Source: Bacteroidota bacterium (lineage in GTDB: Bacteria > Bacteroidota > Rhodothermia > Rhodothermales > Bin80). From it: a stretch of 60,665 nt of DNA. Location of the stretch: NCBI GenBank assembly GCA_026709335.1, contig JAPOTE010000107.1, positions 1 to 60,665 on the forward strand. Direction: 5' to 3'. Positions 1 to 60,665 of the stretch are shown here, piece after piece. The position numbers and the translations under genes were made by a program. The number at the start of each line of letters is the position of its first letter. The first letter of the stretch is position 1. The notes below the pieces were generated by a model. It ran no database searches. It was not told the DNA's origin and saw nothing but the letters and a program-made list of their open reading frames with translations.

Positions 1-51
1 GAAGGCGGTCGCACGGTTGGCGCAGGCGTCGTAACTAATATTCTTGATTGA
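1..51 (+). CDS. tuf: Elongation factor Tu, C-terminal end (partial)
   Basis: Only the last 16 codons and the TGA stop lie in the window; the gene starts upstream. The frame reads EGGRTVGAGVVTNILD, the typical C-terminal end of EF-Tu (the beta-barrel domain 3 strand with the GGRTVGAG motif). EF-Tu brings aminoacyl-tRNA to the ribosome as a GTP complex. The downstream order tRNA-Trp, secE, nusG, rplK is the usual one after tuf in many bacteria and supports the call. Confidence 0.95.
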   Translation, partial: EGGRTVGAGVVTNILD

Positions 52-65
52 ACCCTGATAAATTA

Positions 66-141
<76 letters not shown>

Positions 142-154
142 AACATTCTGCTAA

Positions 155-352
155 ATGAAAAAAATATTTATAAAAATTCGAAACTACCTTGAAGAGGTAG
201 CCACGGAGATGCGTAAAGCCAGTTGGCCTCAACGAAAAGAACTGATCAGTCATACCGTAATCACACTTGTGTCCAGTTTTGTTCTCGCATTGTTCATTTT
301 TGGTGCTGATCGGGTGATCAGCCGAATTCTTGATGTGATATATCCTGGCTAA
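155..352 (+). CDS. secE: Preprotein translocase subunit SecE
   Basis: Short 65-residue form of SecE, the clamp subunit that holds SecY in the Sec translocon of the inner membrane. An N-terminal amphipathic stretch contains the family hallmark ATEMRKASWPQRKEL (residues about 16-30). One transmembrane helix follows (about 34-54), then a short tail. The single-helix form is the usual length outside the Enterobacteria. It lies 13 bases after tRNA-Trp and 16 bases before nusG, the conserved secE-nusG pair. Confidence 0.96.
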   Translation: MKKIFIKIRNYLEEVATEMRKASWPQRKELISHTVITLVSSFVLALFIFGADRVISRILDVIYPG

Positions 353-368
353 GTTGCCTTAGATCAAC

Positions 369-938
369 ATGGAACGAGTACAAAAAGCTGAATTTAAGTG
401 GTATGCATTGCAAACATTCTCGGGGTACGAGAAGAAAGTCAAGGAGTATATTATTGAGACTGTTGAACGTGAGGGATTCTCTGATCAACTTAGGGATATC
501 TTGATTCCAACTCAAAATATCTTTGTTATGCGGGGCGGCAAGAAACGCACGCGTGAAAAAACAGATTTTCCCGGATATATGCTGGTAAATGTGGCGCTGG
601 ATCAGCATCTTGTTCATCTGTTCAAGGAGCAGATCTTTAAGCAAAAAAGAGAGGCGATAAAATGGTTGCCTACTCGTGACCATCCAGAGCCGATCCTTGA
701 AGAAGATATCCAGCGAATTCTTGGTCGGATTGACGATGCCCGAGAAGCTGGCGATAAACCTGAAATCCCGTTTGCAACTGGCGATAAAATCCGTGTGGTA
801 GATGGTCCATTTAACAATTTTTCCGGTATTGTTGACGACGTCTACCCAGATAAAATGAAGGTCAGAGTGATGGTCTCTATCTTCGGTCGAAAGACCCCTG
901 TAGAGCTAGATTACTTGCAAATTGTTCCTGAAGAATAA
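369..938 (+). CDS. nusG: Transcription termination/antitermination protein NusG
   Basis: 189 residues, close to the usual 180-200. The N-terminal NGN domain starts near [15 protein letters not shown] (about 11-25), which binds the RNA polymerase clamp, and includes the PGYML segment. The C-terminal KOW domain (about 135-187) contains [16 protein letters not shown] and [11 protein letters not shown], the surface that contacts Rho or ribosomal protein S10. NusG couples transcription to translation and modulates pausing. It sits directly between secE and rplK, as in most bacteria. Confidence 0.97.
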
Positions 939-1023
939 AATAAATTCTAATTTCGGGAACCTTTATAATTTGGTCCAGTATGAATGGGCTACCCTTAATT
1001 TTCGCGTTAACTGTAAGATTAAA

Positions 1024-1464
1024 ATGGCTGCAGGGAAACCCGTTGAAAACCTGATTAAGCTCCAGGTCAAGGCCGGCCAGGCAAACCCGGCCCCTCCAAT
1101 TGGTCCAGCCTTGGGGCAATATGGTTTGAATATTATGGATTTCTGCAATCAGTTCAATGCGGCCACGAAGGATCGTATGGGACTGGTGCTTCCTGTGGTC
1201 ATCAGTGTTTATGCGGACAAATCTTTTTCATTCATTGTCAAGAGTCCCCCTGCTGCGGTATTGTTGCTACAGGCAATCGGTATTGACAAAGGAGCAGACG
1301 ATTCAATCCGAAATAAAGTCGGCTCGGTAACATGGGATATCTGCCGTGAGATCGCACAGAAAAAAATGGATGACTTGAATGCGTTTGATCTTGACAAAGG
1401 GGCTGCAATGATCGCCGGCACTGCCCGGTCCATGGGAATCATCGTTACAGAAGGACCTAGCTAA
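1024..1464 (+). CDS. rplK: 50S ribosomal protein L11
   Basis: 146 residues when started at the ATG at 1024 ([15 protein letters not shown]). The frame stays open upstream to 922, but those 34 codons overlap the end of nusG and have no counterpart in L11, so they were left out. The N-terminal domain has [18 protein letters not shown], the proline-rich segment that contacts EF-G and release factors. The C-terminal domain binds the GTPase-centre region of 23S rRNA ([23 protein letters not shown]). L11 is needed for ribosome-dependent RelA activation in families studied elsewhere. No Shine-Dalgarno sequence precedes the start. Confidence 0.96.
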
Positions 1465-1505
1465 AATTTGATTCGCCCCGACCATCAGGTGGGAGTGTGA
1501 ACCCT

Positions 1506-1531
1506 CATGTATGTAGTACATGTATGTAGTA
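1506..1531 (+). repeat. Perfect 13-bp tandem direct repeat between rplK and rplA
   Basis: The unit CATGTATGTAGTA occurs twice with no gap (1506-1518 and 1519-1531) in the 95-base rplK-rplA spacer. It lies about 29 bases upstream of the rplA start. No coding frame or known element explains it. It may be simple slippage or a translational control element for L1, which binds its own mRNA in other bacteria. Confidence 0.75.
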
Positions 1532-1559
1532 ATCGTAACCACTGAATACGACTGATTGT

Positions 1560-2270
1560 ATGGCAAGGAAAGGAAAGCGCTACGTAAATGCTTCAAAAAT
1601 AATTCAGGAAGCTGGCGGGGGGCCGTTTACGTTGCAAGAAGCTGCGAATGTTCTGAAACAGATCAAGCCTGCGAGGTTCAATGAATCCGTGGATCTTGAT
1701 CTTCGGTTAGGCGTTGATCCGCGTCATGCAGATCAGATGGTCCGTGGTAGCGTAGCATTACCACATGGTACAGGTAAAGAGATTCGGGTCCTCGTCCTTG
1801 CTAGTCCGGATAAACAGCAGGAGGCCAAGGACGCAGGTGCCGAACATGTTGGCCTCGATGACTATATCCAACAGATTCAGGAGGGATGGACAGATATTGA
1901 TGTGATCATCGCAACTCCAAATGTGATGTCCAAAGTTGGTCGACTTGGACGCGTGCTGGGACCTAGGGGATTAATGCCAAATCCTAAGAGTGGAACGGTC
2001 ACTATGGATGTGGCGGACGCAGTTAAGGCTGTTAAAGCTGGAAAGATAGATTTTCGTGTGGATAAGCAGGGAAATCTCCACACAGGGATCGGACGCGCAT
2101 CATTTACTGCCACACAGATAGAAGAGAATACCCGTGTTTTTCTCCTAGAAGTTTTACGTCTTCGTCCTTCCTCCGCAAAAGGTGCTTATATACGCTCAAT
2201 TACCCTGTCAACTACCATGGGACCTGCGATTGAGATTGCATCTTCGGAAGCTATTAACATTGTTCGATAA
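1560..2270 (+). CDS. rplA: 50S ribosomal protein L1
   Basis: 236 residues, near the usual 229-235. It carries L1 signatures: [12 protein letters not shown] (about 64-75), a central domain with the [14 protein letters not shown] loop (about 139-152), and the C-terminal segment [17 protein letters not shown]1 forms the mobile stalk at the ribosomal E site and, in E. coli, represses its own operon by binding mRNA. The ATG at 1560 is preceded by a 95-base spacer with a 13-bp tandem repeat, and rplJ follows after six bases, so translation of the two is probably coupled. Confidence 0.97.
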
Positions 2271-2276
2271 ACTTAT

Positions 2277-2807
2277 ATGTCAGTCACCAAAGCTCAGAAA
2301 GAAGCCGTTGTTGCGCTTTTGACAGAAAAGCTGGCGGACAAACCCTCCGTTTACGTAACGGACTATAAAGGCCTCAATGTAGAAGAAGTCAGTCAATTGA
2401 GACAGATTTTGCGCGAAGCCGGCGTAGAGTACAGAGTAGTTAAAAATACACTGCTCAAACGTGCCATGGAGAATACAGGCGGGTATGACGAGGCGTTTGA
2501 TTACTTGAATGGCCCTACCGCAGTGGCCATCAGTGTTCAACCAAATGCCGCAGCGAAGGCTATCAAAGTCTTCAGGAAAAAGTCTAATCAGTCGCTCCCC
2601 GAACTAAAAGCCGCAATTGTAGATGGCGCTCTGTTCAAAGGAAATCAACTTGATGAATTGGCTACTCTGAAAGGCAAGGAAGAACTTCTCGGAGAAGTCG
2701 TTACCTTATTGCTTTCACCAATCCAGAATGTTGCTTCGGCAATTGAATCGCAGGGAAGCAATTTATTGGCAATTTTGGAATCACTACAAAACCGTGTCGA
2801 GGCCTAA
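2277..2807 (+). CDS. rplJ: 50S ribosomal protein L10
   Basis: 176 residues. The N-terminal rRNA-binding domain contains YVTDYKGLNVEEVSQLRQ and EYRVVKNTLLKRAM (about 26-66). The C-terminal helix (about 135-176) is where L7/L12 dimers dock to form the ribosomal stalk. It starts six bases after rplA and is followed by a 75-base spacer with two competing hairpins before rplL. L10 with L7/L12 is the autoregulator of this operon in E. coli. Confidence 0.97.
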   Translation: MSVTKAQKEAVVALLTEKLADKPSVYVTDYKGLNVEEVSQLRQILREAGVEYRVVKNTLLKRAMENTGGYDEAFDYLNGPTAVAISVQPNAAAKAIKVFRKKSNQSLPELKAAIVDGALFKGNQLDELATLKGKEELLGEVVTLLLSPIQNVASAIESQGSNLLAILESLQNRVEA

Positions 2808-2810
2808 CCC

Positions 2811-2859
2811 GCCTCAATCCCTTAATTCGCGGCGCAGCTGTTGAGGCTGAGACCGCCGC
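2811..2859 (+). promoter_or_regulatory. Two mutually exclusive hairpins in the rplJ-rplL spacer
   Basis: Stem A pairs GCCTCAA (2811-2817) with TTGAGGC (2841-2847). Stem B pairs GCGGCG (2829-2834) with CGCCGC (2854-2859). The arms interleave, so only one can form at a time. This is the layout of an RNA switch or attenuator and could set the higher dose of L7/L12 relative to L10. That role is inference; no folding energy was computed. Confidence 0.45.
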
Positions 2860-2882
2860 CGGAAAACTTGTGAATAAAAATT

Positions 2883-3263
2883 ATGGCAGACTTAAAAGCA
2901 CTGGCTGAACAGCTGGTATCCCTGACAATCAAAGAGGCAAGCGATCTCGCCTCAATTTTAGAGACTGAGCACGGTATCAAACCTGCCGCAGCTGCAGTCG
3001 CAGTAGCTGCACCGGGTGCAGCCACTGGTGAAGCAGCCGAGGCTGCAGAACAGACAGCATTTGATGTCATCCTGAATGGCTTTGGTAGCAGCAAGATTGG
3101 TGTGATCAAGGAGGTACGAGCAGTCACCGGGCTGGGATTGAAAGAAGCCAAGGCATTGGTGGACAGTGTGCCTGCTCCAGTGAAAGAAGGCGTGTCAAAA
3201 GATGAAGCGAATGAAATAAAAACACGTCTTGAATCTGCGGGCGCAGAAATAGAACTCAAGTAA
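2883..3263 (+). CDS. rplL: 50S ribosomal protein L7/L12
   Basis: 126 residues. The N-terminal dimerisation helix (1-32) is followed by an alanine-rich flexible hinge (about 36-58, [12 protein letters not shown]). The globular C-terminal domain recruits translation factors; visible motifs are [32 protein letters not shown] and [21 protein letters not shown]. The ATG at 2883 follows an A-rich stretch and lies 24 bases beyond a G+C-rich hairpin. L7/L12 is the multi-copy stalk protein of the ribosome. Confidence 0.97.
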
Positions 3264-3264
3264 T

Positions 3265-3311
3265 CTTGGCCTCCGCCAAGTTACCAGATGCACCGGCATT
3301 TTGTTTGCCGG
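3265..3311 (+). promoter_or_regulatory. Tandem hairpins in the rplL-rpoB spacer
   Basis: Hairpin 1 is CTTGGC (3265-3270), a four-base loop, and GCCAAG (3275-3280). Hairpin 2 is CCGGC (3293-3297), a nine-base loop, and GCCGG (3307-3311). Neither is followed by a T-run, so they are not standard terminators. In E. coli this spacer holds an attenuator and an RNase III site that lower rpoBC expression relative to the ribosomal genes; a similar role here is inferred from position only. Confidence 0.5.
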
Positions 3312-3337
3312 ACTACTTATGACCAGACTAGGCATAT

Positions 3338-6300
3338 ATGTCCAGTAAGAATGGCCAGTATACCGAGCGAGTGAACTTCGCTCGGTCAGTCCCTGTGTTG
3401 GATTACCCTGATTTTCTGGGTATTCAACTTGAATCCTATGAAGACTTCATCCAGGCAAGATTGTCTCCGGATGAGCGCTCCGAAGAGAAAGGATTGCAGC
3501 AGATCTTTCTGAATCACTTTCCCATTGAAGATACCCACGGGCGCTATATTCTTGAGTTCATTGATTACTCGCTTGGTGTACCCAAACATTCTATTGAAGA
3601 ATGTCTTGCACAGGGATTGAATTTTTCTATTCCCCTCAGAGCTACATTACGCCTTTCTGCAAAAGAAGATGAGGATGAGGATGAAGCGGAAGAAGCAGTT
3701 GAACAGGAAGTCTATCTTGGGGATTTGCCCGCAATGACCTCCCGCGGCTCGTTCGTGATTAATGGCGCTGAACGAGTTGTCGTATCTCAATTACATCGGA
3801 GCCCCGGGGTTTTCTTTGGACAAGCGGTTCATCCAAATGGTACACAGCTGTTCTCAGCACGTATTATTCCTTTCAGGGGGTCATGGATCGAGTTTTCCAC
3901 AGACGTACAGAACGTCATGTGGGCGTACATTGATCGCAAAAGAAAACTGCCTGTCACCACGCTACTGCGTGCAATGGGCTTTGGAGAAACGGATGAGATT
4001 ATCCGCCTTTTTGACTTAGCCAAAGGTATATCCCTTACTACAAAAAAAGCTTTTAAGAAGTCTTTGGGATCCATACTCGCATTTGATGTTACGCGAAAAG
4101 TTACGCCGATTCGGGTATACGACGAAAAGACTCAAGAATTTCTCGGATACCAAGAACGGGAAACTGGATTTGCGATTGAATATCAGCAGCGCAACTCGGG
4201 CGAATTCCTCGAGATTGTTGACAAACAGACCGGTGAGATGATTGAGCACATCGATCAAGAAACCGGAGATGTCATTGAGTATATCAATCAGGCAACTGGC
4301 GAGGTTATTGAGGAAAAAATCAACCGGATCATTCTACCTGCGGACCGTGCTCTTCAGGAGGAAGACTGGGTCTCTCTGCAAAACTACGATATAGATCGGA
4401 TCTATGTCTTACATGAAGAAGAGGAGCAGGAATCTCTCGATACGAGTACTCTGATCAAAACAATCAGGCGTGATCCGGCGACGAATCAAACTGAAGCGTT
4501 TGAGGAGTTGTATCGAGTACTCCGAGACAGCGATCCACCCGATTCCGATGCAGCAAAAAACATACTCGATCGACTCATCTTCAGTGAGAAGCGCTATGAT
4601 TTGGGAGCAGTAGGGCGTTATCGAATTAATAAACGTCTAGGATTAAATGTACCTCCAGAAACGGTCACGCTTACACAGGAAGATATTGTAATCATTATTC
4701 GCAGGTTATTGGAGTTACGCTCTGAGCAAAGCGGGTTAGATGATATTGATCATTTAAGTAATCGGCGCGTGCGAACAGTTGGGGAGCAATTGGGTGCACA
4801 ATTCTCATTAGGATTGGCTCGCATGGCTCGCACCATTCGTGAACGGATGAATGCTCGCGACGCAGATTCGCTGACACCTCAGGATCTGGTGAATGCCAAG
4901 ACGATTGCAAGTGTCATCAATACATTCTTCGGTACGAATCAGCTGAGTCAGTATATGGATCAGACTAATCCACTGGCTGAATTGACTCACAAGCGTCGCA
5001 TGTCGGCTTTGGGACCGGGTGGACTTACTCGGGAGCGTGCGGGGTTCGAAGTGCGAGATGTTCACTATACACATTACGGAAGGCTTTGCCCAATCGAAAC
5101 TCCCGAAGGCCCCAATATTGGGTTGATTTCATCGCTCTGCGTACATGGTCGGATTAATCATTTTGGATTTATTGAAACCCCATATCGGCGTGTAAGTGAA
5201 GGAAAGGTAACCGATTCGATTGTGTACCTCTCCGCAGAAGAGGAGGACGAAGCAATCATTGCCCAAGCCAATGCGCTCATTGATGAAGAAGGGAATTTCT
5301 TGGATGATCTTGTCCGATGCCGTCATCGAGGAGAATTCCCGTCAGAACGACCGGAGCGAATTCAGTTTATGGATATTTCGCCCAATCAAATTGTTTCCCC
5401 GAGTGCGTCGATCATCCCATTTCTCGAGCACGATGATGCAAACCGGGCACTGATGGGGTCAAATATGCAAAGACAGGCGGTTCCACTGCTTCGCTCGGAG
5501 GCCCCTATAGTGGGTACAGGGATGGAGGGGCGTGTAGCGAGAGATTCGCGAGCCGCTTTGATTGCTGAGGGTAGAGGAACTGTCAAATATGTTGATTCAA
5601 AGCGGATCGTGATTCAGTATAATCAATCTCCCCGTGAACAAAAATTGGCGTTTGAAGAGCCGATAAAAGAGTACAAATTATCCAAATTCCAACGCACGAA
5701 TCAAGATACCTGCATCAACCAGAGGCCAATTGTAAAAAAAGGCCAGAAGGTTCAAAAAGGAACCGTACTGACAGATGGATTTGCAACTGAAAAAGGTGAG
5801 TTGGCACTTGGGAAAAATATACTAGTCGCATTTATGCCTTGGAGGGGGTATAATTTTGAAGATGCAATAGTACTCTCCGAGCGCCTCGTTTCCGAAGATG
5901 TATTCACCTCGGTTCACATTGAAGCCTTTGATCTACAGGTCAGAGAAACAAAGCGTGGACAGGAAGAGCTGACGCGTGAAATTCCGAATGTTTCGGTTGA
6001 GGCCACCAAAGATCTTGATGAGCGGGGAATAATTCGAGTTGGTGCTGAAGTCAAGGCAGGGGATATCATTGTTGGAAAAATCACCCCCAAAGGGGAAACA
6101 GATCCTACTCCCGAAGAAAAATTGCTTAGAGCAATTTTCGGAGACAAAGCTGGTGATGTAAAGGACGCTTCCTTGAAGGCACCTCCCGGCATGGATGGAA
6201 TTGTCATTGATACACAGCTTTTCAGTAGCCGTACTTCCGATCCTGAATCAAAGAAACGTGAGCATCAGCGACTTGCTGAAATAGAAAACACGTTTGAGCG

Positions 6301-7339
6301 AGATTCGACAAAACTATATTCAGAGTTTTCTAAGAAGTTTTTTGAGCTCCTGGAAGGGGTTATCGCAGCAACCAATATTGAGTCCAAAGATGGTGAAATC
6401 ATCATTTCAGAGGGAGCTCCCATCCTCGAATCTGAATTCAAGGATATACGGCCTCACGAGTTGAATCCGAATTTCTCGGTGGAAGGAAAACGTTCGGTCA
6501 AGCAAAATTTAAAAACGCTGTTCAGTAATTTCCACGCAGCTTTTGATCAGATTGACGCCACGGCTAAGCGTGAGCGCCATCGAGCTCAAATGGGAGATGA
6601 ACTCTCCCCTGGAATTATCCAGTTAGCTAAAGTCTATGTCGCAAAGAAACGCAAGATTCAGGTAGGTGACAAGATGGCGGGACGTCACGGCAACAAAGGA
6701 GTCGTTGCACGTATTGTTCCGGTTGAGGATATGCCCTTTCTTGAAGACGGTACCCCGGTTGATATTATTCTTAATCCTCTCGGGGTTCCATCACGTATGA
6801 ATTTGGGCCAGATTTACGAGACATTACTTGGCTGGGCTGGCGTCAAACTTGGTAAGCGTTTTGCCACTCCAAGTTTTGATGGCCCGACTATGGAAGATCT
6901 TGTAGAAAATATGCAAGCAGCAGACCTACCAGTAGATGGAAGAGCCCAGTTATATGATGGCTTGACAGGGGAACCATTTGATCAAAAAACAACTGTTGGT
7001 CAAATCTATATGATGAAGTTGAGTCATCTGGTTGACGACAAGATTCATGCCCGTTCCATTGGTCCCTACAGTCTCATTACTCAGCAACCGTTGGGCGGAA
7101 AGGCTCAATTCGGAGGCCAGAGGCTCGGTGAGATGGAAGTCTGGGCCATGTATGCCTACGGAGCATCCAATGTACTGCAGGAAATGCTGACCTACAAGAG
7201 TGACGATGTGCAAGGACGATCCAAGGCGTACGAATCTATCGTTAAGGGAGAAAACATGCCAGCAGCTGGAACTCCGGAGAGTTTTAACGTACTCGTGCGA
7301 GAGCTTCAGGGACTTGGTCTTGAAGTGACGCTAGACTAA
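3338..7339 (+). CDS. rpoB: DNA-directed RNA polymerase subunit beta
   Basis: 1333 residues, normal for this part of the tree. Visible landmarks are RGSFVINGAERVVVSQLHRSPG (protrusion), the rifampicin pocket QLSQYMDQTNPLAELTHKRR with SALGPGGL, PIETPEGPNIGLI, and the catalytic-core HGNKGVV. It forms the active site with beta-prime. Two oddities: an acidic run near residues 109-124 (KEDEDEDEAEE), and five to six tandem 11-residue repeats at about 264-329. In the rifampicin region the usual resistance positions look wild-type (QYMDQ, HKRR). rpoC follows after 49 bases. Confidence 0.98.
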   Translation: MSSKNGQYTERVNFARSVPVLDYPDFLGIQLESYEDFIQARLSPDERSEEKGLQQIFLNHFPIEDTHGRYILEFIDYSLGVPKHSIEECLAQGLNFSIPLRATLRLSAKEDEDEDEAEEAVEQEVYLGDLPAMTSRGSFVINGAERVVVSQLHRSPGVFFGQAVHPNGTQLFSARIIPFRGSWIEFSTDVQNVMWAYIDRKRKLPVTTLLRAMGFGETDEIIRLFDLAKGISLTTKKAFKKSLGSILAFDVTRKVTPIRVYDEKTQEFLGYQERETGFAIEYQQRNSGEFLEIVDKQTGEMIEHIDQETGDVIEYINQATGEVIEEKINRIILPADRALQEEDWVSLQNYDIDRIYVLHEEEEQESLDTSTLIKTIRRDPATNQTEAFEELYRVLRDSDPPDSDAAKNILDRLIFSEKRYDLGAVGRYRINKRLGLNVPPETVTLTQEDIVIIIRRLLELRSEQSGLDDIDHLSNRRVRTVGEQLGAQFSLGLARMARTIRERMNARDADSLTPQDLVNAKTIASVINTFFGTNQLSQYMDQTNPLAELTHKRRMSALGPGGLTRERAGFEVRDVHYTHYGRLCPIETPEGPNIGLISSLCVHGRINHFGFIETPYRRVSEGKVTDSIVYLSAEEEDEAIIAQANALIDEEGNFLDDLVRCRHRGEFPSERPERIQFMDISPNQIVSPSASIIPFLEHDDANRALMGSNMQRQAVPLLRSEAPIVGTGMEGRVARDSRAALIAEGRGTVKYVDSKRIVIQYNQSPREQKLAFEEPIKEYKLSKFQRTNQDTCINQRPIVKKGQKVQKGTVLTDGFATEKGELALGKNILVAFMPWRGYNFEDAIVLSERLVSEDVFTSVHIEAFDLQVRETKRGQEELTREIPNVSVEATKDLDERGIIRVGAEVKAGDIIVGKITPKGETDPTPEEKLLRAIFGDKAGDVKDASLKAPPGMDGIVIDTQLFSSRTSDPESKKREHQRLAEIENTFERDSTKLYSEFSKKFFELLEGVIAATNIESKDGEIIISEGAPILESEFKDIRPHELNPNFSVEGKRSVKQNLKTLFSNFHAAFDQIDATAKRERHRAQMGDELSPGIIQLAKVYVAKKRKIQVGDKMAGRHGNKGVVARIVPVEDMPFLEDGTPVDIILNPLGVPSRMNLGQIYETLLGWAGVKLGKRFATPSFDGPTMEDLVENMQAADLPVDGRAQLYDGLTGEPFDQKTTVGQIYMMKLSHLVDDKIHARSIGPYSLITQQPLGGKAQFGGQRLGEMEVWAMYAYGASNVLQEMLTYKSDDVQGRSKAYESIVKGENMPAAGTPESFNVLVRELQGLGLEVTLD
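4127..4324 (+). repeat. Tandem 11-residue repeats inside RpoB (33-bp units)
   Basis: RpoB residues 275-329 read as five consecutive 11-residue units: ETGFAIEYQQR, NSGEFLEIVDK, QTGEMIEHIDQ, ETGDVIEYINQ, ATGEVIEEKIN. A more divergent sixth unit, KTQEFLGYQER, precedes them at 264-274. The consensus is x-T-G-E-x-I-E-x-I-x-Q. The underlying 33-bp units have diverged in codon use, so the expansion is old and not a recent slippage or assembly artefact. The segment lies in the lobe (beta-2) region, where lineage-specific insertions are known. Confidence 0.85.
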
Positions 7340-7388
7340 TCGGGCAAATAAATGCCCATCTAACTATAACTATTCAGGCTGACCGATT

Positions 7389-10300
7389 ATGCCATACGGG
7401 GACATCTCATCACAGAACAAGGTCTTCACATCAATTACAATTAATCTCGCCTCTCCAGAAACAATTCTGGATCGGAGCCATGGTGAGGTACTCAAGCCGG
7501 AAACCATTAACTATCGCAGTTTCAAGCCCGAAAAAGACGGGTTATTCTGTGAACGAATTTTTGGTCCTGTCAAAGACTGGGAGTGCTATTGTGGTAAGTA
7601 CAAGCGTATTCGCTACAAAGGAATTATTTGTGACCGCTGCGGGGTGGAGGTGACCCAGAAAAAAGTGCGCCGTGAACGCATGGGACACATTTCGTTATCT
7701 GTGCCCGTGGTACATATCTGGTACTTCCGTACAATGCCGAATAAGATCGGACATCTCCTCAATGTTCGAACTAAGAAGCTTGAAAAGGTTATCTATTATG
7801 AAGAATACATTGTTGTTCAGGCTGGATGTGCTGCCGAATATGGAATTGAAGACAATCAGCTTCTAAAGGAAGAAGAGTATTACGAGATTCTCTACAAGAT
7901 CAGAGAGGATAATAATCGCCTTTCTGATGATGACCCCGAAAAGTTCATTGCAATGATTGGAGGGGATGCAATTGAGTTTATGCTCAAACGCCTCCGATTA
8001 GACGAACTTTCTCATGAGCTTAGATTCCAGATCAAGACTGAAAGTAGCCAACAACGTAAGAATGAAGCCATTAAGCGCTTGACCGTTGTCGAAGCGTTTA
8101 GGGATGCAAATCGGCGCTTGGATAACTATCCGGAGTGGATGGTGCTGCGCGTGATTCCGGTAATCCCACCAGAATTGCGCCCCTTGGTACCTCTTGAAGG
8201 TGGGAGGTTTGCTACCAGTGATCTGAATGATCTGTATCGTCGAGTAATTATCCGGAATAACAGATTGCAACGCCTGATTGACATTAAGGCACCCGAGGTA
8301 ATTCTACGGAACGAAAAGAGGATGCTGCAGGAGGCAGTAGACAGCCTCTTTGATAATTCCAGAAAGGTGAATGCAGTACGTAGCGATTCCAATCGAGCTT
8401 TGAAAAGCCTTTCAGACATGCTCAAGGGGAAACAGGGACGTTTCCGCCAGAACCTTTTGGGTAAGCGAGTTGATTATTCAGGACGGTCAGTGATTGTGGT
8501 AGGACCTGAGCTTGATTTACATCAGTGTGGGATTCCGAAAGAAATGGCCGTGGAGCTGTTTAAGCCATTTGTAATCCGAAAGCTGATTGAACGCGGAATT
8601 GTCAAGACTGTCAAGAGTGCCAAGAAGATTGTTGATAAACGAACTTCAGAGGTATGGGATATTCTAGAAAAAGTGATTCAAGGGCGCCCCGTGATGCTAA
8701 ACAGAGCTCCTACACTTCATCGCTTGGGATTTCAGGCATTTCAACCCGTACTGACGGAGGGGAAAGCAATTCAGCTACACCCGCTTGTCTGTACAGCATT
8801 TAATGCTGACTTTGACGGTGATCAGATGGCAGTTCATGTCCCTTTGGGGCATGATGCATGCATGGAGGCGATGATTTTAATGCTGTCGAGTCATAACATT
8901 CTCTCGCCAGCTCATGGTGGTCCGATTACGGTACCAACCCAGGATATGGTATTGGGGCTTTACTATTTAACCAAGTCACGCTCCGGTTGCAAAGGAGAAG
9001 GGATGCACTTTTCTTCTTTGGCAGAGGCTCGACAAGCATTTGATCAGAAGATTATTGCTGTTCATGCAAAAATCAAGGTCCGCCTGCATACAGGTGAAAC
9101 TGTTAGCACGACTGCAGGACGGGTATTATTTAATGAAACAGTACCTGATAGTGTATCCTATATCAATGACGTACTTACCAAAAAGAACCTGAGGCGTATT
9201 ATTGGAGAAGTACTGACAGCCACAGATTTTCCTCAAACCGTTCGATTCTTGGACGAGATCAAACGAGCCGGTTTTCAACGGGCAACTACAGCGGGATTGA
9301 CGTTCTCGTTAGCAGATATTGTTGTTCCGGATGAAAAACTGGATTTAATTGAAGAAGCAAAGACGGAGGTTGCCAAAGCTCATTCGAATTACGAGGAAGG
9401 CTATATCACCGATAATGAGCGCTATAATAAAGTCATAGATATCTGGACTCGGACGAATAATGGCGTATCAGAAGTTCTTTTCGATACGCTTAAGGAGCAT
9501 GAGGAAGGCTTTAATGCTATCTATATGATGGCGGATTCGGGTGCTCGTGGATCAAAGGAACAGATTCGACAGCTGGGTGGAATGCGTGGACTCATGGCAA
9601 AACCCCAAAAAAGCATGGTTGGTTCTGCGGGTGAGATCATTGAAAACCCAATTGTATCAAATTTCAAGGAAGGGCTGTCGGTCTTAGAGTATTTCATTTC
9701 AACACACGGTGCTCGAAAGGGTCTTGCAGATACAGCGCTTAAAACTGCAGATGCAGGTTATCTCACGCGGCGCCTTGTAGATGTGGCTCAAGACGTAACT
9801 GTTACTCTGTTTGACTGCGGAACATTACGAGGAATCGCAATTACTGCGCTCAAGGATAACGAAACCGTAGTTGAGCCACTGGCGGACCGGATTCTTGGTC
9901 GCGTTTCGTTGCATGATGTACACGATCCGCTGACGGACGTAGTGATCGTAGCTGCCAATGAGGTGATTGATGAGCGGAGGGCAAAGCATATTGCCGAGAC
10001 CAGTATTGATCAAGTTGAAATCCGTTCAGTTCTAACTTGTGAAGCCAAGCGAGGAACTTGTTCACTGTGCTATGGACGTAACCTGGGTACTGGACGACTG
10101 GTGGAGTCGGGGGAGGCGGTTGGAATTGTGGCTGCGCAATCGATTGGTGAGCCAGGGACACAGCTCACCTTACGAACTTTCCATGTTGGTGGAACTGCCA
10201 GCCGAATTGAAGCGGATAGTGCAATCAGAAGCAAGTTTGCTGGCCAGGTCGTGTACGAAAACCTCCGCACAGTCTCCTATGAAGGCTCAGATGGCCCAAT

Positions 10301-11711
10301 GGAAGTTGTTCTGACCAGACAGGGAGAAATTCGGATCGTTGATGATGAAAACAGGCAGCTATTCGCATCCGTCATTCCGTTCGGAGCCGAAGTGCTCGTA
10401 GCGGACGGAGATATGGTGGAAAAAGATGCAATCCTTGCCAGTTGGGATCCCTACAACAGCGTCATTATATCTGAAGTTTCCGGTTCAATTAAATTCCAGG
10501 ATATCATCGAAGGAACGACATTGAGAGAAGAATCGGACAAGTTTATTGGTCGTAAAGAGAAAGTTGTTATTGAGACCAGAGAACGTTCGCTCACCCCGGC
10601 TATTCGCGTATTTACAGATGATAATAAGCACAGGGAGTATCCATTGCCTGTCCGTGCAAGATTGCAAGTAAGTGAGGGAGACTTTGTACAGGCGGGTGAA
10701 GTGCTTGCAAAAATTCCGAGGCAATCTGCGAGAACTCGTGACATCACCGGTGGCTTGCCACGTGTGACTGAACTATTTGAGGCTCGAACTCCGACAGATG
10801 CTGCCATTGTAAGTGAAATTGATGGAGTCGTCAGTTTTGGGGGTAGAAAACGTGGCGCACAGGAGGTAATTGTTACCAGTCGGGATGGAGTGGATGCACA
10901 TACATATCTTGTTTCGCTACAGAAGCATATTCTGGTTCATGAAAATGATTTTGTTCGTGCAGGAGATGCGCTTTCAGATGGGCAGATTTCGCCGAGGGAT
11001 ATTCTTCGAATTAAAGGAGCAAGGGCGGTACAGGAGTACCTCGTGAATGAAATTCAGGAAGTATATCGACTTCAGGGCGTTGCCATCAATGATAAGCACA
11101 TTGAGGTCATTGTGCGTCAGATGATGCAAAAAATACGGATCACCGATCCGGGAGATACAAAGCTTCTGGAAGAAGAAGCCATTGCTGGGTTCCAGCTTGA
11201 GGAACTCAACGATGAATTGTATGACAAGTTTGTTGTTACCGATGCAGGTGAGTCAGGACTTCGGATCGGTTCTTTAGTGGACCGTCGTCAATTACGGGAA
11301 GCTAACTCAGAAATGAAGCGACGTGACCTTGATGAGGTAACCGTACGCGAAGCACAGCCTGCAGTTGGTGAACCGCTTCTATTGGGGATCACCCAAGCAG
11401 CACTCGCAACGGATTCTTTTATCTCGGCGGCTTCGTTCCAAGAGACCACCAAGGTTCTCACCGAGGCGGCGATTGCAGCCAAAGTAGATGAACTCTATGG
11501 GCTCAAGGAGAACGTGATTGTTGGTCACTTAATTCCAGCTGGAACAGGGCAACGAAGATTCCGTGACATCGTTGTTGGTTCCCAATCTGAGTTGGAAGAA
11601 TTGCAGGCCACAATTGGTGCTGACCTCGCACACTCTATCTCAGGTAACGGGGTTACGTCGGACATGATTCCAATCCGAAAGATGAAGCCAGCACTTGAAC
11701 TCAAGATTTAG
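7389..11711 (+). CDS. rpoC: DNA-directed RNA polymerase subunit beta-prime
   Basis: 1440 residues. The N-terminal zinc ribbon has C66, C68, C81 and C84. The catalytic magnesium loop NADFDGD sits at 472-478 with D474, D476 and D478. The second zinc site uses C810, C884, C891 and C894. The trigger-loop and bridge-helix region is visible around [22 protein letters not shown], and [13 protein letters not shown]-like sequence ([12 protein letters not shown]) lies in the C-terminal half. Cotranscribed with rpoB. It ends 38 bases before a strong inverted repeat shared with the converging minus-strand gene. Confidence 0.98.
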
Positions 11712-11749
11712 GGTTCGCGTCGGGTATCTCTATTTAATTGATTGGCTGT

Positions 11750-11778
11750 GTGATTCCTCAAATACGTTGAGGAATCAC
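11750..11778. terminator. 12-bp perfect hairpin between convergent genes
   Basis: GTGATTCCTCAA (11750-11761) and TTGAGGAATCAC (11767-11778) form a perfect 12-bp stem with a five-base loop. It lies 38 bases after the rpoC stop and covers the last codons and stop of the permease gene on the other strand, so it could stop transcription from both sides. No T-run follows on either strand, so it is not a textbook intrinsic terminator. Confidence 0.6.
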
Positions 11779-13509
11779 CGTTGATCTGTGTACCTCAAGG
11801 ACTAGGATTTCTGTACCATGATATCGTTCATGTCGTACTGAGCTCGTGAGGTGCTCAAGCATTCGAAATGAGACATCTTTTTCCACGTTTGGATTTGAGA
11901 CATCTGCTCCCATGAATGCCATTCGATCTTCAAAATTTTCTTTTGAATCTGCTGCCACAAATTCCAAAATGGCATGCTCCGATTCTCCTTTTATGACCAT
12001 TTGAAGCACTCCATCCTCTTCCCCATCCTGTTTTTGACTACAAAGTATCAGAAGTGCTTCTTCAACAGCTGCTTCAACCCGAAGTGTAAAATTGGATGAC
12101 CAGGAGTGACCTGAAGAAAATTTTCGGATAAAGGATTGCAGTTCTGTGAGCGACTGAACATTAAGTGCTGTTTGGATACGCTTTCGACCCTTCAAAGTGA
12201 ATTCCGATATAATTGTAAGTACAATAGCAATGAGACCACCACTGACCATTCCATTCTCGAAGACTCCGCCGGCTAGATTGTCAAAAAAATCCGGGAAAAT
12301 TGTACGATTTTGAAGGCCGGCTCCAATCCAAAAGGATATGCCACAGATCAATCCACTTCGATAGCTAATTCCATCCTGGACAACAATCTTCATCCCCAAT
12401 ACGAAGAGCATTGCAATTAGAACCGTCAGGAAGGCTCCAACGACGGGGGCAGGAATTGCCAGAATAGCTGCCAAAAATTTTGGATTTACGGAAAGAATGA
12501 TAAAGATGCATCCAATCGCAACTCCACACGCTCTGGAGGCAACACCAGTAAGTTCAACTACTGAAACAGAAGTGGAATAGGTTGTATTGGGAATTGTCCC
12601 AGTAAGTCCAGAGAGGAAATTTCCGATCCCGTCGGCACTAAGTGCGCCCTGGACCGTACGAAAATCTGCCGCCCGAGGAGTACGCCAAGAGATTTTTTGG
12701 ATGGCAATAGAATCTCCGACAGTTTCAATTGCTCCAATCATTGTGACGAAAATAAAAGCGGGGAGTAAAGCCCAAAAGGTAGTCCCAAACGTCAGGTCCA
12801 GGCCAGGCCATCCTAAGTCCGGAAATCCAATCCAGGCTGCATTAACGATTTCTTGAGTATCATAAAGACCATAAAATGCAGATACAATGGTACCAGCCAA
12901 AACTCCAATCATCGGGGCCCACAGGCGGAGGATTCCTCTTGCCTTGATTGCCAGCAGGAGCGTGATCATGAGTGCAGTTCCTGCACTCATGGCACTACCA
13001 GACATAGAGGCTCCCTCAGGAATCTCTTCAAGCATTCCAAAAAGAATAGGTACTACGGTTACAGCGATCAGCATGATGACGGTCCCCGTAACTGTGGGGG
13101 TTAATATTCGCCTAAATTTGGACAACTTGGTAGCAAAGAAAATTTGTAGTAGAGAAGAGCAAATCACCAAGGTTGACATTGTGGCAGGTCCACTATCATT
13201 CAGTGCTGCAATACAGACTCCAATAAAAGCGCCGGATGTTCCCATGACCAAGATGTAGCCGGCACCAATTCTGAATTTTCCCAAAGCTTGGAGTATGGTA
13301 GACACTCCACTTACAATCACAGAGGCAAACACAGCCCAGGTTAAATATTCATCACTTCCTCCTGCAGCACGAATTACGATGGCAGGAGTCAAGACAATGC
13401 CTCCAATAGTGAGCAGAACTAACTGAAATCCCAAGCCAATCGTAAGCGGCCAAGGTGGCGTTTCGTTTGGCTCATATCGGATATCTGAGGCAGATGGAGA
13501 GATGGTCAT
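11758..13509 (-). CDS. NCS2-family xanthine/uracil permease with C-terminal ATPase-like domain
   Basis: 583 residues. Residues about 20-435 hold some 12-14 hydrophobic helices and NCS2 (xanthine/uracil permease) features: PTVTGTVIMLIAVTVVPI, FVTMIGAIETVGDSIAIQK, and GLSADGIGN-like ALSADGIGNFLSGLTGTIPNTTYS. The likely substrate is a purine or pyrimidine base taken up with a cation. After about residue 450 a soluble tail resembles the GHKL/RsbW fold: VEAAVEEALLIL in the N-box position and ILEFVAADSKENF in the D-box position. The usual N-box Asn and GxG motif are missing, so ATP binding is doubtful. It stands alone, converging on rpoC. Substrate specificity is not readable. Confidence 0.85.
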   Translation of the reverse strand: MTISPSASDIRYEPNETPPWPLTIGLGFQLVLLTIGGIVLTPAIVIRAAGGSDEYLTWAVFASVIVSGVSTILQALGKFRIGAGYILVMGTSGAFIGVCIAALNDSGPATMSTLVICSSLLQIFFATKLSKFRRILTPTVTGTVIMLIAVTVVPILFGMLEEIPEGASMSGSAMSAGTALMITLLLAIKARGILRLWAPMIGVLAGTIVSAFYGLYDTQEIVNAAWIGFPDLGWPGLDLTFGTTFWALLPAFIFVTMIGAIETVGDSIAIQKISWRTPRAADFRTVQGALSADGIGNFLSGLTGTIPNTTYSTSVSVVELTGVASRACGVAIGCIFIILSVNPKFLAAILAIPAPVVGAFLTVLIAMLFVLGMKIVVQDGISYRSGLICGISFWIGAGLQNRTIFPDFFDNLAGGVFENGMVSGGLIAIVLTIISEFTLKGRKRIQTALNVQSLTELQSFIRKFSSGHSWSSNFTLRVEAAVEEALLILCSQKQDGEEDGVLQMVIKGESEHAILEFVAADSKENFEDRMAFMGADVSNPNVEKDVSFRMLEHLTSSVRHERYHGTEILVLEVHRSTVIPQRI

Positions 13510-14065
13510 TTTGGAATCAGAAAGAAGGGTGAATAGTTAGTATCCGTCCCAAAAGGGATGAATTTCCGATCTTGAAAAATAAACTTGCTTTCCAGTCTCC
13601 TATGAAAGATTTTTATCGTTGACCATAGCTCATCTTCACAATTCTCGGGCGCGAAGATTTTAGTCATCAGCCCCCATGTTGGTCTACAATAGAGCGAAAA
13701 CTTGCCTTAAAACTATGCACATGCATGATTCAGCCAGATGAGAGCAGAAATCTTCAAAGGATCTTCAATCTATATGTTTGAAGAAATTCCATCTCGTAAC
13801 AAGAAAAAATGGCCATAGAAGTACGCTGAAAGCAGTTCAAATCGAAAACGAGCATTTTGGGGACGGACACCGGATAGCAAAAGATGTAGATGATCACAAA
13901 ATCATGAGGTTCTCCAAAGATACGTTAGTCCGATTTTCATTTTTCAGTTTATACTGAGCAGTTGTTGCATGGCGATCAGGGAATGAAATCAGGAAAAATA
14001 AAAAGCTCTACAGATCCAATCTGCGCAAGATCTGTAGAATAGGGTATCAGGCAGTTTGTACTCTT
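13510..14065. other. Noncoding stretch between divergent genes
   Basis: About 555 bases separate the permease start and the MOSC gene start. No frame with protein-like composition was found. The region must hold promoters for both divergent genes, but no convincing promoter match was seen. The only clear structure is the 10-bp inverted repeat at 14007-14038. Confidence 0.6.
14007..14038. repeat. 10-bp perfect inverted repeat upstream of the MOSC gene
   Basis: TCTACAGATC (14007-14016) is repeated in inverse as GATCTGTAGA (14029-14038) with a 12-base spacer. It ends 27 bases before the start codon at 14066. The position fits a regulator-binding site or a leader hairpin. No T-run follows, so a terminator is less likely. 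Confidence 0.55.
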
Positions 14066-14872
14066 ATGGTTCTCGAGGGATTGTATATCTATCCAATTAA
14101 ATCAACTCATCGCGTATCTCAATTACGTAGTCGGGTAGAGCTATGGGGATTAGCCTCAGATCGTCGATGGATGATGATCAATGAAGAGGGTATTTTTCTT
14201 TCACAGCGAGAATTTCCACGAATGTCCTTGATTCAGGCGGTTCCAAGAGAAAACAACGAGCTGTTTCTCACAGCAATGGGGCAACGACCGATCACCGTTG
14301 AAATTCCCAAAAAAGAAGCTGCTGATCTTCGAGTCTCTATATGGGGCGACCTGGTTCCGGCTCAGATTGCCAGCCATCGGGTGAATGTATGGTTATCTGA
14401 TTTCCTTGGGCGAACTGTCCGTCTTGTATATATGGACGATCCGAATACACGAATGGCTAATAGCACATTTGCCAAGCCTGGGACTACAATTTCATTTAGT
14501 GATGGGTATCCTTTACTGTGTACAACGAGTGCCTCACTTAGGGAGTTGAATGAGAAATCACCCACCCCTGTACCTATGGAGCGTTTCAGGCCCAATGTAG
14601 TCATCTCCGGGGGGCAGCCGTTTGATGAAGATCATTGGAAGCGTCTGCGGATCGGGGAAGTTACTTTCGCAGTAGTCAAACCTTGTGCACGGTGCGTTAT
14701 CACCACAGTGGATCAGAATACAGCGGTTCAAGGAAAGGAACCGTTGCGCACTTTGAGCAGTTTTCGAAAAAGAAACGGGAAGGTTCTTTTCGGAGAGAAT
14801 CTCGTGCCTGAAAATACAGGTGTCATTCGGAGAGGAGATGAGGTAGAAGTATTAGAATTTGAATATTCGTAA
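14066..14872 (+). CDS. MOSC domain-containing protein (YcbX/mARC-like)
   Basis: 268 residues. The N-terminal MOSC beta-barrel domain begins GLYIYPIKSTHRV and continues with LASDRRWMMINEEGIFLSQRE. The C-terminal MOSC domain has RFRPNVVISGGQPFDED, and the conserved cysteine pair KPCARCVITTVDQ, where the first Cys would hold sulfur or the molybdenum cofactor. The length matches the YcbX/mARC group, whose characterised members reduce N-hydroxylated compounds. It may share a molybdenum-cofactor theme with MsrP 2 kb downstream. The partner reductase is not in the window. Substrate unknown. Confidence 0.88.
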   Translation: MVLEGLYIYPIKSTHRVSQLRSRVELWGLASDRRWMMINEEGIFLSQREFPRMSLIQAVPRENNELFLTAMGQRPITVEIPKKEAADLRVSIWGDLVPAQIASHRVNVWLSDFLGRTVRLVYMDDPNTRMANSTFAKPGTTISFSDGYPLLCTTSASLRELNEKSPTPVPMERFRPNVVISGGQPFDEDHWKRLRIGEVTFAVVKPCARCVITTVDQNTAVQGKEPLRTLSSFRKRNGKVLFGENLVPENTGVIRRGDEVEVLEFEYS

Positions 14873-15002
14873 AAATTGATTCTATATTGGAGCAATCCAG
14901 TGATTATGTAATTTAATTGACGAATCTGCTGACGATAACCTTCGCTATTAAATTCTTACAAGTCTGTAGTGTGTGCTTTTTGGCATCCGAGAAACGGGTC
15001 GC

Positions 15003-15503
15003 ATGAGGGCACATGTGCTTGTACTTAATCACGATTACAGAGCGCTTACAGTTTGTACCGTCCGAAGAGCGATTGTGCTTGTTCATCTAAACAAGGCCGA
15101 TCTTGTGGAGAGTATTCCCGATGTTTTTTTCAGATCTCCATCAATGCAGTTGCCTTGCCCCAGTATCGTACGTTTGCGTGGATATGTACGAGTTCCTTAC
15201 AGGAATATCATGCTATCTAGGAAGAATATACTTCGTCGAGATGGCCACCGGTGCCAGTATTGTAACCGTCGTGAGTCGCTCACTGTTGATCATGTGCTTC
15301 CAAAATCTCGAGGAGGCAAAGATCGTTGGACAAACCTAGTTGCTGCTTGTATTGAGTGTAACAATCAAAAAGGAGATCGAACCCCCGAAGAGGCAAACAT
15401 GAAACTGCGTCGCAAACCATTCAGGCCAAGCCATGTTATGTTTATCCGAGATTATGTTGGATCTCTTGAAGAGACATGGAAACCATACTTGTTCTTAACC
15501 TGA
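15003..15503 (+). CDS. HNH endonuclease
   Basis: 166 residues from the ATG at 15003; a GTG at 14973 would add ten. The N-terminal part starts VLVLNHDYRALTVCTVRRAI, which is typical of stand-alone bacterial HNH nucleases. The HNH fold has a zinc pair C84/C87 and C116/C119, catalytic D96-H97 in LTVDHVLPKSRGG, and N111 and N120 (NLVAACIECNNQKGD). Such single-gene HNH proteins are widespread in Bacteroidota and cyanobacteria and their biological role is unknown. No intron, phage or restriction partner is adjacent, so it is not obviously mobile. Confidence 0.9.
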   Translation: MRAHVLVLNHDYRALTVCTVRRAIVLVHLNKADLVESIPDVFFRSPSMQLPCPSIVRLRGYVRVPYRNIMLSRKNILRRDGHRCQYCNRRESLTVDHVLPKSRGGKDRWTNLVAACIECNNQKGDRTPEEANMKLRRKPFRPSHVMFIRDYVGSLEETWKPYLFLT

Positions 15504-15516
15504 GAAATTAGACTTA

Positions 15517-15957
15517 ATGGTTCATATCATTGCAAAATTTTTTTGGGGAGTTCCGGTGCTGCTCATTTTTTTGGCTATCAATCAAGGATTAGTTGCCGGG
15601 CAATTACGAGAGACATGGAAGGAGGGGATTTCTGCAATTGCAAAGGTCGAAGAATTTGACACCACAAATCGAGCAGATGTCACCTATGGGTATATTCATC
15701 TCCTGGTGACCCTACCGGATGGGCAAACGATTGAACACGAAAAAATGTCACTTCCCCAATCTTTGTGGTCTCGCGTAAAGGGGCAGGATTCACTACAGGT
15801 GCTGGTTCGGCCAGGGGCACCTCAAGAAATCGTAATTGAGCAATTGATGCCGGCGCATTGGCTCATTGCTGCCTCACAAATGGGCATTAGCCTGATAGGT
15901 GCCATCCTGTCCGGCTTACTTGCCTTTTTCTGGAATAAAGCACTTCGTCGGGCGTAA
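15517..15957 (+). CDS. Small two-helix membrane protein of unknown function (DUF3592-like)
   Basis: 146 residues. A first transmembrane helix (about 8-27) is followed by a roughly 85-residue soluble domain rich in beta-strands (ISAIAKVEEF, YGYIHLLVTLPDGQTIEHEK, SLQVLVRPGAP) and a second helix (about 121-140). The topology and the VTLPDGQ...VKGQDSLQVLVRPG pattern recall DUF3592-type proteins, which are uncharacterised. It starts 13 bases after the HNH gene stop and may be cotranscribed. It converges on msrP. Confidence 0.7.
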   Translation: MVHIIAKFFWGVPVLLIFLAINQGLVAGQLRETWKEGISAIAKVEEFDTTNRADVTYGYIHLLVTLPDGQTIEHEKMSLPQSLWSRVKGQDSLQVLVRPGAPQEIVIEQLMPAHWLIAASQMGISLIGAILSGLLAFFWNKALRRA

Positions 15958-15966
15958 ATTCGGTGA

Positions 15967-16995
15967 TTAGCGTATGATTGGCCCTGCTGGAGAGCGAGGT
16001 TCATCAGGATACAAATCACCAACCCATTCGTCGTATCCATTGAATAATTGAGTGCGAATTCGACGCTCCTCACCTTCACTTTGCATAAATCGTTCGGATG
16101 CCTGTGTCCAGCGAGGATGGGGAATATTTGGATTCACATTGGAGAGAAAACCATATTCCCTTGGTTGCAATTCATTCCAAAATGTACCCGGCTGTTTGCG
16201 TGTAAATTCAATATGGGTAATCGCCTTGGGGCCTTTATATCCATATTTCCATGGTAGGACTAGCCGGAGCGGGGATCCATTCTGTTTTGGTAAAGGTTCT
16301 CCATACATACCAACGGCAACGAAAGCGAGTTCATTGAGTGCTTCGTCCATTCTCAATCCTTCAAAGTAAGGCCAGGGATACCAATTGGCTTTCTTTTGTC
16401 CAGGTAATTGATCCGGACGAGAAACGCATATAAACTTGACGTGCGTAGCAGATGATTTTGGTTGACACTTTTCAATCAGACTTCGAAGCGTAAAGCCCGT
16501 CCATGGGATGGTCATTGACCAAGCTTCTACGCATCTAAATCGATAGATTCGCTCTTCCAACTGCATGGATTTAATCAATTCCACTAAATCCCATTTCTGT
16601 TTCTTTTCAACCTCACCTCGAGTCTGAAGCGTCCAAGGGAAGGGCTCATAGTCATCAACCAGAGGCCAGACCTTTTTTAGATTGCCTTGATTGATGAATT
16701 CATAGAAATTATTATACGATGAGGCTAGAATGCGCTCGGTCATTTCTCGCTCCGGAACCTGAAACGTTTCATTCCGAGAAGCGGGGAATCCATCACGGGG
16801 AGCGTTTTCAGGAATTTTATCCAGAGGGCCTCCAACCGCTTCCTGGCTAAGCGCAGAACAACCACCCAAGGTGGCAAGACCAATCGCACCCAAACCAAGG
16901 GATTTAACAAATTTCCTTCGATTCGTATAAGTAGCTTTGGATGTACAGGCACTTTCTTTGAGTGCCCAACTCGGCGGTAGAATTATGTTAGCCAT
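15967..16995 (-). CDS. msrP: Protein-methionine-sulfoxide reductase catalytic subunit MsrP (YedY family)
   Basis: 342 residues, the usual length. A twin-arginine export signal is visible (NRRKFVKSLGLGAIGLATLG, R26-R27), so it should be folded with its molybdenum cofactor and exported to the periplasm. The SUOX-fold core follows: SYNNFYEF, YRFRCVEAWSM with molybdenum-ligating C155, PWTGFTLRSLIEKCQP, and LRLVLPWKYGYKGPKAI near the C-terminus. MsrP repairs oxidised methionines in envelope proteins. Its usual membrane haem partner MsrQ is not next to it and not in the window. The start at 16995 leaves 25 residues before the twin arginines, as in E. coli. Confidence 0.95.
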   Translation of the reverse strand: MANIILPPSWALKESACTSKATYTNRRKFVKSLGLGAIGLATLGGCSALSQEAVGGPLDKIPENAPRDGFPASRNETFQVPEREMTERILASSYNNFYEFINQGNLKKVWPLVDDYEPFPWTLQTRGEVEKKQKWDLVELIKSMQLEERIYRFRCVEAWSMTIPWTGFTLRSLIEKCQPKSSATHVKFICVSRPDQLPGQKKANWYPWPYFEGLRMDEALNELAFVAVGMYGEPLPKQNGSPLRLVLPWKYGYKGPKAITHIEFTRKQPGTFWNELQPREYGFLSNVNPNIPHPRWTQASERFMQSEGEERRIRTQLFNGYDEWVGDLYPDEPRSPAGPIIR

Positions 16996-17037
16996 TTTTG
17001 AAAATGTGTAATTTCAGACCAAACTTAAGTGAATATA

Positions 17038-17742
17038 ATGAAAGATCCCAAAGCATTCAACTTTGATGGCGATTATGGCGAAGACTACAAAGAACTCGCC
17101 AGCAAAGTAATTCCTGGATACGATGAACTTTTCGTGGCCACACTCTCTCTTCTGCAGGAGCGTTTGAGCAAAAAAGCCCAACTATTGATCGTAGGATGTG
17201 GCACTGGTCGGGAAATTGAAGTTTTCGCTCCCTCAGAGCATGGTTGGACGTTTGACTGTGTGGATCCATCAATGGCGATGATTGACTATTCCCGTCAGCT
17301 TGCCGAGCGATTAGAGGTTTCTTCTCGGGTGCGATTCCATAATACCTTTACGCATGAACTTGATTTGCGGTATCAGTTTGATGCTGCAACTGTAATCAAT
17401 GTAATGCACTTTCTTCTGGATGATGGATCCAAGGACGCACTAATGCAAAGTGTTGCACAACGTGTTAGATCTGGAGGCACCGTAATTCTGTTTGACCTTC
17501 ATGGAAATATCTCTGAGCCATATTTCAAGTTATTCTATGATGCGTGGATGCGCTATATGGACCTCAGAGGGTATACAGGCAAAAAGAAGGAGCGCCTTCG
17601 CAAAAGACTTGAATCTGGAATCGCTTATGCGGATTCAGAGCGAATTCTTGAGATCTGTCACTCTGTCGATCTGAGATTGATCCGGCCATACTGGAGTGGG
17701 CTTCTATATACTGCTTGGATCTTCGAAAAAGTAGAATCTTGA
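17038..17742 (+). CDS. Class I SAM-dependent methyltransferase
   Basis: 234 residues from the ATG at 17038; an in-frame GTG at 17029 would add three. SAM-binding motif I is LLIVGCGTGREI, with the acidic end of strand 2 in FDCVDPSMAMI. Motif post-II is YQFDAATVINVMHFLLDD, and GGTVILFDLHG is the motif III region. The N-terminus (FDGDYGEDYKELASKVIPGYDELF) matches the small-molecule/UbiE-like class. The substrate cannot be inferred. The gene is divergent from msrP, with 42 bases between the starts. Confidence 0.85.
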   Translation: MKDPKAFNFDGDYGEDYKELASKVIPGYDELFVATLSLLQERLSKKAQLLIVGCGTGREIEVFAPSEHGWTFDCVDPSMAMIDYSRQLAERLEVSSRVRFHNTFTHELDLRYQFDAATVINVMHFLLDDGSKDALMQSVAQRVRSGGTVILFDLHGNISEPYFKLFYDAWMRYMDLRGYTGKKKERLRKRLESGIAYADSERILEICHSVDLRLIRPYWSGLLYTAWIFEKVES

Positions 17743-18349
17743 TTGTATATCAAACTCAGGAAGCATAGTCGCAAGATATTACTATATAGAGGAAAATAAG
17801 TATGGCTCTGAAAAAGTGAAAAAAATTATTCCAGAAATTCTTGGAGAAAGGATTGATATCGAAGGATAACTTACTCTACTGTGTTCCCATTCCGCCCATG
17901 CATGGATGGATGAGGTTAGGGTTTGAGAAAACGCAAGAAAGAATAATCGCACTAGAAAAGACGCGGACGAGAGTTCATTCCGTGAAACAAAGATAAAACA
18001 GGCGTCATCTTCTCTGAAAGATTTTGGTATGGAGTGCCAATCCATGTCGACTCTCAGATTTTGCAAATGAAATCTTGTGCCCCTGAGTGTTGAATGCGAT
18101 CAAACAAATTGGGGATCGTTGTTTTAAGGCATCATAGGATGAAAAGCTTTATGCGAGGCCGTGCTATGCTACTTTTCCCTTTTATGAATGATCAAGCTGT
18201 TTTTGGAGATCTGTTGGTTACATACGTGAGATCGGAACCGGCCACGTTCAAAATGGATCTATGGAATCTGCAACAGTTCAATGACCGGCGGAATCTGATG
18301 CCAGATGATGGCGATTTCTAGCATCATGACGGGATTTGACAGCCTGTAT
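17743..18349. other. Noncoding stretch before the converging pgk gene
   Basis: About 600 bases with no supportable gene. Two short open frames (17782-18066 minus and 18094-18321 plus) have no recognisable domain and poor composition. It lies between the ends of a plus-strand gene and a minus-strand gene, where terminators would be expected, but no strong hairpin with a T-run was seen. Confidence 0.55.
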
Positions 18350-19555
18350 TTAGGGATGATCCGCCAACGCTTCAAGGCCCGGCAATGATTTTCCCTCAAG
18401 AAATTTGAGCATCGCACCGCCTCCAGTAGATACGTGCGTCACATTTTCATGTAAGTTAGCCTGTGTGATAGCAGCCACAGAATCCCCTCCACCAATAATT
18501 GTAGTCGCTCCCAGGTTTGTTGCTGAAGCCATCGCTTGGGCCATCGCTTTGGTACCGCGTGCAAATGCGGGTTTCTCAAATACTCCCATAGGACCATTCC
18601 AGATAGAGGTCCGGGCGCTTAATATCAAATCTGTATACTCTTTAATCGTATTGGGGCCAATATCCAATCCCATAAGTCCATCTTCAATAGCACCGGAAAC
18701 TGGATTATTGATCGCGTCAGGTGCATCAAAGGATGTACTGACAATATGGTCACTGGGGAGGAAGAGTTTATCACCGGCATGCTCCATCATTTCTCGTGCA
18801 TCGTCCAATCGATCTTCTTCTACGAGCGAGTTTCCAACAGGAATTCCCTTTGCCTTAAGGAACGTGTAAGCCATTGCACCACCAATCAGAATATGGTCCA
18901 TAATCCCCATGAGATTTGTAATCACTCCCATCTTGTCAGATACCTTTGCTCCCCCTAACAGGGCAACATTAGGTGGAGTAGGAGATTGCAGAGCATGACC
19001 GAGTTGAATCAACTCCTTTTCAAGTAGACATCCGGCTGCGGGCTTAGAAAAGTGGGCAGCAACCCCTACATTTGATGCATGAGCGCGATGTGCCGTACCA
19101 AAGGCATCGTTCACGAAGAGGTCACCAAGCTTTGCGAGCTCCTCAGCAAAAGCTGGATCATTAGTTGTTTCACCAGGAAAGTAACGCGTGTTTTCGAGTA
19201 AGATCACACTTCCATTCGGCATAGTGCGAACCGTTTTTTCTACGACACTGCCAATCGTTTCACTCGAAAAGCGCACACTTGTATCTAGAAGTTCAGTCAA
19301 ACGATCAGAAACGGGGGCCAAGCTGAAATTTTGATTCGGCTGTCCTTTGGGGCGACCTAAATGACTAATCAGTATTGCTTTTCCATCTGCTCCCATAATC
19401 TTTTCGATCGTAGGCAAGGCGGAAAGAATTCGCGTATCGTCAACTATTTCGTAGCGATTGGTTTCTTCACATAACTGCAAGGGAACGTTGAAATCTACAC
19501 GCACAAGTACGCATTTTCCCTGCAAATCCAAATCCTTGAGAGTTAATTTAGACAT
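18350..19555 (-). CDS. pgk: Phosphoglycerate kinase
   Basis: 401 residues from the ATG at 19555 (MSKLTLKDLDLQGK); the frame is open 26 codons further upstream but that part overlaps gap and is not PGK-like. The signature VLVRVDFNVPL is at about 16-26, followed by RILSALPTIEKI, LISHLGRPKG and the C-terminal nucleotide site (TTIIGGGDSVAAI, HVSTGGGAMLKFLEG). It makes ATP from 1,3-bisphosphoglycerate in glycolysis and runs in reverse in gluconeogenesis. It lies 17 bases downstream of gap, clearly one operon. Confidence 0.97.
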   Translation of the reverse strand: MSKLTLKDLDLQGKCVLVRVDFNVPLQLCEETNRYEIVDDTRILSALPTIEKIMGADGKAILISHLGRPKGQPNQNFSLAPVSDRLTELLDTSVRFSSETIGSVVEKTVRTMPNGSVILLENTRYFPGETTNDPAFAEELAKLGDLFVNDAFGTAHRAHASNVGVAAHFSKPAAGCLLEKELIQLGHALQSPTPPNVALLGGAKVSDKMGVITNLMGIMDHILIGGAMAYTFLKAKGIPVGNSLVEEDRLDDAREMMEHAGDKLFLPSDHIVSTSFDAPDAINNPVSGAIEDGLMGLDIGPNTIKEYTDLILSARTSIWNGPMGVFEKPAFARGTKAMAQAMASATNLGATTIIGGGDSVAAITQANLHENVTHVSTGGGAMLKFLEGKSLPGLEALADHP

Positions 19556-19572
19556 GTGCAGTAGGGTAGGAC

Positions 19573-20583
19573 TTACCCGGATTTTTGTATCAGCAGGGCA
19601 GCAACATCTACCGCGCGATTTGCATATCCCCATTCATTGTCGTACCAACCGAGAACTTTGACAGTACTCCCCTGAACCATCGTAGCCAAACTGTCGAAGA
19701 TTACAGAGTGCGCATTATGAACGATATCAATAGATACGATTGGAGCCATACAGAACTCAAGAACTCCTTTCAATGATCCATTTGCTGCAGACTCAAATGC
19801 AGCATTGACCTCATTTTTTCCGGGAGTTGCACTTACCTGAACGGTAAGATCTGTCAATGAGCCATTTGGAATTGGGACTCTCAAAGCCATCCCGTCAAGT
19901 TTTCCCTGCATATGCGGTAAAACCAGGCCAACGGCTTTCGCAGCGCCAGTAGTGGTTGGAACAATAGAGTATGCAGCAGCGCGAGCTCGCCTCAGGTCTC
20001 CATGCGGAGCATCTTGAATTCGTTGGTCGCTGGTGTATGCATGGACGGTAGTCATCAGGCCGCTTTGAATTCCAAATGCTTCGTCAATCACCTTGATCAT
20101 AGGAGCAATGCAATTTGTCGTGCAACTGGCATTGGAAATTATTTCTTCCTGACCTGTCAGGATATGATCGTTTACTCCCAAGACTATCGTGGCATCTACC
20201 TGATCTTTGGCAGGTGCGGAGATGACTACCTTTTTGGCACCTGCTTCAAGGTGTTTAGCAGCGCCGGAGCGACTACGAAAAAAGCCGGTTGACTCAATCA
20301 CAACATCGCAATCAAGTTCAGTCCAAGGCAAATTCGACGGATCACGTTCACTTAGAACGGGGATTTTATAGTCGTCTATATACAGATTACTATCGTCAGC
20401 GGATACATTTCCGGGCCATTGTCCATGTACCGAGTCATATTTGAACAAGTGAGCGAGTGTGGCAGCATCCGTGAGGTCATTGACCGCAGCGATCTCAAAT
20501 GTAGTGATATTACGCTCCAAAATTGAGCGAAGTGTGAGTCGACCAATTCGACCGAAGCCATTGATTGCAAGTTTATAAGCCAT
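19573..20583 (-). CDS. gap: Glyceraldehyde-3-phosphate dehydrogenase (type I)
   Basis: 336 residues. The NAD-binding motif is INGFGRIGRL (8-17); D36 in VNDLTD favours NAD over NADP. Catalytic C154 sits in SNASCTTNC, and the substrate loop region is TTGAAKAVG. The C-terminus WYDNEWGYANRAVDVAALL is standard. It oxidises glyceraldehyde-3-phosphate to 1,3-bisphosphoglycerate, which the next gene product, PGK, consumes. First gene of the two-gene operon, with a 506-base upstream spacer shared with a divergent operon. Confidence 0.97.
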   Translation of the reverse strand: MAYKLAINGFGRIGRLTLRSILERNITTFEIAAVNDLTDAATLAHLFKYDSVHGQWPGNVSADDSNLYIDDYKIPVLSERDPSNLPWTELDCDVVIESTGFFRSRSGAAKHLEAGAKKVVISAPAKDQVDATIVLGVNDHILTGQEEIISNASCTTNCIAPMIKVIDEAFGIQSGLMTTVHAYTSDQRIQDAPHGDLRRARAAAYSIVPTTTGAAKAVGLVLPHMQGKLDGMALRVPIPNGSLTDLTVQVSATPGKNEVNAAFESAANGSLKGVLEFCMAPIVSIDIVHNAHSVIFDSLATMVQGSTVKVLGWYDNEWGYANRAVDVAALLIQKSG

Positions 20584-21089
20584 TCTAAGTATTAATCGGG
20601 TTAATATGTTGAGGAGCTGTCAAGAATAAAGTCGTATAGTTTTCGTGTCCAGATTTTTTGGAATAAAAAAAGCTTCAACTACAAGATTGAGCATTCTTCA
20701 CAGAAAAGGGTACAACGAATATGTACCAAAAATGATTGCAGATTCTGAATGGAAGGCCAACCCTTAGAATCCGAATTGGGTTAATCCATCCAATCAGATA
20801 TTGATGATTCTTGAACTTAATTAAGCCATTTTGAGAAGCTCAGTAGGGGTTGCTACAGAATTCGGGCACAAAACTTAAGATTCTATGCCCTCAAACCAAC
20901 TGCTTCATGTATACTATGCTAAACGGCACATCAATTTACAGGTCAAATTGAAAGGATTGGAGTACAACTATTGAAGGTAGTGCATCTGACCATCAATAAA
21001 GAGGAGGATACTGAAATATTCGGTTAGATGATGATTTTCAGCAACAAGTATCTCCATAGATCAAATACTAAATAATAATAATTTGTAGA
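20584..21089. other. Divergent intergenic region between gap and the TPR operon
   Basis: About 500 bases, AT-rich, without a credible coding frame. It should contain the promoters of gap-pgk (minus) and of the TPR/sigma-54-regulator operon (plus). A TTGACA hexamer is readable on the minus strand about 40 bases before the gap start, but no matching -10 box was convincing. A 10-bp palindrome CTTAATTAAG lies at 20816-20825. Confidence 0.5.
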
Positions 21090-21782
21090 ATGTCAAATAC
21101 GAAAGCTCCGAGAAGGGTGATTGGCCAAAGAAGCACTGAAGTAAGCAGTAGCTGGTATACGCCTTTATTAGCCCTTTATTATGGAAATAGACGTATTCTT
21201 ACAGGAGCCGCCGTCGGCCTGATCATAGTGATCGCTGGTGTTTTCGGATATAATTATATCCAGGGTGAGCGGGATGCGCAAGCTCAAGAATACCTTGGTG
21301 CCATCATTCTTGAATATGAAAGAAGCGAGTATCGTGTTGCTTTGGATGGGAGTGGGGAAAATATCGGGCTTCTAGATATCATTGATCGTTACGGGGGCAC
21401 ACCTGCCGGTAACACGGCCAGATTCTATGCCGGCAATGCCCATTTTGAATTGGAAGAATACGATTTAGCCTTGAAACAGTTTGAAGGCTTCAATACAGAA
21501 GACGATTTCCTTGGTGCCAGTACAACAGCTGGTAGAGCTGCCATTTATGAGTTGAATGGAGATTTTTCAAACGCAGGTGACCTGTTCAGACGTGCGGCAG
21601 GGATGGGAGATAACGAAATCCGTGCGCCATATTACCTTCGTTCAGCTGCTCGCACCTATCTGAAAGCTGGTGAATTGGATGCGGCGGAAGATGTGATTCT
21701 TGAAGCAAAAGATGATTACCCAGATAGTGATCTGATCAATGAATTTGATTTTATGCTGGGTCAAGTTCTCGCTCTTAAGTAA
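21090..21782 (+). CDS. TPR-repeat membrane-anchored protein
   Basis: 230 residues. A short cytoplasmic N-terminus is followed by one transmembrane helix (about 36-55, LTGAAVGLIIVIAGVFGYNYI), then an extracytoplasmic domain of helical TPR-like repeats: GNTARFYAGNAHFELEEYDLALKQFE and GDFSNAGDLFRRAAGMG are clear units. The architecture resembles YfgM/tetratricopeptide proteins that sit in the inner membrane as adaptors. It is the first gene of an operon with a sigma-54 regulator starting six bases after its stop. Function is not established. Confidence 0.8.
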   Translation: MSNTKAPRRVIGQRSTEVSSSWYTPLLALYYGNRRILTGAAVGLIIVIAGVFGYNYIQGERDAQAQEYLGAIILEYERSEYRVALDGSGENIGLLDIIDRYGGTPAGNTARFYAGNAHFELEEYDLALKQFEGFNTEDDFLGASTTAGRAAIYELNGDFSNAGDLFRRAAGMGDNEIRAPYYLRSAARTYLKAGELDAAEDVILEAKDDYPDSDLINEFDFMLGQVLALK

Positions 21783-21788
21783 TTTAGC

Positions 21789-23174
21789 ATGTCTGCACCT
21801 CGTGTGCTGGTCGTTGATGATGAAATAAGTATTCGAAGAACACTTCGCGAGATTCTGGAGCATGAGAATCTTGAGGTTCACGAAGCGGCCGATGGGAATC
21901 AAGCATTAGCAAAGCTCAGAAAGCACACATTTGATGTCGTGCTTTTGGATATCAAAATGCCAAAGCAGGATGGACTACAAGTTCTATCCACCTGCGTAGA
22001 TACATGGCCGGAGTTACCCGTTATCATGATCAGCGGCCATGCAGACATTAAAACAGCTGTGAAAGCTACCCATTCAGGGGCATTTCATTTCATTGAAAAA
22101 CCTCCAGATCTCCAGCATCTTCTGGTAACGATTCGATCTGCACTGGAACGGGGAAAACTTGTCATTGAGAATCGGCGCTTGCGCCATGCGTTAAAACAGC
22201 GTCAGAGACATGTCTTATCCCCAATGCTCGGCGAAAGCCCCGTGATGCAAGAGGTGAAAGAACTCATTTCGCGTATTGGCCCTACGGAGGCAAGAGTATT
22301 AATTACCGGGGAGCCCGGGACAGGAAAAGAAATGGCCGCTCGTTGGATTCATGCGCAAAGCCCTCGCCGAGATGCACCCATGGTTGAGGTTAATTGTGCC
22401 GCAATTCCGACAGAACTCATCGAAAGTGAGCTCTTTGGGCACGAAAAGGGTTCCTTTACCGGAGCGAACCGCCAACGAATTGGCAAATTCGAACAAGCTC
22501 ATGGAGGTACGCTGTTTCTAGATGAGATTGGCGATATGAGTATTTCTGCTCAAGCCAAAGTACTAAGAGTGCTGCAGGAAAACACACTCTCAAGAGTAGG
22601 CGGAGAGCGTACGATCAATGTGGATGTGCGTGTAGTTGCAGCAACGAACAAGAATCTGAATCTCGCCATTGAAGAAGGAAGTTTTCGTGAGGACTTGTAT
22701 CACCGACTGAGTGTAATTCTATTGTCCATGCCACCGGTTCGGGATCGGGCGGGTGATATTCCTGTTTTGATTGAACATTTTGCAATCCAACTTTCAAAAC
22801 GAAATGGTCTGCCGCCCAGATCATTTACTGACGAGGCAATCAAAGAACTCTCTTCTCTGCCTTGGAAAGGGAATGTTCGTGAAATCAGCAATGTAGTAGA
22901 ACGATTGATGATTCTCAGTGAAAATGATCTTGTATCAACGGCAGATGTGGAGCGCTTTGTGTTGCCAGCTTCCTTTGGAAGAGAGCAGTTAAATCTGATG
23001 ATTAAAAAACATGATAATCTGGCTGAATTTAAGGATCAGGCAGAGGCTTTCTTTCTTCGGGAGAAGCTAGATGAAAACAATTGGAATATCAGCCAAACTG
23101 CAATAAAACTCGGAGTCCAGCGCACGCACCTTCATGATGGGATCAAGCGCTACAATCTTGAGCGTGATGAGTAA
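21789..23174 (+). CDS. Sigma-54-dependent response regulator (NtrC/NtrX family)
   Basis: 461 residues. An N-terminal receiver domain has acidic DDE at 10-12 and phospho-acceptor D54 (VVLLDIKMP). The AAA+ domain follows with Walker A GEPGTGKE (174-181), the sigma-54 contact loop as GSFTGA (221-226, canonical GAFTGA), Walker B GTLFLDEIGDM, and an arginine-finger region FREDLYHRLSV. A C-terminal Fis-type helix-turn-helix (about 425-458, NNWNISQTAIKLGVQRTHLHD) ends the protein. It would activate sigma-54 promoters when phosphorylated. No histidine kinase is adjacent. Its last codons overlap the start of the next gene, indicating cotranscription with an outer-membrane protein. Confidence 0.93.
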   Translation: MSAPRVLVVDDEISIRRTLREILEHENLEVHEAADGNQALAKLRKHTFDVVLLDIKMPKQDGLQVLSTCVDTWPELPVIMISGHADIKTAVKATHSGAFHFIEKPPDLQHLLVTIRSALERGKLVIENRRLRHALKQRQRHVLSPMLGESPVMQEVKELISRIGPTEARVLITGEPGTGKEMAARWIHAQSPRRDAPMVEVNCAAIPTELIESELFGHEKGSFTGANRQRIGKFEQAHGGTLFLDEIGDMSISAQAKVLRVLQENTLSRVGGERTINVDVRVVAATNKNLNLAIEEGSFREDLYHRLSVILLSMPPVRDRAGDIPVLIEHFAIQLSKRNGLPPRSFTDEAIKELSSLPWKGNVREISNVVERLMILSENDLVSTADVERFVLPASFGREQLNLMIKKHDNLAEFKDQAEAFFLREKLDENNWNISQTAIKLGVQRTHLHDGIKRYNLERDE

Positions 23175-24423
23175 GTGTTGTATCATCTCAATATATGGTT
23201 TGATCTGGTTGTTTGCCTTGGAGCCGTTGGAAACTACCGCTCAAATCCGTGAAAGTGAGCGACTCAGTGTTTTTCTTGACTGTGATCAATGCGATGATCT
23301 TCATATCCGGACGGAATTGAATTTTGTCAACTATGTTCGTGATCAAAACCAGGCTGATCTACACATCTTTGTGACCACCAGCAATACAGTACTCAGTGGC
23401 CGACAGTATGAACTATCCTTCATAGGTCGTGGTCCACTGGAAGATTCATACTTGAGATTGACAAGGATATTCTCTCAGGATGCATCTCGAGAGGAAAGAC
23501 GTGAAGCCATCAACGAGGCTCTCCGACTTGGAATGGCGCCTTTTTTGGAACGAGATGGGACATCAGATTTTTTTTCAATCACCTATGCCGAGGTTGAGGA
23601 GGCTGAATCAGAACAATTATTAAGTCGAGATCCATGGAGGCATTGGATATTCAACCTGTATGGAGGAGATTTTGAACTGGATTTGGAATCAAACCGAACG
23701 GTGTTTGATTCGAGATGGGGATTTTATGCCGATCATCGAAGCGATGAATGGAAGGCACGAGTTCGACCCTATTTTAACTATGATCTCGTTCGGATCCAAC
23801 GAGAAGGACGACCAACCGTACGTAGTAGTATCAGTAGGCACGGATTAGATAGTTTTGTAATTCGCAGCCTCGGATCTCATTGGTCTGCGGGGCTCTTTCT
23901 TGACTATGTTACACGAAATGACCGTAATCTCAAGCATTTTGTTTATTTCGTTCCGGGGGTTGAATTCAGCCTGTTTCCGTATGAAGTCGCTACGCGCAGA
24001 TCCATCACGTTTGTATATCGAATTGGTTTACAGTATGCAGACTATTTTGAGACAACGATTTTTGGTAAGCAGCAGGAGGCATTACCACGCCATCAATTAG
24101 ACGCCAGAGTTGCGATTCGCCGGCCTTGGGGGGATATATTCAGTGGACTTGAAGGATCTCAATTTTTGCATGACCCTTCCAAACAACGGGCCGAATTTTT
24201 TCTGAGCACTTCTGTACGCTTGTTTGAGGGATTTTCTTTGCAGGTTCAAGGCAGCTTTGAAATGATTCGCGATCAACTTTCGTTACCAAGCGGGGAATTG
24301 TTGCTGGAAGAAATTCTTCTTCAGCAACGTGAACTTGCAACAGATTATAATCTGAGTACGAGCATCGCTTTTTCCTATACGTTCGGCTCAAAATTTGCCA
24401 ACGTAGTCAATACACGGTTTTAA
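23167..24423 (+). CDS. Probable outer-membrane protein of unknown function
   Basis: 418 residues from the ATG at 23167, which overlaps the end of the regulator gene by eight bases; a longer frame from 23134 lacks a better signal. A signal peptide (about 1-24, ending TTAQ) is followed by a small cysteine-bearing domain (FLDCDQCDDLHIRTEL, about 33-48, NFVNYVRDQNQADLHIFVT) and then about 260 residues of alternating beta-strand character. The protein ends in NTRF, with a terminal Phe typical of outer-membrane barrels. The middle contains no known enzyme motif. LolD follows with a one-base overlap, so the context is envelope biogenesis. Function unknown. Confidence 0.75.
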   Translation: MSKCCIISIYGLIWLFALEPLETTAQIRESERLSVFLDCDQCDDLHIRTELNFVNYVRDQNQADLHIFVTTSNTVLSGRQYELSFIGRGPLEDSYLRLTRIFSQDASREERREAINEALRLGMAPFLERDGTSDFFSITYAEVEEAESEQLLSRDPWRHWIFNLYGGDFELDLESNRTVFDSRWGFYADHRSDEWKARVRPYFNYDLVRIQREGRPTVRSSISRHGLDSFVIRSLGSHWSAGLFLDYVTRNDRNLKHFVYFVPGVEFSLFPYEVATRRSITFVYRIGLQYADYFETTIFGKQQEALPRHQLDARVAIRRPWGDIFSGLEGSQFLHDPSKQRAEFFLSTSVRLFEGFSLQVQGSFEMIRDQLSLPSGELLLEEILLQQRELATDYNLSTSIAFSYTFGSKFANVVNTRF

Positions 24424-25103
24424 TGCAGCCTCGTCTGATTGCAGAAGATCTTGAAAAAGGATTTGAGACAGGATCCGGAGAAAAACTTGAAGTATTGCGG
24501 GGGATATCCATGGCAATCAATGCCGGTGAGGTCGTAGCAATCACAGGAGGCAGTGGAACCGGTAAAACGACCTTGCTTCATTTATTGGGTGCATTGGACC
24601 GACCGAATCACGGGAGAGTATTTTATGACGGGGTGGATATTTTCAAGCAGAACGATGAGTCACTCAGCCGTTGGCGGAATAAATCAGTTGGCTTTGTATT
24701 CCAGTTTCATCATTTACTTCCCGAATTCAGCTCATTAGAAAATGTTGCTATGCCGGCATTGATTGGCGGGCAATCATTACGTCAAGCGCAACTGCGGGCA
24801 ACCAAGCTACTTGAGCAGTTAGGACTAGGATCGCGTCTTTCGCATCGTCCATCAGAGCTCTCCGGTGGGGAGCAACAGCGCGTAGCCGTTGCACGTGCAC
24901 TAATGAATCAACCTGCGTTGGTTCTCGCAGATGAACCATCGGGAAGCCTCGACACGAAGACTGCAGGGTTGCTACATGAAGAATTGTTGAATCTGAGTCG
25001 AACTCAGCACCAGGCCTTTGTGATTGCGACACATAATCCTTCATTGAGTCAACTATGTGACCGAGCCATGGTACTGCAGAATGGTCAACTCTTTCAGGAA
25101 TAA
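24423..25103 (+). CDS. lolD: ABC transporter ATP-binding protein, LolD-like
   Basis: 226 residues, the LolD/MacB/FtsE ATPase class. Walker A is GGSGTGKTT (about 42-50), the Q-loop is in FVFQFHHLLPEFSSLENV, which matches LolD closely, the signature is LSGGEQQRVAVARAL, and Walker B is LVLADEPSGSLD. LolD powers release of lipoproteins from the inner membrane with LolC/LolE permeases. No permease gene is adjacent, so the partner must be elsewhere or the assignment could be another family-3 ATPase. Start and preceding stop overlap by one base. Confidence 0.85.
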   Translation: MQPRLIAEDLEKGFETGSGEKLEVLRGISMAINAGEVVAITGGSGTGKTTLLHLLGALDRPNHGRVFYDGVDIFKQNDESLSRWRNKSVGFVFQFHHLLPEFSSLENVAMPALIGGQSLRQAQLRATKLLEQLGLGSRLSHRPSELSGGEQQRVAVARALMNQPALVLADEPSGSLDTKTAGLLHEELLNLSRTQHQAFVIATHNPSLSQLCDRAMVLQNGQLFQE

Positions 25104-25205
25104 ATCTGATATGCTAGAAATTACCCTCTCTATACCAGCTACTTCTTAAATGTTAAATGCCACAAAAAGATTTCTGAGTAGTTTAGTTACGTCTAGTGTA
25201 AGGAA

Positions 25206-25224
25206 TGTGTTGTCAGGTAACACA
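25206..25224. promoter_or_regulatory. Inverted repeat just upstream of nadA
   Basis: TGTGTT (25206-25211) and AACACA (25219-25224) flank a seven-base spacer, ending 17 bases before the nadA start. The position suits a repressor site for NAD synthesis or a short leader hairpin. No known regulator motif is claimed. Confidence 0.3.
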
Positions 25225-25240
25225 ATTAAATTGAATCATT

Positions 25241-26251
25241 ATGCCTGTATCAACAGATTTAGACATTCTCGGTAGCAGAGTGGAAAATGTTGGATTCGTT
25301 GACCATGCGGTAGATCCAGCGCTTGACCTTTACAAGGAGATCGATCTTCTAAAGAAGAGGAAGAATGCCATTCTGCTTGCCCACTATTATCAGGAACCTG
25401 CAATTCAGGATGTGGCTGACTTCATTGGAGATTCTTTGGGACTCTCTCGACAGGCTGCGGAGACTTCCGCTGATATCATTGTCTTTGCAGGAGTTCATTT
25501 TATGGCGGAAACAGCTAAAATTCTATGCCCCGAGAAGAAAGTAATCCTCCCGGACTTAAATGCCGGATGTTCACTTGCAGATACATGCCCTGCCGATGAA
25601 TTCCGGGAATTTTGTGATCAGTATCCTGACCACTTGGTAATGTCTTATATCAATTGCTCAGCTGCAGTAAAGGCCAGGAGTGATATTATCTGTACCTCTA
25701 CAAATGCCGAACATTTATTACGGATGATTCCGGAACCTCAACCCGTCATTTTTGCGCCAGATCGCAATTTGGGTCGGTGGCTTGAGCGTAAAACCGGACG
25801 GAGAATGAAAATATGGGATGGCGTGTGCATTGTACATGAAACCTTTAGTGAGCGCAAGTTACTTGCCTTAAAAATTGAATTCCCTGCTGCCAAAGTATTG
25901 GCTCATCCGGAGTGCGAAGAAGCTGTTCTTCGGCATGCTGATTTTGTTGGTTCAACCAGTGCAATTCGACGGTTCGCTCGAGAAGATCAAGGACATTCCT
26001 TTATCATCGCAACAGAAGAGGGAATTCTTCACCAGATGCGAAAAGATTCACCCCATAAACGTTTTATCCCAGCTCCTCCCGAAAGTGGATGCAATTGTAG
26101 TCAGTGCCCACATATGCGTCTCAACACGCTGGAGAAGCTATACAACTGTATGGAGTATGAATTGCCCGAAATTCATATGGAGGAATCCGTACGCGTACGC
26201 GCTCTAAGACCCATTGAGCGTATGATTGAAATGAGTACGGGTGTCTCGTAG
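25241..26251 (+). CDS. nadA: Quinolinate synthase A
   Basis: 336 residues. NadA makes quinolinate from iminoaspartate and dihydroxyacetone phosphate in NAD synthesis and uses a [4Fe-4S] cluster. Family motifs are [30 protein letters not shown], and [14 protein letters not shown]. Candidate cluster cysteines are C110 ([10 protein letters not shown]), C196 (DGVCIVHE) and the C-terminal C284/C286/C289 group ([10 protein letters not shown]). It stands alone; nadB and nadC are not in the window. Confidence 0.96.
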
Positions 26252-26254
26252 GAT

Positions 26255-26271
26255 ATTCTCTCTTCGAGAAT
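26255..26271. terminator. Possible short hairpin between convergent genes
   Basis: ATTCTC (26255-26260) and GAGAAT (26266-26271) form a six-base stem with a five-base loop, four bases after the nadA stop. No T-run follows. It lies in the only space between nadA and the converging gene, so a terminator role is plausible but weak. Confidence 0.25.
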
Positions 26272-26335
26272 GATAGATTCAAGCGAGTCATTCTTTGTCC
26301 GTGGAATTGGATGATCTGGTGAATCAGCACCTTAG

Positions 26336-27616
26336 CTAATAGTTAAGGCGAATACCGAGAGTTGGCTCAAATCTCCTCTGAACCAGATAATGTTCCTCAG
26401 ACTCAAGGGGTTCAAATGTATACTGTGCGCCCGTTCGTAAAAAGAATGATTTCTTGATATGAAGAATGGTCGCAAAAAGTAGCCTACTCTGCTCTGAGAA
26501 AGATGTAAAGACATCAGTGATTTTTTTTTCTCCCAGGCGATCAATACCAACCTCGAGATTGAAATAGGTACCCGCTCGGATGAAGAGACGGAAATACAAT
26601 TCACTAAGAGGTTGTGTACCAAAGTGTCTTCGCCAACTGTAGGCAAACCAGAACGTGTCTCTGATCTGAAGCTCAAACTCCGTCAATAGATCATTCACGC
26701 CACGGGATTCTTGAAGGAGTATTCCTGAAAAATCACTTGCTTTGATGTTCTGCAAATCTGCTCCGTCACGAATGATGCGATTATGAGGATTGCTCACATT
26801 GAACAACGTTCCAACGTAGCCTGGAATGAAATTACGGCTACTGTAGAATGCTCCAACTCTCAGTCTAAAGCTCAGTAGGTCAATAAAATCTGTACTCCGT
26901 ACATCCGCACCAAAGGCCAGCCCGTCTCCATATCTGGAATACCATGCATAGCTGATGTATGGAGCAAAGGCAACTCTAGCTGTTTCAAAGATCTCACGAT
27001 TGAGATCCACACTCCACGCGACCAGATCAGTTGGTAAATGATTGGAGTAGTTGATCCCCAACTTACTTGAATATGGGAGATCAACGCCGATCCTCGCACC
27101 AATCAAATTGTTAAGAAACAGATCCGCCGAGAAACCACTGAACTCTATGATTCCTCTACTCCAAGCCGCTTCAACTCCTATGGTTCGTGTATCCCATGAA
27201 GTAGACGAACGGTAATGATTGACCACATGCCCGATTCCGAGGCGCATATCTTCAATTGGGCCAATTCTGACATAGACATCCTCGGTTTGAACACGAGCAA
27301 ACTGAATCAGACGTAAGACGTCATAAGCCTCATCCCAGTCAGGTGCATACTGCCCGAGGGGGCCTTGTCTGATGCTTCCATATAATCGAACGGCAAAGGG
27401 ATAGCTAGCATACTCCATATTTAGGGACATGACTCCCCTCCATTGGGGGCCAATCAGGGAAACTCCTCCCATGGCATTGATTTGCCTGAGAGTTTGCCAA
27501 CGTTGTCGCGCAAGCTTTTCGGACAACCGATTCATCGCCCCAAAACCTTCCTGTGCTTTACTTTCTGAAAAAGAGGTACAGAAAATAAGGAGAATAAGAA
27601 GCAGAATTCGATACAT
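26336..27616 (-). CDS. Putative outer-membrane beta-barrel protein
   Basis: 426 residues from the ATG at 27616 (MYRILLLILLIFCTSF); an upstream in-frame ATG at 27652 would place 12 extra residues before the signal peptide and is less likely. The signal peptide ends near ESKAQ. The mature part has regular alternating hydrophobic/aromatic strands (FAVRLYGSIRQGP, LGINYSNHLPTDLVAWSVDL, FAPYISYAWYSRYGDGLAF, TYFNLEVGIDRLGEKKIT) and ends in GIRLNY with a terminal aromatic. All this fits an integral outer-membrane barrel, perhaps 16-18 strands. No family name can be assigned. It converges on nadA. Confidence 0.7.
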   Translation of the reverse strand: MYRILLLILLIFCTSFSESKAQEGFGAMNRLSEKLARQRWQTLRQINAMGGVSLIGPQWRGVMSLNMEYASYPFAVRLYGSIRQGPLGQYAPDWDEAYDVLRLIQFARVQTEDVYVRIGPIEDMRLGIGHVVNHYRSSTSWDTRTIGVEAAWSRGIIEFSGFSADLFLNNLIGARIGVDLPYSSKLGINYSNHLPTDLVAWSVDLNREIFETARVAFAPYISYAWYSRYGDGLAFGADVRSTDFIDLLSFRLRVGAFYSSRNFIPGYVGTLFNVSNPHNRIIRDGADLQNIKASDFSGILLQESRGVNDLLTEFELQIRDTFWFAYSWRRHFGTQPLSELYFRLFIRAGTYFNLEVGIDRLGEKKITDVFTSFSEQSRLLFATILHIKKSFFLRTGAQYTFEPLESEEHYLVQRRFEPTLGIRLNY

Positions 27617-27676
27617 AATCAAGTGGTCAACTAACTTCCATGAAACACCCATCCTTTACTCTCATACCAATTCACT

Positions 27677-28312
27677 ATGAATGTACATCTACCAAATAAA
27701 TTGGGTCTTTTCCTTTTGGAGACCATTATGTATCCTGGTGAGCAAAAAAACTTACATATCTTTGAACCAAGATACAAGGAAATGATCACTGATTGTCTAT
27801 CCAAGAATACGCCATTTGTAGTTGTACGTAGCAATGACGTGAAGACGGAAGAGATTGGTTGTGCGGTTCAGATTGAAAAAGTATTGGCACAATATCCAGA
27901 TGGGAGGATGGACATTGCAGTTGAAGGGATTTGTCGAGCCCGGATTATCAGAATAGATAGAACAGAGTCATATCAGCAGGGGATCGTGGAGAAATATAGT
28001 GATACGACTGAGTTCACCCATATGCCCCAAAGAGAACAGTTGATTGCCCAACACATCAAACTTTTAGAAATCGCCGGTAGGACAGTGAGCCCTCAATACT
28101 ACGACTCTATACATCCTATTTCGTGGCTGATCGGGAGAAATTGTGGCCTTTCACTTGATCAACGCCAAGATCTGCTTGAAATGCGGAGTGAGGATAAACG
28201 TATTCGTGTCCTTGTTGAATATCTGGAGGAGTTCATTCCCGAAGTTATTGAACAGTGGGAAGTTCGTATGAGAATCATGTCAAATGGTCATTTTAAGGAT
28301 TTTCCCTCCTAA
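27677..28312 (+). CDS. LON substrate-binding (N-terminal) domain protein
   Basis: 211 residues. It corresponds to the N-terminal domain of Lon protease alone, without ATPase or protease parts: NKLGLFLLETIMYPGEQKNLHIFEPRYKEMI at the start is the characteristic LON opening, and IGCAVQIEKVLAQYPDGRMDIAVEGICRARI follows. Stand-alone LON-domain proteins are common in bacteria; a substrate- or peptide-binding role is assumed but unproven. It diverges from the outer-membrane gene, and the metallohydrolase gene follows 16 bases after its stop. Confidence 0.88.
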   Translation: MNVHLPNKLGLFLLETIMYPGEQKNLHIFEPRYKEMITDCLSKNTPFVVVRSNDVKTEEIGCAVQIEKVLAQYPDGRMDIAVEGICRARIIRIDRTESYQQGIVEKYSDTTEFTHMPQREQLIAQHIKLLEIAGRTVSPQYYDSIHPISWLIGRNCGLSLDQRQDLLEMRSEDKRIRVLVEYLEEFIPEVIEQWEVRMRIMSNGHFKDFPS

Positions 28313-28328
28313 ATCGATTTAAGTATTG

Positions 28329-29180
28329 ATGCCGCAGATAGGGGGCTATACATTGCATACAATTGAATGTGGTCGGTTCAGGTTGGATGGAGGTGCAATG
28401 TTTGGAATTATTCCACAGGTATTATGGGCGCGCAAAATCCCCCCTGATAACCGCAACCGTATTCCCATGTGCATGCGGTCATTATTGCTGGAAGGAAGCA
28501 GCCGTATTGTAATTATTGATGTTGGGGCAGGGGATAAATACGATGCCCGTTTCCGAAACATCTACGCATTGGAGGAAAATACTTTGCTGTCTTCTCTTGC
28601 AAAAGCAGGGTTCTCCGCAGATGACGTAACAGATGTGATCCTGACGCATCTCCATTTTGATCATGCAGGAGGTACTACATACCTTCGTAGCGGACAGATT
28701 GAGCCAGTGTTCAGAAACGCCGTCTATCATTTGCAACTCGATCATCTGAAAGAAGCTAGAAAGCCCAATATTCGTGAACAAGCCTCTTTTTTTTCGGATA
28801 ACTTTGAACCTCTGATCGCTACTGGACAGCTGAAGACATATCAAGGGGGAGGAGAGATCTTTCCCGGAGTTGAGTTATTGATTATGAATGGACATACGAC
28901 TGCACAGCAATTGGTAAAAATCTCAGGAAAAGAAGGGGCAGTTGTATTCTGTGCAGATCTTCTGCCAACTATTCATCACCTGAGGGGGCCTTGGGTAATG
29001 GCATTTGATGTTAGACCATTAGTTACGGTCAAGGAGAAAGAAGGTTTTCTGCGCCAGGCACTAGCCGAAGGATGGCAGCTTTTTTTCGAGCATGATCCTG
29101 AGGCCGTCGTTGCCAGCCTGCATGAAACAGAAAGAGGCATTGTGGCCCACACGCCAAGACCACTACATGATCTGTTGTAG
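28329..29180 (+). CDS. Metallo-beta-lactamase-fold hydrolase
   Basis: 283 residues from the ATG at 28329 (an in-frame TTG sits just before). The zinc motif HxHxDH is present as THLHFDHAGG (H107, H109, D111, H112). Further probable metal ligands are in NGHTTAQQ, FCADLLP and FEHDPEA. The N-terminal half, with MCMRSLLLEGSSRIVIIDVGAGDKY, resembles lactonase/glyoxalase-II-like hydrolases. The substrate cannot be told. Probably cotranscribed with the LON-domain gene. Confidence 0.9.
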   Translation: MPQIGGYTLHTIECGRFRLDGGAMFGIIPQVLWARKIPPDNRNRIPMCMRSLLLEGSSRIVIIDVGAGDKYDARFRNIYALEENTLLSSLAKAGFSADDVTDVILTHLHFDHAGGTTYLRSGQIEPVFRNAVYHLQLDHLKEARKPNIREQASFFSDNFEPLIATGQLKTYQGGGEIFPGVELLIMNGHTTAQQLVKISGKEGAVVFCADLLPTIHHLRGPWVMAFDVRPLVTVKEKEGFLRQALAEGWQLFFEHDPEAVVASLHETERGIVAHTPRPLHDLL

Positions 29181-29305
29181 GAACATCCGATTCATGCATT
29201 GGTAAACGCCTCCTCTGCTCACCAAATATCTATCGTATTACCTGAAAGCTACCAGTGTGTATAGAGTGTAACGCATAAGTTGCCACGAATCAACAGCCAA
29301 ATCAA

Positions 29306-32300
29306 GTGCGCTCCAAGTGTGTATCAATACTGGTTAATCAGGTGAGATTATCAGCGTTTCTGTGTCTATTTTTTTGGACGACTGTGGCTTTTTTCTCGGC
29401 CGCAGCGCAGGATGCATCCTTGGATCTCATTGATACTCAATCCGGCATCAGTGTTTATGAAATGAATGCCGAATGGACGGATTCTGAACCGGATATAGGA
29501 GGGCTCCTAGAAGTTTCGGCAGTATTGGATCTTCCCTCTTTGAACCAGCCCTCTGTTCGCGTCCTCGCAGCAGAATATGATGAATATCCATTTGATCTTA
29601 CTGCGGATATCGGGAGTGAAGAGACAATGGTTGTTGGTCTCGGGCTTGCTCGAAAGCGCCCAGCCGCAACGCTTATTGCTCGGCTTGTAACGTATGACTC
29701 AACCACAGCCAGACTTCGGCGCTACAAACATATGCGCATTGAAGTCACGTATCCTACTTCCACGGAAGTTGCCAAAAATTATACGACTTCGGACAACCCG
29801 CATCTTAATGTGAATCGAAGTGTGCTTGCAGATGGGAGAATGTTCAAGATTGCCATCTCTGAAACGGGTATCTACCAGATTGATCGTACATTTCTTGAAT
29901 CTCTGCCAGGGCTCGAGGCTGAAGCAGGAAATATAGATCCTGAACAGATCAGAATTTTTGGAAATGGCGGCGCTCCTGTTCCTGCACTCAATAGTGCTCC
30001 TCGCATTGCAGATTTGGCAGAAAACCAGGTATTTGTGCAAGGGGGCGGAGATGGAAGTTTTGATGAAGGAGATGCTGTATGGTTCTACGGTCAGGCTCCA
30101 AATGGATGGTTTAGTGAGCAGTTGACAGATTCCAGAGGGAGACCTATTCGAAATTCCAGCGGGGAACCGATTCGTGAGTGGAGTCATTACGTACATCCCT
30201 TCGATTCAACGAATTATTATTTTCTGGATATTGGGACTTCTAAAAACCAACCTTATGTGGAAGAAAACTATGCAGACGCCCCTGCGTCTGCTATTCTTAC
30301 AGAAGTCCTTGGGCGACATTTTGTAGATCTTGATGAATATCTTTGGGGGCGAGAAGGTGGGCATTCCGGTCATACCTGGGTAAGTAGGCTCATCCCGGGA
30401 CCAGGCCCTGGACGTGTAGTCATTGAGGAGTTGCAGCTCCCTGGCCTAAACAACGGTAGGCTTAAATATCAAATCCGAGCAGCTATTCAAAGTAATCCTG
30501 CTACCCCCCTGCATTACACTGATGGAACTCAAATCCTTCATAGTGTCAATTATGGAACGACCTTTAATTCACCAACCTCTTCTATTGCACGCTCAGGGAT
30601 TACAGAGTTTGAGATACCTGTTACATCAGGGCAAACCATTAACCTGGTTGCCGATCTTGAAGATCAAAGAGGAGGTCCGCAAGCGGCTCTTGACTGGGTA
30701 CGAGTATTCTATCCAAAGTTATTGGAGGCTGGACAGTTCCCGCTTAAATTCAGTACTCCCCTGGCTGAGGTCGGCACTTTTACATTTGTTCTAAGTGGGT
30801 TTAACTCGGCTCCATTTGTTCTTGATATTACCGAACCAGGGGCCTATCGCAGGCTTGGGATCAGGGCACAGGGTAACAATTTTTTAGTTCAGGCAACTGC
30901 AACCTCTCTCGATGAACCCAGAGAATTGATTGCGTTTACACCCGACCAAGTTCAGTCTTTGAACGCAGCTACCGTATGTGGCTCAGAATGCAATGTGACT
31001 TCTCAAAATTTACATGGAATTCAGACTTGGCCAGATTTTGTAATTATTACACCCAGTCAGTTTATCACACAGGCTGACGCTTTGGCTGATCGACGGGCGA
31101 CCGAAGGATTGAAGACTGAAGTGGTTGATGTGGAACAGATCTATAACGAGTTTTCTGGTGGACAACAAGATATCCGTGGAATCAGGGACTACCTGAAGTT
31201 CATCTACGATCGAAGCTCGAACCCGGACCAGTTGCTGAAATATGTGCTCCTCTTTGGCGATGGACATTTTGATTACAGGAATCTGGATGCTTCAGTCACA
31301 TTCCCTAATCTGATTCCTCCTTTTGAAACGGAAGAATCCTGGAATCCGGAGACGTCCTATACCACAGACGATTACTACGGGTTGTTGGACGATAATGAAG
31401 GACTATGGCCTTTTGCAAGAGGCACATTTTTTGGCTCTGACATACATCTCAACGAACGTGTGGATGTAGGAATTGGACGCTTTACGGTCCATACCGTAGA
31501 AGAAGCGCAATTAATGATTGACAAGATCGCACACTACGAGAGTTCAGATACCTTTGGCCGGTGGCGTAATCGTTATTTGTTTTTGGCCGATGACGGGCCA
31601 ACTGGAACCACAGGGCAGCAAGATGACCGTGACTTGCATACTCAGAATACGGATGTAGTGGCAACCTCATTAGCCAAGATTGCACCCGAGATTAATCAAC
31701 AGAAGGTTTATGCACTCTCATATACACGAGAATTTTTGAATACATGGCGGATTCCCAAGGCACGTCAGGATCTATTGTCGGCAATTGATGAAGGAACACT
31801 TGTGGTAAATTTCAGCGGGCATGGAGGAGAGCGGGCCCTGGCACAGGAAAATCTTTTTACGGTTGAAGATTCTCGTAGCCTCCAGAATTATAACGCACTT
31901 CCCATATTTATTACAGCAACTTGCTCGTTTGGAAGGTGGGATCTGGGAAATGAGCAGACAGGCGCTGAGGAGCTACTTCTCAATCCTTCAGGTGGCGCCA
32001 TTGCACTCCTGACTACCGTCCGGACCGTTTATACATCCGGAGATGCTACGACCCTGAACGTAGGACTGAACGTAGCTCTAAATGAAGAATTGTTCAAACG
32101 TGAAGCGAATGATTACCTTCCCCGTCTAGGAGACGCTTTACGAAGAACCAAGAATAGACGGGTAGGGTATGAAGGAAATAATCGCAAATTCAATCTTCTT
32201 GGAGATCCTACCCTACGTTTGGGCTTACCTCCCGACTATGCGGCAATTACCCATATTAATAGCACCGAACTCAAGATTGAATCGGGAGCGATGCGTGCTC

Positions 32301-33328
32301 TGGAAAAAATTGAACTCAAAGGTGAAGTCCGCCGATCAGATGGATCAAAAGATCCCTCCTTTGATGGTACAATCTCTATTGTGGTGTTTGACGCGTTGAG
32401 AAAGATTCCAATCCCAAGGGAGAAATTTCGCTATATGCCACAGCCTTACTATGAAGTGCGGGAAGATCTGATCTGGAGAGGCAGAACACGTGTTAAGAAT
32501 GGCGAGTTTTCAGCACGGTTTGTCGTTCCCAAAGATATTTCCTATACAAATGAGCCAGGCAAAATTGCTCTCTACGGACAAGGTGCATCTAATCATGTAA
32601 GCGGCTTTACAGAGCAATTTATCGTGGGAGGAACTTCGGAAGACGTAGCTAATGATGTTGATGGGCCAGAAATAGAACTTTTTCTTGGGGATGAAACATT
32701 TACAAGCGGTGGGCTCACTACCCCCGAACCTAAAGTATTTGCACGCATCTTCGATGACAGCGGAATTAATACCGTCGGTGCAGGAGTCGGCCACGAAATG
32801 CTTCTGATTATTGACGGAAACGAAATGGATGCAATCAATATTGGAAATCTCTATGAAAGTGATGAAAATTCATTTCAGGAAGGCTCTGTATCGTATTCGT
32901 TTGATAATCCGCTTTCCCCGGGTCCGCATTCCCTGAGCCTCCGAGCATGGGATGTACTGAATAATTCTGGAGAAACCACACTGAATTTTGTTGTAACAGA
33001 TACGGAAGATCTGGTAATCCGAAATGTATTTAACTATCCCAACCCAACCACCGGACCTACACGATTTGTATTTGAACATAATCAAGTCCCGGGTACACCG
33101 GTTAAAGTACGTGTCAGAGTTTACACGCTGGCCGGGAAAGCTATACGAACCCTAGAAACTGAAGAGTTATTGTCAGCAGGACCAATGCAGATTTTATGGG
33201 ATGGATTGGATAATGATTATGCAAGACTGTCTCCTGGCGTGTATTTATATAAGTTGCGGGCAGAGACGATGGGAGCAGAAGCTTTACATGTTGCCGAGAT
33301 AGTCGAAAAACTGGCAGTCATACGCTAG
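29306..33328 (+). CDS. porU: Type IX secretion system sortase PorU (C25 peptidase)
   Basis: 1340 residues from a GTG start. A signal peptide (about 1-35, ending SAAAQ) is followed by beta-rich N-terminal domains. The C25 gingipain-like domain runs from about 574 (WPDFVIITPSQFI) to 960, with catalytic H839 in NFSGHGGERAL and C873 in ITATCSFGRWD, and GDPTLRLGLP closing the domain. The C-terminal end has a FlgD/T9SS-type Ig domain (NYPNPTTGPTRFVF, YTLAGKAIRTLE, GVYLYKLRA). PorU cleaves the C-terminal sorting domain of secreted cargo and attaches it to the outer membrane. porV follows after 40 bases, the usual pair. Confidence 0.93.
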   Translation: MRSKCVSILVNQVRLSAFLCLFFWTTVAFFSAAAQDASLDLIDTQSGISVYEMNAEWTDSEPDIGGLLEVSAVLDLPSLNQPSVRVLAAEYDEYPFDLTADIGSEETMVVGLGLARKRPAATLIARLVTYDSTTARLRRYKHMRIEVTYPTSTEVAKNYTTSDNPHLNVNRSVLADGRMFKIAISETGIYQIDRTFLESLPGLEAEAGNIDPEQIRIFGNGGAPVPALNSAPRIADLAENQVFVQGGGDGSFDEGDAVWFYGQAPNGWFSEQLTDSRGRPIRNSSGEPIREWSHYVHPFDSTNYYFLDIGTSKNQPYVEENYADAPASAILTEVLGRHFVDLDEYLWGREGGHSGHTWVSRLIPGPGPGRVVIEELQLPGLNNGRLKYQIRAAIQSNPATPLHYTDGTQILHSVNYGTTFNSPTSSIARSGITEFEIPVTSGQTINLVADLEDQRGGPQAALDWVRVFYPKLLEAGQFPLKFSTPLAEVGTFTFVLSGFNSAPFVLDITEPGAYRRLGIRAQGNNFLVQATATSLDEPRELIAFTPDQVQSLNAATVCGSECNVTSQNLHGIQTWPDFVIITPSQFITQADALADRRATEGLKTEVVDVEQIYNEFSGGQQDIRGIRDYLKFIYDRSSNPDQLLKYVLLFGDGHFDYRNLDASVTFPNLIPPFETEESWNPETSYTTDDYYGLLDDNEGLWPFARGTFFGSDIHLNERVDVGIGRFTVHTVEEAQLMIDKIAHYESSDTFGRWRNRYLFLADDGPTGTTGQQDDRDLHTQNTDVVATSLAKIAPEINQQKVYALSYTREFLNTWRIPKARQDLLSAIDEGTLVVNFSGHGGERALAQENLFTVEDSRSLQNYNALPIFITATCSFGRWDLGNEQTGAEELLLNPSGGAIALLTTVRTVYTSGDATTLNVGLNVALNEELFKREANDYLPRLGDALRRTKNRRVGYEGNNRKFNLLGDPTLRLGLPPDYAAITHINSTELKIESGAMRALEKIELKGEVRRSDGSKDPSFDGTISIVVFDALRKIPIPREKFRYMPQPYYEVREDLIWRGRTRVKNGEFSARFVVPKDISYTNEPGKIALYGQGASNHVSGFTEQFIVGGTSEDVANDVDGPEIELFLGDETFTSGGLTTPEPKVFARIFDDSGINTVGAGVGHEMLLIIDGNEMDAINIGNLYESDENSFQEGSVSYSFDNPLSPGPHSLSLRAWDVLNNSGETTLNFVVTDTEDLVIRNVFNYPNPTTGPTRFVFEHNQVPGTPVKVRVRVYTLAGKAIRTLETEELLSAGPMQILWDGLDNDYARLSPGVYLYKLRAETMGAEALHVAEIVEKLAVIR

Positions 33329-33368
33329 CGTCACACACTGAGAACATACCTCATATAAGAACAACGGA

Positions 33369-34556
33369 ATGAGTATTCTAACATTCAAGTCATTTAATAT
33401 TTTTACGCTTTTGATTTTGCTTATCGGTGGCAGTATAGTCCAAAATACAAATGCGCAGACTGGTGCTGCTGCAGTTGTATTCCTGATGATTGAACCTGAC
33501 AGCAGAGCTGCTGGCATGGGCAATGCAGGAGTTGCTATTGCTGATAATGCGAATGCCTTGTTTTGGAATCCTGCCGGGCTGGCAGATCAGGTGGGCACGG
33601 AAGTGGCACTGACACACAGTAATTGGCTTCCCGAGCTAACATCCGATCTATTTTTTGAGTACCTAGTTGCTAAACATAATATTAAAAACTGGGGAACAGT
33701 TGGAGCTCATGTGACTTTTTTGAACCTTGGAGAACATGAGCATCGAGATGAATTGAATACTCCGTTAGGTACATTTCGCTCATATGATCTCTCTGTCGGA
33801 GTTTCTTATGGGTTCAAGTTAACCAAGGGGCTCTCTCTTGGTACGGGCATACGCTGGATTCGGTCAAGTCTGGCGAACGTTAGTGTCGGGGCGCAGGAAT
33901 CTGAGCCGGGCGTATCTGTGGGAGTGGATTTTGCTGCTCTCTACAAATTCCCAAAATTTTCACTCGGTTCGATGGAGGGATCATATAATATAGGATTCAA
34001 CTTGGCCAATATGGGACCAAAAATTCAATACTCGGATAGTGAACAGGCGGATCCTATTCCTACACTATTCCGCTTTGGGCATGCCCTTACGCTTGAACTT
34101 GATAGCTATAACAAGATCACAATAGCAACGGACGCTTCTAAAATTCTTGTGCGACAGCGAGTTACAGAAACCTGTATCGACGAAAACAATCCTGAGACAT
34201 GTACCTCCGAATTCACATCCGATCCATTCTACCGTGCAATCTTTACGGCTTGGACTCCCATCGAAATTCTCGCGAATGCAGTAAACAGTGAAGAGCAGCA
34301 ATTTCGAAATCTTTCGGTCATTGATCAGCTTCTGTTTTCACTTGGATTTGAATACTGGTACAATGACCTGTTCGCTGCCAGAGGGGGATATTTTTATGAA
34401 AACCCCTATAACGGTAACAGAGAGTTCATGACGTTTGGGGCGGGGATTCGCTACAATATTGTAGGAGTTGATTTTTCATATATTTATGCCCTGAAGGAAA
34501 ACCATCCACTTTCCAACACAATGCGCTTTTCACTTCTATTGAACTTTGCGCGTTAA
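33369..34556 (+). CDS. porV: Type IX secretion system outer-membrane protein PorV
   Basis: 395 residues. A signal peptide (about 1-31, ending NTNAQ) precedes the family hallmark: FLMIEPDSRAAGMGNAGVA, ADNANALFWNPAGLAD. The rest is a FadL-like 14-strand barrel (YLVAKHNIKNWGTVGAHVTFLNLG, FEYWYNDLFAARGGYFY, FMTFGAGIRYNIVGVDFSY) ending in a short strand. PorV is the shuttle that delivers cargo from the translocon to the PorU sortase. It directly follows porU, which strengthens both calls. Confidence 0.94.
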   Translation: MSILTFKSFNIFTLLILLIGGSIVQNTNAQTGAAAVVFLMIEPDSRAAGMGNAGVAIADNANALFWNPAGLADQVGTEVALTHSNWLPELTSDLFFEYLVAKHNIKNWGTVGAHVTFLNLGEHEHRDELNTPLGTFRSYDLSVGVSYGFKLTKGLSLGTGIRWIRSSLANVSVGAQESEPGVSVGVDFAALYKFPKFSLGSMEGSYNIGFNLANMGPKIQYSDSEQADPIPTLFRFGHALTLELDSYNKITIATDASKILVRQRVTETCIDENNPETCTSEFTSDPFYRAIFTAWTPIEILANAVNSEEQQFRNLSVIDQLLFSLGFEYWYNDLFAARGGYFYENPYNGNREFMTFGAGIRYNIVGVDFSYIYALKENHPLSNTMRFSLLLNFAR

Positions 34557-34578
34557 CCGTGATCAAGGCTGTGGCAGA

Positions 34579-37476
34579 ATGAAGTGGTTCACTGCCTGGA
34601 TGCTGTTATTGGCATTCGTGCCTCAGGCTTATGCTCAAATTGTTGAGCCGGCTCAACCGAATTATCATGTTGTCGCACTCCGTGTGGAGTTCGCCCCTGA
34701 TACATCTCGTTTCACTACTGGTGATGGAACCTTCTCTGGGCTGAGTTTCCCTCTGGATTCAAAGGTTGACCCACTTCCTCATGATGCGAATTATTTTCAG
34801 GCGCACCTTGATTTTTTACAACATTATGTTGAGACTGCAAGCATAGGCAGAACGAAGATTTCCACCGTTCTTATTCCTGAAGTTGTTCAGCTGCCAAATC
34901 CAATGGCGAGCTACAGCCCAACTGGTGAGGATTCGGAGAGTGAATCAGAGCTTGCAAAATTGGTCGCATTGGTTCATGACTCTTGGATAGAAGCGGACCG
35001 GGTTAGTACACTGAATCCTTTGCAACTTTCTCAAGAGAATACCGCATTCATTCTATTCCATGCGGGAGTGGGACGCGATATAGAATTAATCGGAACAACC
35101 CTTGATAAAACTCCTCAGGATCTTCCATCGGTTTTTATTAGTTCTGAGTTATTATTGAACTTGGGAGGCGGTGAATTGAAGTTCAAGGGTATCCCGGTAG
35201 ATCATTCCATGATTATACCCCGCACAGAGACACGCTCAGGCGTCAATTCAATCACAGATGAACCGTTCTTGTTGGAGTTATCCATTAACGGACTTCTAGC
35301 AGCAAGCTTCATGAGCTACTTGGGAGTGCCTGATCTGTTTAATACGGATACAGGAGAATCTGCAATTGGCCCATTCGGGGTTATGGATCCTCTTGGAATT
35401 TTTGCATATGGTGGTCTGTTTCCACCACTTCCCAGCGCTTGGACGCGTGTTGCACTGGGATGGATCTCTCCTAGGGAGATACAGGAACCTGGAACGTATG
35501 ATCTAATGGTGGATCAAGTTGCTAAAATTGAAATCTCAAAAGCTGAATACTTCCTCTTGGAAAACCGTGTTCGAGATCCAGATAACCAAGGGCTTACAAT
35601 GCAAATATCCAGTAATGGATCGCTTGTATCACAAACTATTCAAGAAGTGAGAGAGGATTTTAATCGATTCGATGTTAGTGGATTTCAGGGCGGGGTAGTG
35701 ACACAGGTAAATGCCTATGATTTTGCCTTGCCTGGTTGGGATTCAGATCAGCAGCAATACAATGGTGGAATTCTGATTTGGCATGTAGATGAGCGTCAGT
35801 TTTCACAGACAGGGAACAATGATCCCAATAGGCGGGCAGTAGATGTTGAAGAGGCAGATGGGGCCCAAGATATTGGATTTGATGGCAATGTTGGTGCTCC
35901 TTTTGATTTCTATTTTGAGGGAAACCCTGTAAGTGTATCTCTTCCTTCCGGCCGTGTCATTGCTCTCTATGAGAATCGGTTCGGACCTGACACCTATCCG
36001 AACAGCGAGACGAACGGGGGAGGGAACAGTTTTCTGGTATTGGAAAACTTTTCCGTTTCAGGCCCGATCATGTCGTTTTCGTTTCGCAAAGATACGGATG
36101 GAGCTGTTGCTGCTCGGAAAACTGTTTCTCTTGGAGTGACTGCAGATATGAAAAGCAGTGTCAGTTCAATCGGAAGTCATAGCGCGGTATATACAGGGAC
36201 CGAAGTATTGGTGCCGGGGGTAGGTCGCGTCAATATGTCTGCACGTCCAGTCTTTTCCTCAGGAAGTATCACAGGAATAGATAACAAAACAACTTCAAAT
36301 TCTACGTTCAACCGTTATACAGTCAAGGATGGACGACTCAATTTAACTGAATCGTTTCCACTTCCGAGTCAGCTACCTGCCCAAAGCCCGGTAATCTACG
36401 ATGGTAATGCACATTACGTTTTGTTATCAGATACGGATCGTACCAGTGTAGTTCAAATTTCTGCAAACAACACCATAGATTCATACGATATTCCTGATCA
36501 AGGACTGGGGCTAGTTGCAACAGATGCAGGTGTATATTTTTTGGGGCGATCTCAGGCAGGACCGATAGATGCACCATCTGTTTGGATGTATAATCTTGAT
36601 GGAGATACAGGCTCTCCAGTGATGGGAAGGGATCGTACTGGAATTTGGGGAGCAATTCCTCTTTCAAGAAATCTCGTGTTCTTGCAGCCGGATGGTTCAG
36701 TCATTCAAATTCCCGGATCTGCATATTTTGGAGAAGATCATTTTTCGAAGGTACTGGCTATGGCAGATTTGAATCAGGATGGGGTATTGGACGTCCTGAC
36801 GACCGTTGGGAACCAGGTCATAGCATTTTCTCAGGGCGGAGCCCTGCTTCCTCCGTTTCCCATCCAGATTGATGCGCCCGCCGTCAATTCCCCACTGATC
36901 TATGAATCCAACGATGGACTCGTAGTTGTTGTGGCTGCGACCGACGGTAATGTGTATGCCTTTGATCTTGGGCAGAACGGTGATATAGTGCCAGGATTTC
37001 CTTTATCCGCAGGCTATTCCCTGCAAGGGAATCCACATATTTCAAGTGATAGTTTAACAGTTATAACCCAGTCAGGTGTTCTTCGGAGTTATACGTTGCA
37101 AGATGCTACACGCATACTCTGGTCAGAACAGCATGGAAACAGCCATAACTCAAGCTTTGTGACTTTGGTATCCGACCCCGTTGAAACGCTTCCTCTTCTC
37201 AATCCTGCCGAAACCTATAATTGGCCCAATCCGGTTCGGGACGGATCGACATTCTTTCGATGTATGACAAGTGAAGCCTCGGATATATCTGTTACCGTCG
37301 TAGACGAGGCAGGGTCGCTGATAGATTCATTCAGTTTTACTACTTCCGCTGGGGTTCCTCATGAAATTTTTTGGCACTCGGATGCAGCAAGTGGAATATA
37401 TTATGCTCGAGTTCAAGCAACATCTACTTCGGGGATAACGGACTCCCGTTTGATCAAACTCGCAATCATTCGATGA
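34579..37476 (+). CDS. Type IX cargo protein: M6-metalloprotease-like with degenerate active site
   Basis: 965 residues from the ATG at 34579 (MKWFTAWMLLLAFVPQAYAQ signal peptide; a longer frame from 34546 overlaps porV). The fold is M6: HVVALRVEF near the start, IGPFGVMDPLGIFAYGG, GGILIWHVDERQ and VDVEEADGAQDIG. The zinc motif, normally HEFGHxLGLPDLY, reads ASFMSYLGVPDLF (242-254): both His and the Glu are gone, so peptidase activity is very unlikely. A beta-propeller-like middle (DLNQDGVLDVL) and a type-A sorting tail (NWPNPVRDGST, GIYYARVQATS, RLIKLAIIR) complete it. It overlaps the next gene by four bases. Confidence 0.88.
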   Translation: MKWFTAWMLLLAFVPQAYAQIVEPAQPNYHVVALRVEFAPDTSRFTTGDGTFSGLSFPLDSKVDPLPHDANYFQAHLDFLQHYVETASIGRTKISTVLIPEVVQLPNPMASYSPTGEDSESESELAKLVALVHDSWIEADRVSTLNPLQLSQENTAFILFHAGVGRDIELIGTTLDKTPQDLPSVFISSELLLNLGGGELKFKGIPVDHSMIIPRTETRSGVNSITDEPFLLELSINGLLAASFMSYLGVPDLFNTDTGESAIGPFGVMDPLGIFAYGGLFPPLPSAWTRVALGWISPREIQEPGTYDLMVDQVAKIEISKAEYFLLENRVRDPDNQGLTMQISSNGSLVSQTIQEVREDFNRFDVSGFQGGVVTQVNAYDFALPGWDSDQQQYNGGILIWHVDERQFSQTGNNDPNRRAVDVEEADGAQDIGFDGNVGAPFDFYFEGNPVSVSLPSGRVIALYENRFGPDTYPNSETNGGGNSFLVLENFSVSGPIMSFSFRKDTDGAVAARKTVSLGVTADMKSSVSSIGSHSAVYTGTEVLVPGVGRVNMSARPVFSSGSITGIDNKTTSNSTFNRYTVKDGRLNLTESFPLPSQLPAQSPVIYDGNAHYVLLSDTDRTSVVQISANNTIDSYDIPDQGLGLVATDAGVYFLGRSQAGPIDAPSVWMYNLDGDTGSPVMGRDRTGIWGAIPLSRNLVFLQPDGSVIQIPGSAYFGEDHFSKVLAMADLNQDGVLDVLTTVGNQVIAFSQGGALLPPFPIQIDAPAVNSPLIYESNDGLVVVVAATDGNVYAFDLGQNGDIVPGFPLSAGYSLQGNPHISSDSLTVITQSGVLRSYTLQDATRILWSEQHGNSHNSSFVTLVSDPVETLPLLNPAETYNWPNPVRDGSTFFRCMTSEASDISVTVVDEAGSLIDSFSFTTSAGVPHEIFWHSDAASGIYYARVQATSTSGITDSRLIKLAIIR

Positions 37477-40400
37477 GGTGGCTCTTCGGTATTCTTATAG
37501 TAGTAGGAATCGTAGGGTCTACACAGGCACAGGTATCTCCAAACCTCATCGATTTTAGTCGTCCGACTCTGGAGTGGTATCAGATTGAGACTGAGCACTT
37601 TACGGTTCTGTTTCATGCAGATGATGCAGGAAATGGCGCAAGCCGTTCTGCACAGGTAGCAGCACGCATAGCAGAAGAGATCTATGGGCCGATCACCCGC
37701 CTTTATGGGCATGAGCCGAGTGGCAAGGTTCATATTATTCTTAAAGATTATGAAGATTATTCCAACGGAGCAGCATTCTTTTTTGACAACAAGATTGAAA
37801 TTTGGGCTCCCGCGCTGAATTCACCTTTGCGTGGAGCCAGTGATTGGCTACGTAATGTAATCACGCACGAGTTTACGCATATTGTACAGGTACAGGCAGC
37901 CATGAAGCTTCCACGAACTATCCCGTTCGGATATCTCCAGATACTGGATTATGAGAAAGTTCGACGCCCCGATGTATTGTACGGATATCCCAATGTACTT
38001 GTAAGCTACCCTCTTGTTGGCCTGAATAACCCGGCATGGCTCGCCGAGGGAACCGCACAATATCAACATGATCATTTTCACTATGATTTATGGGATTCGC
38101 ACAGAGACATGTTGCTTCGAACACGAATTCTGGAAAACAAAACTCTGAGCCTCAACGAACTGGGAAGTTTTTACTCCAAAAATAGCCTGATGCGTGAAGG
38201 TGTTTATAATTATGGATTTGCATTTTCACTCTATTTAGCGCAGAAATATGGATCCGAAGTATTATCCGAAATCAGCGATCATTTACGCCGTTGGGATACA
38301 TGGCGAGTGGAACGCGCCATCAAGTTGGCAACCGGTACAAATGGAAAAGAGATATACAACTTATGGCTTGAAGAATTGGCTAATGCATACAAACAAGCAC
38401 TCTCCCCTATAAAGAATTTGCTTACTGTTGGAACGATTATTGAACCATCCGGTTTTGCAAATTATTTTCCACGGTTTTCTCCTGACGGTACAAAACTTGC
38501 CTACATTACCAATAAAGGAGAATACTATAGCCGAGTGAGCCTGTATGTACGAGATTTGGAAAATGACATGGTGATCGCTCATGACTTAGGGGTTGCAATC
38601 GGTGATCATATCTGCTCTCTTGGTCATCGGGTTAAATCAGGTGTTACTGGTGGAGCTGCTTGGCATCCGGATGGAAATGCACTTGTCTATGCCCGACAGA
38701 AAACTACTTCAGAGGGATTTCTGTATACGGATCTTCATTTAGTGGATTTGGAGACTCAAAAATCTTCGCAGCTAACGCAAGATGCACGTGCGTCACAGCC
38801 TGCATGGGATTCCACTGGAACAAGGATCGCATATGTGGTATCCGGTGATGGTACGAGCAATATCTGGCTACTTGACGTGCAGACAGGAGAGACAAGAGCT
38901 GTCACAAAATTTTCAAATGGAACACAGGTGACCGGCCCTGCATGGTATGGAAACTGGATTTATTATGCACAGCTTGATCCAGGAGGCCATGGGAACGATC
39001 TTTGGAGAATCAAGGCAGACGGGGCAAATTTTGAATCTGTTCTGCAAACATCTGCCGATGAGCGATCTCCTATGATTGCCGATGGTATTGTGCATTATGC
39101 TTCCGATGCAAATGGGATCTACAATATTTACCGATTGACCGATACTGGTCCTGAACAACTGACTCAAGTGACAGGGGGAGCTTTCATGCCTGACAGGGGG
39201 CCGGATGGAACGATTGCCTATGCTGCTTACAAATGGGATGGATATAAAATAGCTTTGCTGGAATCGCCCCAAGCTCTGAAATCAACCGCCTCCTATACTT
39301 TTCCCGAGCTCATTTCCAGGGTAACGCATACTGCCGACTCGAGCAACGATGCCGACGTAATGGAAATAACCGCAAGTGAACTCTCGGAAGTACTTGCTGA
39401 AAAAACACCGGTAGGGATCGATTCATTACAGATATCTTCTTACGGAGCCGCATTCACAGGATTCACAGTTTCGCCGGTGATACGACTGGATCAATATGTA
39501 GAACGTCAACTTGAGGGGCGTATTCAGGGTAGGGCAGAGACATTCTGGAGGAATCTCAAATTCGGGGCATACGTTTCGTCCAGAGAAATTCTGGAAGGCA
39601 TGAGCCTGTTTGGTGGGCTGCTGGTTGGGCCAGGATCTCATGAGGGCGGTCAGATTCTTGCTCCGGCCAATTTGTTGGCATTGGAGCGAGATGCGTTTTT
39701 ACAATTCGACTATGGTAAAGGATTTCGATTGATCCCCAAACGATGGTCCCCGCAAATCTCTATCCAACTGTTTAACATTCAGCGCATGGTTGAACGCGGG
39801 TTATCTATTGAAGAGCATCCCTGTACAGCCTGTTTGCCAGAAACGACCAATGCTGATTTGACGTATGGTCTATGGGAGGGAAACATCTATCTGCGGAGTA
39901 AGGTCAACAGGTATATTTTACTTGAGACCGGATACCGTTATAGCCCTTATCGTGTGACAACTAATCGATTTTTTTCAAGAGAGTTAGCGGACTGGATCCC
40001 CAGTACTTCGTCTCGTTATTATATTGGGCGGAGTTATATGGCAAATGTCTATATGGAATTGATGCGCCCTCACCGAGAGTCAGATATCATGCGTACGGGA
40101 ATTCGTATGACTGCCTCCTATCACCGAGAAACAGGCAGATTATTGGATCAGTTTGATATTCGGGACGGGCAATTGGTACCAGTTTACAATTCAAGTACAT
40201 TGCACCGACTTAGAGTGGATTTGGGAGGCGGCATTCGACTGCCCGGCCAAATATATGGAACCTCGCATGGTCTAAGCCTAAGACTGAGTGCATCAACCTT
40301 ATTTGGCAAGAATGCAGATTCTTTTTATTTTGACTATATCGGGGGATTATCTGGAGCGAGAGGTTACCCATTTTATGGCTTGGGTGGGACCGAGACCTTA

Positions 40401-40733
40401 TGGCTACAAACTTCCTGGACCTTTCCCATCATGCCGGATATCAAGCGCCAAATCGGCCCGGTGTATCTAGACAAAGCATTCATGAGATTGTACGCTGACG
40501 GTGCACAGGTTCGACCGGAGAGTGCAGCACTTCGTAAAGATGTTGGTGCAGAATTGCGATTGATGATGGGAAGCTATTATCTTCTGCCAACCGCACTGTT
40601 TGTGAGTGCAACCTATGGACTTGACTCATTTGAGGTGAAGCTGGACGATGCCTTTATTAGTACACAGTCCAGCGTCAGTTACGGAAAACAGGTCCAGTGG
40701 CACTTTGGAGTCCTCTTTGGATTTGATTTATAA
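37473..40733 (+). CDS. Exported gluzincin peptidase (peptidase MA-like) with beta-propeller and outer-membrane barrel
   Basis: 1086 residues from the ATG at 37473, which overlaps the stop of the previous gene (ATGA). A signal peptide (1-21) is followed by a peptidase-MA domain with HEFTH (132-136) and the third zinc ligand E192 in WLAEGTAQY; the active site is intact. Residues about 320-610 are TolB/WD40-like propeller blades (FSPDGTKLAYITNKGE, WHPDGNALVYARQ, WDSTGTRIAYVVSGDG). The last 400 residues look like an Omp85-type barrel (GARGYPFYGLGGTETLWLQ, FVSATYGL). Proteins of this plan are known in Bacteroidota but have no assigned role. It probably works with the type IX genes upstream. Confidence 0.82.
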   Translation: MRWLFGILIVVGIVGSTQAQVSPNLIDFSRPTLEWYQIETEHFTVLFHADDAGNGASRSAQVAARIAEEIYGPITRLYGHEPSGKVHIILKDYEDYSNGAAFFFDNKIEIWAPALNSPLRGASDWLRNVITHEFTHIVQVQAAMKLPRTIPFGYLQILDYEKVRRPDVLYGYPNVLVSYPLVGLNNPAWLAEGTAQYQHDHFHYDLWDSHRDMLLRTRILENKTLSLNELGSFYSKNSLMREGVYNYGFAFSLYLAQKYGSEVLSEISDHLRRWDTWRVERAIKLATGTNGKEIYNLWLEELANAYKQALSPIKNLLTVGTIIEPSGFANYFPRFSPDGTKLAYITNKGEYYSRVSLYVRDLENDMVIAHDLGVAIGDHICSLGHRVKSGVTGGAAWHPDGNALVYARQKTTSEGFLYTDLHLVDLETQKSSQLTQDARASQPAWDSTGTRIAYVVSGDGTSNIWLLDVQTGETRAVTKFSNGTQVTGPAWYGNWIYYAQLDPGGHGNDLWRIKADGANFESVLQTSADERSPMIADGIVHYASDANGIYNIYRLTDTGPEQLTQVTGGAFMPDRGPDGTIAYAAYKWDGYKIALLESPQALKSTASYTFPELISRVTHTADSSNDADVMEITASELSEVLAEKTPVGIDSLQISSYGAAFTGFTVSPVIRLDQYVERQLEGRIQGRAETFWRNLKFGAYVSSREILEGMSLFGGLLVGPGSHEGGQILAPANLLALERDAFLQFDYGKGFRLIPKRWSPQISIQLFNIQRMVERGLSIEEHPCTACLPETTNADLTYGLWEGNIYLRSKVNRYILLETGYRYSPYRVTTNRFFSRELADWIPSTSSRYYIGRSYMANVYMELMRPHRESDIMRTGIRMTASYHRETGRLLDQFDIRDGQLVPVYNSSTLHRLRVDLGGGIRLPGQIYGTSHGLSLRLSASTLFGKNADSFYFDYIGGLSGARGYPFYGLGGTETLWLQTSWTFPIMPDIKRQIGPVYLDKAFMRLYADGAQVRPESAALRKDVGAELRLMMGSYYLLPTALFVSATYGLDSFEVKLDDAFISTQSSVSYGKQVQWHFGVLFGFDL

Positions 40734-40746
40734 ATATTGAAATCAA

Positions 40747-41385
40747 ATGACACCCTTACTTGTAATTTGCTTTTTGTTTATTGTAGTCAGTATTGGAGTA
40801 GTTTATATGGTACTCCGCAAAAATTCACGACCGATTCCTCAGGGGGCCTTGCAATGGATGGTGACCGGCATGTGTACAGTGCTGGTATGTTTGTCTGGTT
40901 TGGTGATTGCCCTTATTTGGATTTATGAGGAGCCGACCGACTTAAGTGACACACCGACGTTGGCTGAGTCATTTGAATTTCAATTAGTATCCAACCAAGA
41001 AAATAAAAACCTCCGCGATTATAGCGGGAAGGTGATTCTTCTGAACTTCTGGGCAACTTGGTGCCAGCCTTGCATCACAGAATTGCCCGAACTCGACGAA
41101 CTTCAGGTAGCTTATCGTGAAAAAGGACTGGTGGTCCTAACCGTATCAGATGAAGAACTGGAAGAATTACAGTTGTATTCCGATTTATTACCACAAGAAA
41201 CAGTTTCTGGATTTGTTCGGCATGAAAGCCTGCCCGAGTCGTTTCGTTATGAGTTGGCAAATGGGCGACCCGTCACCTATGTCATCGATGGGGACGGAAT
41301 GATACGTGAACATGTTCGAGGAGCAGGGAATTTTGCGTACTTTGAAGGACTCGTCACCCCATGGCTTGCTGAACTTGAATCTTAG
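40747..41385 (+). CDS. Membrane-anchored TlpA/ResA-like thioredoxin
   Basis: 212 residues. Two transmembrane helices (about 3-22 and 37-58) tether an extracytoplasmic thioredoxin domain: GKVILLNFWATWCQPCITELPELDEL contains the redox pair WCQPC, and GRPVTYVIDGDGMIREHVRGAG carries the cis-proline loop. Proteins like this reduce or pass electrons to periplasmic thiols. It starts 13 bases after the large peptidase gene and likely belongs to the same transcript. Confidence 0.9.
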   Translation: MTPLLVICFLFIVVSIGVVYMVLRKNSRPIPQGALQWMVTGMCTVLVCLSGLVIALIWIYEEPTDLSDTPTLAESFEFQLVSNQENKNLRDYSGKVILLNFWATWCQPCITELPELDELQVAYREKGLVVLTVSDEELEELQLYSDLLPQETVSGFVRHESLPESFRYELANGRPVTYVIDGDGMIREHVRGAGNFAYFEGLVTPWLAELES

Positions 41386-41447
41386 GAATGCTGTCTATAA
41401 TGGGGAGCTACCTCCTGGTATAATAGAATTCTCCATGATTAGGGCTG

Positions 41448-41487
41448 GCGAAAAATAACTTGTACTTTTATATTTTTTGTTTTTCGC
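41448..41487 (+). terminator. Possible terminator after the type IX block
   Basis: GCGAAAAA (41448-41455) can pair with TTTTTCGC (41480-41487), followed downstream by T-rich sequence. The 24-base loop makes it weak. It lies after the thioredoxin gene and before the converging FkbM gene. Confidence 0.3.
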
Positions 41488-41579
41488 TCCTGATTTTTCT
41501 TTCTGGTGTATAATTTGGATTGTTTTCATACTCGTCAATTATCCAGGTTTTTTACGGAGAGAAGCTCTCAAATCCCAGA

Positions 41580-42194
41580 TTACACAGACGTTCTACAGCT
41601 TTCATCGTATCTGAGAATGTGTAACTCTCGACCGCGTGATGCTTCAATAAAGATTTGTTTGAATTGAAGCAATTCATTCAAACCAAGGATTTCTAATAGT
41701 TCGTATTCGGCTCCCTCTATATCTAATTTCAGTATGTCAGCAGAATCGAGTCTAAGATGATCAAGCAGAGACTTTGGTGTTAAGCATTTGATCGGGTATG
41801 AAAGACCTTCGTCATACACGACATTGATATGATCTGACATTATAGACCCACTTTCGTTAACCTTCGATTCAAAGAAATTCAGAGTGCCATTTTTCGCGCA
41901 GATTGCATACGGAACATGAATGAAATGATCTTTGTGCTTACGAACAAGATCAGTCAAGACTGGCTTATGCTTCTCTGTCGGGTCCACCCCAAAACAAATT
42001 GCACCATATCTGTCAATCAAATGAATGGAAAATTCAGCCAGTGAACCACAATCTACATCTATTACGGTCAACCTCTTGTCATTCTCTGGACGAAAGAATA
42101 TAAAATTGGGAGAGGCAAACTGAATGCCCTGATTTTTAAATCGAAACTTCCGAAAAATCACTAAGGCTCTTCTCTTAATTGCCCGATAGTACAT
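41580..42194 (-). pseudogene. FkbM-family methyltransferase with a C-terminal frameshift
   Basis: The open frame gives 204 residues with FkbM features: VIDVDCGSLAEFSIHL (SAM site), FGVDPTEKHKP, and ILKLDIEGAEYELLEILG. The last 20 residues after QIFIEA are atypical. In another frame, starting at 41641, the sequence reads HHAVESYTFSDTMKAVERL and on to NLGFESFSP with a stop at 41552-41554, exactly the missing FkbM C-terminus. So one extra base or two lost bases near 41642-41645 break the gene. It could be a natural mutation or an assembly error. FkbM enzymes methylate sugars or lipids. No glycan cluster is adjacent. Confidence 0.8.
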
Positions 42195-42864
42195 GTGACG
42201 TGTGGGCTGTATAGATTAATTTGTGTTTGTCCAGACAAGTACCCAAAATCCGACAAAATATAAACCGTTCTCACACGGCCATACCCGCAAGACAGGAATT
42301 TTTGCTTTTGCTTCCGCAAGCTTTCTCCCATTTGAGGAAAAACTCATCACCCGACCACCGTTTACGCAATGGAATCATAGCTGAAGCGAAGGAAATATGA
42401 ATAGCTCACATGAGCCTCGGCCTCCTTTGATGCATCATCTTGCCTGATCTCGGATACCTGCCACGAGAGCCGATCCCTAATAATTGATTCAAATCTTGTA
42501 TACGTACTTCCATCATTGACAAATAGATTTATTTAGAATGAAAACCGCCCCAAAGTAAATAAGAATTTCTATTCAAAACCTATCTACCTCTTAATCATTC
42601 AACCCAGATAAGGCAACGGTAGGGCCAATTGTTGAATATCAAATTACAGGAGTTTTGGTAAACATGAATCGGCAATGATAGAATGGTGATAAGTATCGCA
42701 AGAGAACCTCGTAATTCCACATTTTCTACCGCCGTAACTGTGTCTCTGTTTGGATACTCAAATATTATGAGAAAGACGAAAATAATCGCGATAGATATGG
42801 CCTTTCTGGATACTGTTGTATATGATTTCTTCCAAAACTTTGGGATTTCCCATGATTACTCAGC
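42195..42864. other. Unexplained 670-base noncoding stretch
   Basis: The longest gap in the window. No frame with recognisable protein was found; the one short plus-strand frame (42683-42868) overlaps the next gene and is not protein-like. It separates a minus-strand and a plus-strand gene and so carries the promoter of the DUF5683 gene, but no convincing promoter match was seen. No repeats, tRNA or terminators stood out. Confidence 0.55.
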
Positions 42865-43848
42865 ATGAGAACTACCTTGCTTGTGCTTAGCCTACTCGGC
42901 TGTATAAATGCGCAAGCGCAGCCGAGTGCAGATAGTCTGGAGGCCTTATTTTCCGGCGCCAAGCGAAGTGTCCCGCTTGCATTCGGAATGTCCGTTGCCA
43001 TACCTGGTTTGGGGCAGGCGTATAACCGTAGCTGGGTTAAGGCGGCAGTAGCCATCGCAGGAGAAGCCACAGTACTTCTCCTTTATAATTCGTGGCGACA
43101 ACAAGGTGTTGATGGGAGGAACGCATACAGAGATCAGGCCCATACACACTGGAGCCCGGTTCGATATGCACACTGGTTGAATGACTATACCCAGTATCTG
43201 AATGAATTACCGGGTGGTAGGCTTGTTGACACACCTCCCGTAGAGATTTCTTCGTCACTTTCAAGCATTAATTTTGCCCAACCGGACACTTGGGCTCAAT
43301 CAGACCAGTTGGCAGTGAGATCATTGATTCGGGAGATTCAACGAGTTGAACGTATTCTATATCATGGAGGTACGGGTGCTGCTTTCTCCCATGTATTACC
43401 GTACTTTGGTGAGCAGCAGTACTATGAACTGATTGGAAAATACTTTCAGTACGCCCCGGGATGGGATGATTATGTTGCCTTGATCAAGAACGGCCGGATT
43501 ACATGGATTGATGAGAATGGACGATTTATTCCATCAATTGAGCCGGAGGCGAGTGGATCGGGGGAGGGCAAGGCGAATGTATCAGCCAGGTTTTATCGAT
43601 ATGCAGAAGATCATGCTGATGCAAATGCATACCTGCGCAGAGCTTCCCGAATCACAACGCTGCTAATCGCAAACCATGTACTTGCCGCTATAGACGCAGC
43701 AGTCTTCGCGAGAATACATAATCGTCGGATGCATGTACGTTTCGGATTGCTCCAAGATATCGATGGCACACATTTTGCGCCTCAATTAAGTTTTAAGTTT
43801 CTTCTGAACCCAAGATCATCAAATTCCGTCAATAGAATTATAGATTGA
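42865..43848 (+). CDS. DUF5683 domain-containing exported protein
   Basis: 327 residues. A signal peptide (about 1-18, ending AQAQ) precedes the DUF5683 core SVAIPGLGQAYNRSWVKAAVAIAGE (about 51-75), with hydrophobic segments near 65-80 and 260-275. The DUF is named for a conserved, uncharacterised group of Bacteroidota envelope proteins, often linked in other genomes to ParB/cell-envelope genes. A tyrosine-rich central domain (YRDQAHTHWSPVRYAHWLNDYTQYL) follows. Function unknown. Promoter region unresolved. Confidence 0.8.
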   Translation: MRTTLLVLSLLGCINAQAQPSADSLEALFSGAKRSVPLAFGMSVAIPGLGQAYNRSWVKAAVAIAGEATVLLLYNSWRQQGVDGRNAYRDQAHTHWSPVRYAHWLNDYTQYLNELPGGRLVDTPPVEISSSLSSINFAQPDTWAQSDQLAVRSLIREIQRVERILYHGGTGAAFSHVLPYFGEQQYYELIGKYFQYAPGWDDYVALIKNGRITWIDENGRFIPSIEPEASGSGEGKANVSARFYRYAEDHADANAYLRRASRITTLLIANHVLAAIDAAVFARIHNRRMHVRFGLLQDIDGTHFAPQLSFKFLLNPRSSNSVNRIID

Positions 43849-43925
43849 AAATATGTGAATTTTTAGTGCTTATATTGGGCTCAGTCGTAATACCCACTAT
43901 ACAATAGTATTATATTTTTTGAATT

Positions 43926-45215
43926 ATGAATTGGTATAAAAAATTACACATTTGGATCATTCTGGCTCTTTTCTTTGGTTTAGGGTATGGGATTCTTTCC
44001 GCTGCTATGGGTTGGGGAGAATTCACTCAAGCCTGGATCAGCCCATTCGGTGATATCTTTCTGAATGCATTGTTCATGATTGCAGTTCCTCTTGTTCTGG
44101 GATCAATCATAACGGGCATAGCCTCATTGTCAGATACAAGAAAACTCGCCCGTATTGGGGGAAAGACAATCGCGATCTATATCGGTACGACCGTTGCGTC
44201 TTTGATTATAGGATTGATTTTGGTAAATGTCATTCGCCCGGGAAATACAGTCCCTGACGATGTACGAACCAAGCTGCAGGCAGATTGGTCAGATATGGCA
44301 GAAGAGCGCCAGGAGAGTGCTGCATCGGCAGAAGAGCGTGGGCCACTACAGGCATTTGTAGACATGGTTCCTCGCAACATTGCTGCTGCTGCATCTAACA
44401 ACCGGAATATGTTGCAGGTGGTACTTATTGCTGTATTGTTCGGAATTTCCTTACTTCTTATTCCAGCGGAAAAGGCGCGTCCTCTACTTGGGATATTTGA
44501 AAGCCTTACGGCGGCTGTAATTAAGCTCGTTGAACTCATCATGTGGATTGCCCCGATTGGTGTATTTGCACTACTTGCAGATACGGTCAGCTTGATCTCA
44601 GGTGATAATTTGAGTGAGCTATGGAGGCTTTTAGGAGCACTAGGGTATTACATGCTGGTTGTTTTGATTGGTCTTATCGTACATGTTACGATTACCTATG
44701 GATCAATTATCAAGTTTTTTACACCTCTTGCAATCAAGAAATTCATCACTGGTATTGCACCTGCACAGCTGGTTGCATTCAGTACATCTTCGAGTGGCGC
44801 AACTTTGCCTGTTACCATGGATCGTGCAGAGAAACATTTGGGGGTCAGTGAAGAGGTTTCTTCGTTTGTCCTGCCTCTTGGAGCGACGATCAATATGGAT
44901 GGAACAGCACTGTATCAGGCTGTCGCAGCCGTTTTTATTGCTCAGACACTAGGAATTGCACTTGGATTTATGGATCAGATCGAGATTATACTGCTGGCCG
45001 TTCTTGCCTCAATTGGCACGGCGGCAGTACCTAGCGCGGGGATTATCATGTTGATCATTATCCTGCAGTCAGTCGGGGTTCCAGCCGCAGGGATTGCATT
45101 GATTTTGGGGGTTGATAGGATTTTGGATATGTGCAGAACCGTATGTAATGTCACAGGGGATGCAACGGTAGCCACCGTAGTCGCTTCGTCAGAAGGTCAG
45201 CTAAAGAACGAATGA
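43926..45215 (+). CDS. Dicarboxylate/amino acid:cation symporter (DAACS family)
   Basis: 429 residues with 8 hydrophobic helices and the two re-entrant loops of the GltPh fold. Signatures are [22 protein letters not shown] (first hairpin loop), [17 protein letters not shown] (the NMDGT sodium site), and [19 protein letters not shown] (the substrate-binding Asp/Arg region, [15 protein letters not shown]). It takes up dicarboxylates or acidic/neutral amino acids driven by sodium or protons. A charged insertion with [14 protein letters not shown] near 120-140 lies between helices. Stand-alone gene. Confidence 0.94.
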
Positions 45216-45227
45216 CTCCCAAGGAGG

Positions 45228-45301
45228 TACGCCCGAGAGGATTCGAACCTCTGGCCTTCTGCTCCGGAGGCAGACGCTCTATCCAGCTGAGCTACGGGCG
45301 C
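45228..45301 (-). tRNA. trnR: tRNA-Arg (anticodon CCG)
   Basis: On the minus strand the acceptor GCGCCCG pairs with CGGGCGT (one G-U at the end), the D-arm has GCTCAGCTGGATAGAGC, and the anticodon stem-loop is TCTGC-CTCCGGA-GCAGA with anticodon CCG. The T-arm includes GTTCGAATC. CCA is not encoded. It is antisense to the flanking plus-strand genes, in a 124-base spacer. Confidence 0.96.
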
Positions 45302-45339
45302 ATGTCCCCTCTAATGTATTACCTGCCTAAAACGTTTCA

Positions 45340-46554
45340 ATGATCAATGATCAATCAAATTTGCTCGATGACAGAGATGAGGTTGGGGATGTGCAGCATA
45401 AAGAAACAACTGATGTAGATTCCCAAACAGACAGTAGCATATTTGACGGTGTTTCCGGTAATTGGTCGACATTTGCCGTTCTGTCTTTATGGATCATCGT
45501 TGGGTTGGTCGCATATCTGTTTGTTGGGAACCTTGTTTCGGTTTTATTCCTTGAGTTACGAGGGGTTGGACTACAGGATCTTATATCCAACCAAAGTAAT
45601 GTTCTTGCAGAGCACGGGAGTGTTTTATTGGGAGCAAATGCAGTTGGCCTTGCTCTGGGACTTGGTAGCATTGCGTTCCTTGCAAGCTGGCTTGACTCTT
45701 CTCGTCCCTTGAATTATCTACGATTCAGGAGTTGTGAGATCAGAGATTTAGTCCTGTCCTGTGCGAGTTTTTTTTGCTTGTTACCAATAGTACTGGCACT
45801 TGGTATTATGAATGATCAACTTCCACTGCCAGAATTTCTTCAAAGAATGGAGGATCAGCAGATGGAAATCGTTGAATGGCTTGCTTCAGGAGGTGGTAGT
45901 TTTTGGCTCAACCTGCTTTTTGTTGCACTCACACCGGCTCTGTTTGAAGAGGCGTTTTTTCGAGGATTTGTGCAGAGGCGTGCTGAACGAGGTATGGGAA
46001 TCGTTGGTGGAATCTTATTTACCGGAGTCGTGTTCGGAATATTTCATTTGAGACTGACTCAGGTGTTGCCCCTTGCCGTCCTTGGTTGCTTTCTTGCATA
46101 TATTACATGGCGTACAGGGAGTCTGTTAATTCCTGTAGTATTACATTTTTTGAACAACGGACTGATGCTGGCTATATCTGAATGGGGATCAGGATCTATT
46201 TCGGACCCGGAAACAGTTCCACTGCCCTTGATAATCGCCGGTGCCGTTGGTTTCCTGATCTGTGTTCAATTTATTCATCGACGCCATGAAAAAAAACGGC
46301 GCACTGAATGGGTTGAAGTTTTTCGATGTGGAATCGATTACGAAGCTGACATAGTATATGCGCGTCTTCAGGACGCGGATATTCCTGCCGTCATACTTAA
46401 CCAGCGAGATCATGCATTCAATTTGACGTTTGGCTACTTGGCAAAGATCAAAATACTCGTGCCGTCATCTATGCAGAAAGCGGCATCTGAGATAATTTTG
46501 CAACAGCCTCTTAACGAAGATGAATTGACCCATGAAGCCCTGAAAAATGAGTAA
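45340..46554 (+). CDS. CPBP intramembrane protease with C-terminal DUF2007-like domain
   Basis: 404 residues. Seven or so transmembrane helices lead to the CPBP (ABI/Rce1-type) motifs: [12 protein letters not shown] (conserved EE and R), FGIFHLRL (His) and [11 protein letters not shown] (His and Asn). After a last helix (about 295-310), a soluble tail reads [26 protein letters not shown], which fits DUF2007, a small ferredoxin-like signalling domain. CPBP proteins in other bacteria mature peptides or serve as immunity factors; the substrate here is unknown. cdsA follows after 16 bases. Confidence 0.85.
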
Positions 46555-46570
46555 GTAAAACGGCGTTAGA

Positions 46571-47380
46571 ATGTCACAGTTATTAACGCGTCTGTTTACA
46601 GCTACAATCGGAGCCTCTTTGCTGGTTGGCTCTGCATGGCTTGGGCCTTGGTATTTTGGTGTTGCCGTACTGATTATAGCACTTATAGGGCAGATTGAAT
46701 TATATCAACTCTATGAACGGTGCGGGGTCAAAGCTTGGAGAATCACGGGGATTTTATTGGGAGCAGGCTTGACGCTACGGGCTTTAGTACCAAATATTTT
46801 TCTGCTAACTGCTGTCCCTGTTGTCGGCTTGGTCCTGTGGTGTACATTCACGAAAAGCGATCAGCCATTGATGCGCCTCGGAGCGACGCTTTCCGGTGCG
46901 GTCTATCCGACTACTTTATTAGCTTTTTTGACGGATCTGCGCACAATCCCCGGGTACAGTGGGGAGGAAGCATTGATATTGACGATCACCGTACTTGTCC
47001 TCGTTTGGGCAAGTGATATATTTGCGTTTTTTGCGGGATCGTTTTTTGGACATCATCCCTTGGCACCTTCAATTTCTCCGGGCAAAACATGGGAGGGATT
47101 TCTTGGTGGAATTGGAGGAGCTGCCTTGGCAGCGGTGGCACTTGATTTGGTATTCGAAGTGCCGCTAGGAATGACTCATATCATAATTCTAGCAATCGTC
47201 TGTACTCTCTCCGGTGCAATTGGAGATTTGGCAGAAAGTCGGTTCAAGCGTGTAGCAGGAGTAAAAGATTCCGGAGTGATTTTACCGGGCCACGGGGGAA
47301 TTCTGGATCGCTTTGATGGGATCATTGTGGCCGCTCCATTAGCATACATGTATATCATCTTTATCGCAAATCAGTTCTAA
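46571..47380 (+). CDS. cdsA: Phosphatidate cytidylyltransferase
   Basis: 269 residues with about eight transmembrane helices. The family signature is SPGKTWEGFLGG (about 164-175) and the C-terminal block GDLAESRFKRVAGVKDSG, LPGHGGILDRFDGIIVAAP contains the metal-binding Asp residues. CdsA makes CDP-diacylglycerol, the precursor of all bacterial phospholipids. It lies in a packed run with the CPBP gene upstream and the small membrane protein gene two bases downstream. Confidence 0.95.
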   Translation: MSQLLTRLFTATIGASLLVGSAWLGPWYFGVAVLIIALIGQIELYQLYERCGVKAWRITGILLGAGLTLRALVPNIFLLTAVPVVGLVLWCTFTKSDQPLMRLGATLSGAVYPTTLLAFLTDLRTIPGYSGEEALILTITVLVLVWASDIFAFFAGSFFGHHPLAPSISPGKTWEGFLGGIGGAALAAVALDLVFEVPLGMTHIIILAIVCTLSGAIGDLAESRFKRVAGVKDSGVILPGHGGILDRFDGIIVAAPLAYMYIIFIANQF

Positions 47381-47381
47381 A

Positions 47382-47585
47382 ATGGGACTTCTGTTTGGGC
47401 GTAAGCCGAAACCTCGCAGATTTGACTATACTCCCCGCTATTACGATCCACGTAAAGACGAGAATCTGAAGCGACGCATGAGAATCCAAAGTCGAGTCCG
47501 TCGCAGACGTAGCCCAATTGCACTCTATTACCTTGCAGCATTACTCCTTACAGCGTTATATATCTATAACGTAATTGGGCGTTAA
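47382..47585 (+). CDS. Small basic membrane protein conserved next to mutL
   Basis: 67 residues. The first 45 are strongly basic with the motif RRFDYTPRYYDP (12-23), then ENLKRRMRIQSRVRRRRS. One transmembrane helix follows (about 46-63), giving an N-inside topology. The RF-x-YTPRYY motif with a single C-terminal helix recalls a small Bacteroidota protein, sometimes mislabelled as a riboflavin-synthase fragment, that lies near mutL in other genomes; that comparison is from memory. Starts one base after the cdsA stop. Function unknown. Confidence 0.75.
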   Translation: MGLLFGRKPKPRRFDYTPRYYDPRKDENLKRRMRIQSRVRRRRSPIALYYLAALLLTALYIYNVIGR

Positions 47586-47595
47586 ATCAGCACTC

Positions 47596-49398
47596 ATGGG
47601 GCAGGAAATGCAAATTCGGCGAATGCCGATTGAGTTAGCGAACAAAATTGCAGCCGGAGAGGTGGTTCAGCGTCCTGCATCTGCACTGAAGGAGTTACTC
47701 GAAAATGCTATTGACGCAAAGGCTACTGAAATTACAGTTTCAGTCAAGGCTTCCGGCAGTAATTTGATTCAGGTATCTGATAATGGAACAGGTATGGGGC
47801 CTGAGGATGCGGTTCAATGCTTTGAACGGCATGCGACCAGCAAGATCACCCAATCAGAGGATCTCGAAAATATTCGTACACTGGGATTTAGAGGTGAAGC
47901 TCTGGCTTCAATTGCCGCAATAGCGCAAGTTACGCTGAATACCAAAAGGGGAGAGAATGTTCAGGGTACCCAAGTACGCATTGATGGGGGGCAATTACTT
48001 GAAACATCGCCGAGTGCAACAACAGTAGGAACCATCATTGAAGTTCGAAATCTATTTTTCAATGTTCCAGCACGTCGCAGTTTTCTGAAGGCACCGACCA
48101 CGGAATTTCGCCATATCTCGGAAGTTTTTATCGCCTGCGCATTGGCAAATCCATGGGTTACCTTCAGATTGGATCATGAAAAACAGGAAGTATATCGGTT
48201 GATCTGCTCCCGTGCCGAGAATTTTCAGGATGCATTGAGAGAACGTCTTCGTACAATCCTCGGCCCAGAAGTAACTCAACATGTAGTATCGGTAGATGAA
48301 TCCACAAGTTATATTTCAGTACAAGGTTATTTGGCACATCCCGAGCATGCCCGAAAATCCCGGAAAAATCAATATTTATTTGTAAATGGGAGATCCATCA
48401 AAAGCGCGAGCATCCACCATGCAATCAGAACGGCATATGATGCGATTCTCCCAGAAGGCAGGCAACCCGTTTATGTACTCTTCTTGACGATTGACCCTCA
48501 CAACGTTGATGTCAATGTGCATCCGTCAAAGCTGGAAGTTCGATTTGATGACGATCGAGGAATATATAATTTTGTGCAGGCGGTTTGCCGAAGAGCTTTT
48601 GGCATTGCCGATCTAATTCCTCAATACCCAGGAACTTCCTCCTCTTTAGACTTTCAACGAGAGCCTAAATTTAATTCCTGGAAGCCACCCCCACGCGCTA
48701 ATGAGTTGCGTCCCGCGTATGATGAACAAACGAGCATCGTATATGAAGTTGAACCCAGTCAATTACCTCCGGGAGTCAGTTCAAAGCCTGATAGCTTTCT
48801 GTGGCAAATTCAGGAGCGTTATATACTAACTCAATTGAGTAACGGGGTTTTGGTGGTTGACCAGAAGGCTGCCCATCAGCGCATTCTGTACGAACGGGCA
48901 TTAGAGGATATGCGTTCTGGAGGAGGGCTGTCACAGCAATTGTTATTCCATCATATCATTTGTCTGACGCAACAAGACTGCGACCTGTTACACGAATTGG
49001 CCCCACAGGCAAGAGCCTTGGGCTTTGATTATTCAATCTCCGAGAATCGTACGGTAACAATCCAGGGCGTTCCATCACATATCCGAACCGGTGCAGAAAA
49101 AGAAATTTTGCAGTCTATCCTCGATGCATACAAAGAAAATACCCAGATTGCGTTGACTCCACTTCCAGTTGAGGAAAATATGGCACGTAGCCTTGCTTCC
49201 CGCTGCGCTCTACAGTCTGGCGTAAAACTCAATGAAGAAGAAATGAGAACACTGATCGACCGCCTCTTCGAATGTCAAGAACCATCTCGAACCCCTAATG
49301 GAAAACCAACATTCATTCGTGTGACACTCGAGGAATTAAAGCATCGTTTTGGCCAGAAGATCTCAGATCATGATGAAGTTGACCAAACTATTCTGTGA
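47596..49398 (+). CDS. mutL: DNA mismatch repair protein MutL (endonuclease motifs degenerate)
   Basis: 600 residues from the ATG at 47596; another ATG at 47608 and an upstream TTG at 47575 are alternatives. The N-terminal GHKL ATPase is intact: IAAGEVVQRPASALKELLENAIDA, DNGTGM, ERHATSKI and GFRGEALASI. The C-terminal domain keeps the fold but the nuclease motif DQHAxxExxxxE reads DQKAAHQRILYE (422-433), ASRCAL replaces the AC(H/R) motif, and CPHGRP reads TPNGKP (566-571). It should still bind MutS but probably cannot nick DNA. mutS is 4.8 kb downstream. tilS overlaps its end. Confidence 0.95.
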   Translation: MGQEMQIRRMPIELANKIAAGEVVQRPASALKELLENAIDAKATEITVSVKASGSNLIQVSDNGTGMGPEDAVQCFERHATSKITQSEDLENIRTLGFRGEALASIAAIAQVTLNTKRGENVQGTQVRIDGGQLLETSPSATTVGTIIEVRNLFFNVPARRSFLKAPTTEFRHISEVFIACALANPWVTFRLDHEKQEVYRLICSRAENFQDALRERLRTILGPEVTQHVVSVDESTSYISVQGYLAHPEHARKSRKNQYLFVNGRSIKSASIHHAIRTAYDAILPEGRQPVYVLFLTIDPHNVDVNVHPSKLEVRFDDDRGIYNFVQAVCRRAFGIADLIPQYPGTSSSLDFQREPKFNSWKPPPRANELRPAYDEQTSIVYEVEPSQLPPGVSSKPDSFLWQIQERYILTQLSNGVLVVDQKAAHQRILYERALEDMRSGGGLSQQLLFHHIICLTQQDCDLLHELAPQARALGFDYSISENRTVTIQGVPSHIRTGAEKEILQSILDAYKENTQIALTPLPVEENMARSLASRCALQSGVKLNEEEMRTLIDRLFECQEPSRTPNGKPTFIRVTLEELKHRFGQKISDHDEVDQTIL

Positions 49399-50725
49399 TC
49401 GGGTATCGGCCTACATGATCCATTCTGTTCAGGTAGAAATTAATCAACCTGTTTTGGTGGGGATCAGTGGCGGGATTGATTCCGTTGTACTTCTGGATGT
49501 TCTGTGTGATTTGGGGTACAACTGTGAAGCCGTTCATGTGAACTTTCAATTACGTGGTGATGAGTCAGATAAAGATGAATCCTTTATCGTTGAACTGTGC
49601 AAGCGTCAGAGTTTGCCTCTCCATATTCATCAGGCCTGTGCTCGCTCTTATGCTACCCGTATGAATATTTCTGTAATGATGGCTGCTCGTGATATCAGAT
49701 ACAGATTGTTTACACAAACGGCCATCCAGCGCCGGATTCCATCGGTAGCTGTGGGGCACCACAGTAACGATCAATCGGAATCTTTGCTGATCAATCTCAA
49801 TCGTGGAACTGGGCCCGAAGGAATAGCGGGAATGCGCCCAAGCCGATTATTGGATGATTCGATCACCTTAATTCGACCATTATTAGCTGAAAGCCGAAAA
49901 TCTATTCAAGAATATGCGGATTTGAGAAACCTTCGTTGGCGCGAAGACACCAGTAACCAAGATGAGATCTATCAGAGATCCCGAATTCGCTTTAAAGTAA
50001 TCCCTCATCTGAATTCAGCGTCTCTGGCCCGAAGTTCTAATCTTGTTCGACAATGGGTAGATGAAGTCATCCTTCCCATGATTGACGAGCATTTTTCTGC
50101 TGCGTCAGAAGGGCAATCGCTGAAGATTGCATATCTCAATAAATTGCCCGATGTACTAGCTCACCGCCTGATCATTGAGGGGTTGAGGAAGTGGTTGCCT
50201 GAGGCACCGGCCGATGAAACACTAGCCTTAAAAGTCATGGAACTCATTGGCCTGCAGATTGGGAAGCGCATTGAGGTTGGAGATGGGGCGATTTGGCGAG
50301 ATCGAAGGCATCTTGTATTTACCTCCTCAATACGTGATCCGTCTCTACAAAACTTACAACTATTTCCAGGGCCTACCCCCATCGTCATTGCAGGGGGGCA
50401 GCTTAAGCTCAATTTAACAGATACAAAACCGAAGGAGTTTATCTGCTCAGATGAAGCTTGGTTTGATGCGGAAAAACTGGATTTTCCTCTTATGGTTCGA
50501 AATTGGCAGCCTGGAGATCGAATTCATCCTCTGGGAATGCAGGGTACAAAGAAAGTGAGTGACTTCTTGACAGATGTGGCTGTCCCTGTATCCCTACGTG
50601 CAGATGTAGTTGTAGTATTTAGTGGAGATACGATTGCATGGATTGTTGGGCATCGAATATCACACAAATTTCGAATAACAAAATCAACCAACAGATATGC
50701 CAGACTCTGTTTCAAACGAAATTAA
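49370..50725 (+). CDS. tilS: tRNA(Ile)-lysidine synthase
   Basis: 451 residues from the ATG at 49370 (a second ATG follows at 49373), overlapping mutL by 29 bases. The PP-loop ATP site is SGGIDS (33-38), followed by HVNFQLRGDESDKDESFI and the tRNA-binding GHHSNDQSESLLINLNRGTG. A C-terminal TilS domain contains VRNWQPGDRIHPLGMQGTKKVSDFL. It converts C34 of the isoleucine CAU-anticodon tRNA to lysidine so that AUA is read as isoleucine. Essential in most bacteria. Its end overlaps the hpt start. Confidence 0.95.
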   Translation: MMKLTKLFCDRVSAYMIHSVQVEINQPVLVGISGGIDSVVLLDVLCDLGYNCEAVHVNFQLRGDESDKDESFIVELCKRQSLPLHIHQACARSYATRMNISVMMAARDIRYRLFTQTAIQRRIPSVAVGHHSNDQSESLLINLNRGTGPEGIAGMRPSRLLDDSITLIRPLLAESRKSIQEYADLRNLRWREDTSNQDEIYQRSRIRFKVIPHLNSASLARSSNLVRQWVDEVILPMIDEHFSAASEGQSLKIAYLNKLPDVLAHRLIIEGLRKWLPEAPADETLALKVMELIGLQIGKRIEVGDGAIWRDRRHLVFTSSIRDPSLQNLQLFPGPTPIVIAGGQLKLNLTDTKPKEFICSDEAWFDAEKLDFPLMVRNWQPGDRIHPLGMQGTKKVSDFLTDVAVPVSLRADVVVVFSGDTIAWIVGHRISHKFRITKSTNRYARLCFKRN

Positions 50726-51278
50726 AATCGTTCATGGTAGGCATTTGAAATTGTTTAAGGATTCAGATACAATTGCCTCACGAATCAAGGAAATGGGAAA
50801 TTCTCTCACAGATGCGCATCGGGAGAACCATCCAATCGTAATCGGAATTTTGAACGGAGCTTTTATATTTACGGCAGACCTGATTCGAGAAATCAAGGTA
50901 CCATGTAAGGTAGACTTTTGGCGGCTGAGTTCTTACGGTACCCAGACTACAAGTAAACAATCGATTCAAGAGATCATGTCACCGATTTTGGATCTCCGTG
51001 ATCAGCATGTGATTTTGGTTGAAGACATTATAGATTCGGGCACGACACTGACTTATGTACGCCAAAAGCTTCAAGGTTTTGCACCGAAATCTGTTACAGT
51101 TGTATCCTTGGTGAAAGTAAACGGCAGCCCCGTAGAGGTGGATTATGTTGGATTTATCTCCAACGGAGAATTTATTGTTGGATACGGTTTGGATATTGCT
51201 GAGGGACTTCGTGAATTGCCCGAATTATACTATCTGGATAGCAGTGCATCGATTGCTTGTGATTTGAAGGAGGGGTAA
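50697..51278 (+). CDS. hpt: Hypoxanthine phosphoribosyltransferase
   Basis: 193 residues. The PRPP-binding motif is VILVEDIIDSGTTLTYV (about 102-118), preceded by IGILNGAFIFTADLIREI and FWRLSSYGTQTTS. It salvages hypoxanthine and guanine to IMP and GMP. It overlaps tilS by 29 bases; the tilS-hpt pairing is common (often followed by ftsH, which is absent here). Last gene of the operon. Confidence 0.95.
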   Translation: MPDSVSNEIKIVHGRHLKLFKDSDTIASRIKEMGNSLTDAHRENHPIVIGILNGAFIFTADLIREIKVPCKVDFWRLSSYGTQTTSKQSIQEIMSPILDLRDQHVILVEDIIDSGTTLTYVRQKLQGFAPKSVTVVSLVKVNGSPVEVDYVGFISNGEFIVGYGLDIAEGLRELPELYYLDSSASIACDLKEG

Positions 51279-51403
51279 ATGAGGATTCAGATAGAAGGTT
51301 GACATTTGTGGAAATTTTCTATTCTGATCGTAAATTCATGCTTTGAGTTCTTACGTTAGTAGGATTTTTAGCTGCCGGTTGGATTCAAATCAGCAAGTGT
51401 TTG

Positions 51404-52678
51404 TTAGTCTAATAAATCTGCGGACTTCAGGTAGCAGACGTAAGGTTTTTTCACAAAATTAGTCAGAGCGCTAATCGAGGTCGAATCTGCATATTGATCA
51501 AGATTGATCAGATTTCCTCGGGGATCAAGAACATGTACAATACCTTCATCTGGTTCATAAGCGGCATGACTGGAATGATTTACAATCAGGTAGTAGGTGT
51601 GTGCATTCGGCTCCTTGATCCCTATTTTCTTGAGAGCTCTAGTTACGCGCTCCCGCCATATAGGGAGCAAATCCTGGCTTGGGGGCTCATCAAGAAAAGT
51701 GCAACGAAAAAGATCTCTGTTCATAATGCGGCGTGATAAATCCGAAAGAATGGGATCTCTGCTGTGGCACCATTTCTTCAGGCTACAAATGATTTCCGTA
51801 TCATCCAAATCCAAGAAGTGATCCAGAACCTCATCATCCAAAAGCATCGTACAATTTATTTCTCGCTTCAGAAACCAGTGCAGTGCCGGAGAAATGCCGC
51901 TTACCGCGACATCGTCCCCCAAAGCAATGAGGTCCCGCGCCCGCCTGATGGCCCCACAAAGAACAAAATCCGCAGCGATTACGGTCTTGTGCAGATATAC
52001 TTGCCAGTACATCAGCCTTCTGGCAATGAGCACATTTTCAACTGCATAAACCCCCTTGGATTCAATAGCCAGACAGGAATCAGCGCCACCCTCCTTCGGA
52101 TGAACACATAATATTCTCAGAATTCGATCAATACCGATATTTCCTTCAACAACCCCGGTAAAATGAGAATCTCTTCGTAGATAATCCAGACGATCCATAT
52201 CCAGTTGACTTGAGATCAAATCACAAAAGAATGGACGCTCATATGTTCCTTCCAACATTTGAATAACCATATCCAGAGGCCCGTCCATATGCAGTTTAAG
52301 ACGTCGAATCAGAGCCAGGCTAATCTCTTCATGACTTGTTTCCTCAATCAATTTAAATTCAAGCGTATGCGAGAAAGGGCTATGGCCTATGTCATGAAGC
52401 AAGATAGCGGCCAAGGCAGCGATCTTTTCATCGGAATCAATATTAACTCCTTTGAGCTCCAAACTTTCGATTGCATCCGAGAGGAGTGCCATCGCCCCCA
52501 AAGCGTGAGTGAATCGGCTGTGCTCAGCTGTGGGATAAACAATGTACCCCATACCCAACTGTTTAATTTGTCGAAGCCTTTGAATTTCACGTGATGCCAA
52601 GAGCGGTTGAATTATCTTTTGGGGTACTTTGATAAACCCATGAACTGGATCTGAAAGTACTATGATATTTTGGGGCAT
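51404..52678 (-). CDS. HD-domain phosphohydrolase
   Basis: 424 residues. The start SDPVHGFIKVPQKIIQPLL and YPTAEHSRFTHALGAMALL are typical of dGTPase-like HD hydrolases. The metal site is H58, H95-D96 (LLHDIGHSPFSH), with a further Asp in LDMDRLDYLRRDSHFTG. The family includes triphosphohydrolases acting on (d)NTPs; the specific substrate is not readable. It converges on hpt with 125 bases between and diverges from the next gene. Single-gene unit. Confidence 0.9.
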   Translation of the reverse strand: MPQNIIVLSDPVHGFIKVPQKIIQPLLASREIQRLRQIKQLGMGYIVYPTAEHSRFTHALGAMALLSDAIESLELKGVNIDSDEKIAALAAILLHDIGHSPFSHTLEFKLIEETSHEEISLALIRRLKLHMDGPLDMVIQMLEGTYERPFFCDLISSQLDMDRLDYLRRDSHFTGVVEGNIGIDRILRILCVHPKEGGADSCLAIESKGVYAVENVLIARRLMYWQVYLHKTVIAADFVLCGAIRRARDLIALGDDVAVSGISPALHWFLKREINCTMLLDDEVLDHFLDLDDTEIICSLKKWCHSRDPILSDLSRRIMNRDLFRCTFLDEPPSQDLLPIWRERVTRALKKIGIKEPNAHTYYLIVNHSSHAAYEPDEGIVHVLDPRGNLINLDQYADSTSISALTNFVKKPYVCYLKSADLLD

Positions 52679-52776
52679 TACCTATAGGCTGAAGAGTTCA
52701 AGCGATTCTTTCACATATAGATACTACTGCTTAATTTGATCCAAAGATCGCAGGACTTCAGTGCAAACGACAACCT

Positions 52777-54192
52777 ATGAATTCAAAAATTCCCGTATGC
52801 CTTGAAGTGGGTCGGAGTTACCGGCCAAAGGCAGAGTACAGCATCCGCATGTTACTTGGCTCGCTTGGTTTGGGTCCGATATTTAAGTCCCGCAGCGAGC
52901 TGAGTCGTGGAGGACTCTATTATGGGCATCATCCTGCCGGTCTTCATTCAGGAGTCACCGTATGCTCCTTTTCAAATAGAGCGGAAGAGTTTTTTGATCA
53001 CTCCACATCCTTGAACCCGACCTCGGTCAAATGGAGACATTACTCTGGCTACAATATTCCAATTCTGTTTTCATCTGAAAGGGGAGAAGACCTCGTCGCC
53101 TCTGCGTTCTATTGGTTATCGGGTTGGCAGGAGCATACTGTCCACAGCCGAGATCAGCATGGTCGTTTTCCTCATAAAGCATCACTACAGTCAGTACTTA
53201 ACACAACTCATCTCCCTGTTGTGGAGTTTTATCGAGACATTCTTCGAGAGAAGCTAGCTGTTGCTGAAGTCCATACAGAGCATAGAACCTGGTCAGGAAA
53301 AAACTGGGCATTCTGTCCAACGATTGATGTTGACTATCTCCGGCACTGGAGGCCGGGGATGATATACAGGGAAAAAGTTCTCTACTTCCTTCTCAATCAC
53401 CGCAAGGTGAATATGAGTCGGCGATGGCGTAGACTGTTTCAATTTATTAGAAGTTATTGCACACCCGGAGACGCATTTCAAATAGCGTTGAAAAGAATGC
53501 ATCGATTGATTCGAACTTATGGGAGTGCTACTGTATTTTTGAAGACAGCCGCTCATGGCCCGAATGATGTAAACTACAGACTGGATCAGATTTTTATACA
53601 GAATATTGTTCGTGAATTGCAATCAGATCATTTTGAAATCGGACTACATCCCAGCTATCATGCTTATTCTCATCCTAAGTACTTGCGTAAAGAGCGCCAT
53701 GCTCTTACAAAATTAGTTGGGATATCTCCGGTTAGCGTTCGCCAACATTTTCTACGATACGAGCCCGCAATTACTCCGCAGATACAGATGAGAGCAGGTT
53801 TCAGAATTGATTCATCTCTTGGATTTGCAGAATGCGCAGGATTTCGTAATGGAACATGCCTTCCGTTTTTGAAATTTGATTGCGCTAGGAATAAAGTCTT
53901 GGACCTCTGGGAAATACCTCTTCTACTTATGGATGGCGCACTCTTTAATCGACAGAAATATAATGTTGACGAAGCGGTCCAGAGAAGTGTTGAGTTACTC
54001 AAATTGTGCAAGAAATTCGGTGGAATAGGGGTAGTTTTATGGCATAATGTAATTGGAGAAGAAATGGACTATCCCGGATGGGCGGATCATTTTGAGCAAA
54101 TCATTAAATGGAGTAGCGAGCAAGATGCATATATTGGATCTTTAAGGGATACACTCGCTCTATGGACGGGCTATTCATATGATCAACGTTGA
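52777..54192 (+). CDS. Polysaccharide-deacetylase-like protein
   Basis: 471 residues. The N-terminal part has no known motif (YSIRMLLGSLGLGPIF). The second half has a NodB-like deacetylase plan: CPTIDVDYLRHW (metal Asp), FEIGLHPSYHAY (metal His pair), VSVRQHFLRYE and VVLWHNVIGEEMDYPGW near the end. This resembles the large polysaccharide deacetylases found in Bacteroidota glycan loci. The product may trim acetyl groups from an exopolysaccharide or O-antigen, but no glycosyltransferases are nearby. It lies just before mutS. Confidence 0.75.
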   Translation: MNSKIPVCLEVGRSYRPKAEYSIRMLLGSLGLGPIFKSRSELSRGGLYYGHHPAGLHSGVTVCSFSNRAEEFFDHSTSLNPTSVKWRHYSGYNIPILFSSERGEDLVASAFYWLSGWQEHTVHSRDQHGRFPHKASLQSVLNTTHLPVVEFYRDILREKLAVAEVHTEHRTWSGKNWAFCPTIDVDYLRHWRPGMIYREKVLYFLLNHRKVNMSRRWRRLFQFIRSYCTPGDAFQIALKRMHRLIRTYGSATVFLKTAAHGPNDVNYRLDQIFIQNIVRELQSDHFEIGLHPSYHAYSHPKYLRKERHALTKLVGISPVSVRQHFLRYEPAITPQIQMRAGFRIDSSLGFAECAGFRNGTCLPFLKFDCARNKVLDLWEIPLLLMDGALFNRQKYNVDEAVQRSVELLKLCKKFGGIGVVLWHNVIGEEMDYPGWADHFEQIIKWSSEQDAYIGSLRDTLALWTGYSYDQR

Positions 54193-54207
54193 GGTTTATC
54201 CTGATTG

Positions 54208-56769
54208 ATGCCGGAAATTAACAAAGGCCAGACACCGCTGATGCAACAGTATTACCGGATTAAAGGGGAAAATCCGGGAACTTTGCTGCTATTTCGCATG
54301 GGCGATTTTTATGAGACATTTGAAGATGATGCCGTGAAAGCGAGTGATGTTCTCGGAATTGTCTTGACAAAACGATCGAATGGTGCTGCCAGTACTGTAC
54401 CTCTGGCAGGATTTCCGCATCACGCACTTGAAAATCATCTCCCTAAATTGGTTGAGGCCGGACACAGGGTTGCAATTTGTGAACAGTTAGAGGATTCAAA
54501 GCAGTCCAAGTCACTGGTAAAACGAGATGTGACAGAAGTCGTCACTCCTGGAGTTTCACTAAGAGACAATATTCTTTCCCCCAAGCAGGCCAACTACCTG
54601 GTTGGAGTTCATTTTGGGAAGAAAAAGGTGGGAGTTTCCTACGCAGATATTTCAACGGGTGAGTTTGTAGTTACAGAAATAGAGTCTCTCCGACTTAAGA
54701 ATTTTTTACAGGGTATTGAGCCTTCAGAGATCCTAATTGATAAATCTGCCCGTGATTCTATACATGACCTCCGAAATCACGGGTATATTGTTACAACTCG
54801 CGAGGATTGGATTTTTGATTCTGATTTTGCCAATCTCACGCTGCTTGAACATTTTGGAACCCATTCCCTGAAGGGCTTTGGAGTATCCCATCTTCGTGAA
54901 GGAATTGTTGCAGCCGGGGTTGTTCTTCATTATTTGACCGAAACCCAACGGGGGAAGCCGGAACACATAAAAAAAATCCAGGGGCAGATGAATGAAGGAA
55001 CCATGCTCCTTGACCCTCAAACACTCAGAAATCTTGAATTGATTGCCCCGCTTCACGGCGATTCCAATACAATTACCTTGGTAGATCTTTTGGATCGTAC
55101 ATGTACTGCCATGGGTGCCAGAACTTTGAGAAGATGGCTCTTCCAGCCACTGCGTGATGTTGAGCGGATTAATCAAAGGCTCGATGCAGTTCAGACACTT
55201 GTCCAAAGCACAGACATTCGAAATAGTTTGAGTGAGCATCTAAAACAAATCTGTGATATTGAGCGAGTCGTTGCTCGTATATGCACCCAACGTGCGATTC
55301 CACGAGAACTACTTAGTCTAGGACTGGCACTGCGTCAAGTACCAAAAATCATCTCTCAACTCAATGAAACCGGCTGCCCGATATTAAATAAACTGGCCAA
55401 CTCTCTGGATCCTTGCCCCGAGGTTGAAGCCAAGATCTATCAGGCTTTGGACGAATCAGGAAAACAGATATTTCGATCGGGCTACAATCAAAAACTCGAC
55501 GAGCTCCTGCAAATCTCCAGTTCGGGAAAAAATTTCATTGAAACACTCCAGAAACGAGAAATAGAACGAACAGGAATTCCATCCCTCAAAGTGGGATATA
55601 ATAAAGTGTTCGGTTACTACCTTGAAATCACCAATGTTCATCGGGACAAAGTACCCCATGAGTATGTGCGTAAACAGACTCTAGTCAATGCCGAACGATA
55701 CATCACGGATGAATTAAAGGACTACGAAGAGCGTGTGCTCGGAGCAAAGGAGCAGATCGTAATCCTCGAGAATGAACTGTTACACATACTTCGGGCTCAT
55801 TTGGCTCTCAAATCGGAGCAACTTCAGGAACTGGGCGCAATAATTGCAGTTCTGGATTGTTTGACTGCTTTCTCCGATGTTGCTGTTCGAGAGAGGTATG
55901 TAAGACCTGAAATTAATGACTCCAGGCTGCTCAAAATTGTAGATGGCAGGCATCCTATCGTGGAGCAATCGCTCTCTGACTCATTTGTACCCAATTCGAT
56001 AGATATGGACCCGAATAAAAATCAAATCTATATCATTACGGGCCCGAATATGGCGGGTAAAAGTGTAGTTCTTCGCCAAGTTGGCCTAATCGTTTTAATG
56101 GCACAGGCCGGGTGCTTTGTGCCAGCAAAAGAAGCTGCAATTGGTATAGTTGATCGAATTTTCACTCGTGTTGGGGCATCGGATAATCTTGCAGCAGGGG
56201 AGAGCACTTTTCTTGTGGAGATGAACGAAACGGCGAACATCCTCAATAATGCTACTCAAAGTTCATTGATCCTATTGGATGAGGTGGGGCGAGGAACCAG
56301 TACATTTGATGGACTTTCGATTGCTTGGGCTTTGGTAGAGTACATCCACCAGAATGACAGTATTGCTGCAAGAACCCTGTTTGCAACTCACTATCATGAA
56401 CTTAATGCGCTGGAGGAACGATTGGAGAGAGTGCAGAATCACAGAATTCATGTTCAGGAACACAAAGGCAAATTGATTTTCTTGCGTAAACTGATTCGTG
56501 GTGGCGCAGATCATTCCTATGGGATTGAAGTAGCTCGCATGGCCGGATTGCCTTTAAAACTACTACACCGAGCAAAGAAAATTCTGCAAAAGCTTGAGGC
56601 AAAACAGACTGTTACTCAGGATAAACCTCTCATGGCTGAGTCTACTCAGATGTCACTTTTTGATGAACCAATACAGGATCCGCTACGAGATAAACTGCAG
56701 GAAATTGATCCGAATGAAATGACACCAATGCAGGCATTATTGTTCTTGTCCGAATTGAAAAAATTATAG
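54208..56769 (+). CDS. mutS: DNA mismatch repair protein MutS
   Basis: 853 residues from the ATG at 54208. Domain I starts TPLMQQYYRIKGENPGTLLLFRMGDFYETFEDD, with the mismatch-contacting F-x-E as FYETF. The ATPase has Walker A GPNMAGKS, Walker B LILLDEVGRGTSTFDG, and the ATHYHEL switch. A C-terminal segment MSLFDEPIQD precedes the end. It recognises mispairs and recruits MutL. purD follows 21 bases after the stop. Confidence 0.97.
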   Translation: MPEINKGQTPLMQQYYRIKGENPGTLLLFRMGDFYETFEDDAVKASDVLGIVLTKRSNGAASTVPLAGFPHHALENHLPKLVEAGHRVAICEQLEDSKQSKSLVKRDVTEVVTPGVSLRDNILSPKQANYLVGVHFGKKKVGVSYADISTGEFVVTEIESLRLKNFLQGIEPSEILIDKSARDSIHDLRNHGYIVTTREDWIFDSDFANLTLLEHFGTHSLKGFGVSHLREGIVAAGVVLHYLTETQRGKPEHIKKIQGQMNEGTMLLDPQTLRNLELIAPLHGDSNTITLVDLLDRTCTAMGARTLRRWLFQPLRDVERINQRLDAVQTLVQSTDIRNSLSEHLKQICDIERVVARICTQRAIPRELLSLGLALRQVPKIISQLNETGCPILNKLANSLDPCPEVEAKIYQALDESGKQIFRSGYNQKLDELLQISSSGKNFIETLQKREIERTGIPSLKVGYNKVFGYYLEITNVHRDKVPHEYVRKQTLVNAERYITDELKDYEERVLGAKEQIVILENELLHILRAHLALKSEQLQELGAIIAVLDCLTAFSDVAVRERYVRPEINDSRLLKIVDGRHPIVEQSLSDSFVPNSIDMDPNKNQIYIITGPNMAGKSVVLRQVGLIVLMAQAGCFVPAKEAAIGIVDRIFTRVGASDNLAAGESTFLVEMNETANILNNATQSSLILLDEVGRGTSTFDGLSIAWALVEYIHQNDSIAARTLFATHYHELNALEERLERVQNHRIHVQEHKGKLIFLRKLIRGGADHSYGIEVARMAGLPLKLLHRAKKILQKLEAKQTVTQDKPLMAESTQMSLFDEPIQDPLRDKLQEIDPNEMTPMQALLFLSELKKL

Positions 56770-56790
56770 ATCAACACACAGACTCTGAGA

Positions 56791-58050
56791 ATGCGAATCC
56801 TCATCATTGGAAGCGGTGGACGTGAGCATGCGCTGGCATGGATTCTGCGTAATGCGGATCACTTGTTTATTGCCCCAGGAAACCCGGGAACCCAGGAATA
56901 TGGAAAAAATATTCCGTTAAAAGTAACTGACACCAAAGGCATTGTATCATTTGCACGAGATGAAAACATTGACTTAGTTGTAGTGGGACCCGAAGTTCCA
57001 CTTGCAGATGGCATCGCCGATGCACTTGACGAGGGAGGGGTTGCGTGTTTTGGCCCATCTGCTGTTGCCGCTGAAATCGAAAGCAGTAAAGCATTTGCAA
57101 AATCATTCATGCAGCGCAATGGGATTCCCACTGCCGGTTGGAAATATTACGATGCTGATCAATTTCAAGATGCAAAGGCTTATGCACGTGAGTTGGGAAA
57201 ATGTGTTGTCAAAGCTTCTGGACTGGCAGCTGGTAAAGGAGCGATCATGTGTGAAAACAGCGCCGATTCGGAAAAGGCGTTGCATGAGTTCATGGTTCAG
57301 GGAAGCCTTGGGGTTGCCGGGAATGAGATCGTGATTGAAGAATGGATGGAGGGAGAAGAAGCGAGCGTATTCATTCTCACGGATGGGGATGATTACGTTT
57401 TGTTACATCCTGCACAGGATCATAAACGCATATTTGACAACGACAAGGGCCCTAACACTGGTGGAATGGGAGCATATGCTCCTGCTCCGATAATGACGCC
57501 GGAATTGTTAAGTACCACATGTAGAAGAATTATTGAACCAGTACTTGAGGGAATGGCGCGTGAGGGGAGACTCTACAAAGGATGCTTGTACGCAGGGCTT
57601 ATGATCACAGACCAAGGCCCCAAAGTAGTTGAATTTAATTGCAGATTTGGTGATCCCGAAGCTCAGGTCGTGTTACCGCTAATGGGAGAAGATCTCGTGG
57701 AAGCGTTTTTCTGTTCGGCAAATGGTGGGATTGGAAATCTTCGATTACCCAGTCCTTCAAAATCAGCTGCATGTGTTGTTCTGGCCAGTGATGGATACCC
57801 CGGGTCTTATGAGAAAGGTTTTACAATCACTGGCCTCAAGGCGGCCAGTGAAGTGCCGAAGTGCTTGGTATTTCATGCTGGCACGAAGTTAGAAGGGGAA
57901 GAAATTGTCACTGCAGGTGGACGTGTGCTTGGTGTGACAGCAATCAGTTCAACACTCCCGAAAGCAATTGAATCTGCCTATTTAGCGGCTGGTCTGATAG
58001 ATTTCAAAGGAAAGCATTTACGGCGAGATATTGGTTATCGTGCGTTATGA
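56791..58050 (+). CDS. purD: Phosphoribosylamine-glycine ligase
   Basis: 419 residues. The start IIGSGGREHALAW is the PurD hallmark; ATP-grasp motifs follow (VVKASGLAAGKGAIM, EEWMEGEEASVFILTDG) with KGPNTGGMGAYAPAP and VEFNCRFGDPEAQVVLPL. It makes GAR in the second step of purine synthesis. It overlaps the next gene by four bases, so the exported propeller protein is likely cotranscribed. Confidence 0.97.
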   Translation: MRILIIGSGGREHALAWILRNADHLFIAPGNPGTQEYGKNIPLKVTDTKGIVSFARDENIDLVVVGPEVPLADGIADALDEGGVACFGPSAVAAEIESSKAFAKSFMQRNGIPTAGWKYYDADQFQDAKAYARELGKCVVKASGLAAGKGAIMCENSADSEKALHEFMVQGSLGVAGNEIVIEEWMEGEEASVFILTDGDDYVLLHPAQDHKRIFDNDKGPNTGGMGAYAPAPIMTPELLSTTCRRIIEPVLEGMAREGRLYKGCLYAGLMITDQGPKVVEFNCRFGDPEAQVVLPLMGEDLVEAFFCSANGGIGNLRLPSPSKSAACVVLASDGYPGSYEKGFTITGLKAASEVPKCLVFHAGTKLEGEEIVTAGGRVLGVTAISSTLPKAIESAYLAAGLIDFKGKHLRRDIGYRAL

Positions 58051-58970
58051 CGCGAATGAAAAATACTCGAATAAACCTGTTGCTTTTGCTGATATTTCTC
58101 GCTTGGCAAGTAGAGGCTCAGGACACGTTACGTACGGGATTTGAGGTGATTACAGATATCTCTGATGCGCACTCTCTTGCAGTTGATTCAGAGGAGTTGA
58201 TTTATGTCGTAACGGCATCAGAATTAATTCAGCTTGACGTTCAAGGCACAATTAGAGCGCGTTTGGATGGTACGAGTACGGGGGCATTTGGAGAACTTTC
58301 TGATATTGATCCAGGTAATGGACTGATATGGGTCATTGCAGATGAAGAGAAAGGCTCTCTATTCAGATTTTCAAAAGAGTTATTGCATTTGGAGACTATT
58401 CGAGTGCCACGGGATATTCATGTAGAACTCGAGCGTTCTCCTCGCCTTGATTCGCAGGACGGGTTTTCCGTCGCACTTGGACAGCCGATCGCCGTTGCAA
58501 TAGGTGCATCAGGTGATTTATTTGCAATTGAGGCATCTTCTCAAAGTGTGTTGAAATGGGATGCCAGTAGGAGGTTGGAGCGTGTGATTGGGGATTTTGG
58601 AACAGGCGCAGGCCAACTCATAGAACCTGTGAGTATTGCAACAGATGCAACGTCACTCTATGTAGCTGACCGTGCGCTTGGTGCGATCAAAATCTATGAT
58701 TATTTCGGCGGGTACAAGCGGGATATCAAAACCGGTCAAGACCTAAACAATATTGCAGTGGTTGGAGAAGAGTTGTGGGTTATTTTTCCAGAGTCAATCC
58801 GAATTTACAGTACGCGGGGAAGTCTGTCCAGTCAGATTATGATAAAGCTTGATGCTCCATTGATTGCTGCTGTTGCTGTTTCCGATCATATGATTCTTCT
58901 GACTTCGGAACAACTATTACGGATATCTACACAGGACACATTTGTTAATCTCAACGATAGTAAAGAATGA
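58047..58970 (+). CDS. Exported protein with NHL/beta-propeller character
   Basis: 307 residues. A signal peptide (about 1-25, ending VEAQ) precedes repeated four-strand units: SLAVDSEELIYVVTASELIQLD, DIDPGNGLIWVIADEEKGSLFRF, PIAVAIGASGDLFAIEASSQSVLKW, FGTGAGQLIEPVSIATDATSL. The GxFGTGAGQL-PxxIA pattern is that of NHL repeats. It likely folds as a six-bladed propeller in the periplasm or cell surface and may bind a ligand. Its start overlaps the purD stop (ATGA). Function unknown. Confidence 0.75.
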   Translation: MTRMKNTRINLLLLLIFLAWQVEAQDTLRTGFEVITDISDAHSLAVDSEELIYVVTASELIQLDVQGTIRARLDGTSTGAFGELSDIDPGNGLIWVIADEEKGSLFRFSKELLHLETIRVPRDIHVELERSPRLDSQDGFSVALGQPIAVAIGASGDLFAIEASSQSVLKWDASRRLERVIGDFGTGAGQLIEPVSIATDATSLYVADRALGAIKIYDYFGGYKRDIKTGQDLNNIAVVGEELWVIFPESIRIYSTRGSLSSQIMIKLDAPLIAAVAVSDHMILLTSEQLLRISTQDTFVNLNDSKE

Positions 58971-59032
58971 AATTCAGTAGCTGACATGCAATGTGATGAG
59001 ATATGAGGGCATCTGGCGAACTGTGAAAAGAA

Positions 59033-60253
59033 CTACTGAATATTGATTGCCGTCTCATAGATCTCCATGTCAGCTTTACTCATGTCCAGTTTTAGTGCCA
59101 ATTCCTGCCAGTTTTTTATAGCATCTGCAACTTCATGCACGATATTTTTGGCGTCACCCGATTTCAGCGCAAAATAAGGGGCTGCTCTGTATGCAAGCTC
59201 TAAATCGGCTTCTGGACCTTCTTCAGAAATCCATGTAGTCAACTCACGGCTTTTTTTGTAGCTAGGCACTGGGTTCAGGTCATATGCAGGAGACAAATGC
59301 CATTGGTTATTATCCGCATACAGAAAGCCATGATTGCGCAGGTGATCATCAAGATTACTAACCATTACGTTGAATATAATTCGCCGCCAGAGTTCATGTA
59401 AATCGTTTGTCGGAGATATAGAATACATGCGGATGCATTCTGCAATGTCTGTGTAGGCCGCGGTGTCACCATCTTGGAGCCCCAATAGGCTCATGGCGGA
59501 CAGGAAGGGAATTCGCTCTTCGCGAACTCGGTCAAATCTCTGAATAAGGGCAACGGGGAGGCCTCCAACTATTTGAAGGTTACCCTTAGCAGCATTGATT
59601 CCTGCTTTCTCTGCGAGCAGAAGGGCAAGAATTTCTCCATGTGGAATGCTATAATCATCGCCTGGCTTGGGAAATTTGGCAATGGCCAACGCTCCCTTAC
59701 TGTTGAGCACAGCTGATTTTGGGCGAGCTCCGCCAAGAGGAGAACCTTCATTGAGTAGGAGTCTCAGGTCTTCAGCCGATTCCGTATTTGCTTGAATGGC
59801 CATCGCAGCATTTAAGAGAACAGGAAGCGAGATCAAAGGAGGAACGGTAAGCTGCCCAATATTATTCTGAAAATCAGATTCACCATCATATCTAAACCGG
59901 AGAGCCCCGACTCTGGTGTAATCGTTTAGTGCCAGCAAATAATCTACCTCTGAGAGTCTTCGTTTGTCTCCTATTTTCTGAAATGCACGACGAATTAGCT
60001 GTCGCCCCCATCGGTCAGGTGCACAGTCCCTGATTGCACCTGGCAACGCAGTCTTTTGTGCGGTCCAGTAATGTTGTCGTATAGGAAGTTGCAAGTTCGC
60101 GGGATCAAGTGCAAATGCATCAGGATTCGATATCCATGTGTCAGAATATTCAAACAGTGAGCTTTGGCGACGTGTTTTTGCAAGATATCGGAGGCGCCCT
60201 ACAAGATGTGTCTTCCCAGCAAATTCCACATGAATTTCAACGACTTCACTCAT
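59033..60253 (-). CDS. hipA: HipA-family serine/threonine kinase toxin
   Basis: 406 residues from the ATG at 60253, four bases after the hipB stop. The N-terminal HipA domain begins MSEVVEIHVEFAG. The phosphate-binding loop GGARPKSAV is at about 174-182, with lysine K193 in IAKF. The catalytic site is NLDDHLRNHGF (N300, D302, D303), with the metal Asp in SPAYDLNP (D325). HipA phosphorylates a tRNA synthetase in E. coli and causes dormancy; the target here is not known. The kinase residues are intact. Confidence 0.9.
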   Translation of the reverse strand: MSEVVEIHVEFAGKTHLVGRLRYLAKTRRQSSLFEYSDTWISNPDAFALDPANLQLPIRQHYWTAQKTALPGAIRDCAPDRWGRQLIRRAFQKIGDKRRLSEVDYLLALNDYTRVGALRFRYDGESDFQNNIGQLTVPPLISLPVLLNAAMAIQANTESAEDLRLLLNEGSPLGGARPKSAVLNSKGALAIAKFPKPGDDYSIPHGEILALLLAEKAGINAAKGNLQIVGGLPVALIQRFDRVREERIPFLSAMSLLGLQDGDTAAYTDIAECIRMYSISPTNDLHELWRRIIFNVMVSNLDDHLRNHGFLYADNNQWHLSPAYDLNPVPSYKKSRELTTWISEEGPEADLELAYRAAPYFALKSGDAKNIVHEVADAIKNWQELALKLDMSKADMEIYETAINIQ

Positions 60254-60257
60254 GGTT

Positions 60258-60587
60258 TCACACTCTGATTTGACTTCCAGGTCTGATGCGCCTTGGAAGT
60301 CTGTCTTCATCTAGATCCAGCCCGAGTGTATCGTTCTCTCGATCGGCAATTTGCCCCAGGTTTTTGGACAATCCCAAGACTGCCAACACAGAGAGATAGG
60401 CACCCATCGAAACCGTTGGATCGCCCTTCTCTATTCGAGTGAAAGTGCTACGACTCAAGAAAGCACGTTCTGCCATAGAAGCCGCTGTGATACGCCGCTT
60501 TTTGCGCGCAATAGTAATGTCGGCCCCTAATTTCGTTAAGGATTTACGAGCAGAGACAGGAAGTGTTGAGGTCGAAAGTGATTTCAT
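60258..60587 (-). CDS. hipB: HipB-like XRE-family antitoxin/repressor
   Basis: 109 residues. A helix-turn-helix of the XRE type (about 19-75) is visible: LGADITIARKKRRITAASMAERAFLSRSTFTRIEKGDPTVSMGAYLSVLAVLGL. The C-terminal tail is charged (DRENDTLGLDLDEDRLPRRIRPGSQ). It precedes hipA by four bases and should bind HipA and repress the operon through the AT-rich palindromes just upstream. Confidence 0.88.
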   Translation of the reverse strand: MKSLSTSTLPVSARKSLTKLGADITIARKKRRITAASMAERAFLSRSTFTRIEKGDPTVSMGAYLSVLAVLGLSKNLGQIADRENDTLGLDLDEDRLPRRIRPGSQIRV

Positions 60588-60665
60588 TATGTCTTATTTA
60601 TAAGGTTTTATACGATATAATTAATTATATATAAATCACTAAGTTTCTGTTGCTTTCGCACAGAA
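60588..60665 (-). promoter_or_regulatory. hipBA promoter with palindromic operator candidates
   Basis: An AT-rich stretch upstream of hipB contains a perfect 16-bp palindrome ATATAATTAATTATAT (60615-60630) and a second inverted repeat TATAA-N4-TTATA (60599-60612). On the minus strand TATAAT-like sequence falls inside the palindrome, so a bound repressor would cover the -10 box. This fits autorepression by HipB. The window ends here. Confidence 0.55.

Follow-up and report, generated by a model that had tools for sequence, protein, structure and literature searches.

We uncovered, in the T9SS gene neighborhoods of Bacteroidota, an M6-like protein (henceforth M6i) that has lost its HExxH zinc site across its whole family and that occurs strictly together with a second protein, S9, in which an HExxH motif is intact. 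We suggest that M6i is exported via PorV and acts as a pseudoprotease subunit of the peptidase-like S9. This proposal is tentative, at somewhat less than an even chance, because the contact between the two proteins is a prediction and the adjacency of their genes explains part of their co-loss.

The window, i.e., the whole analyzed stretch of 60,665 nucleotides on contig JAPOTE010000107.1 of a bacterium of the class Rhodothermia, codes for M6i in an ORF that runs from an ATG at 34579 to a TGA at 37476 and is the only full-length copy in this genome (Table 1). M6i is a plain member of the NCBIfam family NF052323, whose annotation already records the inactivation and whose cut-off is also reached by most of the scanned homologues from outside the class. 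The generic M6 model TIGR03296 scores 37.9 bits on M6i, under its cut-off of 110.8, and aligns to residues 248–332 only; a Pfam PF05547 search of the genome gave zero matches but is uninformative, its controls likewise giving zero. We found no paper on the M6i family or on M6 proteins in T9SS in a literature search that left most subscription journals outside. In C. hutchinsonii, chu_3239, which lies behind porV, has been termed a zinc protease; the fragment described seems too short to be an M6i gene.

Table 1. Features of the porU–porV–M6i–S9 region, with positions in the window
Feature	Position	Strand	Support
PorU, T9SS sortase	29306..33328	+	NF033707 968 bits, cut-off 420
PorV, T9SS outer-membrane carrier	33369..34556	+	NF033710 295.5 bits, cut-off 250
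M6i, T9SS-dependent M6-like inactivated metalloprotease, 965 aa	34579..37476	+	NF052323 723.8 bits, cut-off 600
M6i predicted signal peptide, residues 1–19	34579..34635	+	Hydrophobic N-terminus, end ...AYA-Q, read from sequence
Pseudo-M6 domain, residues 20–505	34636..36093	+	AlphaFold2 pLDDT 84.4, pTM 0.89; InhA2 4yu5 match
Former zinc helix, residues 237–247 (mature 218–228)	35287..35319	+	Alignments, predicted structure
ASFMS at HExxH position, residues 242–246	35302–35316	+	Alignments, predicted structure
Beta-propeller, eight-bladed type, residues 509–841	36103..37101	+	VIA-align
Type-A T9SS C-terminal sorting domain, residues 881–965	37219..37473	+	TIGR04183 23.8 bits, cut-off 23
S9: signal peptide, HExxH gluzincin-like domain, TolB-like propeller, C-terminal barrel-like region	37473..40733	+	
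Intact HEFTH of S9	37866..37880	+	HExxH in 137/137 homologues
Thioredoxin-like gene	40747..41385	+	Adjoins porV directly in several genomes without the M6i–S9 pair

As judged from its sequence and predicted structure, M6i is an M6 homologue and not an M6 peptidase, with the fold present and the HExxH zinc site gone. In MAFFT and profile alignments with M6 proteins from this phylum whose site is intact (L224–L229), the latter display HEFGH, HEYGH or HEMGH and then a motif of the GLPD type, and the aligned stretch of M6i reads ASFMS-Y-LGVPDLF, such that ASFMS falls on HExxH, as the preliminary description had placed it; hhalign of M6i against intact M6 concurs (probability 99.8%, E 1.2e-27). The former zinc helix is retained in the predicted structure, and the chain has no HExxH elsewhere. 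Homologues are present in 155 of the 394 genomes of the phylum that were searched, a few of the weakest matches possibly being other M6 proteins. Across 137 distinct homologues, the H, E and H of the three site positions are kept in none, the first H being replaced by A, S or G, the E by S, Q, N, T and others, and the second H by S, N and others. The 66 proteins from the class have A (63) or S (3) at position 242, never E at 243, and S, N or R at 246, and the same loss is seen in 34 loci from elsewhere in the phylum. Since the relatives share the change and the window's genome is not alone in it, the original observation stands, and a single ancient loss of the site would be its simplest reading. 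Two homologues (L016 and L017) contain an unrelated HEMAH at residue 139, off the old site.

The preliminary description went one ligand too far in declaring the whole zinc site lost: the HExxH residues are gone, and the Asp at the position of the possible third ligand (252) is retained in 136/137 homologues. This Asp, the conservation peak at the old site, and the invariant H161, D167, T178, D181 and H402, which sit in other conserved motifs, are what one might adduce for some other metal-dependent or hydrolytic chemistry at the altered site. However, Ala or Ser at the first His and Ser or Asn at the second do not make a transition-metal site, and with no compensating HExxH in the chain we regard such chemistry as very improbable.

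The scaffold itself has been kept by strong selection, in line with what was initially surmised: the IWHVDE and VEEADG signatures are present, and the best-conserved stretch of M6i, with a mean identity of 0.78–0.79, is the segment 245–294 of the former active site, whereas the least conserved part is the first half of the propeller (about 0.3). The predicted structure of the full mature protein (pLDDT 91.2, pTM 0.88) comprises, in order, the pseudo-M6 domain, the propeller and a C-terminal beta region. VIA-align of the domain model retrieves the M6 peptidase InhA2 (4yu5) with Z 19.5 and rmsd 3.6 over 362 aligned residues, the next best match being at 8.3. InhA2 surfaced by this route only: Foldseek gave no match to the domain model at E <= 0.001, and phmmer and profile searches against PDB sequences returned no M6 match for M6i. 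Matches to the full model are dominated by propellers, and the propeller aligns with eight-bladed designs and BamB at Z 23–26, including the designed eight-blade Cake8 (6tjg, Z 26.1) and BamB (Z about 24); it is a common fold that is uninformative on function.

The variability of the propeller is as expected for a surface ligand binder, and M6i has an ordinary signal peptide and a type-A tail, the latter detected by its profile in agreement with the first reading and shared with about 28 other proteins of the window's genome. Thus, M6i might be ordinary surface cargo, i.e., an adhesin or scaffold for glycans or peptides that S9 processes or anchors. We consider this unlikely, as cargo would not be expected to be single-copy, to keep one constant position within a T9SS operon and to have a pseudo-M6 domain so strongly conserved phylum-wide.

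The gene order porU-porV-M6i-S9 is seen in most of the class and mostly also in the rest of the phylum, with porV directly upstream of M6i in 146/146 testable loci and S9 directly downstream in 130/137; in the window, the stop of M6i and the start of S9 overlap in an ATGA (37473–37476). "S9" is a working label taken from S9-like propeller matches and does not denote a serine peptidase. Past the HExxH by about 60 residues, most S9 homologues have a WLAEG-type glutamate (121/137 by a strict pattern), and Peptidase_MA_2 matches 23 of 24 S9 proteins, the score for that of the window being 22.9 bits, under the cut-off of 32.4. The propeller has PDB profile matches to TolB (E 4e-18), and the C-terminal region, with an RGY(P/A) motif in 55/137 by a strict pattern, reads like an outer-membrane barrel. 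Both the peptidase activity and the barrel of S9 are predictions from these features. Though conserved across the phylum, S9 reaches no NCBIfam cut-off and looks like an unnamed family. The preliminary description, which pointed to PorU or PorV as the partner, made no mention of S9, and it is S9 that goes with M6i without exception.

In genome-wide searches, S9 is present in 45/45 M6i-positive and 0/34 M6i-negative genomes of the class, and in 40/40 and 0/40, respectively, outside the class within the phylum, the M6i state being taken by hand from tables and the out-of-class negatives being genomes off the match list irrespective of their T9SS status. The 34 negatives of the class all have SprA and are thus the stronger ones. 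In total, both genes are present in 85/85 and neither in 74/74, an agreement of 159/159 with no genome having one alone. Likewise, S9 is absent from all 20 porV loci without M6i that were fetched, in five of which (L260, L261, L262, L265 and L266) porV is directly followed by the thioredoxin-like gene. On a PorV tree of 57 rows, 47 of them with both traits tested, at least 12 changes in the state of M6i are needed, every one of them matched by S9; in supported independent pairs, M6i and S9 agree in 7/7 (p 0.016) and PorU in about one.

Given the adjacency in 130/137 loci, one deletion removes both genes, and co-loss alone may thus reflect linkage. One could accordingly suppose that M6i and S9 are unrelated in function and co-travel only as neighbors. 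However, there are at least nine genomes, from several families (G237, G247, G309, G338, G344, G347, G379, G447 and G454; few cases, and counted per genome rather than as independent events), in which the two genes are unlinked, on separate contigs or far apart, with both kept each time, and with 0/159 genomes having one gene alone, mere neighborhood is an improbable explanation.

The preliminary description had inferred a PorU or PorV partner from position. The position behind porV holds phylum-wide, but M6i does not follow the presence of PorU, which is absent in 18/45 M6i-positive and present in 17/34 M6i-negative genomes of the class. Balneolaceae-type loci read thiolase-porU-porV where PorU is present and otherwise thiolase-porV, a clean deletion. 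M6i does not depend on PorU, and PorU is not supported as its partner: M6i stays after the deletion, is missing from many PorU-positive genomes, and the tree disagrees. Genomes with the deletion (L068, L069, L070, L126, L139 and others; Rhodohalobacter-type, Fodinibius-type and related) keep SprA, PorV, M6i and S9, and PorZ was not found in them, bar one weak match; nor does PorU2 (NF052324), considered as a substitute partner in PorU-less genomes, have any match there. In a separate family, f12 (G183, G191–G204), SprA and PorV are accompanied mostly by PorU2 instead of PorU, and there is neither M6i nor S9. SprA was detected in 79/79 class genomes tested and PorV over its cut-off in 78/79; with PorV near-universal, co-occurrence is uninformative on a tie between it and M6i. 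In the window's genome, SprA is split into two frames on contig C97 (60336–67876; profile positions 8–1888 and 1909–2319), possibly owing to a frameshift or assembly error.

The invariable place behind porV, the retention of M6i with PorV where PorU is deleted, and the combination of a propeller and a C-terminal domain as in PorZ (PMC8545088) would also fit an accessory of T9SS attachment or of the translocon, seated on PorV via an uncleaved C-terminal domain like PorZ or PorU of P. gingivalis, with S9 a co-regulated neighbor. This is rather unlikely: many genomes with SprA, PorV, PorU and PorZ lack M6i, the constant presence of S9, even when unlinked, is left unexplained, and the window's genome has a separate PorZ, which also rules out M6i as a PorZ replacement.

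Under the proposal that M6i is a subunit of S9, the M6 (immune inhibitor A) fold would have lost catalysis once, before the family spread in Bacteroidota, and have been kept for binding. M6i would be made with a signal peptide and, as type-A domains are carried by PorV through SprA (PMC10994853), would probably leave the cell through the T9SS by the same route on its type-A C-terminal domain. At the cell surface, it could then serve as the non-catalytic subunit of S9, which is predicted to lie in the outer membrane and combines a TolB-like propeller with a domain whose HExxH is intact. The old cleft and propeller of M6i would most likely hold a peptide or protein for S9, or else gate its activity, although M6i could also act otherwise than as an S9 subunit. 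More broadly, and still more speculatively, the two genes may constitute a hitherto undescribed surface proteolysis module of Bacteroidota, in which a T9SS-exported pseudoprotease either presents substrates to a propeller-barrel HExxH peptidase of the outer membrane or switches this peptidase, and which is gained and lost as a unit beside porV, independently of PorU.

Few bacterial pseudoproteases have a testable function. M6i is fixed across a phylum, lies in a T9SS operon and has a single, always-present partner with an HExxH motif; hence, a vague annotation as an "inactivated metalloprotease" can be replaced with a concrete hypothesis. Relative to the literature searched, the phylum-wide operon, the PorU independence and the strict partner are new. 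The natural PorU deletions of the Rhodohalobacter and Fodinibius types, wherein PorV and M6i persist without the sortase, additionally pose a question for T9SS biology.

With respect to known systems, M6i does not differ at the protein level from NF052323, with which it shares the whole architecture, the lost site and the type-A tail; the operon, partner and role of that family are not described in the literature searched. Its closest structural counterpart, InhA2 (PDB 4yu5/4yu6), is a peptidase zymogen, whereas M6i has no HExxH and additionally bears a propeller and a T9SS tail. In the T9SS attachment complex of P. gingivalis, PorZ resembles M6i in its propeller, type-A-like C-terminal domain and T9SS context, but has no pseudo-M6 domain; and with respect to that complex as a whole (PorU, PorV, PorQ and PorZ), the presence of M6i does not track PorU. 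The iRhom pseudoproteases, with ADAM17, may offer an analogy for the proposed principle of a dead protease serving a live one, though they are animal proteins of an unrelated, membrane-embedded fold, unlike M6i. As a pseudoprotease/protease pair, M6i and S9 display the strict co-occurrence of a dead member with an HExxH-bearing one.
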